DNA of 54,854 nucleotides from Tannerella sp. (lineage in GTDB: Bacteria > Bacteroidota > Bacteroidia > Bacteroidales > Tannerellaceae), in NCBI GenBank assembly GCA_031272155.1, contig JAISUI010000108.1, positions 1 through 54,854 on the forward strand, given 5' to 3'. The notes under the pieces were generated by a model. It made no database searches and was not told the DNA's origin. It saw only the letters and a list, made by a program, of their open reading frames with translations. Shown one piece after another: positions 1 to 54,854 of this stretch. Every line of letters starts with the position of its first letter. The first letter of the stretch is position 1. Position numbers and translations under genes: made by a program.

Positions 1-1
1 T

Positions 2-565
2 GCTGCGAGCGTTGAAAGTATTGAAGAAACGTCGTTTTCGGCGTGCAAACAGCTCAAAAGCTGGGAAGTCAAAAGCGCCTTTCCGCCTAATATTGCGGTG
101 CCCAAAAACGTGGTCGGCAATATTATGTCCGCAGGCCTTGCCAAACGAAAGGTCAAAAAGGCGGCGCTTACTGTGCCTAAGGGAACGATGACCAAGTATA
201 AGGAACATCATTTCTGGAAAAAGTTCAAACCCATGCAGGAAAGCGCTCAAGCAGCCATCAATTCGGATCAGGAAGCGGTTACGTTTGTGAATCCGTGCAA
301 TGTCCACTTGAGGCGAATGCCCGGTTTTTCCGGCTGTCTGAGCAATGTGAGCGTTTATTTGAACGGCGAAGCAACGGCGAAAGTAGGTTGCGGCGAAACC
401 GTAGATTTTACAACCGACCGGCTGAAGAATATGGTTGTTATTAAATTCGGTAAAAGCATTTTGTCCACTATATGCTTTGATGCAGCGGCGGGAGGCGACG
501 TCAATATTTCGCTAAGTACGGAAGCGGCGGGAATCATCAAATTAGTGGATTCCTTGGAAGAATAG
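2..565 (+). CDS. Hypothetical protein, 5' end outside window
   Basis: The frame is open from base 2 to the TAG at 563-565, about 187 codons, with no convincing start inside the window. An in-frame GTG at 98 and ATG at 125 exist but coding continues upstream, so the N terminus probably lies to the left. The first part is Lys-rich. The second half, roughly the last 90 residues, alternates Gly, Val, Ile and Thr in a pattern that suggests beta structure. There is no signal peptide, membrane segment or family motif that I recognise. A strong hairpin follows 17 bases after the stop. Function unknown. Confidence 0.6.
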   Translation, partial: AASVESIEETSFSACKQLKSWEVKSAFPPNIAVPKNVVGNIMSAGLAKRKVKKAALTVPKGTMTKYKEHHFWKKFKPMQESAQAAINSDQEAVTFVNPCNVHLRRMPGFSGCLSNVSVYLNGEATAKVGCGETVDFTTDRLKNMVVIKFGKSILSTICFDAAAGGDVNISLSTEAAGIIKLVDSLEE

Positions 566-582
566 GCTGTTGCGAAGTCTCT

Positions 583-617
583 TTAGATATTCCATTTCTT
601 AGAAATGGAATATCTAA
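583..617. repeat. Perfect 17-bp inverted repeat with a 1-nt spacer
   Basis: Bases 583-599 pair exactly with 601-617 around a single T at 600. The core, GATATTCCATTTCT, closely matches the hairpin at 2467-2499, so the two look like members of one small repeat family on either side of the DUF805 gene. It could also end transcription of the preceding gene, although no clean T run follows. A second weak inverted repeat, GAACAATT / AATTGTTC, lies at 643-650 and 661-668. Nothing else is recognisable between 566 and 747. Confidence 0.6.
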
Positions 618-747
618 GCGGCTATCGCCCCGTCAAAGGATTGAACAATTGTTAATTATTAATTGTTCATTGTAATGAGAACGTAGTAACAAAAATAAAT
701 TTAAGGCAGCCGCCGAGCCGCTCGTGCGTGGGGGTCGGCAATAGAAA

Positions 748-2361
748 ATGAAATGGTATATTAAAGTTTTGAGACAGTACGCCGACTTCAGCGGACGGGC
801 GCGGCGGAAAGAGTATTGGATGTTCGCGTTGTTTCATTCGATCTTTCTCGTGGGGGCAATGCTGCTCGACAATGCGTCCGGCCTCGCCTTTAAGGGTTTC
901 ATCTACGGGCCGTTGTACGCTATTTATACGCTGGCGCTCGTTATTCCGTCGCTGGCGCTTACCGTCCGGCGATTGCACGACACCGGCCGGAGCGGGTGGG
1001 CGATCCTTTATAGCCTTATCCCGTTAGCAGGAGCGATCATAGTGTTTGTTTTCTCAGTGCAGGAAGGCAATCAGGGCGACAACAAGTACGGTCGCGACCC
1101 GAAAGCCACAGCATGGCAAGGGTTGAGCCAACGGGCGCAGCAGAAAACCGCAGGCATCCTGTTTATGGGCGCTGCAGCGGTATTGATTATTGCACCCCTC
1201 CTCATGATTGCAGAGATTGGTTATGGCAGCACATTCAATCTTCCCTTTTATATCAGCAGTATAGTCCAATTGATCGTAACTTTCTTCGCAGGCATCTATC
1301 TGATGAAAGGAACGGCAAAGACAGCGTTGTGGCTGTTGCTGACAGCAAGCGCGATCTATTTACTGCTTAATGTGTCGGATGTTATAAATATATTACTGAA
1401 AACAGAGTTACTGGAATCGGACTCGATGACATTACTTTATATTTTACAATGCGTTGGCTTTGTGCTTTGGCTGGTTTTCGGGGCGTTGGTTGCAGCGTTG
1501 CTGTTTATGCCGGCTAACCGTCAGCTTGTACGCACAACAGCGGCGCTGACGATTATTTTCGCCGCCATATCCATGCTATGCAGATTTTCTTTTCAATTCT
1601 CATTAGCAAGCAATCATATTAGTGCGTCAAATATACTTTATTTGGTCGGCTTTATACTGATATCGGTCGCATACATTGTCTTCGCCGGAATGTATCCTAC
1701 TCTCCAGCCTGCGTCGCAATCGGGGAGCGTCACTGCGGCAAAACCGGCAGCAATGCCGAGCGCCACAAATGTCAGTGTACCGCCCGTCCCGGCAGCACCG
1801 CCTGCTCCACCTGCTTCTTCGCCCGTTATGTTCGCCGAAGACAAAATTAAAGCAATTAAAGCAGCTGTTGTGCCCTTTGTTAAATGGAATACACAATATT
1901 CAGGCAGTGCAACTTACCATAGTTGTAATGCTCAGACGCTATTACGGGCGACTGAAATTTTGCGGGATATTAATTCAATTTCGCAAAATGTTTATTACGT
2001 TGTTGATACTCCCGATGGAAGTCTTGGACGCGATAGGTTCGGCTTCTTTACCGAAGCTCCAATAAAAAGCAATGGCATCTGTCTCGAACCTGATTCCGAC
2101 AAGGCGGCGACTGTTGATGCGCTTTCGTTGACGGCATTTGGAGATGCTGTGAAAAGCCAGTCATCGGTAGCAATCTTGAAATCGCAGGGACAATATGCCT
2201 CTTTCATGCTTGAAATGGAGTGTGGACATTGTGGCTACAAATCGCCTGTCGAGACTAAGGAAGGCGACTTTGAGCGACAATGCTATTCTTGCGGCACCGT
2301 CAACAGAACACGACGCGGGAAAATCACTGTGATGACACCCTTCGGAATGGCAGAAATATGA
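748..2361 (+). CDS. DUF805 membrane protein with C-terminal zinc ribbon
   Basis: This is a 537-residue protein. Residues 1 to about 125 match the DUF805 family: an N-terminal FSGRARRKEYW-type motif, several hydrophobic helices, the RRLHDTGRSGW signature and the closing GDNKYG motif. A second multi-helix membrane region follows, to about residue 320. Next comes a Pro/Ala-rich linker near residues 330-355, then a soluble domain. The C terminus carries two CxxC pairs (C492/C495 and C512/C515), which form a likely zinc ribbon. DUF805 proteins are usually only 120-150 residues, so this is a much longer composite. I infer a membrane-anchored protein with a cytoplasmic metal-binding tail; its function is unknown. 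It stands alone between two related hairpins. Confidence 0.8.
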   Translation: MKWYIKVLRQYADFSGRARRKEYWMFALFHSIFLVGAMLLDNASGLAFKGFIYGPLYAIYTLALVIPSLALTVRRLHDTGRSGWAILYSLIPLAGAIIVFVFSVQEGNQGDNKYGRDPKATAWQGLSQRAQQKTAGILFMGAAAVLIIAPLLMIAEIGYGSTFNLPFYISSIVQLIVTFFAGIYLMKGTAKTALWLLLTASAIYLLLNVSDVINILLKTELLESDSMTLLYILQCVGFVLWLVFGALVAALLFMPANRQLVRTTAALTIIFAAISMLCRFSFQFSLASNHISASNILYLVGFILISVAYIVFAGMYPTLQPASQSGSVTAAKPAAMPSATNVSVPPVPAAPPAPPASSPVMFAEDKIKAIKAAVVPFVKWNTQYSGSATYHSCNAQTLLRATEILRDINSISQNVYYVVDTPDGSLGRDRFGFFTEAPIKSNGICLEPDSDKAATVDALSLTAFGDAVKSQSSVAILKSQGQYASFMLEMECGHCGYKSPVETKEGDFERQCYSCGTVNRTRRGKITVMTPFGMAEI

Positions 2362-2379
2362 TTGGTGCAATATGCTTGG

Positions 2380-2397
2380 CGCAGTCTTCGGACTGCG
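2380..2397. other. 7-bp hairpin with TTCG loop after DUF805 gene
   Basis: CGCAGTC (2380-2386) and GACTGCG (2391-2397) enclose TTCG, giving a C(UUCG)G tetraloop, an unusually stable RNA loop. It begins 18 bases after the DUF805 stop codon. No T run follows, so termination is only possible. The rest of 2398-2533 holds the hairpin at 2467-2499 and no gene that I can support. Confidence 0.5.
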
Positions 2398-2466
2398 TTG
2401 AGCGCGGGATGCATCCTTAATACGTCCTGGACGGGCAGGAAATTCCAGTCCGGTTTTAGTAGAAAC

Positions 2467-2499
2467 AGATATGCCATTTCTTTGAGAAATGGCATATCT
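2467..2499. repeat. 15-bp inverted repeat with a 3-nt loop
   Basis: Bases 2467-2481 pair perfectly with 2485-2499. The arm shares GATAT-N-CCATTTCT with the hairpin at 583-617, differing at one internal position, and that difference is compensated on the other arm so both copies stay fully paired. This suggests selection for the structure or a mobile palindromic repeat. Confidence 0.6.
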
Positions 2500-2533
2500 C
2501 TACAGCGCCCTCAGTAGCCGCCGTCGTTTGCCG

Positions 2534-2581
2534 GATTTGTAAAAATTCCGTTCCGGAACAAGTCTTTGCGTTCAAAAAATA
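2534..2581. repeat. 48-bp direct repeat, left copy
   Basis: This copy matches 3294-3341 at 46 of 48 positions, with mismatches only at 2540 and 2541. It contains the 10-bp palindrome GTTCCGGAAC at 2550-2559. It lies just upstream of the toxin-antitoxin promoter, so it may be an operator or one end of a mobile cassette. Confidence 0.8.
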
Positions 2582-2590
2582 TTTATGTGC

Positions 2591-2625
2591 TTTGCGGTAC
2601 TGTTTTCAAAAAAAACGTACCTTTG
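2591..2625 (+). promoter_or_regulatory. Bacteroidetes-type promoter for toxin-antitoxin pair
   Basis: A TACCTTTG -7 box lies at 2618-2625, with a TTTG at 2591-2594 as a possible -33 box. The spacer is 23 nt, slightly longer than the usual 19-21. The box is 24 bases before the antitoxin ATG at 2649 and supports that start over the longer upstream reading frame. Confidence 0.6.
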
Positions 2626-2648
2626 CGTCAAGAATAAAAGAAACGCTT

Positions 2649-2867
2649 ATGACAAGTACTGTAATTACGCCTCAACATTCGAGGATTTCGCTGTCTGTAC
2701 CACCTGCGTACGTAGGTAAAAAGGTCAGAGTCACTTTCGTTGTTATTGACGAAACCGTGCAGACGAAACCGGCGTCAAGACTGTCGGACAAATATCGCGG
2801 TGTTTTTTCGCCCGACGATGCAAAGAGTTTCAATGAGCATACCAAATCAATGCGCAACGAATGGTGA
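2649..2867 (+). CDS. Antitoxin of a PIN-domain (VapBC-like) pair
   Basis: This 72-residue protein starts at the ATG at 2649. An in-frame upstream start would place the promoter box inside the gene, so I rejected it. The first half is beta-rich and resembles small DNA-binding antitoxin N termini. The C-terminal stretch KYRGVFSPDDAKSFNEH is a pattern I associate with Bacteroidetes antitoxins next to PIN toxins; this part probably wraps the toxin. The stop overlaps the toxin start by 7 bases, the usual translational coupling. Autoregulation through the palindrome in the flanking repeat is possible but is inference. Confidence 0.75.
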   Translation: MTSTVITPQHSRISLSVPPAYVGKKVRVTFVVIDETVQTKPASRLSDKYRGVFSPDDAKSFNEHTKSMRNEW

Positions 2868-3244
2868 GTTATTTGATTGATAATAATGTGATATCGAACT
2901 ATTTTTCGGGACTGTTTCCCGAAAAAGCAATGGAATTTCTGTCAGGTGTTATTGACCTTACACCGAATATTTCTGTTATCACGGAAATCGAAGCTTTGTC
3001 GTGGTGCAATCCGGATTCGAGCAAAGAGCGTGTCGTGCAGATGTTTGTCGGCGAAGCAAATATTCTGGGTTTATCACGCAACGTTGTTTCGCAATGCGTA
3101 AATATTCGACGCGAACGCAAAATAAAAACGCCTGATGCAATCATTGCAGCAACTGCCATTGTACATAAACTTGTTCTGCTGACCAGCGACTCCGATTTCA
3201 ACAATATCAAGGGCTTGCAAACGCTTGACCCGTTTGATATATAA
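2861..3244 (+). CDS. vapC: PIN-domain ribonuclease toxin (VapC-like)
   Basis: This is a 127-residue single-domain PIN protein, the normal VapC size. The expected acidic cluster is visible: D7 in the N-terminal YLIDNN motif, E42 or E44 in the TEIE segment, D92 in KTPDAIIAA and D110/D112 in LTSDSDF. These residues bind the metal used to cut RNA. It overlaps its antitoxin gene by 7 bases. A 48-bp repeat follows 50 bases downstream. The sequence shows no sign of decay. The RNA target cannot be read from the sequence. Confidence 0.85.
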   Translation: MVSYLIDNNVISNYFSGLFPEKAMEFLSGVIDLTPNISVITEIEALSWCNPDSSKERVVQMFVGEANILGLSRNVVSQCVNIRRERKIKTPDAIIAATAIVHKLVLLTSDSDFNNIKGLQTLDPFDI

Positions 3245-3293
3245 CATAACCGGATGTAATGAACGTGTGTATAGACAGCGTTTAAGAATATAA

Positions 3294-3341
3294 GATTTGC
3301 GAAAATTCCGTTCCGGAACAAGTCTTTGCGTTCAAAAAATA
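3294..3341. repeat. 48-bp direct repeat, right copy
   Basis: This is the partner of 2534-2581, exactly 760 bases downstream in the same orientation. It contains the palindrome GTTCCGGAAC at 3310-3319. Because it lies after the toxin stop, it cannot be a simple promoter element for the pair. Confidence 0.8.
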
Positions 3342-3423
3342 AAACCCCATCTTTCCGAAAAGCGCCCTTCGTAGCCGACAGACCGCCCCCGACACGATAC
3401 ATTGTGCCGCGGCACATCTGTTG

Positions 3424-4701
3424 TCATGCAATATCTTTCGCCGTCTTGATCAGCCTGAACCCAATCCGGCAATAGAGGCATTTCTTTTTTTCGCAATATT
3501 CGCGTCGCAATTGAATCAAGGCCTGCGTATCGGCGGCATTTTTTACCGGTATGCCTGCACGGATGAACGGCGTAATCAGGCTGTTGTGTTCAGGCGGTAT
3601 TTCTTCCAGCAGTTGCAGGGCGCGGTTACAGAATGAAGGTTGGTTCTTTTTCCGGCCATAAGCGAACAACACAGGCGCCACCGTATTGATCATCACAATA
3701 TTTGTGGCGCTTATGCCAATCGTCTTTTTCTTCAGCGGCGAGGGATAGCGGAAATGGAAATGCGTATCCCAGTATTCGGGCAAAGCCACATTGAAACATG
3801 TGGTCAGGGTCTCCACCCGGTTATTTTCCAGTATCTTGGAAAACAAGGTGTCATGATTTGTCCACACGGCAGCCAGTTGCGCCAACCGCAGATGCGGGAA
3901 GTTCACCGGACGAGTCCGTAATTTCTTGAATAAAAAACCGTCCACCGGCTTCAGTTTGTATTTTTTCTGGAGAAAGAGGTATTCCTGTTGCAGGGAATTG
4001 TAGTAGGGGTCGGCGATTTCTTCATTCAGCAGACCGGCCTGCCCGAACAGCAAGGCCTCAATCTGGAGGGCGTTGCAGCGTTGCTTCCGGATGTATTGGA
4101 ACGGCAGGCTTTTGGCCAACCATTCAAAAGCGTCGCTGTTGGTGCCGAATCCGAAATTGCGCGTCAGGACGATGTAAAACACTTCGTTCCAGTCGTCCTT
4201 ATACATATCCAGCAAGTGCAGGATGTCATTTGTTTTACGTTCCAGCCGTTCGCCGAGCAAGGCGTTCATCCACGCAGAGAGATGCACCTCTTCCACTTCA
4301 TGGATGCGTTCGCCGCAGGGCAGCAACGTATCGCGCGAAAGCAGCCAGTCCATGTTTTCCTTCACGCGTTGCGGGATGTGCATGATGACTTGCGGAATGG
4401 CTTCTCCATCCGTGCGGAACACCGGCACATCACACTCTTCCGCCACATGCAGGATCACATTGTCGTAGGCCGGGTCGTGCTGGTGGCCGTGGGACTGCCA
4501 GTCGGACGACTTGTGGTGGATTTCCACGTTTCCGGCCCATACTTTATCGCCTATCCGAACCTTGGCGTTGAAAAAATCCGGGCCGGCATCCGTATTGGGA
4601 ATGCCGGGATCTGTCACCTCAACAGGAATACCCTCTGTTGTAGTTAATTCTGCCTCAGAATAAAGTTTGTATTTCCAAACATATTGTAATAAACGTTCCA
4701 T
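3424..4701 (-). CDS. DUF2851 family protein
   Basis: This 425-residue protein starts at the ATG at 4701 (MERLLQYVW). A TTG two codons upstream is less likely. The N-terminal half carries the conserved DUF2851 pattern: NTDAGPDFFNAKVRIGD, GNVEIHHKSSDW, then HDPAYDNVILHV. These segments, with acidic and histidine residues (GPDF, EIH, YDNVILHV), look like a nuclease-type or metal-dependent core, but no activity is established to my knowledge. The family is widespread in Bacteroidetes as a single-copy cytoplasmic protein. It is divergent to dapB, and a possible minus-strand -7 box (TAGATTTG) lies at 4730-4737. Confidence 0.85.
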   Translation of the reverse strand: MERLLQYVWKYKLYSEAELTTTEGIPVEVTDPGIPNTDAGPDFFNAKVRIGDKVWAGNVEIHHKSSDWQSHGHQHDPAYDNVILHVAEECDVPVFRTDGEAIPQVIMHIPQRVKENMDWLLSRDTLLPCGERIHEVEEVHLSAWMNALLGERLERKTNDILHLLDMYKDDWNEVFYIVLTRNFGFGTNSDAFEWLAKSLPFQYIRKQRCNALQIEALLFGQAGLLNEEIADPYYNSLQQEYLFLQKKYKLKPVDGFLFKKLRTRPVNFPHLRLAQLAAVWTNHDTLFSKILENNRVETLTTCFNVALPEYWDTHFHFRYPSPLKKKTIGISATNIVMINTVAPVLFAYGRKKNQPSFCNRALQLLEEIPPEHNSLITPFIRAGIPVKNAADTQALIQLRREYCEKKKCLYCRIGFRLIKTAKDIA

Positions 4702-4749
4702 TTTCAAATATCTATTTCATTTTATACCTCAAATCTAAGACAAATTCTT

Positions 4750-4757
4750 TATATTTG
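4750..4757 (+). promoter_or_regulatory. -7 box for dapB operon
   Basis: TATATTTG matches TAnnTTTG and lies 53 bases before the dapB ATG. No clear -33 TTTG is visible at the right distance. It probably drives dapB, lepB, the lepB-like gene and the WbqC-like gene. Confidence 0.5.
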
Positions 4758-4810
4758 CAGTCTTAAAAATGATAAAATAGTTAAACAGCACAAATTTTTA
4801 ACGATTTACG

Positions 4811-5542
4811 ATGAAAATAGCGTTGATAGGATATGGAAAAATGGGAAAGGCAATCGAAAAGATTGCCTTGGAACGGGGGCACCGGATTGTTTGCATCATT
4901 GATGAATTTCACTTGAATAACTTTGATTCCGACGCCTTCCGTGAGGCCGATGTGGCAATTGAGTTTTCGACGCCACAGGCGGCATTCGACAACTATATGA
5001 AATGTTTTGCCGCCGGTATTCCTGTCGTAGCCGGTACGACCGGCTGGCTGGAACGGATGGAAGAGGTGCAGGCCATTTGCCGGACGGAAGGGAAGACCTT
5101 CTTTTATGCTTCCAACTACAGCATCGGGATGAACCTGTTTTTTGCCCTCAACAAGTATTTAGCCGGGAAGATGAACAGTTTTCCGGCATATAACGTCCGG
5201 CTGACGGAAACGCATCATATCCATAAATTAGATGCGCCGAGCGGAACAGCCATTACGCTGGCGGAAGATATCCTTGCGCGGCTCGACCGGAAAAAACAAT
5301 GGGCGCTCGGAGATACAGAACAGGCGGACACACTTCCGATTGAGGCCGTCCGCGAAGGCGAAACGCCCGGAATCCACGAAGTGATTTACGATTCGGACGT
5401 GGACTGTATCCGCATCAGGCACAGCGCGAAAAACCGTACCGGATTAGCACTTGGCGCCGTGCTGGCCGCCGAGTTTTCCATCGGCCGGAAAGGATTCCTG
5501 GGCATGAACGACTTGCTCCGTTTAGATGATAACAATGATTAA
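4811..5542 (+). CDS. dapB: 4-hydroxy-tetrahydrodipicolinate reductase DapB
   Basis: This enzyme reduces 4-hydroxy-tetrahydrodipicolinate with NAD(P)H in the diaminopimelate/lysine pathway and so feeds peptidoglycan. At 243 residues it is of normal length. The dinucleotide-binding GYGKMG motif is at residues 7-12. The strongly conserved signature ETHHIHKLDAPSGTA spans roughly residues 133-147 and contains the catalytic His pair and Lys. AGTTGW in the first half is also typical. It is the first gene of a rightward operon, with lepB starting 18 bases after its stop. Confidence 0.95.
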   Translation: MKIALIGYGKMGKAIEKIALERGHRIVCIIDEFHLNNFDSDAFREADVAIEFSTPQAAFDNYMKCFAAGIPVVAGTTGWLERMEEVQAICRTEGKTFFYASNYSIGMNLFFALNKYLAGKMNSFPAYNVRLTETHHIHKLDAPSGTAITLAEDILARLDRKKQWALGDTEQADTLPIEAVREGETPGIHEVIYDSDVDCIRIRHSAKNRTGLALGAVLAAEFSIGRKGFLGMNDLLRLDDNND

Positions 5543-5560
5543 TTGATAAATAATTACAAG

Positions 5561-7006
5561 ATGAAAGAAAAACAAAAATTATCCGGCAGGAATGTAGATG
5601 AGGAATCATTGCAGGATGCCAAAAAACCACGCTGGATCAGCTTCGCCATCTGGGCGATCCTCTATATTCTGTTCACCCTGTGGATGGGGAACTTATGGCT
5701 GCTTCTCGGACTGATCGTCCTTGTGGACATATTCCTGACCCGATGGATACCCTGGGGCGGATGGAAAAAAGCGAAAAACAAACGGGTGCGCAATTTCTTA
5801 GAGTGGGTTGACGATATTTTGTTTGCTTTAGTGGCGGTCTATCTGATTAACCTGTTCGTGTTTCAGAATTACCAGATCCCCAGCCCGTCATTGGAAAAAA
5901 CGCTGATGGTGGGCGACTATCTGCTCGTGAGCAAATTGAGTTACGGCCCGCGGGTGCCTAACACGCCGCTGTCGTTCCCACTGGTGCAAAACACGATTCC
6001 TATCCTCAACTGCAAGTCGTATATCAACTGGCCGGAATGGGGTTACAAACGGGTGAAAGGTCTTGGACACGTAGAACGAAACGATATTGTCGTCTTTAAT
6101 TTCCCGGCAGGCGATACGATCGCCCTGTATCAGCAGAATCCCGATTACTACATGTTAGTGAAAGACTACGGGCGGGAAACAATCCTGTCGCACAGGGACA
6201 AATTCGGGCCGGTGATCTACCGTCCGGTGGATAAACGTGAAAACTATGTCAAGCGGTGCGTAGGAATGCCGGGCGACTCGCTGGCAATAAAAGACAATCA
6301 ATTATATATTAACGGTATGGCCGCCAAGAACCCGGAAAATATGCAACTTAACTACTACATCGAGACCGACGGCTCGGTGCTCACGGAAGAACAATTCCGT
6401 CAGTTGGGTGTCAGCGTAGCCGACCGGAGAATGTTGTCATCCGACCGTAAACAGCACAACCTGCTCCTGTATATCGGATTTGAACCGGATCAGACCGGCT
6501 TGTTCCATCCTATCTACCTTCTGCCCCTGACCCAGAAAGCGCTGGAACGGGTTAAGAAAATCCCGACAGTCAAAAAAATCCAGGTGGACAACGACACCTG
6601 GAGTCCAACCTACCCCATCAACTATGCTACCGGATGGACGCGCGACAACTATGGCCCTGTCTGGATTCCTAAAAAAGGCGCCACCATCCGGTTGAACGAA
6701 CTGAACCTTGCGCTCTACGAACGGTGCATCCGCAACTACGAACATAATACGCTCGAAGTGGCGACTGACGGAAAAGTGAAAATCAATGGCCAGCCGGCAG
6801 AAACCTATACATTTATATATGACTACTATTTCATGATGGGCGACAACCGCCACAACAGCGCCGACAGCCGGTCGTGGGGATTCGTACCCGAAGACCATCT
6901 GGTCGGGAAGCCCATCGTGATCTGGCTCTCCATAGACAAAGACCGTTTCCTGCTGAACGGCGGAATCCGATGGAAGAGGATGTTCCATTTTGTCAGCGGC
7001 GACTGA
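5561..7006 (+). CDS. lepB: Signal peptidase I (active copy)
   Basis: This 481-residue enzyme is long for LepB, as is usual in Bacteroidetes because of insertions in the catalytic domain. The start is the ATG at 5561; the preceding TTG in frame is less likely. Hydrophobic segments in the first 100 residues anchor it in the inner membrane. The nucleophile is S110 in IPSPSLEKTL, and the general-base Lys is K231 in YVKRCVGMPGDSL. The closing box MMGDNRHNSADSRSWGFV lies near the C terminus. It removes signal peptides from exported proteins. It lies between dapB and a paralogue that has lost both catalytic residues. Confidence 0.93.
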   Translation: MKEKQKLSGRNVDEESLQDAKKPRWISFAIWAILYILFTLWMGNLWLLLGLIVLVDIFLTRWIPWGGWKKAKNKRVRNFLEWVDDILFALVAVYLINLFVFQNYQIPSPSLEKTLMVGDYLLVSKLSYGPRVPNTPLSFPLVQNTIPILNCKSYINWPEWGYKRVKGLGHVERNDIVVFNFPAGDTIALYQQNPDYYMLVKDYGRETILSHRDKFGPVIYRPVDKRENYVKRCVGMPGDSLAIKDNQLYINGMAAKNPENMQLNYYIETDGSVLTEEQFRQLGVSVADRRMLSSDRKQHNLLLYIGFEPDQTGLFHPIYLLPLTQKALERVKKIPTVKKIQVDNDTWSPTYPINYATGWTRDNYGPVWIPKKGATIRLNELNLALYERCIRNYEHNTLEVATDGKVKINGQPAETYTFIYDYYFMMGDNRHNSADSRSWGFVPEDHLVGKPIVIWLSIDKDRFLLNGGIRWKRMFHFVSGD

Positions 7007-7054
7007 CGCCACTGCCGAGGACAGGAATAACGAACGGGAGGAAACGGACGGGAA

Positions 7055-7855
7055 ATGAAACGGTTGTTGCGATACGCAGGAGGTCTGGCGCTGGTGCTAC
7101 TGGCAGTCATCCTATTTCGCAGGTTCTGCATGGAATCCTGCCGTATCACGACGACCGCAATGGAACCGACGCTGCTGGCAGGCGACTTTGTGGTTGTCAA
7201 CAAAATACCTGGCTTCTCACCGCCGCAACGCGGCAATGTCGTCCTGTTCCGCAGCCCGCTGGAACAGGACAGGGATGACCCGCCCCTGTTCGTAGGACGG
7301 ATAGCGGGAATACCGGGTGATACCGTTCGGATTGCCGGCGACGGCTACCATATCAACGGACAGCTCGTTGCCGGCACACCGCTGACAGAACGGCCATTTC
7401 GCATACAAAAAGACATCGGCGAACCGCTAAAAAATGCGCTCCATGACCTGCATATCCCCTACCGGTGCATGGACGAAGATTCTGTCAGCCTGACCATCCG
7501 ACTCACACCCGACGAAGAAACAAAACTGCGCGACAGCCTGTCCAGGGTGATTGAATTTGAATTGATCCCCGAAACAACGTGGAGCTATACCTTCGTAATT
7601 CCGGAAGCGGGCGACACCTGCTGCTCCGACACCATCGCCCGCACGTTCCTTAAGGAAGCGATCCGGACAGAAAGCGCCGGACGGCCGGAAGCGCCGGACG
7701 TCTTCAGCCAGCCGTACTACTGGATCATGACGGACAGGGAAGACGCGGTGGATTCCCGCCGCCTGGGGCTGATCCCGGCGCACTCGGTCACAGGAACCGT
7801 GGCCTTCTGCTGGTACAGCAACGACTGGAAACGCATATTCAGAACCGTCCGATGA
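7055..7855 (+). CDS. Signal peptidase I-like protein lacking catalytic residues
   Basis: This 266-residue S26-family protein has one N-terminal membrane helix. Its boxes align with those of the upstream lepB. The nucleophile box reads ITTTAMEPTL, with Ala35 where the Ser should be. The Lys box reads FVGRIAGIPGD, with Gly81 in place of Lys. The terminal GDNR box is TDRE. The fold signatures (MEPTL, GIPGD, DSRRLG) remain, so this looks like a catalytically dead paralogue kept for another purpose, perhaps binding substrate or partnering LepB. The start has a purine-rich stretch, GGGAGGAAAC, upstream. Its stop overlaps the start of the WbqC-like gene by 4 bases (ATGA). Confidence 0.85.
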   Translation: MKRLLRYAGGLALVLLAVILFRRFCMESCRITTTAMEPTLLAGDFVVVNKIPGFSPPQRGNVVLFRSPLEQDRDDPPLFVGRIAGIPGDTVRIAGDGYHINGQLVAGTPLTERPFRIQKDIGEPLKNALHDLHIPYRCMDEDSVSLTIRLTPDEETKLRDSLSRVIEFELIPETTWSYTFVIPEAGDTCCSDTIARTFLKEAIRTESAGRPEAPDVFSQPYYWIMTDREDAVDSRRLGLIPAHSVTGTVAFCWYSNDWKRIFRTVR

Positions 7856-8499
7856 CGACATCCGTCTGCCTCTCCACAGCCTACCTGGCGCCCGTGCAGT
7901 ATTACTGCAAACTGTGGTCGTATCCAAAGGTAATCCTTGAAACGGCCGAACATTACGTGAAACAAACCTATCGCAACCGTTGCCTGATTGCAACAGCCAA
8001 TGGAGTGACAGTTCTCACCGTGCCCATCGAAAAACCGGACTCGGAAAAATGTCCGACCAAAGACATCCGCATCTCTTCTCACGGACGCTGGCAACACCTC
8101 CATTGGAACACCTTCGTTTCGGCCTACGGACTAAGCCCCTTTTTCGATTACTACCGCGACGAACTGGAGCCGTTCTATACCCGCAGGTTTGAGTTCCTCT
8201 TAGACTTCAACGAGGCGCTCCGCCATTTGATATGCAACTGGTTAGATATTCAACCGAAGATAACCTGCACCAGTCGGTACCTCACTTCCGTAGCCGCCGA
8301 CGATTTCCGTTGCGCCATCCGTCCCAAACATGCGGAAAACGACCCCGCCTTTACCCCGCAGCCCTACTACCAGGTCTTCGGCCATAAGCACGGCTTCCTG
8401 CCCAACCTGAGCATCATAGACCTGCTTTTCAACATGGGGCCTGAATCGGTATTGGTTCTGCAGAGGTCTGTCTGTGACACGCCCGAACTAAAAAAATAA
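7852..8499 (+). CDS. WbqC-like family protein
   Basis: This 215-residue protein matches the WbqC family (PF08889). Recognisable patterns are AYLAPVQYYCKLW near the N terminus, TYRNRCLIATANG, and HWNTFVSAYGLSPFFDYY in the middle. WbqC-like proteins are found in polysaccharide and O-antigen loci, but the reaction is not well defined. It is translationally coupled to the signal-peptidase-like gene by an ATGA overlap and ends the dapB operon. The next gene runs towards it. Confidence 0.88.
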   Translation: MTTSVCLSTAYLAPVQYYCKLWSYPKVILETAEHYVKQTYRNRCLIATANGVTVLTVPIEKPDSEKCPTKDIRISSHGRWQHLHWNTFVSAYGLSPFFDYYRDELEPFYTRRFEFLLDFNEALRHLICNWLDIQPKITCTSRYLTSVAADDFRCAIRPKHAENDPAFTPQPYYQVFGHKHGFLPNLSIIDLLFNMGPESVLVLQRSVCDTPELKK

Positions 8500-8514
8500 T
8501 TCCTGTTTCACTTC

Positions 8515-9930
8515 TCAAACCGTATAATACGCTTCCCAGCCCTTCCGCGGCGGCAGGCCGGAAAGGAGCGCGTTGGCAAAGGGATTATTGGTGATCTGCT
8601 TCGTAGCCGTATCGAACTCAAGTTTCGTATTAAGCCTCTGCGCCAGTACGCCCAGACAGAACACCTGGCTCAGCGGGCCGGCTATCTCGAAGGGCGAACG
8701 GGTCTTTTCCTTTCCCATGCAGGCAAGCAGGAAGTTGGCGAAATGGTTGGATGTGGATTTCGGCACTTCCGGCAGTTTGGAAGCCATAGCTTTAGCTTTT
8801 TCCTCAGGGATGATGGAGAGCGTGCTGCCGTGCGACCCGCCTTTGAAGGTCAGCTCCTTGCTGTAAATGATCTTGCCCGGATTCAGTTTGGTGGGCTGGA
8901 GTTTGCCTCCGGCCACGGGCGGAATGTTGGGATCAATATCCGATGTCCCGTAGCCTTTCGGTACGGGCGGGATGTTGTCCACGCCATCATACCACGTAAT
9001 GTCCACCGGTGGCATGTTCTTGCGCGCCGCGAAGCGGAAGAGAATGGTGGATGACATGGGGAAGAAGTAATCATTATGTTCCTTCAGCATCACTGGATTG
9101 ATTTCGTAGGGCAATCCCAGTTCGAGGAACTGGTGGATGGTGTCAAGGATATGCGCTCCCCAGTCGCCCAGCGCTCCCATACCGAGGTCGTACCAGCAAC
9201 GCCAGTTGCCGCGGTGATATTTGTCGTTGTATTCGTGATACTGCACGGCCATGTTCCACGTATCCCAGTCTATGCCGTCGGGCATCGGTTCGGGCGCAGG
9301 ATATTTGTATATCCGCGAATCCCATGAATGCCAGCGGCGTTCGCCGTTCATGTGGGCTGTCACTTCCGTGACGTCCTTGATGATACCCGCATCTTTCCAT
9401 GCTTTGAACTGGAAATAGTTGGCTTCGGAATGACCCTGGTTTCCCATTTGAGTGACGACTTCGGGATGTTCCCTGGCCGCCTTGATCATCAGCTCGCCTT
9501 CAAGAAAGGTGCGACACATGGGTTTTTCTACATAGATATGTTTGCCCGAACGGATGGCTTGAATTGCTACCGGGAAATGCGCAAAGTCGGGAATCCCTGC
9601 ACTCACGGCTTCAAATTCGTTACCCATCTTGTCAAACATCTCCCGGAAGTCCTTAAACAGCCGGGCTTTCGGAAACATTGCCATTATTTCCTTTGTATGT
9701 TTGGCGCCCATGTCCACATCGCACAGGGCGACGATATTGGCCAGCCCTGTATTCTTAAATTCCCGGATGATTTCAGCGCCCCGGAATCCGATTCCGACAC
9801 AGGCGAGATTCACCTTTTCATTTGCGCCGACTACCTGACGGTAATTGGAGGCGCTCAAATTCAAACCGCCCATTGCTATTCCGGCGGAGGCCATCGTGGC
9901 CGTTTTTAAAAATTTTCTTCGTGTAACCAT
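8515..9930 (-). CDS. Tat-exported Gfo/Idh/MocA family oxidoreductase
   Basis: This 471-residue protein starts at the ATG at 9930. It opens with a twin-arginine signal, TRRKFLK at residues 3-9, and a hydrophobic stretch, so it is probably exported folded with its NAD(P) cofactor. The Rossmann motif VGIGFRG is at residues 45-51, CDVD follows at 70-73, and the family's EKP triad is at residues 135-137 (HIYVEKPM). The C-terminal half is the usual alpha/beta substrate domain. Family members oxidise or epimerise sugars and inositols, and the Tat-exported Bacteroidetes members often act on glycans. The substrate cannot be read from the sequence. Confidence 0.9.
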   Translation of the reverse strand: MVTRRKFLKTATMASAGIAMGGLNLSASNYRQVVGANEKVNLACVGIGFRGAEIIREFKNTGLANIVALCDVDMGAKHTKEIMAMFPKARLFKDFREMFDKMGNEFEAVSAGIPDFAHFPVAIQAIRSGKHIYVEKPMCRTFLEGELMIKAAREHPEVVTQMGNQGHSEANYFQFKAWKDAGIIKDVTEVTAHMNGERRWHSWDSRIYKYPAPEPMPDGIDWDTWNMAVQYHEYNDKYHRGNWRCWYDLGMGALGDWGAHILDTIHQFLELGLPYEINPVMLKEHNDYFFPMSSTILFRFAARKNMPPVDITWYDGVDNIPPVPKGYGTSDIDPNIPPVAGGKLQPTKLNPGKIIYSKELTFKGGSHGSTLSIIPEEKAKAMASKLPEVPKSTSNHFANFLLACMGKEKTRSPFEIAGPLSQVFCLGVLAQRLNTKLEFDTATKQITNNPFANALLSGLPPRKGWEAYYTV

Positions 9931-9963
9931 ATTATTTTGTTGTATTAAAAAAATCATTTTGTC

Positions 9964-12588
9964 TTATCCGTTTTCAGAAACTGTTGTTTCAATAAATTCC
10001 CGTTCCTCTCTGCTGAGGTTATAGACATCGAAAACGAGTTCGTCTATTTTATTTTCCGCATCTTCGTCTTCCGTATGATGCACATCCGAGGTGCATCTGT
10101 TCACTAACGAAATGACTTCCGATTCGATTTTGCCATTTGGCACAGGCACTTTCAGCGCTTCCAGCGTCAGGGTGCTGATTTGCATGTTTCCGTCGTGCAG
10201 GCGCGGCGAATCGCGCAGCATGTAGCGCCCGAATTTGGAATTGAGGACGCCCAAGAGGTATTTCAGGTGCTGCCCGATGATGAAACAGGTTGTATCCACC
10301 AAGGCATGACTGCTGTAATCCATGCAAAACCGCGAGGTGGCCGAGGTTTGCGCCCATATTACTTTTTGCTGCATGAAATCATCCCAATCGCCACTGCCGC
10401 CGGCGCGTTGCAGGGCATACCATTCATACGTCACGCCCACTTCCGTCATGTCGCGGGCATAGAGTTTGTCTTTGTATTTCATCAGGTGTTCATAAATGAC
10501 CGGATATTGCTGCTGAAAACGCATTTCCGCCCTTTCGGACGCCGCCCGGATGGAGGTGTCATACAGGAGGGGAAAATGCCACGGAATGTAGAGCAGCCAG
10601 CGGTTAGAACTGTCCGGAAGATACCTCTTGACGTTCTCACTGGTCAGCAAAGGCTTGACGATGTCCGTATTTTTGTAGTCGGCGCGCAGAAACTCATCTT
10701 TCATGGTTTCGTCAATGATGAATGCTTCGTCCACGCCGGTTTTTGCACCTTCATACATCTGGATATCCCACGCACCAAGCAACACGCCGTATTTTTCGAT
10801 CTTGCCAAGGATGTTTTTTTCGATGTCGGACAGGGAAGTAAACGAAGTCCAGGTTCCAGCAACCTGCCCGGCGGTCACGGGGGAAAACGCTCCGTTGAGG
10901 GATAAATATTTTTCCAGCGACATGGTTTGCGGGTCAAAATCTTCCCTGACCGTGCAATTCATCATCCTGAACTGGTTGCGCGCCTTTTGCAACACAGTGA
11001 TCACCTGTTCCCGGATCACTTCCTGCGCTTCTCCGGCCCGACTTGATTCAATCAGCAGCAGCGGATTGGTTTCCTCCATCAGGTATTGGCGCATCTTGCC
11101 CGCGGAAACGGATTTCGTCCAGTTGCCGGCAGTGAGATAAGTCAAAAAGCCGTCCGGGCGCAGGAGTCTGTTTCCCAGTTCAAAATACAGGGCGACCACC
11201 TCGCCTGTACGTTTGTATGCGCTGTAATTCAATTGTTTATAAACATCTCTTTCACCCCCAACAATTCCCTCATGGACATGGGGCGGATTGCCAATAATCA
11301 CGTCAAAACCGACAAAGTCGCCCCTTTCATTCAGCAATTCCGGAAAGTCGTAACGCCATTCAATGGCTTGTTCATGAACGGGATTATTCTGACTTTCCTC
11401 CATTTTTTGCCTGTATTTTTCAATTTTTGCCTGAAGGTCAAGCTGTTTTGTTTTCGCTGCTTTTGTTTCATCTTCGTCCATTTCAAACAAACCGGGCGTT
11501 TTCAACGCATTCAGTTCCTTTTGCCACTTCAGCAACTCCTCGCTATTCCGCTCGTCCGCCGTTGCTTCGCGCCGGATTTTTTCCTGCATCAGGCGGGCTA
11601 ACTGCTCCAGCCGTTCCTTTTCTTCCAGTGTGGCTGCGGCCTGACTGTCGTTGACAATTTTTTTGTATTCCTGGGGGCTATATCCGATGCGTTTAAACAC
11701 ATTTTTCAGGTTTTCCTGAACAGGAACACGACTGATAAGCGCGTTGCCGCAACGGAGATTATCCCTGCACACAGGCATCGTATCCCAGTCGGCATGTTTC
11801 AACAACTCCAGCCACAAACGCAGGCGGGCGATCCGGACATCTTCCGGAGTGGCGCTAACGCCGTACAGGCAATGCGCTACCATTGTTTGTTTTTCAATCA
11901 TAATGGATTCCTGAATCCGACGTGATTCCGAATCCGACGATTTGAATGACGCCATGCCAAAACTGTTTTTGTCAAACACGTGGAGATCGTTCCCATCATA
12001 GGTTATCCTGTATTGATACAGCGGATTGCCGACCTTATCCGTCAAAATGCCCAATTGTGATTTGACGGCAATCATTTCATTCAGCATCGTAACAAGAAAC
12101 GAGCCTGTTTTCATAGAAGGATCGCAAAAAAACATCGTCCGAACCGTTTCATTCGCTTCCGCCACATTATCATTAATGATGTGCGACAATTCGTCCGGAT
12201 TCGCACACCGGCATCCGATTTCATCGTTAAACCGTTGCATGACCGCACGCATCAATACATCGCGGCACATAAACGAAACAATATGCGCCGGAAGAGAAGG
12301 GTGATTGTCTATTTGTTCAATCACGAACGAGAGCATGGAAACAACCTGCCGGAAAGCCAGTTTTTCCCGTGTCCGCAGTTGTTGGACGGCCGATGCAACA
12401 GTCGTTGTATCAGGAATTTTATTCTTTCCATCCATCCCCATCAAAAAATACCGCTCTCCATCCCTTATTTCTTTCAGACCTAACATGCGGAGAAAATCGG
12501 CATAATACGGCTCACTCAAAAAAAATACCTCTTTCTTTTTGACCGGCGACAGATTGAACAGTTGATTTTCAGCATTATATTCAAACAT
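9964..12588 (-). CDS. Type IIG-like N6-adenine DNA methyltransferase, divergent motifs
   Basis: This 874-residue protein belongs to the Eco57I-like restriction-modification methylases. The SAM-binding motif I is DPSMKTGSF at 156-164, where G-S-G is expected. The YGVSATPEDV segment at 242-251 stands where YGVDINP-type sequence is usual. Catalytic motif IV is NPPH at 434-437 rather than NPPY/F/W. A Lys/Glu-rich coiled-coil insertion spans about 310-405. The C-terminal third resembles the TaqI-type target-recognition domain. The usual N-terminal nuclease and YTP-type motif are missing or eroded, yet the frame is intact. The ATG is preceded by AAGGAATAG, which supports the start. It may be a decaying or repurposed enzyme. 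It lies 33 bases upstream of the oxidoreductase gene on the same strand. Confidence 0.75.
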   Translation of the reverse strand: MFEYNAENQLFNLSPVKKKEVFFLSEPYYADFLRMLGLKEIRDGERYFLMGMDGKNKIPDTTTVASAVQQLRTREKLAFRQVVSMLSFVIEQIDNHPSLPAHIVSFMCRDVLMRAVMQRFNDEIGCRCANPDELSHIINDNVAEANETVRTMFFCDPSMKTGSFLVTMLNEMIAVKSQLGILTDKVGNPLYQYRITYDGNDLHVFDKNSFGMASFKSSDSESRRIQESIMIEKQTMVAHCLYGVSATPEDVRIARLRLWLELLKHADWDTMPVCRDNLRCGNALISRVPVQENLKNVFKRIGYSPQEYKKIVNDSQAAATLEEKERLEQLARLMQEKIRREATADERNSEELLKWQKELNALKTPGLFEMDEDETKAAKTKQLDLQAKIEKYRQKMEESQNNPVHEQAIEWRYDFPELLNERGDFVGFDVIIGNPPHVHEGIVGGERDVYKQLNYSAYKRTGEVVALYFELGNRLLRPDGFLTYLTAGNWTKSVSAGKMRQYLMEETNPLLLIESSRAGEAQEVIREQVITVLQKARNQFRMMNCTVREDFDPQTMSLEKYLSLNGAFSPVTAGQVAGTWTSFTSLSDIEKNILGKIEKYGVLLGAWDIQMYEGAKTGVDEAFIIDETMKDEFLRADYKNTDIVKPLLTSENVKRYLPDSSNRWLLYIPWHFPLLYDTSIRAASERAEMRFQQQYPVIYEHLMKYKDKLYARDMTEVGVTYEWYALQRAGGSGDWDDFMQQKVIWAQTSATSRFCMDYSSHALVDTTCFIIGQHLKYLLGVLNSKFGRYMLRDSPRLHDGNMQISTLTLEALKVPVPNGKIESEVISLVNRCTSDVHHTEDEDAENKIDELVFDVYNLSREEREFIETTVSENG

Positions 12589-12712
12589 CTTGCTACTATT
12601 CCTTCAGGTAATAATCTGACAAATATACTGATATTTTTAGAAAAACAACGCATCCGGAGGCGAAAAAGTTTTGTTCACTGCAAAAAAATTTCAAAAATAG
12701 CGTAATTATCAT

Positions 12713-12720
12713 TATCTTTG
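12713..12720 (+). promoter_or_regulatory. -7 box for DoxX-fusion gene
   Basis: TATCTTTG is a full match to TAnnTTTG and lies 25 bases before the ATG at 12746. The position about 20 nt upstream holds TTTC (12689-12692) rather than TTTG. Confidence 0.55.
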
Positions 12721-12745
12721 TGCCGAAATTATAAACCATAACGTT

Positions 12746-14362
12746 ATGCTGAAACACAACTTCTTTTCATGGGAAAAAACATTAGTCACCTTGTTGCGGA
12801 TGGCTATTGGATGGCATTTCCTTTACGAAGGTGTTGCTAAAATTATAGCAGGCAATTGGTCGTCACAATCGTATTTAGCCAATACGTCAGGGTTTCTTTC
12901 GCCATTTTATCACTGTCTTGCCTCGTCGTCGGCGATTGGTGTCGTGGATTGGTTGAATATAATTGGATTGACCGTTATTGGATTAGCTCTGTTTATGGGG
13001 TTTTTCACCCGTTGGGCTACTCTTGGCGGCGTCTGCCTTCTGACGTTGTACTATTTTGCTTATCCGCCTTTCGGCGTTTCGCTGGCGATGGGCGTACACG
13101 ATGGAAGCGTCTTTGTCGTTGATAAATTGTTTATTGAAGCGACGGCGCTGGCATTTCTGTTTTTCAGCAAAGACAACGGTTACGGGCTTGATGCGCTGAT
13201 TAAAAACACAACGTTTCATCCTGACAAAGTTCAAAATCCGGCAAAGGATGAAGGACAAACCACATTCGTTTCTGCCGTAAATCCTGCTAAGGATGAGGCA
13301 ACTGACGGTTTCACTCCAAGTGAAGCCACCGGGAAACTGCACACCCGTCGCGAAGCGCTGAAAAACCTCATCTCGCTGCCTGTTCTCGGCGGTCTGGGAG
13401 TGAGCGCTTATTTTACGGGCAAACAATACGGAGTGGATGCGATGTCAGGTGCAACTGTGCAGGTAAACCGTCTGGCTCTTAGCGATCTGAAAGGCGAATT
13501 GCCTAAAGGTAAAATTGGCAATCATCAATTGAGCCGCCTCATCATGGGCGGTAACCTGATAGGCGGCTGGGCGCACGCACGCGATCTGCTCTACGCCGGA
13601 AGCCTTTTCAAAGCTTACAATACAGAGAAGAAAGTCTTTGAAACGCTGATGCTGGGCGAGCAGGCAGGTATCAATTGCATCAATATAGGCTATCCGACAA
13701 TGGCCATGATGAAGAAATACAAGAAAGTGACAGGTAGCAAGATAAAAGTCATTGTGCAGGTTGGCTTGGACGAAAACAATAAGGATATCTATGATAACGT
13801 AACGCAAGCAGTAGATCACGGAATGGATATCATACAGTTACAGGGAAATTGGTGCGACTGGCTTGTGCGCGACGGGCGTTTCGATAACATCGCGGCGCTG
13901 CTGGAACGTATCCGCAGCCATGGCTTAACAGCGGGAATGGGTGCGCACACCATTGATTCCCTGATAATTTGCGAAGAAAAAGGGATACTTCCCGATTACT
14001 ATATGAAGACGATGCATCACGACAATTACTGGTCGGCGCATCCGCGCGAGAACCGCCGCCCCTTTGAGATTGACACGATGCAGAGCAGTGACCATAACAT
14101 GTTTCACGACAACTGTTTCTGTCCGTTCCCCGACAGAACAGTTGAGTTTGTCAACAGCACAAAAATCCCGGTTATGGGCTTCAAAGTGCTGGCCGCCGGA
14201 GCAATTGCGCCGGAAGACGGATTCAAGTGGGCGCTTGGAAACGGAGCGGATTTTATTTGCGTCGGAATGTTTGATTTCCAAATTGTACACGATGTAAATG
14301 TCTGTTTAGATACGCTCGCCGCTATCGAAATGGAGAAGATACGAAAACGTCCATGGGCATAA
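12746..14362 (+). CDS. DoxX membrane domain fused to a TIM-barrel (aldo/keto reductase-like) domain
   Basis: This is a 538-residue fusion. Residues 1 to about 150 form a four-helix DoxX-type membrane domain (MAIGWHFLYEGVAKI, FFTRWATLGG). A polar linker follows. Residues 200-225 then form an internal twin-arginine-like signal, TRREALKNLISLP, and a hydrophobic stretch. From about residue 245 a soluble domain runs to the end: it opens LSRLIMGGNLIGGW and later has GMGAHTIDSL, HHDNYW and MGFKVLAAGAI, a pattern like aldo/keto-reductase or TIM-barrel oxidoreductases. I infer a membrane-tethered periplasmic enzyme linked to a quinone-type membrane partner. The reaction is unknown. The CapA fusion gene starts 38 bases downstream and is probably co-transcribed. 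Confidence 0.8.
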   Translation: MLKHNFFSWEKTLVTLLRMAIGWHFLYEGVAKIIAGNWSSQSYLANTSGFLSPFYHCLASSSAIGVVDWLNIIGLTVIGLALFMGFFTRWATLGGVCLLTLYYFAYPPFGVSLAMGVHDGSVFVVDKLFIEATALAFLFFSKDNGYGLDALIKNTTFHPDKVQNPAKDEGQTTFVSAVNPAKDEATDGFTPSEATGKLHTRREALKNLISLPVLGGLGVSAYFTGKQYGVDAMSGATVQVNRLALSDLKGELPKGKIGNHQLSRLIMGGNLIGGWAHARDLLYAGSLFKAYNTEKKVFETLMLGEQAGINCINIGYPTMAMMKKYKKVTGSKIKVIVQVGLDENNKDIYDNVTQAVDHGMDIIQLQGNWCDWLVRDGRFDNIAALLERIRSHGLTAGMGAHTIDSLIICEEKGILPDYYMKTMHHDNYWSAHPRENRRPFEIDTMQSSDHNMFHDNCFCPFPDRTVEFVNSTKIPVMGFKVLAAGAIAPEDGFKWALGNGADFICVGMFDFQIVHDVNVCLDTLAAIEMEKIRKRPWA

Positions 14363-14400
14363 GCGGGCTATTTGGAAAGTTGTTTATTTAGATTAGTATT

Positions 14401-16122
14401 ATGTTGTATAAAAAAATGAGAATAAAGCATTTGAAATTTGTTTTTTCGGTGGTTTTTATCGCAGGCATGTCTTACGCCTCATCACGACCGGAGCCAAAAC
14501 AACCTGTTGTTGAAGCAGAAAAAGAAGTCTCCGTCATTGGAACAGGCGACATCATGCTCGGATCGAATTATCCTTCGGAAGCGAAACTTCCTGCAGCCGA
14601 CGGAAAAGAATTGTTACGCAACGTGAAAGAGATACTTCGCGACGCCGATGTTACCTTTGGTAATCTGGAAGGGTGCATTTTAGACAGCGGCGGCACGCCC
14701 AAACCCTGCCGTAGCGGATGCTATTTCTTCCGGATGCCCGACCGCTATGTCAATTACCTGCTCGACGCCGGTTTTGACGTGATGAACATTGCCAACAACC
14801 ACAATGGCGACTTTGGCCCCAAGGGCAGGGAAAATACGGTCAAAGTCCTTCGGGAAGCAGGACTGCACTTTGCCGGACTGGAAAGCATCTGCGAAACGGA
14901 CACCTTTCGTATTAACGGGATAAAATACGGCTTCTGCGGCTTTGCGCCCAATTCAGGCACAGTGCGGATAACAGATCTGGCAAAGGCTAAACACCTCGTG
15001 TCGGAACTCAATAAACAATGTGACATCGTGATCGTGTCATTCCACGGTGGCGCTGAAGGTAAAACGCATAACCGCGTAACAAAAACTACGGAAACGTTCT
15101 ATGGAGAGAACCGTGGCAATGTCCACGAATTTGCCCACGCAGTGATTGATGCGGGCGCCGACATCGTTTTCGGACACGGCCCGCACGTAGTTCGCGCCGC
15201 CGAACTGTATAAAGATCGCTTTATCATTTATAGCATGGGGAACTTCTGCACTTCAGGCGATTTCAATATCAACGGCATCAGCGGCTATGCTCCTATCGTA
15301 AAAGTGTTTACCGATAGGGAAGGTCGCTTCTTGAGAGGACAGATTTATTCTTGCCTCCAGAAGGACAAAACCGGCCCCGTACTGGATGATACGTACTTGG
15401 CTGCCAAAGAAATCAAGCGCTTGACGCAACTTGATTTTCCGCAAACCAACCTGACGATTTCGGACGACGGACGTATTGAACGGAAAGACAGCGCTTCAGT
15501 GACGGCAAGCGCCGCAAAATGCCCCCTCATTAACAATTCACCCGTGATTACCCCATTGTCGTCTGTGTCGTTGGCAGATGAAATCATTGCTTATTCCAGG
15601 CAGTTCCTGGGACGCCCGTACCGGCGGGCGTCGAAAGGACCGAACGCTTTCGACTGTTCGGGCTTCACTTCGTTTGTTTTTGGAAAGTTTGGCTATCAAC
15701 TGAATCCCGATTGCCGGTCGCAGGTAAAGCAGGGAATGCGCTTGGATGCTAAAGAACTGAAAACCGGCGACCTCGTCTTTTTCAAAGGACGCAATAGCCG
15801 ATCCGAACGGGTAGGACACGTAGGTATCGTCGTTGCCAACGACGACGAAGGACGGTTCACTTTTATCCATGCATGCCGTCGTGGCGTCATCATTGAAGCG
15901 TTCGAACAGTCGGACTACTACAAGACGCGCTATATTACCGGCTTACGGGTATTGGACGAGACTACGGCATGGCGTAAAGGAAAAAATGACGACGCCATTA
16001 CAATCGCTTGCCTTGAAGGGAAGTGGAACGGGCCGGGCATCTACCTGCCCGACGCAACGAATATCCCCCTGCTTCCCTTGCCCAAGAACCCGAATGCGCC
16101 ACGGCATTTGCGAAAAAAATAA
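14401..16122 (+). CDS. CapA-like phosphoesterase fused to NlpC/P60 peptidase
   Basis: This 573-residue exported fusion has an N-terminal signal peptide (a second ATG at 14416 is an equally plausible start). Residues about 40-300 are a CapA/PgsA-type metallophosphoesterase domain: GTGDIMLGSN, FGNLEG, NIANNHNGDFG, SFHGGAEG, FGHGPHVVR and YSMGNF. Residues about 395-530 are an NlpC/P60 cysteine peptidase with C419 in FDCSGF, H473 in GHVGIV and H490 in FIHACRRG. NlpC/P60 domains usually cut peptidoglycan stem peptides, whereas CapA domains are linked to poly-gamma-glutamate capsule synthesis. The pairing suggests an enzyme acting on gamma-glutamyl bonds in the envelope. Confidence 0.88.
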   Translation: MLYKKMRIKHLKFVFSVVFIAGMSYASSRPEPKQPVVEAEKEVSVIGTGDIMLGSNYPSEAKLPAADGKELLRNVKEILRDADVTFGNLEGCILDSGGTPKPCRSGCYFFRMPDRYVNYLLDAGFDVMNIANNHNGDFGPKGRENTVKVLREAGLHFAGLESICETDTFRINGIKYGFCGFAPNSGTVRITDLAKAKHLVSELNKQCDIVIVSFHGGAEGKTHNRVTKTTETFYGENRGNVHEFAHAVIDAGADIVFGHGPHVVRAAELYKDRFIIYSMGNFCTSGDFNINGISGYAPIVKVFTDREGRFLRGQIYSCLQKDKTGPVLDDTYLAAKEIKRLTQLDFPQTNLTISDDGRIERKDSASVTASAAKCPLINNSPVITPLSSVSLADEIIAYSRQFLGRPYRRASKGPNAFDCSGFTSFVFGKFGYQLNPDCRSQVKQGMRLDAKELKTGDLVFFKGRNSRSERVGHVGIVVANDDEGRFTFIHACRRGVIIEAFEQSDYYKTRYITGLRVLDETTAWRKGKNDDAITIACLEGKWNGPGIYLPDATNIPLLPLPKNPNAPRHLRKK

Positions 16123-16151
16123 TCCGATGGATGACGAAGAAAAGACAGGAA

Positions 16152-16751
16152 TTATAACGTCATTAACTTACTGAGATACTTTCCGATGATGTCAAACTCA
16201 AGATTGACAACCGTCCCTGTTTGGATTTGCCCAAAATTTGTGATATCATGCGTATAGGGAATAATCGCTACGTCAAAAGTATTTTCACCTGAATTACAGA
16301 CAGTAAGACTTACACCATTCACGCATACCGAACCTTTTTCAACGGTCATGTATCCCTGTTTGGCCATCGCGGGATCAAACGTATATTCAAACGAATAGTA
16401 CCAACTGCCATCAGCTTCACGGACATCCATACAGACGGCAGTCTGGTCCACATGCCCCTGCACAATATGACCATCCAAACGTCCGTTCATCAACATGCTG
16501 CGTTCAAGATTCACCCTGTCGCCAACGGCAAGCAGTCCGAGATTGGAGCGTTCAAGCGTTTCACGGACAGCCGTTACCGTATAGGTATCAGCCGTCTTTG
16601 CTACCACCGTGAGACACACGCCGTTGTGCGACACGCTCTGGTCAATTTTCAATTCTTCAACGAACGAACAGCGGAGCGTCAGATGGACGTTTCCGCCGTC
16701 GCGTTCGACGGCAACGACTGTCGCCGCTTCTTCTACAATTCCCGAAAACAT
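16152..16751 (-). CDS. ribE: Riboflavin synthase, alpha subunit
   Basis: This enzyme converts two 6,7-dimethyl-8-ribityllumazine molecules to riboflavin. At 199 residues it has the normal length and two tandem lumazine-binding barrels. It opens with the hallmark MFSGIVEE. The first barrel contains SVSHNGVCLTV and the second SVCVNGVSLTV, the repeated ligand-binding motif, with GHIVQGHVD between them. It ends 29 bases from the convergent CapA fusion gene and follows pfp on the same strand with a 12-base gap, so it may be expressed from the pfp promoter. Confidence 0.95.
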   Translation of the reverse strand: MFSGIVEEAATVVAVERDGGNVHLTLRCSFVEELKIDQSVSHNGVCLTVVAKTADTYTVTAVRETLERSNLGLLAVGDRVNLERSMLMNGRLDGHIVQGHVDQTAVCMDVREADGSWYYSFEYTFDPAMAKQGYMTVEKGSVCVNGVSLTVCNSGENTFDVAIIPYTHDITNFGQIQTGTVVNLEFDIIGKYLSKLMTL

Positions 16752-16763
16752 AACGTTCGATTT

Positions 16764-18434
16764 TTATATTTTCCTTGTTCGTTCCAACTTCAGGGTTTTG
16801 GTCGGCTGGTCGCATACGTTCGACGGACCGAAATATTGAATCGGGCCGGGATAAACGTATTCCGTGTTTTGCGCCCAACGCTCGCGATTAGCGACAAACG
16901 TCTTAAAAGGCTTGCCTTTCAATTCGACTAATGCTTTTTTAATGACAGGTTTATCTTCGCCATTACGGTTCTCTATGTTCATCATCATCGTGATGGGGAT
17001 ACCGCCGGCAATCCATTTTTCGGCCGGAACTGTAGTATTGCGGACACTGGCCATATAGCCGGTATAACCGTTGGCAATCAATACAGATGCCGTGTAGCCC
17101 AGTGCGTAGCAATAATTAGCGTCGAAATTTGAAGGCGCAGCGCAACGGCCTTCGTAGCCGAAGAAATGGTACTGCGTGCTGAATTTAACTTTCGAATTAA
17201 TGGCGTTGATTTTTTTCTTCACCAAGTCGCCAAGCAGTTTTTCGGTCTCAATCAAAGATACTTGCACATTCCCGTGCGAGTCGCGCTCAAGCGTCAATTG
17301 CAGTGCAATATCCAGCGGAATAGACAGGAATGCCTTTTTCGATTTCGGCGTGAGCCTTGCTATGACAAAATCGCGCCTTTCTATGTTATCACTGATGGCT
17401 TTGTATGCTGCGCTAACAGGATTATTTTTCCCATCAGCGGTTTTATCGGCCAACATTTTATTCAGTTCAGCAATCAGCGTTTTCATTTCCGGAATAAATT
17501 CCAACAGACCTTCGGGGATCAGTGTCACGCCAAAATTGTTGCCGTCATTACTGCGTTTAATTACGATCGTGGCAATGTCGTCCACAATCGCGTCGAGCGT
17601 TTTCTTTTTGTCCTCTATCTCCTCCGAAATGAGGCAGATGTTGGGCTGTGTCTGAAGTGCACATTCGAGGGCAATGTGCGAAGCCGAACGCCCCATCAGT
17701 TTGATGAAATGCCAGTATTTCTTGGCGGAATTGGCATCACGTTCAATATTGCCAATCAGTTCGGAATAGACTTTTACGGCAGTGTCGAATCCGAATGAGG
17801 TTTCGATCATGTTGTTTTTCAAATCGCCGTCAATGGTTTTCGGACATCCGATAACCTGGATTCCAGCATTGATGCTTGCATAATATTCGGCTAATACACA
17901 AGCATTTGTATTGCTGTCATCCCCGCCGATGATAACCAAAGCTTTGATATTCTTGGCTTGGAGATTTACCAGTCCTGCTTCAAATTGTGCAATTTCTTCC
18001 AATTTGGTACGTCCGGAACCAATGATGTCGAATCCGCCTGTATTACGATAGGAATTTAGCATTTCTTTCGTAATTTCGATTACTTCGTTGTTTATCAATC
18101 CACTGGGGCCACCGAGGAATCCGTAAAGTTTACTTTGAGGATTCAATTTCCTGATGCCGTCGAAAAGACCTGCGATTACATTATGCCCGCCCGGAGCTTG
18201 TCCGCCGGAGAGAATCACACCGACGTTTATCGCCGGATACTCCTCTTTTTTTCTTCCCCGTTCAAACGTAACGACCGGCAGGCCGTAGGTGTTTGGAAAC
18301 CGTTTTTTGATTTCTTCCCGATCGGCAACCGATTGTGTCGGTTTGCCTTGCTTGATTTTTACTGCACCTTTAAGGGTTACCGGCAGTATGGGACGATATT
18401 TCGCCCTCACAATTTGTAAAACACTTTTTGTCAT
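16764..18434 (-). CDS. pfp: Diphosphate-fructose-6-phosphate 1-phosphotransferase (PPi-PFK)
   Basis: This is a 556-residue PPi-dependent phosphofructokinase of the long, plant-like beta type. It phosphorylates fructose 6-phosphate reversibly with pyrophosphate in glycolysis. The active-site segment GGDDSNTNA carries the second Asp that marks PPi users instead of ATP users. CPKTIDGDLKN is the catalytic TIDGD loop, and LMGRSASHIALECA and GYEGRCA are also typical. It is cytoplasmic. The upstream region 18485-18492 reads GATATTTG on the minus strand, a near match to the -7 box. Confidence 0.94.
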   Translation of the reverse strand: MTKSVLQIVRAKYRPILPVTLKGAVKIKQGKPTQSVADREEIKKRFPNTYGLPVVTFERGRKKEEYPAINVGVILSGGQAPGGHNVIAGLFDGIRKLNPQSKLYGFLGGPSGLINNEVIEITKEMLNSYRNTGGFDIIGSGRTKLEEIAQFEAGLVNLQAKNIKALVIIGGDDSNTNACVLAEYYASINAGIQVIGCPKTIDGDLKNNMIETSFGFDTAVKVYSELIGNIERDANSAKKYWHFIKLMGRSASHIALECALQTQPNICLISEEIEDKKKTLDAIVDDIATIVIKRSNDGNNFGVTLIPEGLLEFIPEMKTLIAELNKMLADKTADGKNNPVSAAYKAISDNIERRDFVIARLTPKSKKAFLSIPLDIALQLTLERDSHGNVQVSLIETEKLLGDLVKKKINAINSKVKFSTQYHFFGYEGRCAAPSNFDANYCYALGYTASVLIANGYTGYMASVRNTTVPAEKWIAGGIPITMMMNIENRNGEDKPVIKKALVELKGKPFKTFVANRERWAQNTEYVYPGPIQYFGPSNVCDQPTKTLKLERTRKI

Positions 18435-18571
18435 GATTTTACTGATTTATTTATTTGTATTGTTATTCGTATTCAAAAGGACTGCAAATATCGGATTTTT
18501 TTTCGGAAAATAAAAACGTTTTTTATCATAAATATAACCATGACGCGAATAATCTTTTTCATTGGTTGAAA

Positions 18572-18605
18572 AACAGGCAAATGTCAATGAAATGTGCTAT
18601 CTTTG
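18572..18605 (+). promoter_or_regulatory. Promoter for small membrane protein and pyrF
   Basis: The -7 box TATCTTTG at 18598-18605 is a full match. GTTG at 18575-18578 is a plausible -33 box at a 19-nt spacing. The box sets the start of the next gene at 18625, since a longer reading frame would begin upstream of the promoter. Confidence 0.6.
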
Positions 18606-18624
18606 CCCACATAAATTTTATTAC

Positions 18625-18819
18625 ATGAAGAAAAGAGTTGTCATTTCGCGTATTTTGCTCATTTTAATGGGATTGATTGTCATTGCGGCAATCGTCGCCT
18701 ATTTCATCCTCCAGCCGGACAAGCCATGGTTGGCATTTTATGTGGCCTGCTGCGCCGGCGTCTGCGTGGTTAATTTGGTGATATGCCTTATTTTCGTGAG
18801 AAAAAACGTGAAACAATAG
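18625..18819 (+). CDS. Small two-helix membrane protein
   Basis: This 64-residue protein starts at the ATG at 18625, 20 bases after the promoter box. It begins with a short basic segment, MKKRVVISR, followed by two hydrophobic helices (about residues 9-27 and 34-55) and a basic tail, RKNVKQ. This predicts an inner-membrane hairpin with both ends in the cytoplasm. No family is recognised. It precedes pyrF by 45 bases on the same strand, with no terminator between, and is likely co-transcribed. Confidence 0.65.
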   Translation: MKKRVVISRILLILMGLIVIAAIVAYFILQPDKPWLAFYVACCAGVCVVNLVICLIFVRKNVKQ

Positions 18820-18864
18820 TAATACGAATGATTCATAATATATAAATGTATAATTATCTGACAA

Positions 18865-19698
18865 ATGACGAAACAAGACTTATACAATAATATCCGGCGG
18901 AAGCAGTCTTTCCTTTGCATAGGATTAGATACGGATATCCGTCGCATTCCGCCGCACTTGCTGGAGGCTGACGATCCTGTTTTCGCTTTTAACAAAGCGA
19001 TTATTGATGCCACAGCGCCTTACTGTGTCGCCTACAAACCCAATCTGGCTTTTTATGAAAGCCTTGGCGCAAAGGGCATTGTGGCATTTGAACGGACAGT
19101 GGACTATCTTCGTGCATCCTGTCCCGACCAATTCATCATTGCCGATGCTAAACGCGGCGATATTGGCAATACATCCGAACTCTACGCACGTACTTTTTTT
19201 GAACATACCGATGTGGACGCAGTGACTGTTGCGCCATACATGGGTGAAGACAGCGTCAAACCATTCCTGGTTGAAGGCAGGTGGGTGATCCTACTGGCGC
19301 TCACGTCCAACAAAGGCTCGCAGGATTTCCAGATGACAGTGGATGCAAACGGCGAACGACTGTTTGAGAAAGTGCTGAAAAGATCGCAACAATGGGCTTC
19401 TGACGAACAGATGATGTATGTTGTCGGCGCCACGCAGGGGAAAATGTTTCTTGACATACGCCGCTATGCGCCTCACCATTTCCTGTTGGTACCCGGTGTC
19501 GGGGCGCAGGGCGGATCGTTGGAAGAAGTGTGCCGATATGGAATGAACAAACAATGCGGATTGCTGGTTAATTCCTCGCGTGCAATTATTTATGCGGATA
19601 ATTCAGAAGCTTTTGCCGATGCCGCCAAAGCCGAAGCGCATAAAATACAGACGGAAATGGCCGCGTACTTGGCGGATTTTTTTGAGTTTGCGGAATAA
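18865..19698 (+). CDS. pyrF: Orotidine 5'-phosphate decarboxylase
   Basis: This 277-residue enzyme makes UMP from OMP, the last step of de novo pyrimidine synthesis. It belongs to the longer, type 2 PyrF group. The N terminus has FLCIGLDTD. The catalytic Asp/Lys network is in [14 protein letters not shown], and the phosphate-binding region includes [11 protein letters not shown] and NSSRAIIYA. It is a cytoplasmic TIM barrel. A tRNA gene with its own promoter follows, so pyrF ends this unit. Confidence 0.95.
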
Positions 19699-19735
19699 CC
19701 CATTTTCATAAATATATTTTTTTCGATAAAAAATC

Positions 19736-19765
19736 TTGGATGAATGAGAAATATTTGTACCTTTG
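19736..19765 (+). promoter_or_regulatory. Promoter for tRNA-Pro
   Basis: TACCTTTG at 19758-19765 matches the -7 consensus. TTGG at 19736-19739 is a possible -33 box with an 18-nt spacer. It lies 17 bases before the tRNA. Confidence 0.6.
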
Positions 19766-19782
19766 CAGCCGGAAAATCAAAT

Positions 19783-19856
19783 CGGGGTGTAGCACAGTTG
19801 GCTAGCGCGCCACGTTCGGGACGTGGAGGTCGGACGTTCGAGTCGTCTCACCCCGA
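19783..19856 (+). tRNA. tRNA-Pro (anticodon CGG)
   Basis: The 74-base cloverleaf is complete. The acceptor stem CGGGGTG pairs with CACCCCG, discriminator A at 19856. The anticodon stem CCACG/CGTGG encloses the loop TTCGGGA, giving anticodon CGG, and the T arm has GTTCGAGTC. The 3' CCA is not encoded (CTA follows), as is common in Bacteroidetes. Confidence 0.93.
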
Positions 19857-19858
19857 CT

Positions 19859-19908
19859 AAAAAGTCGCCTGTTGCCGGGTCTGAAAACCGGCGTTGGGCG
19901 GCTTTTTT
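19859..19908 (+). terminator. Terminator after tRNA-Pro
   Basis: AAAAAGTCGCC pairs with GGCGGCTTTTT (one G-T wobble) around an inner GCCGG/CCGGC stem, followed by a T run. Between here and 20116 I see only AT-rich sequence with a weak -7-like TATCTTAG at 20071-20078, perhaps the anmK promoter. Confidence 0.8.
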
Positions 19909-20116
19909 ATTCCCTGCGTTTTCTTGCATCCGGCTATTTATGGCAGTCGCTGCCCCGAATTTCCGCAAATAATTGTTACCGCAAAGCCATTTTTGTGGCC
20001 AATTTAGTTAATTAACATGAAATATAATTAATTAAAGGACTTCATTAGACACCCTTCACCGAAAATTCACTATCTTAGCAACATCAAAACACCCCCCGAA
20101 AAAAAATTAGATACTT

Positions 20117-21181
20117 ATGGAATCAGTTTATCATGTACTTGGAACGATGTCGGGCACTTCGCTCGACGGATTAGACCTTGCGCTATGCCGTTTCCGAAAA
20201 ACAGGCGGGCGTTGGAATTATCAGGTGATTGCAGCAGCGACATATCCTTATGACGAAGTGATGCGCACCAGATTGGCAAAAGCAATGGAACTGCCGGCAT
20301 ACGAATATGTGCAGTTGCATGCAGATTTAGGACATTTAATGGCCACTACTATCCGGACATTTCTTGCCCAGCAAACCATTATCCCCGATTTTATTGCATC
20401 GCACGGGCATACGGTCTTCCACCAACCGGCAATCGGGATAACTTCGCAAATCGGAAATGGCGCCGTAATTGCCTCACATACAGGCATTACAACCGTATGC
20501 GACTTCCGCAACAACGATGTGGCGCTGGGTGGACAGGGAGCGCCGTTAGTGCCTATCGGCGACGAATTGCTGTTCAGTAACTATGATGCCTGCCTGAATC
20601 TTGGCGGAATTTCCAATATCTCTTTCCGCAAGAATGATCGGCGAATTGCGTTTGATATTTCTCCCTGCAATATGGCGCTTAACTATCTGGCTAACAAATG
20701 GGGAATGGACTATGACCAAGACGGGAAAATTGCCCGTAGCGGAATCATAGATGCCACTCTGCTTAATGAGCTTAACGCTTTGGGATACTACCAGTTGAGT
20801 GGAGCAAAATCATTGGGGAAAGAATGGTTCGATGCAAAATTCCGGCCTTGCCTGGATGCATCACAACAACCGTTAAACAACCAACTGCGCACACTGACTG
20901 AACATATTGCCGTCCAGATAGCCAATGCCACCAATGACAACCAGGGCGAAACCATGCTTGTCACGGGTGGCGGCGCACACAATAAATTTCTGGTTGAACG
21001 CTTGCGGGATATCACAGGCAAAGATATTATTGTCCCAGATGATCAAACCATTGACTTCAAGGAAGCTATTATTTTTGCTTTTCTCGGCGTACTACGGATG
21101 CGGGGCGAAGTGAATTGCCTTTGCGACGTCACCGGAGCGAGCCGCGATAACTGCGGCGGCGCTATTTATGGAGGAAGATAA
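20117..21181 (+). CDS. anmK: Anhydro-N-acetylmuramic acid kinase
   Basis: This 354-residue enzyme opens and phosphorylates 1,6-anhydro-MurNAc to MurNAc-6-phosphate, recycling cell-wall sugar. The ATP-binding GTMSGTSLDGLDLAL motif is at the N terminus. SHGHTVFHQP, VCDFRNNDVALGGQGAPLVP and LNLGGISNI are all family signatures. It is cytoplasmic and of normal length. The gene stands alone, closed by a bidirectional terminator shared with rplS. Confidence 0.95.
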   Translation: MESVYHVLGTMSGTSLDGLDLALCRFRKTGGRWNYQVIAAATYPYDEVMRTRLAKAMELPAYEYVQLHADLGHLMATTIRTFLAQQTIIPDFIASHGHTVFHQPAIGITSQIGNGAVIASHTGITTVCDFRNNDVALGGQGAPLVPIGDELLFSNYDACLNLGGISNISFRKNDRRIAFDISPCNMALNYLANKWGMDYDQDGKIARSGIIDATLLNELNALGYYQLSGAKSLGKEWFDAKFRPCLDASQQPLNNQLRTLTEHIAVQIANATNDNQGETMLVTGGGAHNKFLVERLRDITGKDIIVPDDQTIDFKEAIIFAFLGVLRMRGEVNCLCDVTGASRDNCGGAIYGGR

Positions 21182-21187
21182 AATGAC

Positions 21188-21233
21188 AAAAAAGCAAACA
21201 TGATACGATGAAATCGTGTCATGTTTGCTTTTT
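21188..21233. terminator. Bidirectional terminator between anmK and rplS
   Basis: A long stem AGCAAACATGA-ACGAT / ATCGT-TCATGTTTGCT with a 3-nt loop and one wobble is flanked by an A run on the left and a T run on the right. It can stop both convergent genes. Confidence 0.85.
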
Positions 21234-21271
21234 ATCTATGATTTGAATCCCGCACTTGGCAGGGATGATTG

Positions 21272-21619
21272 TTATACCCTCTTTTCTTTAATACGAGCTT
21301 TCTTGCCGGTCAGTTTACGCAAATAATACAGTTTTGACCTGCGCACTTTACCTACTTTGTTCAGGACAACGCTTTCAATAAACGGCGATTCGATGGGGAA
21401 AACCCTCTCCACACCAACATTTTCCGACATTTTACGAACCGTAAAACGACGCTTGTCGCCTTGTCCCGAAATACTGATAACAACGCCCCTGTACTGTTGG
21501 ATGCGTTCCTTGTTCCCTTCCGTAATCCGATACGAAACAGTTATTGTGTCGCCACTCTTGAATGTGGGCAATTCTTTTTTCGTAGCAAAAGCTTCTTCTG
21601 CAACTTTAATCAAATCCAT
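21272..21619 (-). CDS. rplS: 50S ribosomal protein L19
   Basis: This 115-residue protein, of normal length, is a late-assembly large-subunit protein at the subunit interface. The conserved core reads GDTITVSYRITEGNKERIQ, then GVVISISGQG, then FTVRKMSENVGVERVFP, and it ends with the basic RSKLYYLRKLTGKKARIKE segment. It is a single-gene unit with its own promoter and about 95 bases of leader. Confidence 0.96.
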   Translation of the reverse strand: MDLIKVAEEAFATKKELPTFKSGDTITVSYRITEGNKERIQQYRGVVISISGQGDKRRFTVRKMSENVGVERVFPIESPFIESVVLNKVGKVRRSKLYYLRKLTGKKARIKEKRV

Positions 21620-21706
21620 TGTTATAGTCCTTAAACTGTTATACTTAAACTAAATATCCGTAACGCGGGCAACCAGATTCGCCTCTAAATCCCGCAAAAG
21701 CGGATG

Positions 21707-21737
21707 CAAAGGTAAGGATTATTTGCGGGATAACAAA
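21707..21737 (-). promoter_or_regulatory. Promoter for rplS
   Basis: On the minus strand TACCTTTG occupies 21714-21707 and TTTG occupies 21737-21734, with a 19-nt spacer, an ideal Bacteroidetes promoter. The leader down to 21619 could hold regulatory structure, as often happens for ribosomal proteins, but I see no clear stem. Confidence 0.75.
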
Positions 21738-21829
21738 ACATATTCCGCATTTTTTTTGCGTAAAAAATAAAAAAACGAAGCAATCCGCATTAATTTACTG
21801 AACATAAATAAATTACAAATATACTATTT

Positions 21830-22492
21830 TTATTCCACCAGCCGGTATTTTGCAATAGCCGTTTTAGCCGAGCACGCATTGAAATGCCACCACTCGGAGG
21901 TAATGGTCGTAAATCCGGCCTGCTGCATCACACGGCGCAACAACAGGCGGTTTTGCCATGCTTCGTTCGTGATTTTTCCGCTTTTAACCAGCGCTTCCTC
22001 GTTGTCCGTATTCGCTTCCATCCCGAAATAATCAAAGGGAGTGCCCATCGGTAAGGGTTGACCTTTCTTATCAATGATAGTCAAATCCACCGCCATGCCG
22101 TAGTTATGCCGTCCGCCTTTTTTATCGGGATTGGATACGTAATCGGTTTTGTCTGTGTTTTTTACCAAATCCCACATGTAGCGCTGAACGGCAACCGGAC
22201 GGGCTGCGTCATAGACGAGCAGCGCGTATCCGGGACGTTCGCGGCGCAGATTTTGCTGGGCTTTTGCTAATTTACGGGCAGCATCGGGATGCAGCCAGGC
22301 TTTGGTAAGCCCCACATAAACAACTTTGCCCATGAAATTATTCGGCGTAGCATAGGCCAGATGGACGCGGATTGCAGTGTCGAGCGTCGTAACGTCCACA
22401 AAGCCTCTTTTGGACAGGATCGCATCCCAGTCTTCTGCCCCGCATACGAACGGAACGCAGATTAAGAGAAGTGATAAAATTCCCCTTTTCAT
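21830..22492 (-). CDS. D-Ala-D-Ala dipeptidase (VanX-like, peptidase M15D)
   Basis: This 220-residue protein has an N-terminal signal peptide ending near FVCGAED and so is periplasmic. The zinc site is visible as GGRHNYGMAVDLT (the SxHxxGxAxD-type motif) and SEWWHFN near the C terminus; the EWWH form is characteristic of VanX/DdpX dipeptidases. It should hydrolyse D-Ala-D-Ala for recycling. In this setting it is more likely a cell-wall turnover enzyme than vancomycin resistance, since no VanH/VanA genes are present. It follows murI with a 6-base gap. Confidence 0.9.
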   Translation of the reverse strand: MKRGILSLLLICVPFVCGAEDWDAILSKRGFVDVTTLDTAIRVHLAYATPNNFMGKVVYVGLTKAWLHPDAARKLAKAQQNLRRERPGYALLVYDAARPVAVQRYMWDLVKNTDKTDYVSNPDKKGGRHNYGMAVDLTIIDKKGQPLPMGTPFDYFGMEANTDNEEALVKSGKITNEAWQNRLLLRRVMQQAGFTTITSEWWHFNACSAKTAIAKYRLVE

Positions 22493-22498
22493 TGATCT

Positions 22499-23320
22499 TC
22501 AAATTGTTACCTGTTCAACATCCATCGGTTGTTGCAGGAATACAGCCGCTGATTCGGAAAATTTAGCGGCCGATTCGGTTGTCAGAAAACGACAACAGCC
22601 TCTTTTTGTCAGCCGTTCATCCATTTCCGGATGGCGCAAGAGGTAGTCTTTCAGACTTGCAGCTACCCGGGCGCCTTGGGCAAACACCGTTATCCCTTCG
22701 GGCAAACATGCCTTAATTTGATTGATTAACAGGGGATAATGCGTGCATCCCAACAGAATGGTATCCATCTGCGTATCTTGTGCAAGCAAATTTCCGATGT
22801 TTTTGCGAACGAAATATGCAGCGCCCGGCGAATCGTATTCCTTGTTTTCAACGAGCGGCACCCACATCGGACAGGCTTCGCCGGAAACTTTGATGTTTGG
22901 AAACAATTTACTTATTTCCAATTCATAAGACCCGGAAGAGATCGTCCCCGGCGTTCCCAAAATACCGACATGTTTGGTACGGCTGATGGCATCCACCGCC
23001 TCCACCGTCGGACGAATTACGCCCAACACTCGCCGCGACGGGTCGGCGCTTCGTATCAGGTCATATTGCTGTATTGTACGCAATGCCTTAGCTGAAGCCG
23101 TATTACATGCCAATATCACCAATGGGCAACCGACGTCGAAAAGAAATGTGACTGCTTGCCGCGTGAATTGATAAACGACTTCAAAGGAACGAGTCCCGTA
23201 GGGCGTTCGGGCATTATCGCCCAAATAGATATAATCGTAGTCCGGCAGCAGTTCCCGAATTTTTTCAAAAATAGTCAGTCCGCCGTAGCCCGAATCAAAA
23301 ATACCTATGGGCGATTCCAC
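22499..23320 (-). CDS. murI: Glutamate racemase
   Basis: This 273-residue enzyme converts L-glutamate to D-glutamate for peptidoglycan. The N-terminal IGIFDSGYGGLTI and GDNARTPYG motifs hold the first Asp/Ser pair. The two catalytic cysteines are in LVILACNTASA and LLGCTHYPLL. It is cytoplasmic and is part of the leftward envelope operon, starting 6 bases after the second ompH gene. Confidence 0.95.
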   Translation of the reverse strand: MESPIGIFDSGYGGLTIFEKIRELLPDYDYIYLGDNARTPYGTRSFEVVYQFTRQAVTFLFDVGCPLVILACNTASAKALRTIQQYDLIRSADPSRRVLGVIRPTVEAVDAISRTKHVGILGTPGTISSGSYELEISKLFPNIKVSGEACPMWVPLVENKEYDSPGAAYFVRKNIGNLLAQDTQMDTILLGCTHYPLLINQIKACLPEGITVFAQGARVAASLKDYLLRHPEMDERLTKRGCCRFLTTESAAKFSESAAVFLQQPMDVEQVTI

Positions 23321-23326
23321 CTGTTT

Positions 23327-23824
23327 CTACTTTATTCCCAGTTTGGCCTTTACAAACGGAGTGGCATCAACAGCGCTACTGCCGGTATAGAGCAATATCT
23401 GCGGATTGATGATATAGGTATAACCTTTTTCATCGCCGACCTGCTTAATAGCTTTCTGAATTTTTTCTATCAGAGGGGCATACAGTTCTTCCTGCTTTTT
23501 TTGAATGTCCTGTTCGGCTACCGGAACGTAATTCTGAAGACGTTGGCCTAAATCTTCAATTTCCTGTTGTCTTCTCAGTTTAATGTTCTCAGTCAATGAG
23601 TCCTGTTGCGTCATGAAGTCCGAATACTTTTTCTGGTAATCGTCCTGCATGGTTTTGAACTCTCTCTGATACTGATCTCTCAAAGTCGCCATTTTTGTTT
23701 CGACGTCCGACAATTCCGGTAATGCACTTAATACTTCCTGGGAATTGACAAATGCAATCTTCACTTCCTGTGCACAAACGGCCAGTGGAAAGAACATACA
23801 CAATAAAACTACTAATTTCTTCAT
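23327..23824 (-). CDS. OmpH/Skp family periplasmic chaperone (copy 2)
   Basis: This 165-residue protein has a signal peptide, MKKLVVLLCMFFPLAVCAQ. After a short strand containing IAFVNSQEVLSALPE, a long charged helical region (about residues 40-120) is likely to form the tentacle-like coiled coil of Skp. It then returns to the compact body, with YTYIINPQILLY. Skp-type chaperones carry unfolded outer-membrane proteins across the periplasm to BamA. It is the second of a tandem pair downstream of bamA, with a 47-base gap. Confidence 0.88.
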   Translation of the reverse strand: MKKLVVLLCMFFPLAVCAQEVKIAFVNSQEVLSALPELSDVETKMATLRDQYQREFKTMQDDYQKKYSDFMTQQDSLTENIKLRRQQEIEDLGQRLQNYVPVAEQDIQKKQEELYAPLIEKIQKAIKQVGDEKGYTYIINPQILLYTGSSAVDATPFVKAKLGIK

Positions 23825-23871
23825 TTTGTTATTATTTAAATTATTCTATTTTTGCGTGCAAATGTACGCAT

Positions 23872-24390
23872 TTATTTTGAATATCCTAATTTCACGAGCA
23901 CTTCATTGCTTATGTCAATTTTGGGCGAAGCGAAAATTATACTCATAGCCGAAGCGCGATCTACGACGGCCTGATAGCCTTTTTCTTCGGCTATCTCCTT
24001 GACTGCGTTGTAGATTTCGTCTTGAATCGGTTTCATCAGGCTGCTTCGTTTTTGATACAATTCGCCTTCGGCTCCGAAATATTTCCGTTTCAGGTCTTGC
24101 GCCTCCTGTTCCTTTTTCACGATTTCTTCTTCGCGTTTTGACTTCATTTCGGCCGAGAGAAATACCAGATCGCTCTGATATGTCTTGTACATATTTTGCG
24201 CTTCCTGCTGGAGCGCTTCTACTTCTGTTTGCCACTTTTTCGACAGTTGCGACAACTGTTCATTGGTCATTTCGTAGGCCGGAATATTTTTCAGAATATA
24301 TTCCATGTCAATCAACGCAAATTTTTGCGCCATTGCTGTTACTGCAAAAAACAGCATCATTCCTGCAAATAAAATACTTTTTCTTTTCAT
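23872..24390 (-). CDS. OmpH/Skp family periplasmic chaperone (copy 1)
   Basis: This 172-residue protein has a signal peptide ending near TAMAQ. The OmpH core FALIDMEYILKNIPAYE is followed by a long Lys/Glu-rich helical arm (about residues 45-125) and a C-terminal return segment, YQAVVDRASAMSIIFASP. It is related to, but clearly distinct from, the downstream copy. Tandem ompH genes after bamA are the usual Bacteroidales arrangement. The 100-base gap from bamA holds no clear promoter. Confidence 0.9.
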   Translation of the reverse strand: MKRKSILFAGMMLFFAVTAMAQKFALIDMEYILKNIPAYEMTNEQLSQLSKKWQTEVEALQQEAQNMYKTYQSDLVFLSAEMKSKREEEIVKKEQEAQDLKRKYFGAEGELYQKRSSLMKPIQDEIYNAVKEIAEEKGYQAVVDRASAMSIIFASPKIDISNEVLVKLGYSK

Positions 24391-24490
24391 ATCCGTTCTG
24401 TTTTAATAGTTCCTATTTGTTCGTTTGACTGCAAAAATCATAGAGAGTTTCTTTCTATTAATCTTAAATTATGTCAAATTGCCGCTTGAT

Positions 24491-27241
24491 TTAAAATTCC
24501 TGACCGAGGATAAAGTGGAAATGGCTACCTCCTTTTTGGCTCTGGCCATAGGGCGTATCAAATCCATATCCCCAGTCAATACCCATCAATCCGATCATCG
24601 GGAGGAAGATACGCACACCGACGCCGGCGGAGCGTTTCAGGTCATAGGGCTTAAATTCGCCGACCGTCCCCCAGGCATTCCCGGCTTCTGCAAACACTAA
24701 TCCGTAGATGGTGGACGAAGGCTCCAGGATGAACGGATAACGCAATTCCATAGACAGACGCGAATAGGCGTAGCCATAGGGTATATAATAGTTTTGCATA
24801 CCCGACAGGGATCCATTGTCATAACCGCGCAGGGCGACAATTTCCTTTGCATAGTCGTAGCCGCTGTAGCCCGACATTCCGTCGCCGCCGACTTCAAACG
24901 TTTCAAAGGGCGAAATCTTGTTCTTGTTGTAATAGCAGAGGAAGCCGTATTCAACGCGCGACATTAGTACGGGCGTCCGCTTCGGGCCGTTGTTCTGGGG
25001 CAGTGGCGCCAACGGGAAAAATGTTTTTGCCTGAAATTTCCATTTGTGGTATTCAACCCATTTATGCTTGATGCCCAAGTCTGTAACGTTCGCATAATCT
25101 ATATTGTCAAAGAGTGAATAAGGAGGCGTCAGCGACGTGGAAAGCACAAACGACGAGCCATAGCGCGTATAAAGCGGATTATCAACGGAACTGCGCTGCA
25201 GCGACAAGTCTAAACTGAGTTTATTGGATTTACCGGTTGAAATGATGAAATAATCGTAATTTTTCATCATATACAACTGATAATTAAGTGTTGCCATGAA
25301 ATAAAAATAATCATCCGGCCAGTTCATCCGTTTACCATAGCCAAGAGAGACACCGACGACCTGCATGTATTTGCTTGGGTCATAGGCATTTTCATACAAC
25401 GAACTGCCGTAAGCACTGTTGTAGCCACTATAATAACTGCTGTAGTATGGATAACCATAACTGTACAAATTGTTGTATAAGTTACTGTATTGCTGGCTGT
25501 AGAAACGACTGTTGATCCCCGTAATTTTGGAATAGTAGGCGCTGACGGAAAAGGTATTCGGCCGTTTGCCACCAAACCACGGGTCAAGGTAAGAAATACT
25601 GTATGACTGGTAATATTGGGCGCTGGCCTGCCCGCTAATTGTCAGCGTCTGTCCTTCGCCTTGCGGAATGATGCCACGGTACGTATTAGGATGCAGGAAA
25701 TTCTTCATTGAGAAGTTAGTGAATTTCAAGCTCAACTTACCGATGACACCCGTTTGTCCCCAGCCGGCGGAGACTTCCACTTGATCGTTAGCTTTGGAAA
25801 CCAGGTTATAACGGATATCCACCGTTCCGTTTTCCGGATTGGGAATCGGTTCGGGATTCATGTTTTCCGGATCGAAATGTCCTGTTTGTGCAAGTTCGCG
25901 GGAGGAACGAATGATGTCTTCGCGACTGAACAACTGGCCGGGTTTGGTGCGTAACTCCCGCCGCACGATGTCTTCATACAGACGATCATTCCCGCTAATC
26001 ACCACTTTGTTGATAGTAGCCTGCGTGCCTTCCTGAATACGGATCTCCAGCGAGATGGAGTCGTTGCTCACATCCACTTCCACGGGGTCGGCTGAAAAGA
26101 ACAGGTAGCCGGTATTCAAATAAAGGTTGGAAACGGCGTCGTCGTCGTCCCTCAGGCGTTCCAACAGTTTTTTCTGGTTGTAAACTTCGCCCGGCTTCAT
26201 GTTCAGCAACATGCTCAACTGTTCGGAAGGATATTTGGTGTTGCCAACGAAACTTATATCTTTAATGTAGTATTTCTGGCCTTCGTCCACCTTCAGATGG
26301 ATGGATACGTATTTATCGTTAACAGGCTCAATGCTGTCCGAAACCAGGATAGCATCCCTATAGCCAAACTCATTGTATTTATCTATCAGGTTTTTCTTGT
26401 CTTTTTCATATTCTTCGCTTGTAAACTTTTTCGTGCTGAACAATTCAAGAACGCTGGTTTTCAACCGTTTTCTCAGATCAAATTTTTCATTTGTCTTTTT
26501 CATGGCTTTTTTCAACGTGAAATCATTTACTGCTACGTTGCCTTCAATAAAGATCTCCTGGATCTTCGTTTTTTTGTTTTTTTCTATGTTAATGTCCACA
26601 ATGACTTCACCTTCTTTGCTCAGGTTGTCTTTCTGGACGATTTCTACTTCGACATTTTTAAAGCCTTTGTCATCGAAATATTTTTTTATCAGCGTTTTAG
26701 CCCTGTCTTCCACATTCGGGGTAATGGTATGACCTTTCCGGAGGCCGAGTTTGGATTCCAAATCCTCACGCTCCCCTTTCTTGACGCCGTTATAATGGAT
26801 TTCAGAGATGCGCGGGCGTTGTTTTAACTGGATTTCCAACCATACTTTGTCATCTTTCATGCGGGTCGCCACGATTTTCACATCGGAAAAAAGTCCCTGT
26901 TTCCAGAAACGTTTGACGGCGTCCGTCACTTCGTCGCCCGGCACGCTGATGACGTCGCCAACCGAAAGGCCGGAGAATCCTATCAGTACATAATCCTCAT
27001 AATTCTTGACGCCCGTCACCTTGATGTCTGCTATCGTGTAGTGTTTAGGCTCCAACGAGTACGAGATGACCGGCACTTCGTCCGGTGGAATCGTGTCCGT
27101 TCGCAACGTATCAATTGTCGTCGTTAAAACATTAGGCAACGGAAGTACCGGCGATTGTACTTCGTTCGTCTGCGCGTATCCTGCCCCGACCACGATTGCC
27201 GTCAGGACAATCAACAAGCGTATTTTTTTATACATATACAT
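24491..27241 (-). CDS. bamA: Outer membrane protein assembly factor BamA
   Basis: This 916-residue BamA inserts beta-barrel proteins into the outer membrane. A signal peptide (two starts are possible, 27241 and 27235) is followed by about five POTRA domains (to near residue 480) and a 16-strand Omp85 barrel. The barrel carries the conserved loop-6 motif as LRGYDNG, and it ends in the aromatic C terminus HFHFILGQEF. Residues 579-625 form an unusual Tyr-rich surface-loop insert with 15 Tyr in 47 residues. It is flanked by uppS and the two ompH chaperone genes, the standard envelope-biogenesis cluster. Confidence 0.95.
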   Translation of the reverse strand: MYMYKKIRLLIVLTAIVVGAGYAQTNEVQSPVLPLPNVLTTTIDTLRTDTIPPDEVPVISYSLEPKHYTIADIKVTGVKNYEDYVLIGFSGLSVGDVISVPGDEVTDAVKRFWKQGLFSDVKIVATRMKDDKVWLEIQLKQRPRISEIHYNGVKKGEREDLESKLGLRKGHTITPNVEDRAKTLIKKYFDDKGFKNVEVEIVQKDNLSKEGEVIVDINIEKNKKTKIQEIFIEGNVAVNDFTLKKAMKKTNEKFDLRKRLKTSVLELFSTKKFTSEEYEKDKKNLIDKYNEFGYRDAILVSDSIEPVNDKYVSIHLKVDEGQKYYIKDISFVGNTKYPSEQLSMLLNMKPGEVYNQKKLLERLRDDDDAVSNLYLNTGYLFFSADPVEVDVSNDSISLEIRIQEGTQATINKVVISGNDRLYEDIVRRELRTKPGQLFSREDIIRSSRELAQTGHFDPENMNPEPIPNPENGTVDIRYNLVSKANDQVEVSAGWGQTGVIGKLSLKFTNFSMKNFLHPNTYRGIIPQGEGQTLTISGQASAQYYQSYSISYLDPWFGGKRPNTFSVSAYYSKITGINSRFYSQQYSNLYNNLYSYGYPYYSSYYSGYNSAYGSSLYENAYDPSKYMQVVGVSLGYGKRMNWPDDYFYFMATLNYQLYMMKNYDYFIISTGKSNKLSLDLSLQRSSVDNPLYTRYGSSFVLSTSLTPPYSLFDNIDYANVTDLGIKHKWVEYHKWKFQAKTFFPLAPLPQNNGPKRTPVLMSRVEYGFLCYYNKNKISPFETFEVGGDGMSGYSGYDYAKEIVALRGYDNGSLSGMQNYYIPYGYAYSRLSMELRYPFILEPSSTIYGLVFAEAGNAWGTVGEFKPYDLKRSAGVGVRIFLPMIGLMGIDWGYGFDTPYGQSQKGGSHFHFILGQEF

Positions 27242-27253
27242 CTATTACGTTTA

Positions 27254-28000
27254 TCAATTTAATTGCTCGCTTGTCTTACCAAAACGCCGTTCGCGTTGCT
27301 GGTAATACAAGATTGCTTTATAAAATTCTTCTTCTTTGAAATCCGGCCAATACGTATCCGTAAAATAGAGTTCGGTATAAGATAATTGCCATAACAGGAA
27401 ATTACTGATACGTTTTTCTCCACCTGTGCGGATCAGCAGGTCCGGATCGGGCATCCCGTCCGTTGTCAGACAGCGTGCAAACACGTCTTCCGTTATCTGT
27501 TCGGGCGTTATTCGCCCGGCTACGGTTTCGCTTGCCAGCAATCGCGCCGCATTGCTTATCTCCCATCGGGACGAGTAACTCAACGCCAGCACCAACGTGG
27601 TGCCTGTATTGAACGACGTTTGTCGGATACATTCCTCCAACGTCAATCGCACAGGTTCCAGCAAACGCTCCAAATCACCGATGGCCAACAACCGGATGTT
27701 ATTCTTCATCAGGTCGGGCGTCTCACGATGAATAGCCGTCACCAACAAAGCCATCAACGCCTGCACTTCTTCGTCCGGACGATGCCAGTTTTCCATCGAA
27801 AATGTATAGACAGTCAGGTAGTTCAGATGAATAGCCGCGGCCGCTTCTACTACCTTGCGCACGGAAACCACTCCTTCGCGATGTCCGGCGCTACGGTCTT
27901 CGCCCCGCGCTTTCGCCCAACGTCCATTCCCATCCATAATAATTGCCACATGTTGCGGCAATCGGTCTTTATCTATATTATCTATCAGCGACTTACTCAT
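27254..28000 (-). CDS. uppS: Isoprenyl transferase / undecaprenyl diphosphate synthase
   Basis: This 248-residue enzyme elongates farnesyl diphosphate with isopentenyl units to make the carrier lipid for peptidoglycan and polysaccharides. The start is the ATG at 28000 (MSKSLID); a longer frame begins inside the neighbouring gene and was rejected. The catalytic Asp is in [40 protein letters not shown] and the C-terminal [19 protein letters not shown] are all diagnostic. It is cytoplasmic and membrane-associated. It lies 7 bases downstream of the DUF6089 gene. Confidence 0.95.
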
Positions 28001-28007
28001 GTTAAGT

Positions 28008-28718
28008 CTAAAATGATATATTTTTTGCATTGTTACATGTCCGGTTCCGGGGACCAAAATCCCACGTGACGGACAACATCCAGGACGAATACCAGTCCCG
28101 GTTTTTCCACATACTGCTGTTCAGTCCGTAAGGATCGTCCAGCAACCGGTTGCTTTCGTCCGTTACATCCAAATTGTCTCCGAATAACTTACGAACCGAA
28201 AATTCCAGCCCAATATTAATTCTGTTTTTCAACTTATATTTGATGCCTACTCCCACCGGAATGTGCATACTTACCATTGTTTCATTGCCGGGTGCAATCG
28301 TTGCACCGGCGCCCAGCAACAGATAAGGCGAAATGCGTTTGGTATTCAGGTAAGCAAATTTATCACTGTATGGGAAAAAATTAAATTCATATTGCCCCCC
28401 CAATTCAAACAGATTTCGCTCAAACGAAGCCTGCGCCTGCCCGGGAAATACGTTCGACAGTCCGTTCGTACTTCCTGATACTTTCGCCCATGCCAATTCT
28501 CCCTTAAATGCCACACGGAAATTGGCATTATAACGGAATACGACGCCCAATCCCGGATTTAATCCTTTCAGGATGGCCGTTTTATTTGCATCGCCCATAT
28601 AGTTGGCAACGCCTGCCATTCCTCCGATTTCATACAAGTATTCCTGTGCATAAAGTGCAGGAATACAGGCAATCAATACAAGAACGACACGACAGCGCCG
28701 AAAAAAAGTAGCAGACAT
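28008..28718 (-). CDS. DUF6089 outer-membrane beta-barrel protein
   Basis: This 236-residue protein has a signal peptide ending near PALYAQ. The mature part alternates hydrophobic and polar residues as in an 8-strand OmpA/OmpW-like barrel ([15 protein letters not shown] at the start, [11 protein letters not shown] and [18 protein letters not shown] further on). The family DUF6089 sits immediately upstream of uppS and bamA throughout Bacteroidales, which suggests a role in envelope assembly, but its function is not known. The gene is tightly packed with uppS. Confidence 0.85.
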
Positions 28719-28786
28719 ATTTTATAATTTTATTATCCTGTATCTCTTCTTCTAACGAGAAAAGCCTCTTAAAATTATATCTACGC

Positions 28787-30145
28787 CTACTCTTTAAATC
28801 CTAAACGGTTGATACGCCCCCGCCATAATTCATTCAACATATCCGTATTTGTCTTTTCTTTTCCGCCGAAAAGAAGCATATACTGCGCCTCGTCCACCAG
28901 AAACGACGCATATCCACGTGGCTGAAACGTTTCCGGCAAGATTTTCGCCGAATCCGTCAGTACCCATGAAATTCCTTTATCATAAGAGACATACATGTCT
29001 CTTGTCGCTTCGTTCGAGGCATTTATTCCACCTATCATATAGAAACAATCGTCATAGGAGGCCACCATAACGCCTTCTTTCTGCTCAAAATAAGAAGTGC
29101 CTTCTTCTGTCAAACTGACCCACGACAGGCCGTTCATCGTATCCCATGCCATATTACTCAACTGTCCGTTCCGATCTTTTCCGGCAACCACCATCCGGTG
29201 CGGGTAATATCCGGAAACATAACTCGCACTTCCAAAGCCAGTTACAGGAAATACGGAAGGCGTTTCCACTCCTGTTTGCCACTGCATAGCCGTATCCATG
29301 GCAGCAAACGACAACACATTGTCATCCTTGACAATAGCCGTCAATATCGCAGAGCGTTCCACCTGTTCGGCAGCAGGAAGCGTACCCAACAACGCCACGA
29401 TTGACGGCGTTGACCCAACAATGTCCCAAGTCAGTCCGTCCGACGATTGGTAAAGAACGCCATCCGACGAAGGAAGATATAATTTACCGTTATATTCAGT
29501 CAATTGCGACAGAACGCCCGATTGCGGAAATCCTTCCGGTGATTCGGGCGACCATGTGACGGCGTCTGTCACAGGCGAACGATACAGGACAATGCCGCTC
29601 GACTCCTTCACATACATCAAATAGTCGCCATTCCATGCGATCACTTTCTGATCCCGTATGGTTTTGCCCTCCGGAAGGGGTGATGAGCAACGCACCCATT
29701 CCACTGAGTCCGGTTTTTGCTGATGTACATTCAGGGAAGCAAGATAGGTTTTTATTTCTTTTTTGTCGTACGATTCGATGATAAAACGCACGGGTGCGGA
29801 GAAATCAATGGAATCGGAGCCATTCCACTCAATGGATTCCTGCGTAGCTTCCGGATAGATTTTGATGGAAGACACGTAGCCGAGCACAAATTCTACCGTA
29901 CACACCACCTTGCGGTCAATGACTGTCCCATAAGGCATAGAATCTCTATTGAAAATCAACCCATTGACCTGGTCAATGGTGAATACAACGTCGCTTAATC
30001 CCTCAATGGAATCGTTCGACAAGGCAAAAGACTGTATCTGGCAATTGGATAAGTTCCATTCGCTTACAGTCACGTCTCCCAAGCAGGATGACAACGCCGT
30101 AACGATACATCCGGCTATCCATAACAGACATTTATTTTTCTTCAT
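28787..30145 (-). CDS. DUF6242-type lipoprotein with propeller-like repeats
   Basis: This 452-residue protein is a predicted lipoprotein with lipobox LSSC, Cys21 being the acylated residue. Residues about 25-140 resemble the DUF6242 N-terminal Ig-like domains. The rest carries repeated motifs with SSDGLTW, YNGKLYLPS, MYVSYDKGISW and MLLFGGKEK, typical of kelch or BNR-like beta-propeller blades. It is therefore probably a surface or periplasmic binding protein. It heads the envelope operon that continues into DUF6089, uppS and bamA, with a 68-base gap and its own promoter box. Confidence 0.8.
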   Translation of the reverse strand: MKKNKCLLWIAGCIVTALSSCLGDVTVSEWNLSNCQIQSFALSNDSIEGLSDVVFTIDQVNGLIFNRDSMPYGTVIDRKVVCTVEFVLGYVSSIKIYPEATQESIEWNGSDSIDFSAPVRFIIESYDKKEIKTYLASLNVHQQKPDSVEWVRCSSPLPEGKTIRDQKVIAWNGDYLMYVKESSGIVLYRSPVTDAVTWSPESPEGFPQSGVLSQLTEYNGKLYLPSSDGVLYQSSDGLTWDIVGSTPSIVALLGTLPAAEQVERSAILTAIVKDDNVLSFAAMDTAMQWQTGVETPSVFPVTGFGSASYVSGYYPHRMVVAGKDRNGQLSNMAWDTMNGLSWVSLTEEGTSYFEQKEGVMVASYDDCFYMIGGINASNEATRDMYVSYDKGISWVLTDSAKILPETFQPRGYASFLVDEAQYMLLFGGKEKTNTDMLNELWRGRINRLGFKE

Positions 30146-30175
30146 TCACACAATTCTAATTTCGCATCAAGCGCA

Positions 30176-30183
30176 CAAAAGTA
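30176..30183 (-). promoter_or_regulatory. -7 box for the DUF6242-bamA-murI operon
   Basis: Minus-strand TACTTTTG, 30 bases upstream of the DUF6242 ATG. No TTTG at the -33 position. It may serve up to eight leftward genes, down to the VanX-like dipeptidase. Confidence 0.5.
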
Positions 30184-30255
30184 TAAACAATTTTTACTTC
30201 TCGCACTATTTTGTTCTGATATTTATATAATTTTAATTTCTGCACACTGATTTGT

Positions 30256-31341
30256 TTATAAATCCTTACGCACATAAATTGTCCAAACCGATGCTTCCGA
30301 CGAAGCGGAATAATTGTCGGGACAGGTCGTAGTGCACTTCCATTCTATGTTATTACTCAAATGAATATCAGCTGCTTTAACGCCATTTCCTAACCTGACG
30401 GGAGCTGTTTCAATCCAAATTTCATCCCAAATACCCGCCACAAGAAAACTCTCATGTAGCCGTGCACCGCCTTCTACCAACAATGAAAAAAGTTTTCGTT
30501 CGTACAAGGCATCCAGCACCTGTGGAACAACCTCTGCGGTGAAATCTGTCGTGATATATTCCACATTCGCTCTACTGACAGCTTCCCGTTCCGTAAATAC
30601 GAGTGTTCGCACTTCACCGTCCAACAAATGACTGTCGGTGGGAATCCGCAAACGGCGATCCACTACCACCCGCACCGGCGAAACACCCGACCAGTGCCGT
30701 ACTGTCAGGAACGGATTGTCAAGCAATGCGGTACGGGTACCTACCATGATGGCCGACACTTCCGAACGTGACTTATGCACCAACCGGCGTCCGGCCGGCG
30801 TGGACAACTGTACAGGTCCCCCACCAGATGCGTTGTTACGAAACCGGTCAAGAAAACCGTCTGCACTCTGCGCCCATTTCAAAATCACATACGGACGTCG
30901 CTGTGTATGCGCCATGATAAAGGAACTGTTCAACAGTTTCGCTTCGGCCTCCATGACGCCGGTAACTACTTCAATACCTGCTTCGCGCAACGTCGCTACG
31001 CCGCGCCCCGATACCTCCGGAAACGGATCCAGGCAACCAATCACGACGCGCGGTATCCGTTTCTTGATGATCAACTCCGTGCAGGGCGGCGTTTTCCCGA
31101 AATGCGAACATGGTTCCAAGTTTACATACAGCGTCGCATCCTTCAGCAGCCGCTCGTCGCGCACCGACAAGATAGCGTTCACTTCAGCATGAGCCGTTCC
31201 GTAACTCCGGTGGTAACCCTCGCCAATGATTTGTCCCTGTCTGACGAGCACAGCCCCTACCATCGGATTCGGCGCTACGGCTGTCCGTCCGGATTTCGCC
31301 AGTTCGATGCACCGCGCCATGTATTTTTTTTCCGTATCCAT
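30256..31341 (-). CDS. ribD: Bifunctional riboflavin deaminase/reductase RibD
   Basis: This 361-residue protein starts at the ATG at 31341; an earlier frame start would overlap prmC-side regulatory sequence. Residues 1 to about 145 are the zinc deaminase, with the TAHAEVNAI motif and PCSHFGKTPPC supplying the His and Cys ligands. The C-terminal part is the reductase, with VILKWAQSADG, TPAGRRLVHKSR and LLVEGGARLHESFL. It performs the second and third steps of riboflavin synthesis. The riboflavin synthase gene ribE lies about 14 kb away, so the pathway is scattered. It is divergent from prmC with a 35-base gap. Confidence 0.94.
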   Translation of the reverse strand: MDTEKKYMARCIELAKSGRTAVAPNPMVGAVLVRQGQIIGEGYHRSYGTAHAEVNAILSVRDERLLKDATLYVNLEPCSHFGKTPPCTELIIKKRIPRVVIGCLDPFPEVSGRGVATLREAGIEVVTGVMEAEAKLLNSSFIMAHTQRRPYVILKWAQSADGFLDRFRNNASGGGPVQLSTPAGRRLVHKSRSEVSAIMVGTRTALLDNPFLTVRHWSGVSPVRVVVDRRLRIPTDSHLLDGEVRTLVFTEREAVSRANVEYITTDFTAEVVPQVLDALYERKLFSLLVEGGARLHESFLVAGIWDEIWIETAPVRLGNGVKAADIHLSNNIEWKCTTTCPDNYSASSEASVWTIYVRKDL

Positions 31342-31371
31342 TTTGCATTTCCTTATTTTTTCATACTTTTG
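31342..31371 (+). promoter_or_regulatory. Promoter almost touching prmC start
   Basis: TACTTTTG at 31364-31371 with TTTG at 31342-31345 gives an 18-nt spacer. The prmC ATG is at 31377, only 5 bases after the -7 box, so a transcript from here would be leaderless or nearly so. Confidence 0.5.
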
Positions 31372-31376
31372 CATGT

Positions 31377-32228
31377 ATGAAAGAAACAGTCGCCCATATT
31401 CAGAACTCGCTGGAAAGCCTGTATCCGCCGGAAGACATACGGTGCCTCACGCGGTGGATACTGGAAAAGGTCTGCGGACTTTCTCCACTTCAGCAAATCC
31501 GCTGCAAAGATACACAAATATCTTTTGCCAAAAAAATGTCTGTACAAAATATTGTGCAAAGGCTTGCCAAAGGCGAACCCATACAATACATTTTCAGGGA
31601 AGCGGAGTTCTATGGGCTGATATTGGAAGTCAATCCGTCAGTGTTGATACCGCGTCCCGAAACGGAAGAATTAGTCGTTCTTGCGCATGAACGTCTTTGC
31701 GACCGACAATCGTCCGGCCACCTGCGGATACTGGACCTGGGGACAGGCAGCGGCTGTATAGCCGTGAAACTGGCGAAATGCCGGCCGGAGGCGGAAGTGT
31801 ATGCGGTGGACATTTCAGAACCCGCGCTGGAAACAGCTCGTCGAAACGCCTGCCGGAATGATGTTTCTGTGCATTTTTTGCAAGCAAATATCCTGGCGGA
31901 TGAATGGACAGCGGAGCTACCGGATTTTGACCTTATAATCAGCAACCCACCTTACGTGAAAGAGAGCGAACAGGCCGACATGAATCGGTGGGTGCTGGAA
32001 CATGAGCCACATACGGCATTGTTTGTACCTGACAGCGATCCATTGCTGTTTTACAGGGCGATTGCTGTTTTGTGTGAAAAAAAACTGGCGAAAAACGGCT
32101 TGCTTTGCGTGGAAATCAATCCGGCGTGCAGTGACGAAATCGCCGGAATGTTATCCCGAAAAGGTTTCCGCGCAGAACAACAACGCGACCTTTCCGGAAA
32201 GGAACGATTTATAATAGCAACAAAATGA
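31377..32228 (+). CDS. prmC: Release factor glutamine methyltransferase
   Basis: This 283-residue enzyme methylates the GGQ glutamine of peptide release factors RF1 and RF2. An N-terminal helical domain with LYPPEDIRCLTRWILE recognises the release factor. The SAM-binding motif is ILDLGTGSGCIAVKLA, the acidic YAVDISEPAL follows, and the catalytic NPPY is in IISNPPYVKESE. It is cytoplasmic and of normal length. It overlaps recX by 4 bases (ATGA), so the two are translationally coupled. Confidence 0.95.
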   Translation: MKETVAHIQNSLESLYPPEDIRCLTRWILEKVCGLSPLQQIRCKDTQISFAKKMSVQNIVQRLAKGEPIQYIFREAEFYGLILEVNPSVLIPRPETEELVVLAHERLCDRQSSGHLRILDLGTGSGCIAVKLAKCRPEAEVYAVDISEPALETARRNACRNDVSVHFLQANILADEWTAELPDFDLIISNPPYVKESEQADMNRWVLEHEPHTALFVPDSDPLLFYRAIAVLCEKKLAKNGLLCVEINPACSDEIAGMLSRKGFRAEQQRDLSGKERFIIATK

Positions 32229-32719
32229 AACTACGAAACGAACCCGAACTGATGTTTATGGCGTCATCATATTGCTCTGTAGCAGAGCGCTGTGTACATG
32301 ACGTGCGCGCCAAATTAATGGCATCCGGCGCTTCGCCGGATGTAGAAAAACGTATCATTGACCGCCTGAAAAAAGACGGTTTTATAGATGAAAACCGTTA
32401 TTGCCGGAGTTTTGTGCGAGATAAGTTTCGCCTGAACCACTGGGGACGCATCAAGATCGGTTATGAACTGAGAGCGAAAAGAATAGATGCCGACACCATT
32501 GCCGAGGCTATCCGCGACGAGATTGCTGACGACGACTATGAAGCCACTCTGATGGAACTGCTGAAAGTAAAAAAATCATCCGTCAAAGGACAGTCCGCGC
32601 AAGATATATTCTCAAAACTCTGCCGTTTTGCCGCAGGACGTGGATTTGAAGAGTCTCTGATTGTCCGTTGTGTAAAAACGATACTCCATGATTCAGACTC
32701 TACGGAAACTGTGGAATGA
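32225..32719 (+). CDS. recX: Regulatory protein RecX
   Basis: This 164-residue protein is built from small three-helix repeats typical of RecX, which limits RecA filament growth during recombination. Recognisable motifs are CSVAERCVHDVRAKL, IIDRLKKDGFIDENRYCRSFVRDKF and GRIKIGYELRAKRI. Here it is coupled to prmC and comF instead of lying next to recA, which is common in Bacteroidetes. The end overlaps comF by 32 bases. Confidence 0.9.
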   Translation: MKLRNEPELMFMASSYCSVAERCVHDVRAKLMASGASPDVEKRIIDRLKKDGFIDENRYCRSFVRDKFRLNHWGRIKIGYELRAKRIDADTIAEAIRDEIADDDYEATLMELLKVKKSSVKGQSAQDIFSKLCRFAAGRGFEESLIVRCVKTILHDSDSTETVE

Positions 32720-33392
32720 AGCCACGCAGTTATTTTATCCCGAATACTGCATCCTCTGCGGACGATTGCTGATAGCAGACGAACGGCAAATCTGCCTCCA
32801 TTGCCTTTTCGACCTGCCGCGCACGCACTACCACGGGCGCACCGACAGGCCGATGGAATCGCTTTTTTCCGGATTCCCGCAGGTGAAAGACGTCTTTTCC
32901 TTCCTGTTTTTTGAAAGGGAAGGGACTGCACAAACCTTGATTCATTCCTTTAAATACAGGAATAATAAATATTTAGCTGAAGCCCTGGGCGAAATCGCCG
33001 GTACAGAAATGCGTGCTGACGGATTGTTTTGCGATGTGGATTGCCTGATTCCCGTACCGCTTCATCCGAAAAAGAAACGGATGCGCGGCTACAACCAATC
33101 CGAATGGATCGCAAAAGGCATCGCCAACGTTTATCAAATTCCTGTTTATGAAAAGGCCGTCACAAGACGTGTCTATACGATGAGTCAAACACGCAAGACC
33201 ACTTATGACCGCCGCCTGAACGTGGAAAAAATCTTCGCCGTGAACGACATGCAAATACTTGCCGGACAACATGTTTTGCTGATAGACGATGTCATTACTT
33301 CCGGCGCTACCACAACTTCCTGCATTGAAGCTTTGACGGTCGTGCCAGACATCCGCATCAGCGTGTTTTCATTGGCTTTTGCAGGAAGTTGA
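32688..33392 (+). CDS. ComF family phosphoribosyltransferase-like protein
   Basis: This 234-residue protein has an N-terminal zinc-binding segment, YCILCGRLL...CLHCLFDLP, with four Cys. The C-terminal part is a phosphoribosyltransferase domain whose PRPP loop is VLLIDDVITSGATTTS. The IPVPLHPKKKRMRGYNQSE motif is the ComF signature. ComF helps take up transforming DNA in competent bacteria; in Bacteroidetes its role is less clear. The start overlaps recX by 32 bases; no later start would keep the zinc motif. Confidence 0.9.
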   Translation: MIQTLRKLWNEATQLFYPEYCILCGRLLIADERQICLHCLFDLPRTHYHGRTDRPMESLFSGFPQVKDVFSFLFFEREGTAQTLIHSFKYRNNKYLAEALGEIAGTEMRADGLFCDVDCLIPVPLHPKKKRMRGYNQSEWIAKGIANVYQIPVYEKAVTRRVYTMSQTRKTTYDRRLNVEKIFAVNDMQILAGQHVLLIDDVITSGATTTSCIEALTVVPDIRISVFSLAFAGS

Positions 33393-33421
33393 TAAAATTT
33401 GATCTATCTTTTTTGTACGAA

Positions 33422-33778
33422 TCATTTAGCCACCAGCACTACCCCGCTTATAATCAGGAACACCCCGATCCAGCGGGAAATGGGAATTGCCTCGTGAAAC
33501 ACATAAATGGAAGCCAGCATCCCGAAGATATAACTGATACTAATCATCGGATAGGCTGCCGAGAAGTCAAAGTGTTTCAGGATATAAAACCAGATCAGCG
33601 AGCCTGCAACCATGGATATTCCCGAAGCGGACAAAGGCCAGTTCCAGAATATATCTTCCTTGATGAACTGCCAGGCAAAGCGGGGTTTGTGCATCCTCGC
33701 CATGGCGAATTTGAGAAATATCTGTCCGCTTACGAGGAACAGGGACTGGACGGTGGAAAGCATCAGGAGTTTGAACAT
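33422..33778 (-). CDS. Small EamA/SMR-like transporter of the ketosynthase cluster
   Basis: This 118-residue protein has four predicted membrane helices, about half of a full EamA/DMT transporter and close in size to SMR or ArnE/ArnF flippase subunits. GQIFLKFAMAR near residue 20, SGISMVAGSLIWFYILKHFDFS and SAAYPMISISYIFGM are the family-like segments, and the last helix ends GVVLVAK. It may work as a homodimer. It overlaps the chain-length-factor gene by 16 bases and is the last gene of the cluster. I infer that it flips or exports the cluster product or a lipid-linked intermediate. Confidence 0.75.
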   Translation of the reverse strand: MFKLLMLSTVQSLFLVSGQIFLKFAMARMHKPRFAWQFIKEDIFWNWPLSASGISMVAGSLIWFYILKHFDFSAAYPMISISYIFGMLASIYVFHEAIPISRWIGVFLIISGVVLVAK

Positions 33779-34824
33779 TGCGACAGAAGTATAAAAGTGT
33801 GAGACTTGTTGTTATGGTGATTATAAAACAAAATGCGCTTCACGGGACGAACGGTCTCGCTCCCGTTCGTCAGCAGATGCGCCGGAATTCGTCCATTGCG
33901 CAGACAGACAGCAGCAGCATACACGCCAAGTGCGGAAGCCGTAAACGACTGCCCGAAAAGATGTTTGTACTGGACGACAGGACAGTCGGCCAACAGATGC
34001 GCAATGGTCTCATGATAAGGCGCATCGTTTGCCGGATTATGGTCTATGCCAACCATCACGGCGTCAATATCGGTTATGGAACAGCCGGCCTGCGCAAGCA
34101 ACCCGTTCAGCGCTGCCTGCATTCGATTGGGCGTAGGACGATACATCGTTTCAATGCCATTGATTTCGCACATCGTCCGCTCGTCACGTTCTGCACAAAG
34201 CGCCATACTTACAGCAACTTCGGATGCAAAACACCACTGCTTGGGCGTGACATCGGCGCCATAGTCCGTAAAATTCCACAACCCTGTGCGCGAAAGAAAC
34301 ACATGATAGTCGGACGTCAATTCGTCATAGCCGCCGACTAAGGCCGTCCGTATCCCGTGTTGCCGGAACTGCAGAAAGGCGTCAGACAAGGCATGGTCGA
34401 ACGCTACGCCGCGATGCACATAGGTGTTGTTGTAGCCATGGCACTTCAAATCAATGGCAATCAGGGAACTGATGATATTGTGAGTGGACTGCATGAAAAA
34501 GGTGGGCGGGAGGCACTGTTCTCCATTTTCCTTGATGGCATAAAGAAATTTTTCTGTATTTTCAATACATCCCAGCCCTGTGCCGCTGATGATAGCGTCG
34601 GGCATGGCAATATGCGCATCACTAAGCGCTATCCGTGCGGTTATTGTAGCTCTTTTCAACAGATTACACATCCTGCGCGAGAGGAGTGGCGACAAGTATT
34701 CCGAAAATTTCGGGTCGTTTGACATCACAAGCCTTTCGTTGTGCATGACAGGCCGATCCCACCAATCGTCGCAGAGCGGCTGCTGGGCGGATATGTGTGT
34801 TGCAGATTGAATATAGACAGCCAT
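33763..34824 (-). CDS. Ketosynthase-like chain-length factor (no active-site Cys)
   Basis: This 353-residue protein has the thiolase fold of a beta-ketoacyl synthase. The nucleophile region reads TYVHRGVAFDHALSD near residues 134-148, with no Cys. The first His motif is replaced by GIDHNPAND, while the KHLFGQSFTASA segment remains. Such proteins act as the KS-beta or chain-length factor of type II systems, pairing with an active ketosynthase. The partner is probably the gene immediately upstream, with a 6-base gap. In aryl-polyene systems the equivalent is ApeC. It could set the length of the product chain. Confidence 0.8.
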   Translation of the reverse strand: MAVYIQSATHISAQQPLCDDWWDRPVMHNERLVMSNDPKFSEYLSPLLSRRMCNLLKRATITARIALSDAHIAMPDAIISGTGLGCIENTEKFLYAIKENGEQCLPPTFFMQSTHNIISSLIAIDLKCHGYNNTYVHRGVAFDHALSDAFLQFRQHGIRTALVGGYDELTSDYHVFLSRTGLWNFTDYGADVTPKQWCFASEVAVSMALCAERDERTMCEINGIETMYRPTPNRMQAALNGLLAQAGCSITDIDAVMVGIDHNPANDAPYHETIAHLLADCPVVQYKHLFGQSFTASALGVYAAAVCLRNGRIPAHLLTNGSETVRPVKRILFYNHHNNKSHTFILLSQCSNS

Positions 34825-34830
34825 TTCCGT

Positions 34831-36030
34831 TTATATTTGAGATAAGACAATAGCCGACGTGTTTCCTCCGAAGCCAAAGGCATTGGAAAGAATGTGACGG
34901 ACAGGCCGTAGCGGCGTCGGGTTGGTGACAGGCGAAAAGGAATGTTCTTCTATCCGGTTACGGAAATTCGCCTGCACCGGCAATACGCCGTCACGCATAA
35001 TTAGCAGCGAGATAACGGCTTCAATGCCGCCTGCTGCGCTGGTCGTATGCCCGATATAGCACTTGACGGACGAAACGGGCGGTATATTGTCGCCAAAAAG
35101 GCGCATGATCGCGATGCCTTCAGTGAGATCATTGTTAGGCGTGCCTGTACCGTGCGCATTGAGATAGTCAATGTCTGCAGGTGTCAATCCCGCCCGTTCG
35201 ATAGCTCCCTTCATGGCTAAGTAAGCGCCTTCGCCCTCAGGCGACGAAGCCGTCTGATGATAGGCGTCGCAGGCATTGCAGTAGCCGGTTACTCTGCCGA
35301 TAGGCGTCACACCTCTCCGTTGAACGCTGCCGGCCGATTCCATGACGATATAACCTGCGCCTTCACCCAAATTGATGCCTGCACGGTCGCGGTCGAACGG
35401 TTTGCATATCTCTGTATCTAATATTTTCAGCGTATTGAACCCGTTGATATGATAGCGAGAAAGACATTCGCAACCACCGGCGACGACGATGTCGGCATGG
35501 CCTTCGAGAATCAGGTCGGCGCCCGTCATGATGGCGTTGGCCGACGATGAGCAGGCCGTCACAATCGTTGAAACCCGCCGAAACCCACCGAAAAAATCAG
35601 CAATCTGTTCCGTACACGCTCCGCAGTCAATCAGGCGAACATAGTCATTTTTCGTATCGGTATAAAGGAAATCATCGTACATGATTTCTACCTTATCCAT
35701 TCCCCCGACAGTGATGCCGGAAAGAAACGTCAGGTTTCGTGCATCTTCACTGTTCAATTGCGCTTGCTGCATGGCTTCGTCCACCGCCGGAATAGCAAGC
35801 AGCGAGGATCGGATGTATGCCTCTTCCGGTGGAATACGGAGCAACGCTTTCATCTCAACATCGCTATAACCCACTTCCCCGGAGGGCAGATCACGGTGCA
35901 CGGTCTGTACATAGCGAACAGACCCCAATCCCGATTGCTGTTTCTTCAGGGCTTCCCATGTCGTTTCCTTGCCTATACCAAGGGCGGAAACCATACCTGC
36001 ACCGGTGATATATACCTCCTTCCCGTTCAT
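34831..36030 (-). CDS. Beta-ketoacyl-ACP synthase, FabF-like (KS-alpha)
   Basis: This 399-residue condensing enzyme has the complete catalytic triad: C160 in TACSSSANAI, H293 in LNAHGTGTPNND and H328 in YIGHTTSAAG. It elongates an acyl chain on ACP with malonyl units. It lies between an ACP gene and the chain-length factor, suggesting that it forms a KS-alpha/beta pair. It is cytoplasmic. The gene is distinct from the primary fabF, since three such synthases occur in this one cluster. Confidence 0.88.
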   Translation of the reverse strand: MNGKEVYITGAGMVSALGIGKETTWEALKKQQSGLGSVRYVQTVHRDLPSGEVGYSDVEMKALLRIPPEEAYIRSSLLAIPAVDEAMQQAQLNSEDARNLTFLSGITVGGMDKVEIMYDDFLYTDTKNDYVRLIDCGACTEQIADFFGGFRRVSTIVTACSSSANAIMTGADLILEGHADIVVAGGCECLSRYHINGFNTLKILDTEICKPFDRDRAGINLGEGAGYIVMESAGSVQRRGVTPIGRVTGYCNACDAYHQTASSPEGEGAYLAMKGAIERAGLTPADIDYLNAHGTGTPNNDLTEGIAIMRLFGDNIPPVSSVKCYIGHTTSAAGGIEAVISLLIMRDGVLPVQANFRNRIEEHSFSPVTNPTPLRPVRHILSNAFGFGGNTSAIVLSQI

Positions 36031-36053
36031 TCTATATTAATGTATAGCAACTT

Positions 36054-36311
36054 TTATTTGGTTCGGTTTGCGACAATATATTCGGCCATCGTGCGGATGG
36101 AACGGAAAATCGCCTTCCCTTCGTTCGGGTCTTTCAGTTTGATGCCGTAATTTTTTTCCAGCAACACAATCAGTTCAAGCGCATCAATGGAATCAAGTCC
36201 CAATCCTTCGCCAAACAGTTCGCTGTCGTCGGAAATGTCGTCCGGCGTCATTCCCTCAAGGTTCAACACTTTGATAATTTCTTGTTTCAGTTCTACTATT
36301 AAATCGTCCAT
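36054..36311 (-). CDS. Acyl carrier protein
   Basis: This 85-residue acidic protein has the carrier fold. The attachment Ser for phosphopantetheine is S41 in GLGLDSIDALEL. It is of normal length. It lies between a half-length ketosynthase-like gene and the KS-alpha gene and is one of two ACPs in the cluster. It is not the housekeeping AcpP, which usually lies beside fabF and rnc. Confidence 0.9.
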   Translation of the reverse strand: MDDLIVELKQEIIKVLNLEGMTPDDISDDSELFGEGLGLDSIDALELIVLLEKNYGIKLKDPNEGKAIFRSIRTMAEYIVANRTK

Positions 36312-36329
36312 ATTTTATTTATTAAATTA

Positions 36330-36953
36330 TTATTCGCTGTAAAGATGATTCAGATGGCTGTATGTCAATAATATATCTTTGTTTTCGCCTGCTACGCAAA
36401 GCATCATCAGCACATCCGCCTCGCCGCCGGAAACTTCTATCCAACCGACCAGCGCCTGTTTCATTCCGGCCGCAAAGATACTGTTTTGAATGATTTCTAC
36501 CATATTTTCTGCCTGAAAACGTGGCAAAACATAAAAAGAAGTCTCTCCGTGAATCTTGTGCCGAATAGCAATTTCGCCCGTTACAATGTTTGGCAGTGTA
36601 TAGACAAATATCGCCGGACTGGGGAAATAATTTTCCTGATCGCGGATAGTTTCGTAATAGGCGTTGTCGGCTATGAGCGACGAAGCGCTGTTGAAAAGGA
36701 TCACGCCCGTATCTTCCTTGGGCTGTTCACGGTCGCAATCGCCGAACAACATTTCTGCAGCCAGGAAACCGGCTTTAGACAGGGTGTCCATCTTGAAAAA
36801 CTTACGGTAGTCGGGATCGAGTTTTTCGTAAAGCGCCAGCAGCAAATTTTCCACATGACCCGGTTTTTCCGAAAAAGCAAAGATATCTTCCCCATCCCGT
36901 CGGACATAATCGTTACGAATCCGCACATACTGTTTGATATAAATTTTCTCCAT
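36330..36953 (-). CDS. Half-length ketosynthase-like protein without catalytic residues
   Basis: This 207-residue protein starts at the ATG at 36953; a longer in-frame opening would overlap the neighbouring gene heavily. The segments LFNSASSLIADNAYY and FVYTLPNIVTGEIAIRH, and a final GWIEVSGGEADVLMMLCV, resemble the first half of a ketosynthase fold, yet there is no active-site Cys or His pair. It is too short for a full condensing enzyme. It could be a structural partner or an ACP-docking protein. Similar short 3-oxoacyl-synthase-like proteins accompany polyene and fatty-acid-like clusters in Bacteroidetes; this recollection needs a database search. Confidence 0.65.
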   Translation of the reverse strand: MEKIYIKQYVRIRNDYVRRDGEDIFAFSEKPGHVENLLLALYEKLDPDYRKFFKMDTLSKAGFLAAEMLFGDCDREQPKEDTGVILFNSASSLIADNAYYETIRDQENYFPSPAIFVYTLPNIVTGEIAIRHKIHGETSFYVLPRFQAENMVEIIQNSIFAAGMKQALVGWIEVSGGEADVLMMLCVAGENKDILLTYSHLNHLYSE

Positions 36954-36963
36954 TGCCTGTCTT

Positions 36964-38121
36964 TTATGAAAGTGAATACAAAATGGAGGCATTGCATCCG
37001 CCGAAACCGGAGAGCATATTGACGCACCGCTTGCGCGTTGTTCCGGTACATTTATCAGCGACTCGAATGGGATGCGTAACGCCGGATGTTTCAAATCCAT
37101 ACGTTTTCAGCACAACGCCTTCCCGCAACGCATGAGTAGCAATGATGCTTTCCAGCACGCCAGCGCAACCCAGCGTGTGGCCGAAATAACCTTTGAGGCT
37201 ATTCACCGGCACTTGGTTCAATCCGGCTCGTGTTAAAGCCACCGCTTCCATCTCGTCATTATAGATCGAGGCTGTCCCGTGCGCATTTATAAAGGCCAGT
37301 TCGTCGGCCGATATGCCTTCAAGCGTTTTCTGCAGAGCCAGGAAAGCGCCTTCACCTGTACGCGACGGTCCGGAGATATGGTTAGCATCGTTGCGGATAG
37401 CGCCGGCGCTCAGGACGATTTCACCGTCACGCGGCCGGGGTTCATTCGTCATGATGATGGTAGCGGCTGCTTCACCGATGTTCAGGCCATTGCGTCCGGC
37501 ATCGAAGGGTTTGCAAATTTCTGCGGAAAGCGCCTTGAATGACTGAAATCCGGAGATGATAAACCGCGAAAGCGTATCCACTCCAACAACAATTACGCAG
37601 TCATACAATTCGGCATCAAGGGCGCGTTTGGCCGTCAGCAAGGCGGTTGCGCCGGAAATGCAAGCGTTGGAAACGACCCGTGGCGTGTTGTTGTTGCCGA
37701 AAAATCCGGCAATTATTTCAGCCGAACGCCAGAGATAAATTCGCTCTTTTTCATACTCTTTCGCTTCCTCTGCGTCTAACAGGAAAATATTTCCCTTAGT
37801 CGTGGACAGAATAAACAACACGCCGGGATCAGATGCATCTATGCACGTGTTTTCCAACGCATTTGCCACCGACACGATGGCGGCTTTTTCCAGTTTGGTA
37901 TAACGGTTGTCTAAACGGAACCATTCGGGAGGAGGAAGCAGTTTATAAAAAGCGTTTTCCAGCAATATTCCGTCAATAACGGAAGCGACAAACGGTTCCG
38001 GCAATCCGAAAAGCCCCTCATAACGGGTCAGTCCACTGATGCCTTGCTTCACCTTACTGAAGTTCTCCAATGTTGTCATTCCTAAGGCAGACAGGATATT
38101 ATCGCTTACAATCGTCGTCAT
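36964..38121 (-). CDS. Beta-ketoacyl-ACP synthase, divergent
   Basis: This 385-residue protein starts at the ATG at 38121 (MTTIVSDNIL). The catalytic residues are all present: C154 in VSNACISGATA, H281 in INAHGTASIYND and H315 in GYFGHTLGCAG. Its sequence is distant from the other two active synthases in the block; for example, it has NACISG where FabF enzymes usually have TACAS/TACSS. It therefore probably handles a different substrate, perhaps the starter unit. Its start overlaps the thioesterase stop by 4 bases. Confidence 0.85.
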   Translation of the reverse strand: MTTIVSDNILSALGMTTLENFSKVKQGISGLTRYEGLFGLPEPFVASVIDGILLENAFYKLLPPPEWFRLDNRYTKLEKAAIVSVANALENTCIDASDPGVLFILSTTKGNIFLLDAEEAKEYEKERIYLWRSAEIIAGFFGNNNTPRVVSNACISGATALLTAKRALDAELYDCVIVVGVDTLSRFIISGFQSFKALSAEICKPFDAGRNGLNIGEAAATIIMTNEPRPRDGEIVLSAGAIRNDANHISGPSRTGEGAFLALQKTLEGISADELAFINAHGTASIYNDEMEAVALTRAGLNQVPVNSLKGYFGHTLGCAGVLESIIATHALREGVVLKTYGFETSGVTHPIRVADKCTGTTRKRCVNMLSGFGGCNASILYSLS

Positions 38122-38552
38122 AACAAATGATATTTTTTCTTCCAATTTTCGTAAAACGGCGGGTTGTTCCACACCAGCTGAAATTCCTTATCTAAGAAAA
38201 CCTGTGTGGAAGAACCCGTTGCAATCAGGCTATCGTCTTCCGGCAATCGGATTTCATAATCAAAGATGATTTTGGCGGACGGCACGTTCCGATAGGTGAT
38301 GTCCACACGCGCATGTTGCCTGTAAAGCAATGGTTTGCAGTACCTGAAATTCAGTTCCACTAACGGCGCATAATAGCCATTTTCAATATAACTGAGGTAA
38401 CTCAGTCCGTATTCTTTCCCGAAAGCCTCCCGTGCATCTTCAAAATAAAGCGCATAAGAGCCATGCCATACAATGTTCATCGAGTCCACTTCGCTGAACC
38501 TGACGTCAATTTCTTTTGACGTCTTCAACAGGATATCATTATTTATTTTCAT
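38118..38552 (-). CDS. Acyl-CoA/ACP thioesterase, 4HBT hotdog fold
   Basis: This 144-residue single hotdog protein matches the YbgC/4-hydroxybenzoyl-CoA thioesterase group: VRFSEVDSMNIVWHGSY with catalytic Asp23 and His30, followed by YALYFEDAREAF. It would release or transfer the acyl chain from ACP. Aryl-polyene clusters carry a comparable thioesterase (ApeK). It overlaps the next gene by 4 bases and the preceding dehydratase-like gene by 14. Confidence 0.85.
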   Translation of the reverse strand: MKINNDILLKTSKEIDVRFSEVDSMNIVWHGSYALYFEDAREAFGKEYGLSYLSYIENGYYAPLVELNFRYCKPLLYRQHARVDITYRNVPSAKIIFDYEIRLPEDDSLIATGSSTQVFLDKEFQLVWNNPPFYENWKKKYHLL

Positions 38553-38988
38553 AGTCCTGACTGTGCATATCCGTTAAAAATATTTTCATATCACAGGCGG
38601 CGATCAACTCGCCTCCGATTTCAACTTTTGTTTCAACTAATGATGTAGAAAATACATCTTCGCGAATGATGACCGTTGTTTCCAACTGTTCGCCGACGAG
38701 AGGATTCCGGAAAATCTCCATGTGCTTAATCATCCCTACAAACCCGATTTTGATGTTCCCGTCCCGATGCGCTTCTGTCTTTTCCTCATATCCCATCCGT
38801 GCGGCGCACGTCTGGGCGATGTTTTCTATCAGCCCCGTTTCTTCCATGCGCCCATTGGTGCAGAAGGGGCTGCCTTCCCTGACCATATAAACTGTCTTCC
38901 CTCCGCCCCGCGAGTAGTGCGTCAGCCTGTCCACCAGGATAAACGGCGGACGTTGCGGTAACAGTTCAGTAATAGATATATCTTTCAT
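38539..38988 (-). CDS. FabZ/ApeP-like hotdog dehydratase, catalytic His replaced
   Basis: This 149-residue protein opens with ITELLPQRPPFILVDRL, which aligns with the FabZ motif LPHR-PF-LVD, except that the catalytic His is Gln12. The opposing helix keeps ENIAQT, with Glu55 and Gln59. It should act on 3-hydroxyacyl-ACP intermediates, but the missing His makes true dehydratase activity uncertain. If it is inactive, the cluster must borrow FabZ for double-bond formation. It lies between the radical SAM and thioesterase genes. Confidence 0.75.
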   Translation of the reverse strand: MKDISITELLPQRPPFILVDRLTHYSRGGGKTVYMVREGSPFCTNGRMEETGLIENIAQTCAARMGYEEKTEAHRDGNIKIGFVGMIKHMEIFRNPLVGEQLETTVIIREDVFSTSLVETKVEIGGELIAACDMKIFLTDMHSQDYENK

Positions 38989-38998
38989 CTTTTTATCT

Positions 38999-40363
38999 TT
39001 ATGTCAATCTCAAGTATTCCCACAGGGGGCCTTTTCTGCCACGCTTACGCAGTACTTCCATCATCGGCGACTGCTCGTCGTCGGGAAAAATCCACCGCTG
39101 TCCCGTTGCTCTCGCTCGAGGCCTTATGGTCTCAGCGTCAATGGCTTTTGATACATAATAGACCGGACTGATCAGTTCGGCGGGCGACTGGATAAGTCCT
39201 TCTTCCAGCGCAATATTGCACAACTTCGTCTGGGGATAAATTCTCATTCCGACATAGGGGAAAAAGAGGGTCGTCCCGAGTTGTCCGGAACGGCTGAAGG
39301 TTTCGTTCAGTGTTTCGTCCGTTTCTCCATATCCGCCAAGAATCAGGAAATGAGCATAGAAAATACCCATTTTTTCGCAAAGCAGGCTTTGTTGCCGAAT
39401 GTCGTCAAAGCGGAATTGTTTGTTGTAGTTCTCCAATTGCTTGTCGGACAGCGAATCTGTTCCAAACTCAACATGTGTCAGTCCGGACTGCCGGTAGAGC
39501 GCCCATTCTTCGGGCGTAAGGCCGGAGGGCGAAAAATACGCACCCCACCGGATATCCACCTTGCTCTCAATCAACCGACGGGCTAATTCTTCGTTGTATT
39601 CCCTGTGGATATTGAAAAGAGAATCTGTAAAGAAAAGATAAGAAATCCCTTTGGAAAAATAAAGTTCTTCAATGTTGTGCACAACCATTTTTGCATCAAG
39701 CGTACGTACTTTTCGCCCGTCAATCAGCGGATAACTGCAATAAATACACCGGTACGGACAACCGCGTTTGGTCTGGATATTCAACATACCGCCTTTTTTC
39801 CAGTAATATTCTACCCAGTCGCTTTCAACATGCAGTTCAGGGCTGGAGATGAAACAGTTATGCTCATTTATGCGGATCGAACCGTCAGGCAAACGATAAA
39901 CTAATCCTTCGATGTCTGCCGGAGAAACTCTGTTTTCCAGGCATTTAATTAACTGCTCAAGAGTTGCCTCGCCTTCGCCTTTGACGGCATAATCGGGACA
40001 AAGTTCATTAAATATCAGTTCGGGGAAAACGGCAAAACCCGCGCCACCCAATACAATGGGCGCTCGCGTATTTTCCCGTGCAATACGCATGATTTCCCTG
40101 TAGTGGGAGATAAATATATTTTCCGCATACAAATGCGTTGAATCGTCAAAATTACGCAACGAGATCCCAACAAGCATAAAGTTTTTGTTGCGGAGAAATT
40201 CGGCAAAAGTCTCATAGTTCTCCAGATTGAAATCAAATACTTCAATCTCATAATCAGGAAAATGAACTGACAAATAACTTACTAAATAGGAAATCCCCAG
40301 CGGATAAACCGGATAGGGGATCCGGTAGTTGTTGGCCGAAATCAATGCGATAGACTTTTTCAT
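38999..40363 (-). CDS. B12-binding-type radical SAM protein
   Basis: This 454-residue protein starts at the ATG at 40363. Residues 1 to about 140 form a cobalamin-binding-like Rossmann domain (YPLGISYLVSYL, IVLGGAGF, YAVKGEGEATLE); the classical DxHxxG His motif is not evident. The radical SAM barrel follows, with the 4Fe-4S cysteines C202, C206 and C209 in RGCPYRCIYC. Such enzymes methylate unactivated carbons or rearrange carbon skeletons. Within a fatty-acid-like cluster it may methylate or cyclise the chain. Its neighbours are the acyltransferase and the hotdog genes. The substrate is unknown. Confidence 0.85.
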   Translation of the reverse strand: MKKSIALISANNYRIPYPVYPLGISYLVSYLSVHFPDYEIEVFDFNLENYETFAEFLRNKNFMLVGISLRNFDDSTHLYAENIFISHYREIMRIARENTRAPIVLGGAGFAVFPELIFNELCPDYAVKGEGEATLEQLIKCLENRVSPADIEGLVYRLPDGSIRINEHNCFISSPELHVESDWVEYYWKKGGMLNIQTKRGCPYRCIYCSYPLIDGRKVRTLDAKMVVHNIEELYFSKGISYLFFTDSLFNIHREYNEELARRLIESKVDIRWGAYFSPSGLTPEEWALYRQSGLTHVEFGTDSLSDKQLENYNKQFRFDDIRQQSLLCEKMGIFYAHFLILGGYGETDETLNETFSRSGQLGTTLFFPYVGMRIYPQTKLCNIALEEGLIQSPAELISPVYYVSKAIDAETIRPRARATGQRWIFPDDEQSPMMEVLRKRGRKGPLWEYLRLT

Positions 40364-40370
40364 AGGCGAA

Positions 40371-41264
40371 TCAGTTCCAAAAATCATAAAAGTTAAACCA
40401 TTGTTCGGGATACATCTTTACTATCCGCTCCAGTTCCCTGACATACGTTCTGAGCATTTCGCCAACTTTTGCCCGCATCGTCCCTTCGCTGTCCGCTAAC
40501 GATATGGGCACCACGTGAATGCGATAGAGCGATGCGGATATTTTCAGAACGAAAAGCGCCATTACCGGCACCTTCATCTGTAGCGCCAAGGCAAATGCAC
40601 CGACAGGAAAATCGGCCTTCCCTCGCAGGAAGTCACATTCAATACTCTTGTTGCTGCCAAAACTCCGGTCGCATGGCATGCTGACCACTTCGCCCTTTGA
40701 CAGGGCGTCGTGGATGCTGAAAAGGTGGGACATGTCGTCCGTTACGGGTACGAGCCGTATGTTATTGCGGCTCAGGACACGCGAACGATTCCGCTGTACT
40801 TCTTTGGCTTCATTCCCGTATATCAAACAGTTAATAGTTTTTTTCGTCTGTTTCAGCAGGTAACCGCATAATTCCGGATTGCCTACGTGCGAAGTAGCAA
40901 TAATACAGCCTTGCGGATCGTCAAGCATCGGAAGGAATAAGTGATTATCCGGATTTTCTACACGAAAAATGTCCTGTTGTCCGGCATAGACAGCAAAACG
41001 ATCTAATAACGCCTGGCCAAACAGGAAATGGTTACGGTAAGTCTTCAGGAACGACCGGAAGGGCGAATATCCATGCTGTTTGCGGAAATAGCGGTATATC
41101 GCCAGATAGCCTTTTCGCCGGAAAAGCATGTAGAAGGGAACAATAAAAACCAGCAGGGCGTATCCCACCCGCACGTTTACGATCGTAAACGTGAGTTTCA
41201 ATGCTTTTTGTCCAATCGTATGCCCGCCCGTTACGCCTTCCCAGTCTTTTGCTTTTTTTACCAT
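40371..41264 (-). CDS. LpxL/HtrB-like lysophospholipid acyltransferase
   Basis: This 297-residue protein has a membrane segment near residues 30-48 and the acyltransferase motif H-x4-E at H126/E131 in TSHVGNPEL. CDRSFG at about residue 200 is the second family block. LpxL-type enzymes move an acyl chain from ACP to a lipid or sugar acceptor at the inner membrane. Here it may transfer the finished chain from the cluster ACP to a membrane lipid, as proposed for ApeL/ApeB-type proteins. It lies 6 bases downstream of the second ACP gene. Confidence 0.82.
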   Translation of the reverse strand: MVKKAKDWEGVTGGHTIGQKALKLTFTIVNVRVGYALLVFIVPFYMLFRRKGYLAIYRYFRKQHGYSPFRSFLKTYRNHFLFGQALLDRFAVYAGQQDIFRVENPDNHLFLPMLDDPQGCIIATSHVGNPELCGYLLKQTKKTINCLIYGNEAKEVQRNRSRVLSRNNIRLVPVTDDMSHLFSIHDALSKGEVVSMPCDRSFGSNKSIECDFLRGKADFPVGAFALALQMKVPVMALFVLKISASLYRIHVVPISLADSEGTMRAKVGEMLRTYVRELERIVKMYPEQWFNFYDFWN

Positions 41265-41270
41265 AAGTCG

Positions 41271-41519
41271 TTATGCATTGACTTTGGCGTCAATGTAGTT
41301 GTAAAAATCTTTGACGGTAAGCACGTTCCCCATTTCTTCCGGTTTTATTTTAAACCCAAACGTTCTTTCCACTACTACGACAATATCAACAAAATCCAGA
41401 CTGTCAAGCCCTAAGTCTTCCCTTAGCCTTGCTTCTTCCGTAATTTTATCCGTTTCGATTTCCATATCTTCCGTAAGGAAATGATTGACGAGCGATTCTA
41501 TTTCTCTTTTTTCCATCAT
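41271..41519 (-). CDS. Acyl carrier protein (second copy)
   Basis: This 82-residue protein has the phosphopantetheine Ser40 in DLGLDSLDFVDIVV. It differs clearly from the ACP at 36054-36311, notably in the residues after the Ser, so the two probably dock different partners. It is 4 bases downstream of a FabF-like ketosynthase. Confidence 0.9.
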   Translation of the reverse strand: MMEKREIESLVNHFLTEDMEIETDKITEEARLREDLGLDSLDFVDIVVVVERTFGFKIKPEEMGNVLTVKDFYNYIDAKVNA

Positions 41520-41523
41520 TATT

Positions 41524-42750
41524 TTATTTATAATATTTTCCTAAAATTAATGTACTGTTTGTCCCTCCAAAACCAAAGGAATTGGAGAGCGCTGTTTCAA
41601 TCTGCTGTTCCTTCGTCTGTTGCAGGATGTGCAACGAACGGGAATATTCGTCAGGCGTTTCAAAATTAATATTTGGCGCCATGAATCCGTGCTGCATCAT
41701 CAATAACGAATAGACGGCTTCGCTTGCTCCGGCCATCCAGCACTCGTGTCCTGTCATGGATTTGGTCGAACTGACAGGCGTCCGGAGTGCACCAAAGAGT
41801 TTGCCAAGCGCAATTGCCTCGCTTGTATCCCCTTGCGGGGTAGAGGTGGCGTGGGCATTGATGTAATCAATATCGCCTGCTTTCCGTCCGGCGTCAGTCA
41901 GTGCGCGTTGCATCGCAATGAGCGAGCCTTCGTCGCTGGCTTGCGACACCGGACTACCGTTGGACGAAAAACCATAACCCAACACTTCGCCATAAATGGT
42001 GGCGCCACGTTGTATTGCATGTTCTTCGGCTTCTATGATCAGGCTGGCCGCGCCGCCGCTTGGCACTAACCCGTCGCGTCCGGCGTCGAACGGACGGGAT
42101 GCCTTTTCCGGGGCATTTACCCGCTTTGAGAAAACATTCAATCCGTCAAATCCAGCCATGGAATAGACATTCGCCTCCTGTGCGCCACCACATAAAATTA
42201 TATCCTGCAATCCGTTGCGAACAAACATAAAACCTAACCCAATGGCATGTGCACCGCTTGCACATGCGGCGCTTATCGTCATATTGACACCACGCAGTTT
42301 AAAAATGGCCGCCAGATTCATGGACACGGTTGAAGTCATGGATTGGAAAACGCCGCCGGAACCGATGAGGTACGAGTCTTTTTTGTTGCGCATGATCTCA
42401 TGGGCGTCAATAACGCCTTTGGCCGACGAATCGTTTCCGTAGAGGATGCCTATCTCGTGCCGGGCAGTATAATCCCCATCAATACCAGCTGTTTTCATAG
42501 CTTCCAGCGTCGCTACGTAAGCATATTCTCCTTCTTCGGCAAGGGTAGCGCGCAACCGCCGGTCGAGCAAGTCCTTCAATGCAGGCCGCTCAACGATGCC
42601 TGTCAGCGGCGAATGGTAACCATAAGCCGTCCGCGCCGGATCTGTGCCAATCCCGGACTTTCCGCGATACAGCGAAGCGGCTGCTTCTTCCGTATTCTTG
42701 CCAATGCAGGAATAAATGCCGATTCCAGTGATAACAACGCGTCTTTTCAT
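41524..42750 (-). CDS. Beta-ketoacyl-ACP synthase, FabF/FabB-like
   Basis: This 408-residue enzyme is the most typical ketosynthase of the cluster. C163 lies in ISAACASGAHAIG, H300 in YINAHATSTPQGD and H335 in SMTGHECWMAG. The C terminus has SNSFGFGGTNSTLILG. It condenses malonyl-ACP with the growing chain. It is 15 bases downstream of the ketoreductase, and the second ACP follows. Confidence 0.9.
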   Translation of the reverse strand: MKRRVVITGIGIYSCIGKNTEEAAASLYRGKSGIGTDPARTAYGYHSPLTGIVERPALKDLLDRRLRATLAEEGEYAYVATLEAMKTAGIDGDYTARHEIGILYGNDSSAKGVIDAHEIMRNKKDSYLIGSGGVFQSMTSTVSMNLAAIFKLRGVNMTISAACASGAHAIGLGFMFVRNGLQDIILCGGAQEANVYSMAGFDGLNVFSKRVNAPEKASRPFDAGRDGLVPSGGAASLIIEAEEHAIQRGATIYGEVLGYGFSSNGSPVSQASDEGSLIAMQRALTDAGRKAGDIDYINAHATSTPQGDTSEAIALGKLFGALRTPVSSTKSMTGHECWMAGASEAVYSLLMMQHGFMAPNINFETPDEYSRSLHILQQTKEQQIETALSNSFGFGGTNSTLILGKYYK

Positions 42751-42765
42751 CTTCTGTTTTATTGC

Positions 42766-43494
42766 TCAGGAATAAATGCCTCCATTGATAGAAATGACCT
42801 CGCCGGTGATATAGGCTGCCGCTTCAGATGCCAGGAAACCGGCCAGCGCCGCCACTTCTTCGGGCTTTCCAAACCGTCCCAGCGGGATATTGGCCTTGAG
42901 CGACGCTTCATCCAAATCCTTCGTCATGTCTGTCGTAATGAAACCGGGTGCAATGGCATTAACCGTCACTTTGCGCGGAGCAACTTCCTGCGCCAGCGCT
43001 TTGGTAGCGCCAATGATCGCTGCCTTAGCCGCCGAATAATTCGTTTGTCCGGGCATCCCTTTCAACCCCGACAACGACACGATATTAATGATACGGCCAT
43101 CCCGTTTCATCAACATTCCTTTCAATACGCGGCGGGTGACAAAAAAGAAGCCATTCAGGCTCGTATTAATCACATCATACCACTGGGCGTCCTGCATAAA
43201 TATCATCATAGCGTCCATCCGGATGCCGGCATTATTTACCACTATCCCGATGAAATCGTCCGGATGCTGTTCACTCCAATCTTCCAACGCTTTATCCACC
43301 GACGCGCCGTCGGCTACGTCGAACGGCAACAATCCGGCCGTCCCACCTTGTTCCTCCACCAGCCGCTTTGTTTCCAAAGCGGCTGTCCTATTGGATAAAT
43401 AATTGATAAGCACAGGGATGCCCTTCCCGGCTAACTCTATGCAAACAGCCCGCCCGATACCGCGCGAACCTCCTGTTACTAATGCATATTTCAT
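42766..43494 (-). CDS. 3-oxoacyl-ACP reductase, FabG-like
   Basis: This 242-residue short-chain dehydrogenase starts at the ATG at 43494. TGGSRGIG (residues 8-15) binds NADPH, NNAG is at 87-90, and the catalytic S140, Y153 and K157 are in place. AITGEVISINGG-type sequence ends the protein. It reduces the ketoacyl-ACP formed by the synthases. It is the first gene of the leftward cluster, about 67 bases after a promoter box. It is the only reductase in the block; no enoyl reductase is present, consistent with an unsaturated product. Confidence 0.92.
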   Translation of the reverse strand: MKYALVTGGSRGIGRAVCIELAGKGIPVLINYLSNRTAALETKRLVEEQGGTAGLLPFDVADGASVDKALEDWSEQHPDDFIGIVVNNAGIRMDAMMIFMQDAQWYDVINTSLNGFFFVTRRVLKGMLMKRDGRIINIVSLSGLKGMPGQTNYSAAKAAIIGATKALAQEVAPRKVTVNAIAPGFITTDMTKDLDEASLKANIPLGRFGKPEEVAALAGFLASEAAAYITGEVISINGGIYS

Positions 43495-43560
43495 GAACTT
43501 GTTTTTATACCTTCCTTTTCCTGATTTCTGAACGGAAAAACAGACGTTATTTTTATGGCG

Positions 43561-43568
43561 CAAAAGTA
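43561..43568 (-). promoter_or_regulatory. -7 box for the ketosynthase cluster
   Basis: Minus-strand TACTTTTG, 66 bases upstream of the FabG-like start. No TTTG occurs about 20 nt further upstream. It is the only good promoter candidate for the whole 13-gene block. Confidence 0.5.
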
Positions 43569-43641
43569 AATAAAAAAAATGAATTATAAAAACAGGCAGC
43601 CATTCTGTTACGGGTCTGACTGTGCATCTGCCTGCATTTTT

Positions 43642-44961
43642 TCAGTTCTTATCGCTTTTTAAAATTCCTGCCCGCTCTCCATCGGCAAAGCGTATGATGA
43701 AAGAATCATTTGCTGCAAGTGCGGCGGCGCGTTTGACAATCCGGCCTTCTTTTAATATAATAGTATAGCCGCGTTGAAGCACATAGTCGGGCGACGCCAT
43801 TTTCAGATATTGCCCGGAAAGTTCCAGTTCGTTTCGTTTGTTGGCAACAAAAGTCGTCAGCCTGTTCCGTAATCCCTGTGCAGTCGCTTCCAACGCTACA
43901 GACTGTTTTATTATCAGTACATTTGCCTTTATGATTCCATTTCCTAAGGCCAGCAGTCGCCCCTTGCTCCGTTCAATCCGCGAAGCGGCTATTGACGGAA
44001 GATAGGAAATTAAAGTTCTCAGTTGTTCCCCGTTTTCCACCAACCGATACAGTGGCAGGGCACAGGCTGTCTGTTGCAATTCATCCAGTTCGTCCGCCGC
44101 TTCATCCATCCGGTCAATCAGGAAATTGGCGACGGCTGTCGGCGTCTTCATCCGCGTATGCGCGACTAAGTCCACCACCGAATCATCGCGCTCATGCCCG
44201 ATACCTGTAATCACCGGCAATGGAAACTGTGCGCAGTGAGCAGCTAACGGATAGGAATCAAAACAGTGCAGGTCGGAAGCCGATCCCCCACCGCGAATCA
44301 TCACCACTACATCAAAACACGTCTCGTGCCGACAAACAGCGTCCAAGGCTTCAATAACAGACGCCTCTACCCTGTCGCCCTGCATAATGGCCGGAAACAG
44401 TTTCAGGTAAAACGCATAACCTGCCTCGTTGTGAATCAACTGGCTGGCAAAATCTTCGTATCCCGCCGCTGTCGGCGACGTGATGACAGCAATCCGTTGC
44501 GGTAACGTCGGCATCGGCAACTCCTTGTTCAGTTCAAAAATGCCTTCCTCCTGCAACTGGCGGACGATCGCCCTTCGAGTCTTTACCATGTCGCCTACCG
44601 TATAGGACGGCTCAATATCTTCCACCGTCAAACTATAGCCATACAACACGTGAAATTCAACCGAAACCCTTACCAGCACTTTCAACCCCGACACAAACGA
44701 CTGCTTCGTTTCCTCTTCAAAATAAGGCTGCAGGACATGAAATGTCTGCGCCCAGATAACACCGCGGGCTTTAGCGACAATTTGTCCCGACCGCTCATCT
44801 TTTTCCACAAATTCAAGATAGCAGTGCCCCGAAGCCGTATGGACGCGCACATCGCTCGTCTCCGCGCAAATCCAATATGTTTCAGGAAGTTGCCCGTAAA
44901 TTGCATTGCGCACCAATCCATTCAGTTCGGACAGCGAAAGCGCTCTGTCATCATTGGCCAT
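43642..44961 (-). CDS. xseA: Exodeoxyribonuclease VII large subunit
   Basis: This 439-residue protein starts at the ATG at 44961; an alternative ATG at 44982 would overlap the upstream gene by 17 bases. An N-terminal OB-fold region (LSLSELNGLVRNAI, TASGHCYLEFVE) binds single-stranded DNA. The catalytic domain has RIAVITSPTAAGYEDF, VVMIRGGGSASDL and ITGIGHERDDSVVDLVAHTR. Coiled-coil helices follow. It degrades single-stranded DNA together with XseB, whose gene is not in the window. It follows the subtilase gene with a 4-base gap. Confidence 0.94.
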   Translation of the reverse strand: MANDDRALSLSELNGLVRNAIYGQLPETYWICAETSDVRVHTASGHCYLEFVEKDERSGQIVAKARGVIWAQTFHVLQPYFEEETKQSFVSGLKVLVRVSVEFHVLYGYSLTVEDIEPSYTVGDMVKTRRAIVRQLQEEGIFELNKELPMPTLPQRIAVITSPTAAGYEDFASQLIHNEAGYAFYLKLFPAIMQGDRVEASVIEALDAVCRHETCFDVVVMIRGGGSASDLHCFDSYPLAAHCAQFPLPVITGIGHERDDSVVDLVAHTRMKTPTAVANFLIDRMDEAADELDELQQTACALPLYRLVENGEQLRTLISYLPSIAASRIERSKGRLLALGNGIIKANVLIIKQSVALEATAQGLRNRLTTFVANKRNELELSGQYLKMASPDYVLQRGYTIILKEGRIVKRAAALAANDSFIIRFADGERAGILKSDKN

Positions 44962-44965
44962 ATCA

Positions 44966-46363
44966 TTATTGAACAGGTTCATTCAGTTCTTTAATATAAG
45001 CTTTATACATATCCGGAATCCCGTATCCCAACTCAACATCGGGCTGATCGGATTGCGACGCTGTATGCTGAATCAACGCAATCAGTTCCTTATTGCTGAG
45101 CCACGGCAAGCCTTGCCAGAGGCATGCCCCCAGCCCTGCAAGGATGGGCGTAGAAAACGAAGTGCCGCTGGAATAATGGATATCGCCGTCGGCGCCAATA
45201 ACACAAACACCGCTTCCCAACGCCACCACATCCGGCTTAATCCGGTAATCGGCCGTGAATCCCGTCGAACTGAAATAACTGTGCTCCTTCTTTTTCGTAA
45301 TGGCGCCAACGGTCACTATATCAGGAGCATCGGCCGGAAAAGTGACTTTTCCCCAGGATGCCCCGCCTTCATTGCCGGCGCTACAGAAAAGCAACAGCCC
45401 TTTCTCCGACGCCGTCATGGCCACCCGGCTAATAAAAGCCGTCTGTCCATTCAGATCCGACGGCAAATAATTCATCCCCCCGTCATACTGATAATATCCC
45501 AGCGACGAGGTAACAATGTCCACGCCTACACTGTCGGCATATTCCAGCGCCGCCGCCCAAAAATCCTCTTCAATAGGGAACTCCGACCGCGTATCTTCGC
45601 TCTTAATCAGCAAATAAGACGCTTCCGGCGCAGTGCCAACCATCAAGCCGGAGAGGTTGGCCGCCATGCAGGACAAAACACGCGTCCCGTGCTCGTCTTC
45701 ACAAAAAACGCTGGTTGATGGAGAAATAACATTGTGCGTACCCAATATCTTGAGCGATGCAAACGCGCTGATGCGGTCTGCATTCCTGAATCCCGCATCA
45801 ACTACTGCGATACGCATCCCCTGCCCGCGACGACCGGCATCGTGCAGGCGGACGCCATTCAGCATTTCAATCTGCGGTTCCGCATAGCCATAAGGCAACT
45901 CGGTCTTTCTCTCTTTCGGTTCAAGCGGCTGAGTATCTTCCTTGCACTCATCGAAATCCATCCGACTTGTCCCATGCCATACACACAATACCGAATCCAC
46001 CTCCGGCAAGGCTTTCAGGCGGTCAATTACCATACTGTCCACATTTTCAACAACTACGGTGGACATCCATTTGCTTTGCGTTACCAGGGTTCCCCCTGCC
46101 GAAACCACCGCATCCACAGCCGACCCGGCAATAGGCACATCCGACAGGGTGATTTCTACCTGCCGTTTAGTTCGCCGTTCTATCGCGTCGGGCGATAGAT
46201 ATTGTTCGGGCGACTCAATGGCTGTTTCAGGCACGCCCTTATCTTTTAAATATACCCGAAAACAATAACTCTCTTCTTCCGAAGCCGTAGCAAAAAGGCC
46301 TGTTCCACTCATTAACAAAATAACACACAACCATTTGCTTATCCATTTATTTTTTATTTCCAC
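44966..46363 (-). CDS. Exported subtilisin-like serine protease (S8)
   Basis: This 465-residue protein has a signal peptide ending near residue 28 and is therefore periplasmic, outer-membrane or secreted. A propeptide-like region spans about residues 30-130. The triad is D189 in IAVVDAGF, H225 in EDEHGTRV and S402 in SSGTSFSTP; N331 in SAGNEGG supplies the oxyanion hole. No C-terminal type IX secretion domain is visible, so export is by Sec alone. It heads a two-gene unit with xseA, an odd functional pairing. Confidence 0.93.
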   Translation of the reverse strand: MEIKNKWISKWLCVILLMSGTGLFATASEEESYCFRVYLKDKGVPETAIESPEQYLSPDAIERRTKRQVEITLSDVPIAGSAVDAVVSAGGTLVTQSKWMSTVVVENVDSMVIDRLKALPEVDSVLCVWHGTSRMDFDECKEDTQPLEPKERKTELPYGYAEPQIEMLNGVRLHDAGRRGQGMRIAVVDAGFRNADRISAFASLKILGTHNVISPSTSVFCEDEHGTRVLSCMAANLSGLMVGTAPEASYLLIKSEDTRSEFPIEEDFWAAALEYADSVGVDIVTSSLGYYQYDGGMNYLPSDLNGQTAFISRVAMTASEKGLLLFCSAGNEGGASWGKVTFPADAPDIVTVGAITKKKEHSYFSSTGFTADYRIKPDVVALGSGVCVIGADGDIHYSSGTSFSTPILAGLGACLWQGLPWLSNKELIALIQHTASQSDQPDVELGYGIPDMYKAYIKELNEPVQ

Positions 46364-46389
46364 TTATTTTTCTGTTTAAAATTCGCGCA

Positions 46390-46421
46390 CAAAAGTAATA
46401 AACGTTTCAGGAATAGACAAA
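46390..46421 (-). promoter_or_regulatory. Promoter for subtilase-xseA
   Basis: On the minus strand TACTTTTG is at 46397-46390 and TTTG at 46421-46418, with an ideal 20-nt spacer. The box is 26 bases before the subtilase start. Confidence 0.75.
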
Positions 46422-46516
46422 TTATTCCGAAAAGATTTCTTTGCGTCACATAAATCGTTATTTTTTAGACGAATATAAAAATTTTCAAAATCTTGTCGCA
46501 AAAAAAGTCCGCAATT

Positions 46517-46548
46517 ATTGCATCATTTCAAGAAAAGTTGTACCTTTG
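46517..46548 (+). promoter_or_regulatory. Promoter for rplM-rpsI-rpsB-tsf operon
   Basis: TACCTTTG at 46541-46548 with ATTG at 46517-46520 as a -33 box and a 20-nt spacer. It is the only good box upstream of the ribosomal operon. Confidence 0.7.
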
Positions 46549-46555
46549 CAGGCCG

Positions 46556-46673
46556 ATTATTATCAAAGTGTTTTTAATTTATTAGTTTTTAGTCAGTTAG
46601 TACTCCTGACCGTCCGGGAATGTCTGACAGGCGTGAAACACAATTAGTATTATTAATTAAAAAAGTTTTTACA
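46556..46673 (+). promoter_or_regulatory. Leader of the L13 operon, possible regulatory RNA
   Basis: This is about 120 bases of untranslated sequence between the promoter and the GTG start of rplM. GTGTTT (46568-46573) can pair with AAACAC (46636-46641), closing a region that holds a small stem, GTCAG (46592-46596) with CTGAC (46606-46610). A closed multi-stem leader would fit autoregulation by a ribosomal protein. The rest of the gap 46364-46673 holds only the two back-to-back promoters. Confidence 0.35.
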
Positions 46674-47129
46674 GTGGATACGTTAAGTTATAAAACCGTT
46701 TCTGCCAATAAAGCAACTGCGAAGAAGGAATGGGTGGTTGTAGATGCAACCGGCCAGTCGTTAGGGCGTATTTGTTCCAAAGTGGCCAAACTTTTGCGCG
46801 GCAAGTACAAACCGAATTTTACGCCTCATGTGGACTGCGGAGATAATGTAATCATTATCAATGCAGGAAAAGTTGTATTGACAGGAAATAAATGGAGTGA
46901 CCGGATTTATTTGAGATATACCGGTTATCCGGGCGGACAGCGTGAATACACTCCGGCTACATTAAAAGCCAAAGGAGATGACCGACTGTTCCGAAAAGTG
47001 GTTAAGGGCATGTTGCCTAAAAACCGTTTGGGAAACAAGTTGATAAACAATCTGTATGTATATGCGGGCGAAGAGCACAAACACGAGGCTCAAACCCCTA
47101 AATCATTGGATATAAATTTACTTAAATAA
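46674..47129 (+). CDS. rplM: 50S ribosomal protein L13
   Basis: This 151-residue protein starts at a GTG, giving (V/M)DTLSYKTV, the start seen in other Bacteroidales L13 proteins. An upstream in-frame ATG at 46620 would add 18 unlikely residues. The conserved KEWVVVDATGQSLGRICSK, GDNVIIINAGKVVLTGNKW and YTGYPGGQRE blocks are all there. L13 is an early-assembly large-subunit protein. rpsI starts 4 bases after its stop, the usual L13-S9 pairing. Confidence 0.95.
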   Translation: MDTLSYKTVSANKATAKKEWVVVDATGQSLGRICSKVAKLLRGKYKPNFTPHVDCGDNVIIINAGKVVLTGNKWSDRIYLRYTGYPGGQREYTPATLKAKGDDRLFRKVVKGMLPKNRLGNKLINNLYVYAGEEHKHEAQTPKSLDINLLK

Positions 47130-47132
47130 AAT

Positions 47133-47519
47133 ATGGAAGTAATAAATGCAATAGGACGACGTAAAGCCGCGGTTGCCCGTGTTTACGTCAGCGAAGGAAG
47201 TGGTAAAATTACGGTGAATCACCGTGAGTTGTCGGAATACTTTCCCTCTCCCATTCTGCAGTTTGTTGTGAAACAGCCTCTTTCAACATTGAATGTAACG
47301 GAGCAATACGACGTCAAAGTCAATCTTTTCGGCGGCGGCTTTAAAGGACAGTCGGAAGCAACCCGCCTGGCCATTACCCGTGCGCTGATAAAGATCAATC
47401 CGGAATCCAAAATCGTGTTGAAAAGTGAAGGTTTCGTTACGCGCGACCCGCGTGCAGTAGAACGCAAGAAACCGGGAAGACCCAAGGCTCGCAAGAGATT
47501 CCAGTTCAGCAAACGTTAA
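47133..47519 (+). CDS. rpsI: 30S ribosomal protein S9
   Basis: This 128-residue protein is of normal length. The N terminus has AIGRRKAAVARVYV, the middle has VNLFGGGFKGQSEATRLAITRAL, and the C-terminal tail, RDPRAVERKKPGRPKARKRFQFSKR, reaches the P-site tRNA with its conserved final Lys-Arg. It is co-transcribed with rplM. Confidence 0.97.
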   Translation: MEVINAIGRRKAAVARVYVSEGSGKITVNHRELSEYFPSPILQFVVKQPLSTLNVTEQYDVKVNLFGGGFKGQSEATRLAITRALIKINPESKIVLKSEGFVTRDPRAVERKKPGRPKARKRFQFSKR

Positions 47520-47577
47520 TCTTATTTGTGAGTTATTGCAAGTAGAAGGCGTTTAGTATCTAAATTGTCCGGATTTT

Positions 47578-47597
47578 CCGCAGGAATAAACCTGCGG
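47578..47597 (+). other. Hairpin in the rpsB leader
   Basis: CCGCAGG (47578-47584) pairs with CCTGCGG (47591-47597) around AATAAA. It lies in the 133-base gap between rpsI and rpsB, 56 bases before the rpsB ATG. It may attenuate or regulate rpsB-tsf. No T run follows, so it is not a standard terminator. Confidence 0.4.
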
Positions 47598-47652
47598 GCA
47601 ACTACCGGGGAATTGAGTTGTAACAGAATGTAAACGATTAAAAAAAAGAAAA

Positions 47653-48519
47653 ATGTCAAGAGTAAGTTTTGAACAATTATTAGAGGCAGGCGTACATTTC
47701 GGACACTTGAAACGGAAATGGAATCCTGCCATGGCTCCCTATATCTTCATGGAGCGCAATGGTATCCATATCATTGATTTGCATAAAACAGTAGTCAAAG
47801 TGGATGAAGCGGCGGAAGCGCTGAAAAACATTGCCTGCTCGGGGCGTAAAATCCTGTTTGTCGCCACTAAAAAGCAGGCCAAACAGATTGTGGAAGACAA
47901 AGCTACATCCGTTGGGATGCCTTACGTGATTGAACGTTGGCCGGGCGGTATGCTGACTAATTTCCCGACCATCCGTAAGGCTGTCAAAAAAATGTCCACC
48001 ATTGACAAAATGAGCAAGGACGGGACATTTGACAATCTCTCGAAACGTGAGAAACTCCAGATCACCCGCCAACGGGCTAAATTGGAGAAAAACCTCGGTT
48101 CGATAGCCGATATGGTACGCTTGCCGGCTGCTCTGTTTGTCATTGACGTATTGAAGGAACATATCGCCGTGCGCGAAGCAAACCGCTTGGGTATTCCCGT
48201 ATTCGCAATGGTGGATACCAATTCCGACCCTACAAACATTGACCACGTGATTCCTGCAAACGACGACGCGACCAAGTCGGTAGAACTGATTTTAGGCATT
48301 GTCTGTGAGGCCATTAATGAAGGGCTTCAGGAAGGCAAAGCATTGCAGACTGACTCCGGGGAACAAAATGAGGAAGAAGAAGAAACGCCGGCGCCGCCAA
48401 GAAGGGAACGTAAATTCAGGAGTTCCGCAAGGAAAGAACGTATCGTCAAGGAAGACGGCGATGCTATGAATGCCGCCGTTATTTCAAAAGTGGCGAAAGA
48501 TTTGGAAGAAGAAGATTGA
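47653..48519 (+). CDS. rpsB: 30S ribosomal protein S2
   Basis: This 288-residue protein is longer than the roughly 240 residues of E. coli S2. The core is typical: [47 protein letters not shown] and [13 protein letters not shown]. The extra C-terminal 50 residues are highly charged, an acidic EEEEET block followed by a basic [14 protein letters not shown] block. Similar but variable tails occur in other Bacteroidetes. It precedes tsf as in most bacteria. Confidence 0.96.
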
Positions 48520-48548
48520 TTAATTAAACAAAGAGAAAGAAGAAAATT

Positions 48549-49373
48549 ATGGCAGTTACAATGGCTGATATAGCCCACTTGCGCAAAATGAGCGGAGCGG
48601 GAATGATGGATTGCAAAAAGGCTTTGGAAGAAGCGGATAACGACTTCGACAAGGCAATGGAAATAATCCGCAAAAAAGGTCAGGCGGTGGCAGCTAAACG
48701 TTCGGACAGAGATGCGTCCGAAGGTTGTGTGCTGGCCGCCCACCAGGGAAATTTTGCCGCAATCGTGGCATTGAAATGTGAAACAGATTTTGTAGCAAAG
48801 AACGCAGATTTTATTGCGCTCACAAAAAGCATTTTAGACTTGGCCGTGGCACAAAAGCCTGCCTCTCTGGAAGCTTTGCTGGCGACGCCTATGAGCGATG
48901 GCCGACCGGTTGAAAATCATATTACAGACCGCATCGGCGTGACTGGGGAAAAAATGGAATTGGGCTTCTACGAATTTTTGGAAGGCCCCTCCACGATGTC
49001 TTACATCCACCCCGGTAACAAGCTGGCAACCATCGTCCTGTTTAACGAAGAACCGGAATATCAGGTAGCCCGCGACATAGCAATGCAGGTAGCCGCGATG
49101 AATCCGGTAGCCGTCAAAGCGGACGAAGTCCCGCAAAAAGTGCTTGACACGGAAAAAGAAATCGCACGCGACAAAGCGCGCCAGTCCGGCAAACCCGAAA
49201 ACCTGATTGACCGCATCGCCGAAGGCGCGTTGCAGAAATTCTATAAAGAGAGCACCCTGTTGCAGCAAGATTATGTGAAAGACCCGAAAATAACGGTTCA
49301 ACAATACTTGCAACAACAGTCAAAAACGCTCACAACGCTTGCTTTCAAGCGAGTAACATTAAATCTTGAATAG
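48549..49373 (+). CDS. tsf: Elongation factor Ts
   Basis: This 274-residue protein exchanges GDP for GTP on EF-Tu. The N-terminal UBA-like helix bundle has MADIAHLRKMSGAGMMDCKKA, the TDFV motif is in ALKCETDFVAKNADF, and YIHPGNKLATIVLF is the second core signature. Length is normal. It ends the ribosomal operon, closed by a strong terminator. Confidence 0.97.
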   Translation: MAVTMADIAHLRKMSGAGMMDCKKALEEADNDFDKAMEIIRKKGQAVAAKRSDRDASEGCVLAAHQGNFAAIVALKCETDFVAKNADFIALTKSILDLAVAQKPASLEALLATPMSDGRPVENHITDRIGVTGEKMELGFYEFLEGPSTMSYIHPGNKLATIVLFNEEPEYQVARDIAMQVAAMNPVAVKADEVPQKVLDTEKEIARDKARQSGKPENLIDRIAEGALQKFYKESTLLQQDYVKDPKITVQQYLQQQSKTLTTLAFKRVTLNLE

Positions 49374-49392
49374 ATTAAATTGGTTTATGTAC

Positions 49393-49427
49393 AAAAGCCG
49401 TCCGGTGAAAAATCGGACGGCTTTTTT
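49393..49427 (+). terminator. Intrinsic terminator after tsf
   Basis: AAAAGCCGTCCG (49393-49404) pairs perfectly with CGGACGGCTTTT (49414-49425) around a 9-base loop, followed by further T. It starts about 20 bases after the tsf stop. Confidence 0.93.
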
Positions 49428-49458
49428 GTACGTATTTAATTGAAAAATTTTACCTTTG
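49425..49458 (+). promoter_or_regulatory. Promoter for the nuclease-helicase
   Basis: TACCTTTG at 49451-49458; TTTG at 49425-49428 lies 22 nt upstream inside the T run of the preceding terminator. The ATG is 22 bases after the -7 box. Confidence 0.6.
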
Positions 49459-49480
49459 TGGTGAATTTTGAATTGTTTTC

Positions 49481-52339
49481 ATGCAAAAAATAAAATCACT
49501 CCGCCTTATTTTTCGGGAGTTGCAGGAAGACGGATTTATCGCCCGAACTCCCGAAAACGAAACCGTCCGTTTCTGTGGAAATTCGTATCAAAAGGCGATG
49601 CTTTCGGAACTGTCCGGCTGTCTCAAGTTGGGGAATGTCATCAATCTACTGAATGTCACTCAGATAGATAAAGAAAATGTTATTTCGGAATTTATAATCC
49701 TGGAACCGGACTACTTAGTGGACATCAGTATGCTGGCCGAATGTTTCCGGGTTTACGGCCATCATCCGCTGAACTACATACATGGACGCCTGCAACAAAA
49801 GGAAATCACACCGGCCATGTTGCTGGGAAATACCGCCAACTTTTTCATTGACGAAATCATCAATGCCGATCAGCATCATCCGGTGGACTGCGCCGGCGCA
49901 CTAAAAAATGTTTTTCATGCCATGGCGTATGAATTTACGGTTTGCGATGGCTTGAAAAACCCCGAAACCGGAACTGTCTTTTTTGCCAATTGCCAACGAC
50001 ACTTTGACCATATCCGTAAAGTGGTGGATGAGTTATTTCCGCGTACCGGCATGGACAAAAACAAATTAGTAGTGGAACCGTCGTTTATCTCCGATTTGCT
50101 GGGATTGCAGGGACGTCTGGATGTTATGTCGGCCGATTTTTCCGGTTTTATTGAGTTGAAATCGGGAAAAGCCATCGAAGACTATCGAAACAACGGGATG
50201 TTTCTCCATGCCGCCCTGAATCATTATACCCAAATGATCCTCTACCTGGCCATTCTTGAATTTAACTTGGACCTGAATCCGGACAATATCCGTTCCTACT
50301 TGCTGTACTCCAAATATCCCGTGCTGAGCAAAGAAAATCATTCGCGCCGTCATCTTAGCGAAGCGTTATATCTGCGTAACTTGATTGTAGCCAACGATTT
50401 CCGTATTCAGTATGAAAACCGTAGCGATTATACGCGGGCAGTTCTTAAAAACATCAATTCCACGGAATTGAACACCAACCGGATGTCTAACCTGTTTTTC
50501 GACAACTATCTGCGTCCGTCCATAGACAAATTTCAATCCCTGTATGCTTCGCTGAACGAAACGGAGCAATTATATATAGACCGCTTATACACCTTTATCA
50601 CCAAAGAATTATGGCTGTCGAAAGTAGGCGAACGCGAATATGAAGGCGTAAAAAAGGCATCCGTGTTATGGGGCGCTCCAATAGAAGACATCATGGCCGC
50701 CGGCGGGATACTGTATGATTTGAAAATCAAAGACAACCGCGCCGCTTCGGAATCGCATGACATCGTATTGACCATACCCAAATACAAAAATTTGTATCTG
50801 CCCAACTTTCGTCCGGGCGACGCTGTCGTCCTCTATGAACGCAACAGCGACGCTGATCGGGTGAACAACCGGCAAGTGTTCAAAGGCGCCATTGATTCAT
50901 GGGATGCCAGCCAGGTAAAAATCAGGTTGCGACACCGCCAGAAAAACCCGGCGGTCTGGAACACGGATTCGCGCTACGCGATCATGCACGATTATTTGGA
51001 CACTATTTATACCGGAATGTTCAACGCCCTGGCATGTTTCATGGAAGCCAACAGCGACAGAAGGTCGTTGTTGATGGGAAACGCTCCCAAATCGCCGGAC
51101 GAAATCTTCCTGTTAGTCGGACCACCGGGCACGGGAAAAACATCACTCGCCCTGAAACAGATGGTTACCGATGAATTGGAAACACATCCCGACCATAATA
51201 TCCTGTTGCTGGCCTATACCAATCGAGCCGTGGACGAGATATGTAAAGCCTTGGCAGACATAACTTACGCGCCCATGTTTGTCCGTCTCGGTAACGAATT
51301 GAACTGTGACCCGGCATTCCGCCCTCACCTGCTGGAGAATCAACTGAAACGTTGCCGGACAAGAAGTGAAGTGACGACGATTCTGAATGGCTGCCATATT
51401 TATGCCGGAACGGTCGCTTCGGTATGGAAAAAGCCGGAACTGTTGGCTTTGAAGCAGTTTGAATTAGCCATCATTGACGAAGCGACACAATTATTGGAAT
51501 CTCATTTGCTGGGCGTTTTATCCATCAAAACCAAAACGGGCGAGAACGCCATCAAACGAATCGTCATGATTGGCGACCACAAGCAACTGCCGGCTGTAGT
51601 GCTGCAAACAAAAGAAGAAAGCCGTGTGGATGAAACGCTTCTGCATGAAACAGGGCTGACCAATCTGAGCAATTCGCTCTTCGAGCGCCTCTACCACAAA
51701 TACCAGACGGCAGGACTGACATCGGCCTGCGGTTTCCTGTCAAAACAGGGACGGATGCATCCGGATATTTCCGAGTTCCCTTCCCGCCATTTTTATGAAG
51801 GACGCTTGGAAACGGTGGGACTGCCCCATCAATTGGAAACGGAATATCCTTTCAAACGGTTGCGATTTCATCCGGTAACGCCTTCGGGGAAAGATGTTTC
51901 CGACAAATCCAACATCCGTGAAGCCGAAAAAGCAGTCGCCATCTGCATGGAAATCCATGCCTATTGCCAATCGCACGGGAAACCGTTCTTGCCACAGTCG
52001 GTTGGAATCATTACCCCTTATCGCAACCAAATCGCATTGATACGTAAATGTTTGCACAAAAGCGGAATAGAAGCCTTCTCCGACATCCTGGTGGATACCG
52101 TGGAACGCTTTCAGGGAAGCCAGCGCGAGATTATTATCTACTCGTTTTGCGTCAAAAATGAACAGCAACTCCATGCGTTGCCTAATATCCTGGAAGAAAA
52201 CGGTCAAACCATTGACAGAAAATTGAATGTTGTCCTGACCCGCGCCCGGAAACAACTCGAAATAATTGGAAATGCTACAATCCTGAACAAAAACCGGATT
52301 TACAGCAAACTGCTGGAACACATCCGGCAGGTGGAATAA
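49481..52339 (+). CDS. Dna2-like PD-(D/E)XK nuclease and SF1 helicase
   Basis: This is a 952-residue cytoplasmic protein. The N-terminal half has a PD-(D/E)XK nuclease core: QGRLDVM with D214, then GFIELKSGK with E225 and K227, the Cas4/Dna2/RecB arrangement. I see no cysteine cluster for the Fe-S site found in Cas4 and Dna2. The C-terminal half is a superfamily 1 helicase: Walker A GPPGTGKT at 547-554, then IIDEATQL near 666, GDHKQLPAVV, GIITPYRNQ, VDTVERFQGSQREIIIYS and NVVLTRARKQL. It likely trims and unwinds DNA in repair or replication; a defence role is possible but nothing nearby supports it. Confidence 0.9.
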   Translation: MQKIKSLRLIFRELQEDGFIARTPENETVRFCGNSYQKAMLSELSGCLKLGNVINLLNVTQIDKENVISEFIILEPDYLVDISMLAECFRVYGHHPLNYIHGRLQQKEITPAMLLGNTANFFIDEIINADQHHPVDCAGALKNVFHAMAYEFTVCDGLKNPETGTVFFANCQRHFDHIRKVVDELFPRTGMDKNKLVVEPSFISDLLGLQGRLDVMSADFSGFIELKSGKAIEDYRNNGMFLHAALNHYTQMILYLAILEFNLDLNPDNIRSYLLYSKYPVLSKENHSRRHLSEALYLRNLIVANDFRIQYENRSDYTRAVLKNINSTELNTNRMSNLFFDNYLRPSIDKFQSLYASLNETEQLYIDRLYTFITKELWLSKVGEREYEGVKKASVLWGAPIEDIMAAGGILYDLKIKDNRAASESHDIVLTIPKYKNLYLPNFRPGDAVVLYERNSDADRVNNRQVFKGAIDSWDASQVKIRLRHRQKNPAVWNTDSRYAIMHDYLDTIYTGMFNALACFMEANSDRRSLLMGNAPKSPDEIFLLVGPPGTGKTSLALKQMVTDELETHPDHNILLLAYTNRAVDEICKALADITYAPMFVRLGNELNCDPAFRPHLLENQLKRCRTRSEVTTILNGCHIYAGTVASVWKKPELLALKQFELAIIDEATQLLESHLLGVLSIKTKTGENAIKRIVMIGDHKQLPAVVLQTKEESRVDETLLHETGLTNLSNSLFERLYHKYQTAGLTSACGFLSKQGRMHPDISEFPSRHFYEGRLETVGLPHQLETEYPFKRLRFHPVTPSGKDVSDKSNIREAEKAVAICMEIHAYCQSHGKPFLPQSVGIITPYRNQIALIRKCLHKSGIEAFSDILVDTVERFQGSQREIIIYSFCVKNEQQLHALPNILEENGQTIDRKLNVVLTRARKQLEIIGNATILNKNRIYSKLLEHIRQVE

Positions 52340-52380
52340 ACAAAATTCCATCATTTCGTAAAAAAAAATTCCTTTTTTTA

Positions 52381-52411
52381 TTTGCGCTTTCAAAAACTTC
52401 ACCTATCTTTG
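52381..52411 (+). promoter_or_regulatory. Housekeeping promoter upstream of the ECF sigma gene
   Basis: TTTG at 52381-52384 and TATCTTTG at 52404-52411 have a 19-nt spacer, one of the best matches in the window. Transcription would begin near 52418, leaving an unusually long leader of about 230 bases before the sigma start. The 309-base gap 52340-52648 holds this promoter, a small stem (TTAATT/AATTAA at 52554-52568), a poly-G run and an SD sequence. Confidence 0.75.
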
Positions 52412-52480
52412 CCATTGTCTGAAGTGTCGCAGGGAAGAGACTGAAGATAAAAGATAATTGTTGTTGATGTTACAAGAAGT

Positions 52481-52594
52481 ATGAATTGCAATCATCCTGT
52501 TAATACATTAATTATATGTCGCCCTCTCACAGCGCAGGAAAACATCCCCTCACTTAATTGTGAATTAATGTTAATTGGGGGGGGGGGGGGGTAG
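52481..52594 (+). other. Possible 37-codon upstream ORF running through the poly-G tract
   Basis: ATG at 52481 opens 32 codons, then five Gly codons made by the G run, then TAG at 52592-52594. There is no SD-like sequence or family match, so it may not be translated. It matters because adding one G would remove this stop and carry the frame across the sigma start, to a TGA at 52657-52659 in the present numbering. Confidence 0.25.
52577..52591 (+). repeat. Homopolymer of 15 G
   Basis: Fifteen consecutive G lie 57 bases upstream of the sigma-factor ATG, in its leader. Tracts this long are prone to replication slippage and are a known basis of phase variation. An assembly or sequencing length error is the main alternative. 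It directly follows a TTAATT/AATTAA stem. Confidence 0.9.
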
Positions 52595-52648
52595 ATGTAA
52601 CGCTCTATTCTTCAATTATTTACACCAATTTTAGGAAGGAGGCGCCTC

Positions 52649-53215
52649 ATGAACTATGAAGAATTGTTTATGCGGATGGCTCTCTATGATGATGAAGCGG
52701 CTTTTCGGACGATTTTCTACCAGTTTTTCGCTCCGCTATGTTCGTATGCCATGCGTTATCTTCACGTCAAAGAGGATTGTGAAGACGCTGTGCAGGAAAC
52801 CTTCCTGAAAATCTGGAAAGACAGGAAAAAACTGGATATCAGTCGTTCCTTTCGCAATTTCTTAGTTACAGCCGTCAAAAATACCTGCATTGACCACTTG
52901 CGCAAACAACATACGGAACACCTCTGGCAAACCTGGTACACGGAAAACTATACCGAAGAAACGGACGAAGACCTTTATTCGGCCACCGAGCTGGAGGAAA
53001 AACTGCAAACAGCCTTGGCCAAACTTCCCGATCCTGTCCGCATCGTTTTTGAAATGAGTCGGATCGAAGGAAAAACATATCCTCAAATTGCTGAGGAACA
53101 ACATATTTCAATCAAAACAGTAGAAGCTTATATCACAAAGGCGCTGAAACTGCTTCGGGTAGAGTTGGCGGATTTTCTGCCTCTCTATCTGTACTGGTTT
53201 TATTTTTTAACATAG
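52649..53215 (+). CDS. ECF-type RNA polymerase sigma factor (FecI-like)
   Basis: This 188-residue protein has sigma region 2 (YEELFMRMALYDDEAAFRTIF, YLHVKEDCEDAVQETFLKIW) and region 4 (LAKLPDPVRIVFEMSRIEG, YPQIAEEQHISIKTVEAYI), with no region 3, as in ECF factors. The start is set by a strong SD, AGGAAGGAGG, at 52633-52642, unusual in Bacteroidetes, where SD sequences are weak. A fecR anti-sigma gene follows, then a SusC-like receptor with a signalling domain. This is the FecI/FecR/FecA layout for surface-sensed induction. Confidence 0.93.
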   Translation: MNYEELFMRMALYDDEAAFRTIFYQFFAPLCSYAMRYLHVKEDCEDAVQETFLKIWKDRKKLDISRSFRNFLVTAVKNTCIDHLRKQHTEHLWQTWYTENYTEETDEDLYSATELEEKLQTALAKLPDPVRIVFEMSRIEGKTYPQIAEEQHISIKTVEAYITKALKLLRVELADFLPLYLYWFYFLT

Positions 53216-53241
53216 GGTAATTGGCTTGTTGCCCGTCAAAT
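53199..53241 (+). promoter_or_regulatory. Putative ECF-sigma promoter before fecR
   Basis: The element reads TTTATTTTTTA, then CATAGGGTA (53211-53219), a 14-nt spacer and CGTCAAAT (53234-53241). The same parts recur before the receptor gene at 54195-54237. CGTC is a common -10 core for ECF sigma factors, so AGGGTA would be the -35 part. It overlaps the end of the sigma gene; the TAG stop is inside CATAGGG. Confidence 0.5.
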
Positions 53242-53255
53242 CAATATGAATAAAA

Positions 53256-54194
53256 ATGATGACAGAAAAAGAAAATAACCAAACAAATGATATGCAACGC
53301 ATTTTCCAATTGACGGATTCTTTGGCGTTTCAACGAAAAATAGACGTGGATCGCCACTGGCATACCGTCAGCAGGAAAATCAAGCACCTACGATATCGCC
53401 AACGCACCCTGCATTTCCTGCGCAACGTCGCCGCCATCCTTTTCATTCCGGTAGTAATCGGAGGCGCTCTTTACGTGTGGTCTGGGAAAAGTGTGCCGGA
53501 CAATACGCCTGTCGAACAGGTGACCGTTACTTCGGCCTGCGGGCAAATCAGTAAAATCGTCCTGCCTGACGGGTCGGAAGTATGGCTAAACTCAGGATCT
53601 TCGCTTACTTATCCTCAGCGCTTTACGGGCGAAAGGCGAAGCGTAGGTCTCGTCGGGGAAGCCTATTTCGCAGTCAAAGCTGATTCGCGACATCGCTTTG
53701 ACGTACGGGTCAATGGATTAATTGTAAGTGCATTGGGTACGGAATTTAATGTTAATGCCTACCCCGGAGACGATTCCCTGCGAATTACGCTCTCCAAAGG
53801 ACATATCGAAATCGAAAGTCCCACTTTGGAAATCCCGCTGGCGCTGACGCCGGGGCAACAGTTTGCCTGCTCCACTGCCGGCAAGGGATTCGCGTGTTCG
53901 GACGTCAATTTGTATGTCGAAACGGCGTGGCGCGAAGGAAAACTTGTATTCAGGCGCACCAGCATGGCGGAAATCGTCAAACAACTGTCGCGCCGTTTCA
54001 ACGTTGATATTGAAATGAAAGACAAGGCGCTGTACGAATACAACTATTCGGCGACGTTCACAACCGAAAGCATCGGCGAAATCCTGTCGTTGCTGGAAAA
54101 ATCGGCGCCTATTCGTTGTGAAATAACAGAACCTGAACAAAATCATGAATTTGCATTTTCCAAACGAAAAATTATAATCAAAATGAGAAAATAA
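53256..54194 (+). CDS. FecR-family anti-sigma factor
   Basis: This is a 312-residue inner-membrane protein; the second ATG at 53259 is an equally good start. About 55 cytoplasmic residues that would hold the sigma factor precede one membrane helix (residues about 57-75, NVAAILFIPVVIGGALYVW). The periplasmic FecR domain follows with KIVLPDGSEVWLNSGSSL, TYPQRF and LVGEAYFAV, then ALGTEFNVNAY. A DUF4974-like C-terminal domain (FRRTSMAEIVKQLSRRFNV) faces the receptor. It should hold the sigma factor inactive until the receptor signals. Confidence 0.93.
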   Translation: MMTEKENNQTNDMQRIFQLTDSLAFQRKIDVDRHWHTVSRKIKHLRYRQRTLHFLRNVAAILFIPVVIGGALYVWSGKSVPDNTPVEQVTVTSACGQISKIVLPDGSEVWLNSGSSLTYPQRFTGERRSVGLVGEAYFAVKADSRHRFDVRVNGLIVSALGTEFNVNAYPGDDSLRITLSKGHIEIESPTLEIPLALTPGQQFACSTAGKGFACSDVNLYVETAWREGKLVFRRTSMAEIVKQLSRRFNVDIEMKDKALYEYNYSATFTTESIGEILSLLEKSAPIRCEITEPEQNHEFAFSKRKIIIKMRK

Positions 54195-54237
54195 TTTATT
54201 TTTTACATAGGGTATCCGGCACCGTACCCCGTCAAAT
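54195..54237 (+). promoter_or_regulatory. Putative ECF-sigma promoter before the susC-like gene
   Basis: TTTATTTTTTA (54195-54205), CATAGGGTA (54206-54214), a 15-nt spacer and CGTCAAAT (54230-54237) repeat the element found before fecR. It begins directly after the fecR stop and ends 33 bases before the receptor ATG. Confidence 0.5.
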
Positions 54238-54270
54238 AGACAAATAAAAACTTTATTAAACAGTGTGCCA

Positions 54271-54854
54271 ATGAACAAATTTGTAAAACCGGAAATGCAG
54301 GCATTCCGTTGCCTGATTTCCAAAATACCATTAACTATGCGTATTACATCTATCTTGTTGGTCTGTATCTTCCTTCAAGCAAGTGCAGAACCATTGTATC
54401 CGCAATCCACACGTATATCGTTGGATTTGAAAAATGTGACGGTCGAGGAAGCCCTCAACACAATTGAGGAGCGTTCCGAATACTATTTCCTGTATAACAG
54501 CAAATTGGTAGATGTGGACCGTAAAGTGGACGTGAAGGCGAAGGATCAGTTGATTTTTTCCATCTTAGACGGCATGTTCGCATCAACGGATGTGGCCTAC
54601 AAAGTGGAAGACCGTCAAATCATTCTGAGCCGCAAAGATTTAGTGCTTGCCGACGTGCAGCAAACCGGCAAGCGTATTACCGGCAAGATCGTTGATCAAA
54701 CCGGCGAACCCGTCGTCGGGGCGAACGTGGTCGAAAAAGGTACGACAAACGGGAACATCACGGATGCGGACGGGAAATTTTCGCTATTAGTCAAAGAGAA
54801 TGCTACACTCGTGATTTCCTTTGTCGGATATGTGACGCAGGAAATCGCAATCGG
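54271..54854 (+). CDS. SusC/RagA TonB-dependent receptor with STN signalling domain, 3' end outside window
   Basis: About 194 residues are visible before the window ends in frame. An N-terminal signal peptide (MRITSILLVCIFLQASA region) is preceded by about 22 extra residues, as is common in this family. The STN (secretin/TonB short N-terminal) domain follows: ISLDLKNVTVEEALNTIEE with YYFLYNSKLV, the part that contacts FecR. The carboxypeptidase-regulatory-like domain then begins at TGKIVDQTGEPVVGANV and includes TDADGKFSL and FVGYVTQE. The barrel and substrate lie beyond the window. The STN domain marks it as the signalling receptor for the adjacent sigma/FecR pair. Confidence 0.92.
   Translation, partial: MNKFVKPEMQAFRCLISKIPLTMRITSILLVCIFLQASAEPLYPQSTRISLDLKNVTVEEALNTIEERSEYYFLYNSKLVDVDRKVDVKAKDQLIFSILDGMFASTDVAYKVEDRQIILSRKDLVLADVQQTGKRITGKIVDQTGEPVVGANVVEKGTTNGNITDADGKFSLLVKENATLVISFVGYVTQEIAI

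Follow-up and report, generated by a model that had tools for sequence, protein, structure and literature searches.

Gene content of the condensing block

The window analysed here, a stretch of 54,854 nucleotides of Tannerella sp. DNA, carries an array of 13 genes at positions 33422-43494, all on the minus strand and with intergenic gaps of -55 to +23 bp. Every gene of the type II condensing block proposed in a preliminary description of the sequence was confirmed. The array is not a chance arrangement, because an identical gene order recurs in many Bacteroidales, and the ketosynthase (KS)/chain-length-factor (CLF) block was found in 39 of the 41 genomes of the genus Tannerella. Pfam and NCBIfam scans, which left out KS3 and the second acyl carrier protein (ACP), identified SMR/EamA, KS, ACP, 4HBT hotdog, FabZ-like hotdog, B12 radical-SAM, LpxL-like acyltransferase and FabG-like reductase proteins.

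The first gene of the block (42766..43494; scanned as 42766-43503) encodes an FlxB-type SDR ketoreductase, which scores 394 bits against NF053542 (FlxB; cut-off 340). It is followed by KS3 (41524..42750; PF00109 match) and by ACP2 (41271..41519), recognized by its DSL serine, an ACP alignment and orthologues at the equivalent position in relatives. An LpxL-like acyltransferase (40371..41264; PF03279, 56 bits) immediately precedes a variable slot, which holds a B12-binding radical-SAM enzyme here (38999..40387; TIGR04072, 386 bits, cut-off 360) and FlxJ in related operons. Next come a FabZ-like hotdog dehydratase (38539..38988), with a weak NCBIfam FabZ match of 31 bits (cut-off 113), and a 4HBT-type thioesterase (38118..38552; PF13279, 44 bits). 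KS2 (36964..38172) is an ApeO-like elongating ketosynthase whose best PDB matches are 7f28_B and 6qsp_A. The remaining genes encode a half-length KS-like protein (36330..36953), ACP1 (36054..36311; PF00550, 40 bits, DSI serine), KS1 (34831..36030; PF00109 and PF02801), a CLF-like ketosynthase (33763..34824; PF13723/PF00109 below cut-off) and a small EamA/SMR (ArnE/F-like) membrane protein (33422..33778; PF00892, 37.5 bits; ArnF, 57 bits, below the cut-off of 99).

The Cys-His-His residues are present in KS1 (Cys160), KS2 (Cys171) and KS3 (Cys163), in agreement with the three active ketosynthases described earlier. The active-site Cys motif is absent from the 353-aa KS-like protein, which bears out its description as CLF-like. 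Also upheld is the earlier reading that this type II block forms polyenes, is connected with a membrane lipid or pigment and lacks an enoyl reductase.

The half-length protein has no Pfam family match, and a phmmer search with it against the PDB found nothing. Its AlphaFold model (pLDDT 84.7) matches KS and CLF folds, as its earlier description as KS-like implied. The best fold match is 6kxe_B (E 2e-6, TM 0.56), the half-size ApeC chains 7f28_C and 6qsp_B match at E 7e-5 and 8e-5 (TM 0.47), and a profile match was obtained to 6kxd_B (E 0.005). In several relatives it is fused with KS2 into proteins of 566-583 aa. The fold matches and fusions suggest that it is likely the ApeC-like CLF partner of KS2. 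Its start was corrected and likely lies at 36953, giving 207 aa, and it therefore does not overlap KS2. A pseudogene was rejected, as the protein is conserved in 13/13 aligned orthologues and other relatives carry it as a KS2 fusion.

Partner genes and neighborhoods in relatives

The preliminary description found neither a starter enzyme nor an exporter and suggested searching the same genome for an ammonia lyase and an AMP ligase. Both were identified on contig 64. The FlxA tyrosine ammonia-lyase (C64:6942-8486) scores 848 bits against NF053541 (cut-off 700) and is the only PF00221 match of the host genome; an identity as HutH of histidine utilization was rejected, with 435 bits against a cut-off of 539. 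The FlxY 4-coumarate ligase (L079:8873-10174) scores 702 bits against NF053551 (cut-off 520); a PF00501 search of the host genome returned three ligases, FlxY not among them. Contig 82 carries LolA2 (189 bits, cut-off 125), LolB2 (61.3 bits, marginally above its cut-off of 60), an MMPL-acyltransferase fusion (MMPL 28.7, cut-off 20.5) and a glycosyltransferase. FlxA, FlxY, LolA2, LolB2 and the FlxB of the window thus all pass the NCBIfam equivalog cut-offs for flexirubin genes. In this assembly, which is 69.6% complete, the flexirubin-type genes are spread over at least three contigs and no FlxJ-family methyltransferase was matched at E 1e-20. Flexirubins in the strict sense are colored aryl polyenes that also carry a dialkylresorcinol ester (darA, darB); on reading the retrieved flanks, no such genes were recognized. 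A further KS-ACP-dehydratase operon is located on contig 93; its KS is 59% identical to KS3, and neither a CLF nor a reductase lies beside it.

Neighborhoods of named loci were counted among the best 80 of 479 confirmed loci. The lyase side could be tested in 45 loci, with the reductase and more than 1.7 kb upstream, and the exporter side in 8, with the CLF and more than 3.5 kb downstream. Among these best 80 loci, FlxA is encoded immediately upstream of the block in 32 of the 36 non-Tannerella loci open to this test (gap of 1-186 bp in 27, overlap in 5), MMPL lies downstream in 7 of 8, and a lyase adjoins the block in 0 of 9 Tannerella-titled loci. Hence, in other Bacteroidales, the same genes are neighbors of a lyase for the aryl starter and of an MMPL exporter, an arrangement that the preliminary description had named as refuting its reading. 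Within the genus Tannerella, block and exporter are contiguous in L256, L257, L258, L259, L354, L362 and L363, all with FlxJ replacing the radical enzyme. Since the starter and exporter genes lie on other contigs here and adjoin the block in relatives, the lack of both describes the locus, not the pathway.

Scattering was also seen in a one-contig genome (G297), with pathway pieces at 0.17, 0.83, 0.90 and 2.01 Mb. The exporter was found in 41/41 genomes of the genus, two of them (G304 and G312) counted through a paralogue of about 29% identity; a match of at least 45% identity is present in 39/41. The lyase was found in 4/12 genomes with the radical enzyme vs 17/26 with FlxJ (Fisher P 0.087), and so the starter in some relatives may come from elsewhere.

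The radical-SAM enzyme in the FlxJ slot

A B12 radical-SAM enzyme of the TIGR04072 family occupies the slot of the FlxJ methyltransferase in related operons, and operons that are otherwise equal carry FlxJ in its place. We found no report of such a radical enzyme in flexirubin clusters in the literature searched, most subscription journals lying outside it. The radical enzyme is present in 12 of the 41 genomes of the genus and FlxJ in 26; no genome has the two together and 3 have neither. None of 118 block loci (near-duplicates included) holds both. Across the order, 29 and 43 of 295 genomes have the two enzymes, with an overlap of 1 where 4.2 is expected; taken by itself, mutual exclusion across the order does not reach significance (P 0.053).

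The exchange has occurred several times. A tree of 87 rows was built on the acyltransferase (AT), KS1 and KS2, neighboring genes of the slot, from 115 loci with exactly one enzyme and at least two of AT, KS1 and KS2, after 28 near-duplicates were removed. The slot state changes 9 times on it, 6 of them forced by well-supported branches, and the shuffled mean is 27.8. On a 30-row IQ-TREE tree the slot changes 4 times. The AU test rejects a single clade of the five radical-enzyme blocks of the genus (p-AU 5.4e-6), a group that was named after the first tree was seen.

By sequence (E 3e-32), profile and fold (TM 0.83), the nearest solved relative of the radical enzyme is TsrM. Arg78 aligns with TsrM Arg69 at the lower-axial position of cobalamin (numbered by hand). 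CxxxCxxC and Arg78 are invariant in 19/19 aligned radical enzymes, and Arg78 is present in 116/116 rows of a wider set (near-duplicates included); it also occurs in 8/11 sibling enzymes unconnected with the slot. The fourth iron-sulfur cluster ligand of TsrM, Glu273, is not conserved and is replaced by V, I or L; a radical mechanism is therefore possible. In NCBIfam, the BzaD model gives the enzyme a higher score (183 bits) than the Trp methylase model does (131 bits), both far below cut-off. A further fold match is AprD4 (TM 0.70), which does not methylate.

Proposed pathway and known systems

The block very probably belongs to a flexirubin-type pathway. More specifically, it is probably the core that builds the chain in an aryl-polyene pathway of the flexirubin type, with pathway genes dispersed through the genome and the radical enzyme taking the place of FlxJ. 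The gene content and family assignments, the synteny in relatives, the partner genes in the host genome and the exchange at one slot were observed directly; every chemical step, the cooperation of the dispersed loci and, most of all, the methylation are predicted from sequence. FlxA would deaminate tyrosine to 4-coumarate and FlxY would activate it. The two ACPs and the three ketosynthases with their two CLF-like partners, together with FlxB and the hotdog dehydratase, may then extend it to an aryl polyene. Attachment of the polyene to a lipid could depend on the LpxL-like and PlsC-like acyltransferases and a GT2 protein, and its outward transport on the MMPL protein with LolA2/LolB2 of contig 82. 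The ring methyl of flexirubin derives from methionine, according to the available part of its description (PMC3992019). In place of FlxJ, the radical enzyme would bring a methionine-derived methyl onto the aryl ring by a TsrM-like transfer from methylcobalamin; we give this methylation about an even chance. Still more tentatively, and at a little under even confidence, TIGR04072 enzymes may be B12-dependent aromatic-ring C-methyltransferases, TsrM-like or perhaps a radical variant, that displaced FlxJ several times at one slot in flexirubin-type pathways of anaerobic Bacteroidales. By extension, the anammox relative might methylate and not build the ladder.

The same pathway could instead contain a radical enzyme that methylates or rearranges the chain, the slot exchange then marking two product types. 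We consider this a serious but doubtful alternative: B12 radical-SAM enzymes perform varied chemistry, AprD4 is a close fold match, Glu273 is not conserved, and the rarer lyase in radical-enzyme genomes looks as if the head group differed, whereas repeated exchange at one slot and an invariant Arg78, at the lower-axial position as in TsrM, agree better with one shared type of reaction.

The family name, rSAM_ladder_B12, and membership above the TIGR04072 cut-off would suggest a ladderane-like or other cyclized lipid, and the B12 radical-SAM protein Kuste2803 is described in Kuenenia fatty-acid clusters in the accessible text of Rattray et al. 2009 (PMC2649909). That reading is very improbable. 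The scanned block proteins include no phytoene-desaturase-like genes, the block stands with flexirubin genes, FlxJ replaces the radical enzyme in otherwise equal operons, and, as far as the same text goes, Desulfotalea has syntenic clusters and yet no ladderane was found (PMC2649909). It is likewise improbable, to a lesser degree, that the block is a self-contained lipid cluster using a non-aryl starter and that the flexirubin genes elsewhere form a second, unrelated pathway. The 8/12 radical-enzyme Tannerella genomes with no lyase speak for this, as does the contig 93 KS with its own ACP and dehydratase, but that operon has no adjacent CLF or reductase. Moreover, FlxB lies inside the block, which outside Tannerella adjoins FlxA and the MMPL set. 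The block is also near-universal in the genus, and at several loci there it is contiguous with genes of the contig 82 type.

The flexirubin-type assignment replaces a supposed orphan lipid cluster with a block tied to pigments, and provides a first concrete, testable reaction for an uncharacterized B12 radical-SAM family. The product to look for is indicated by the interchange of this enzyme with FlxJ at a single slot. To our knowledge, there has been hardly any chemical study of flexirubin-type pigments in the anaerobic Bacteroidales of gut and mouth, and TIGR04072 has so far been named after ladderane clusters only.

Several known systems share parts of this gene set, as far as the available portions of their descriptions show. 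Like the window, the Kuenenia ladderane-candidate clusters combine a B12 radical-SAM enzyme with several neighboring KS paralogues and ACPs (PMC2649909); unlike them, the present system has flexirubin genes, no phytoene-desaturase-like genes and a different product class. The tryptophan C2-methyltransferase TsrM (6wte/6wtf) shares B12 and radical-SAM domains, CxxxCxxC and the lower-axial Arg (PMC8992657), but identity is about 23% and the Glu273 equivalent is missing from the window enzyme. The celluxanthene cluster of anaerobes was also compared; it is a type I PKS in the accessible text (PMC12144888), with no match to the block.

Tannerella is listed among the genera with aryl polyene clusters (PMC8549736, in part). 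The ape clusters of E. coli, Xenorhabdus and Acinetobacter resemble the present pathway in a KS with a half-size CLF (ApeO-ApeC), a second KS, two ACPs, ketoreductase, dehydratases, thioesterase, LolA/LolB-like proteins, an MMPL/RND transporter and acyltransferases, as far as described in the accessible text (PMC8253772, PMC8358021). A ring methylase, ApeB in those clusters, is a further common feature that is only predicted here. They use 4-hydroxybenzoate and form one contiguous cluster; the present pathway differs in having a tyrosine lyase, along with two CLF-like proteins and the B12 radical-SAM enzyme. The flexirubin pathway of Chitinophaga pinensis (flxA-flxY) likewise has FlxA, FlxY, FlxB, five KS-type proteins, dehydratases, thioesterase, acyltransferase, LolA, glycosyltransferase and exporter, and its polysaccharide deacetylase recurs in many relatives of the block (PMC3992019, available part). 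The pathway described here differs from it in its distribution over at least three contigs and in a B12 radical-SAM enzyme in place of the FlxJ-family methyltransferase.

Gene content and ketosynthases of the block

The block comprises 13 minus-strand genes (33422–43494) with intergenic gaps of -55 to +23 bp, and its genes, strand and span agree with the preliminary description. Within the window's contig the block is flanked by unrelated genes, read from ORF translations as a ComF-like gene at one end and a gene resembling the exonuclease VII large subunit at the other. The window corresponds to contig 54 in an assembly of 133 contigs (2.13 Mb, 69.6% complete). A TACTTTTG stretch at 43555–43580, upstream of the reductase, fits the Bacteroidetes -7 promoter element and is a candidate for it.

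The nearest solved structures of ketosynthase KS2 are the ApeO chains of ApeO-ApeC complexes, the ketosynthase and half-size chain-length factor of aryl polyene clusters. In its AlphaFold model the half-length protein has the fold of half a ketosynthase, and several relatives carry it as a fusion with KS2; it is the putative chain-length factor of KS2. KS1 and the Cys-less 353-aa protein, which are fused in some relatives, would form a second such pair, and KS3 is predicted to be an ApeR-like ketosynthase. A second small operon on contig 93 (L088) encodes a PlsC-like acyltransferase, a ketosynthase with 59% identity to KS3, an ACP and a dehydratase.

Scattered flexirubin-type pathway genes

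The reductase in the window is assigned to FlxB by NCBIfam (394 bits; cut-off 340). Flexirubin here refers to the polyene half only, without the dialkylresorcinol part. A search of the same genome for the ammonia lyase and AMP ligase missing from the block, as had been proposed, recovered both on contig 64, where the tyrosine ammonia-lyase FlxA, a 128-aa protein with no family assignment, the ligase FlxY and a PlsC-like acyltransferase follow one another. Contig 82 carries LolA2, LolB2 (marginal match), a hotdog-GT2 fusion and an MMPL-acyltransferase fusion. In the latter, the MMPL transporter and a PlsC-like acyltransferase share a single 1176-aa frame (L092:262–3792), the C-terminal part having no family match, and a match with at least 45% identity was found in 39 of the 41 Tannerella genomes. 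The supposed orphan cluster is accounted for.

Among the best 80 of 479 matches to the radical-SAM gene, the closest relatives are in records titled Tannerella sp. (65–72% identity). Within these 80, 32 of 36 testable loci from records outside Tannerella have the lyase immediately upstream of the reductase, and seven of eight have the MMPL gene downstream of the block; the lyase adjoins the block in none of nine testable Tannerella-titled loci. Loci with both genes include L110 and L115 (Bacteroides sp.), L117 and L120 (Marinilabiliaceae), L122 (uncultured Odoribacter), and L126 and L131 (Rikenellaceae). Within Tannerella, seven fetched loci carry the exporter contiguous with the block, all of them with the methyltransferase FlxJ. 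The scattering in this genus is genuine and not merely assembly breakage, because the pieces are dispersed in the one-contig genome G297: MMPL at 0.17 Mb; FlxA, the 128-aa protein, FlxY and PlsC at 0.83 Mb; reductase, ACP, acyltransferase, FlxJ, dehydratase, thioesterase, KS2, half ketosynthase and ACP at 0.90 Mb; and KS1, chain-length factor and SMR transporter at 2.01 Mb.

Exchange between the radical enzyme and FlxJ

The slot between acyltransferase and dehydratase, occupied in the window by the B12 radical-SAM enzyme (38999–40387, minus strand), holds a FlxJ-family methyltransferase (594–607 bits; cut-off 560) in its place in many related operons. In an alternative layout, FlxJ lies one or two genes upstream (L337, L341–L344, L347). 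Among the 41 Tannerella genomes, 12 encode the radical enzyme, 26 FlxJ, none both and three neither (G307, G327, G334), a pattern with a chance probability of 6e-8 under the assumption, which does not hold, that genomes are independent. The 118 block loci, counted with their near-duplicates, contain the radical enzyme in 61 cases, FlxJ in 55, both in none and neither in two. An order-level sample of 295 genomes yielded 29 radical enzymes over the cut-off and 43 FlxJ, 21 of them over the cut-off. Both enzymes co-occur in one genome against 4.2 expected (P = 0.053); in this genome, G283, the FlxJ-like gene lies outside any ketosynthase cluster. The order-wide exclusion is not significant alone, since most of the 295 genomes have neither enzyme.

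The FastTree phylogeny of acyltransferase, KS1 and KS2 (87 rows) shows nine slot-state changes, six of them forced by starred branches. The IQ-TREE phylogeny (30 rows) shows four, places the window's block as sister to FlxJ blocks and rejects a single clade of the five Tannerella radical-enzyme blocks (p-AU 5.4e-6), a group chosen after the first tree was inspected. The window dehydratase shares 54–69% identity with FlxJ-type members of the genus versus 47–58% with most radical-type members. Acyltransferase and radical enzyme form one protein in four loci (L046, L140, L168, L172), although L046 and L140, on contigs of equal length, are probably the same locus. The two SAM enzymes that alternate in this slot are unrelated to each other.

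A large subset of clusters carries a DarH-family BtrH-like acyltransferase and an ABC transporter pair between dehydratase and thioesterase (L042, L046, L048, L049, L129, L132, L134, L135 and others); the acyltransferase scored, that of L042, matches NF053550 with 464 bits (cut-off 300).

The lyase was found in four of 12 radical-enzyme genomes versus 17 of 26 FlxJ genomes (P = 0.087). Assembly loss alone is unlikely to explain its absence from all eight remaining radical-enzyme genomes, because these are 55–93% complete. Such relatives may import an aryl acid such as 4-coumarate, or build on a different starter. For the starter, initially described as unknown, the window's genome has FlxA and FlxY as candidate genes; the original question about its source now concerns relatives and not the window's genome.

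Comparison of the radical enzyme with TsrM

The closest solved structure to the radical enzyme, by sequence, profile and fold, is the tryptophan methyltransferase TsrM, which methylates C2 of tryptophan (PMC8992657). According to the same source, Arg69 of TsrM leaves the lower face of cobalamin free, so that a weak carbon nucleophile can attack the methyl more readily, and replacement of Arg69 by lysine abolishes tryptophan methylation. Arg78 of the window enzyme, a position counted by hand on the alignment, aligns with Arg69 and is invariant across the aligned radical enzymes. By our reasoning, the phenol-ring carbon beside the hydroxyl would be a carbon nucleophile of the type required by the TsrM mechanism. 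Methionine is reported as the source of the flexirubin ring methyl (PMC3992019). Given the likeness to TsrM including Arg78, this nucleophilic ring carbon, the methionine-derived methyl and the exchange against FlxJ, ring methylation is our best guess for the radical enzyme, with the chances of its being right or wrong about balanced.

The radical-SAM gene also occurs outside ketosynthase blocks, alone or with just a dehydratase and thioesterase (L062, L058/L105, L107–L112, L121, L124). A sibling subfamily with about 28–31% identity (L068–L074) retains the TsrM-type Arg and, apart from scattered matches, does not adjoin block genes.

At the level of single residues, Arg78 hints at the type of reaction of this unassigned radical-SAM family. 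Like TsrM, the radical enzyme has an Arg at the cobalamin lower-axial position. In TsrM, Glu273 holds SAM away from the cluster, whereas the corresponding column is V, I or L in these radical enzymes.
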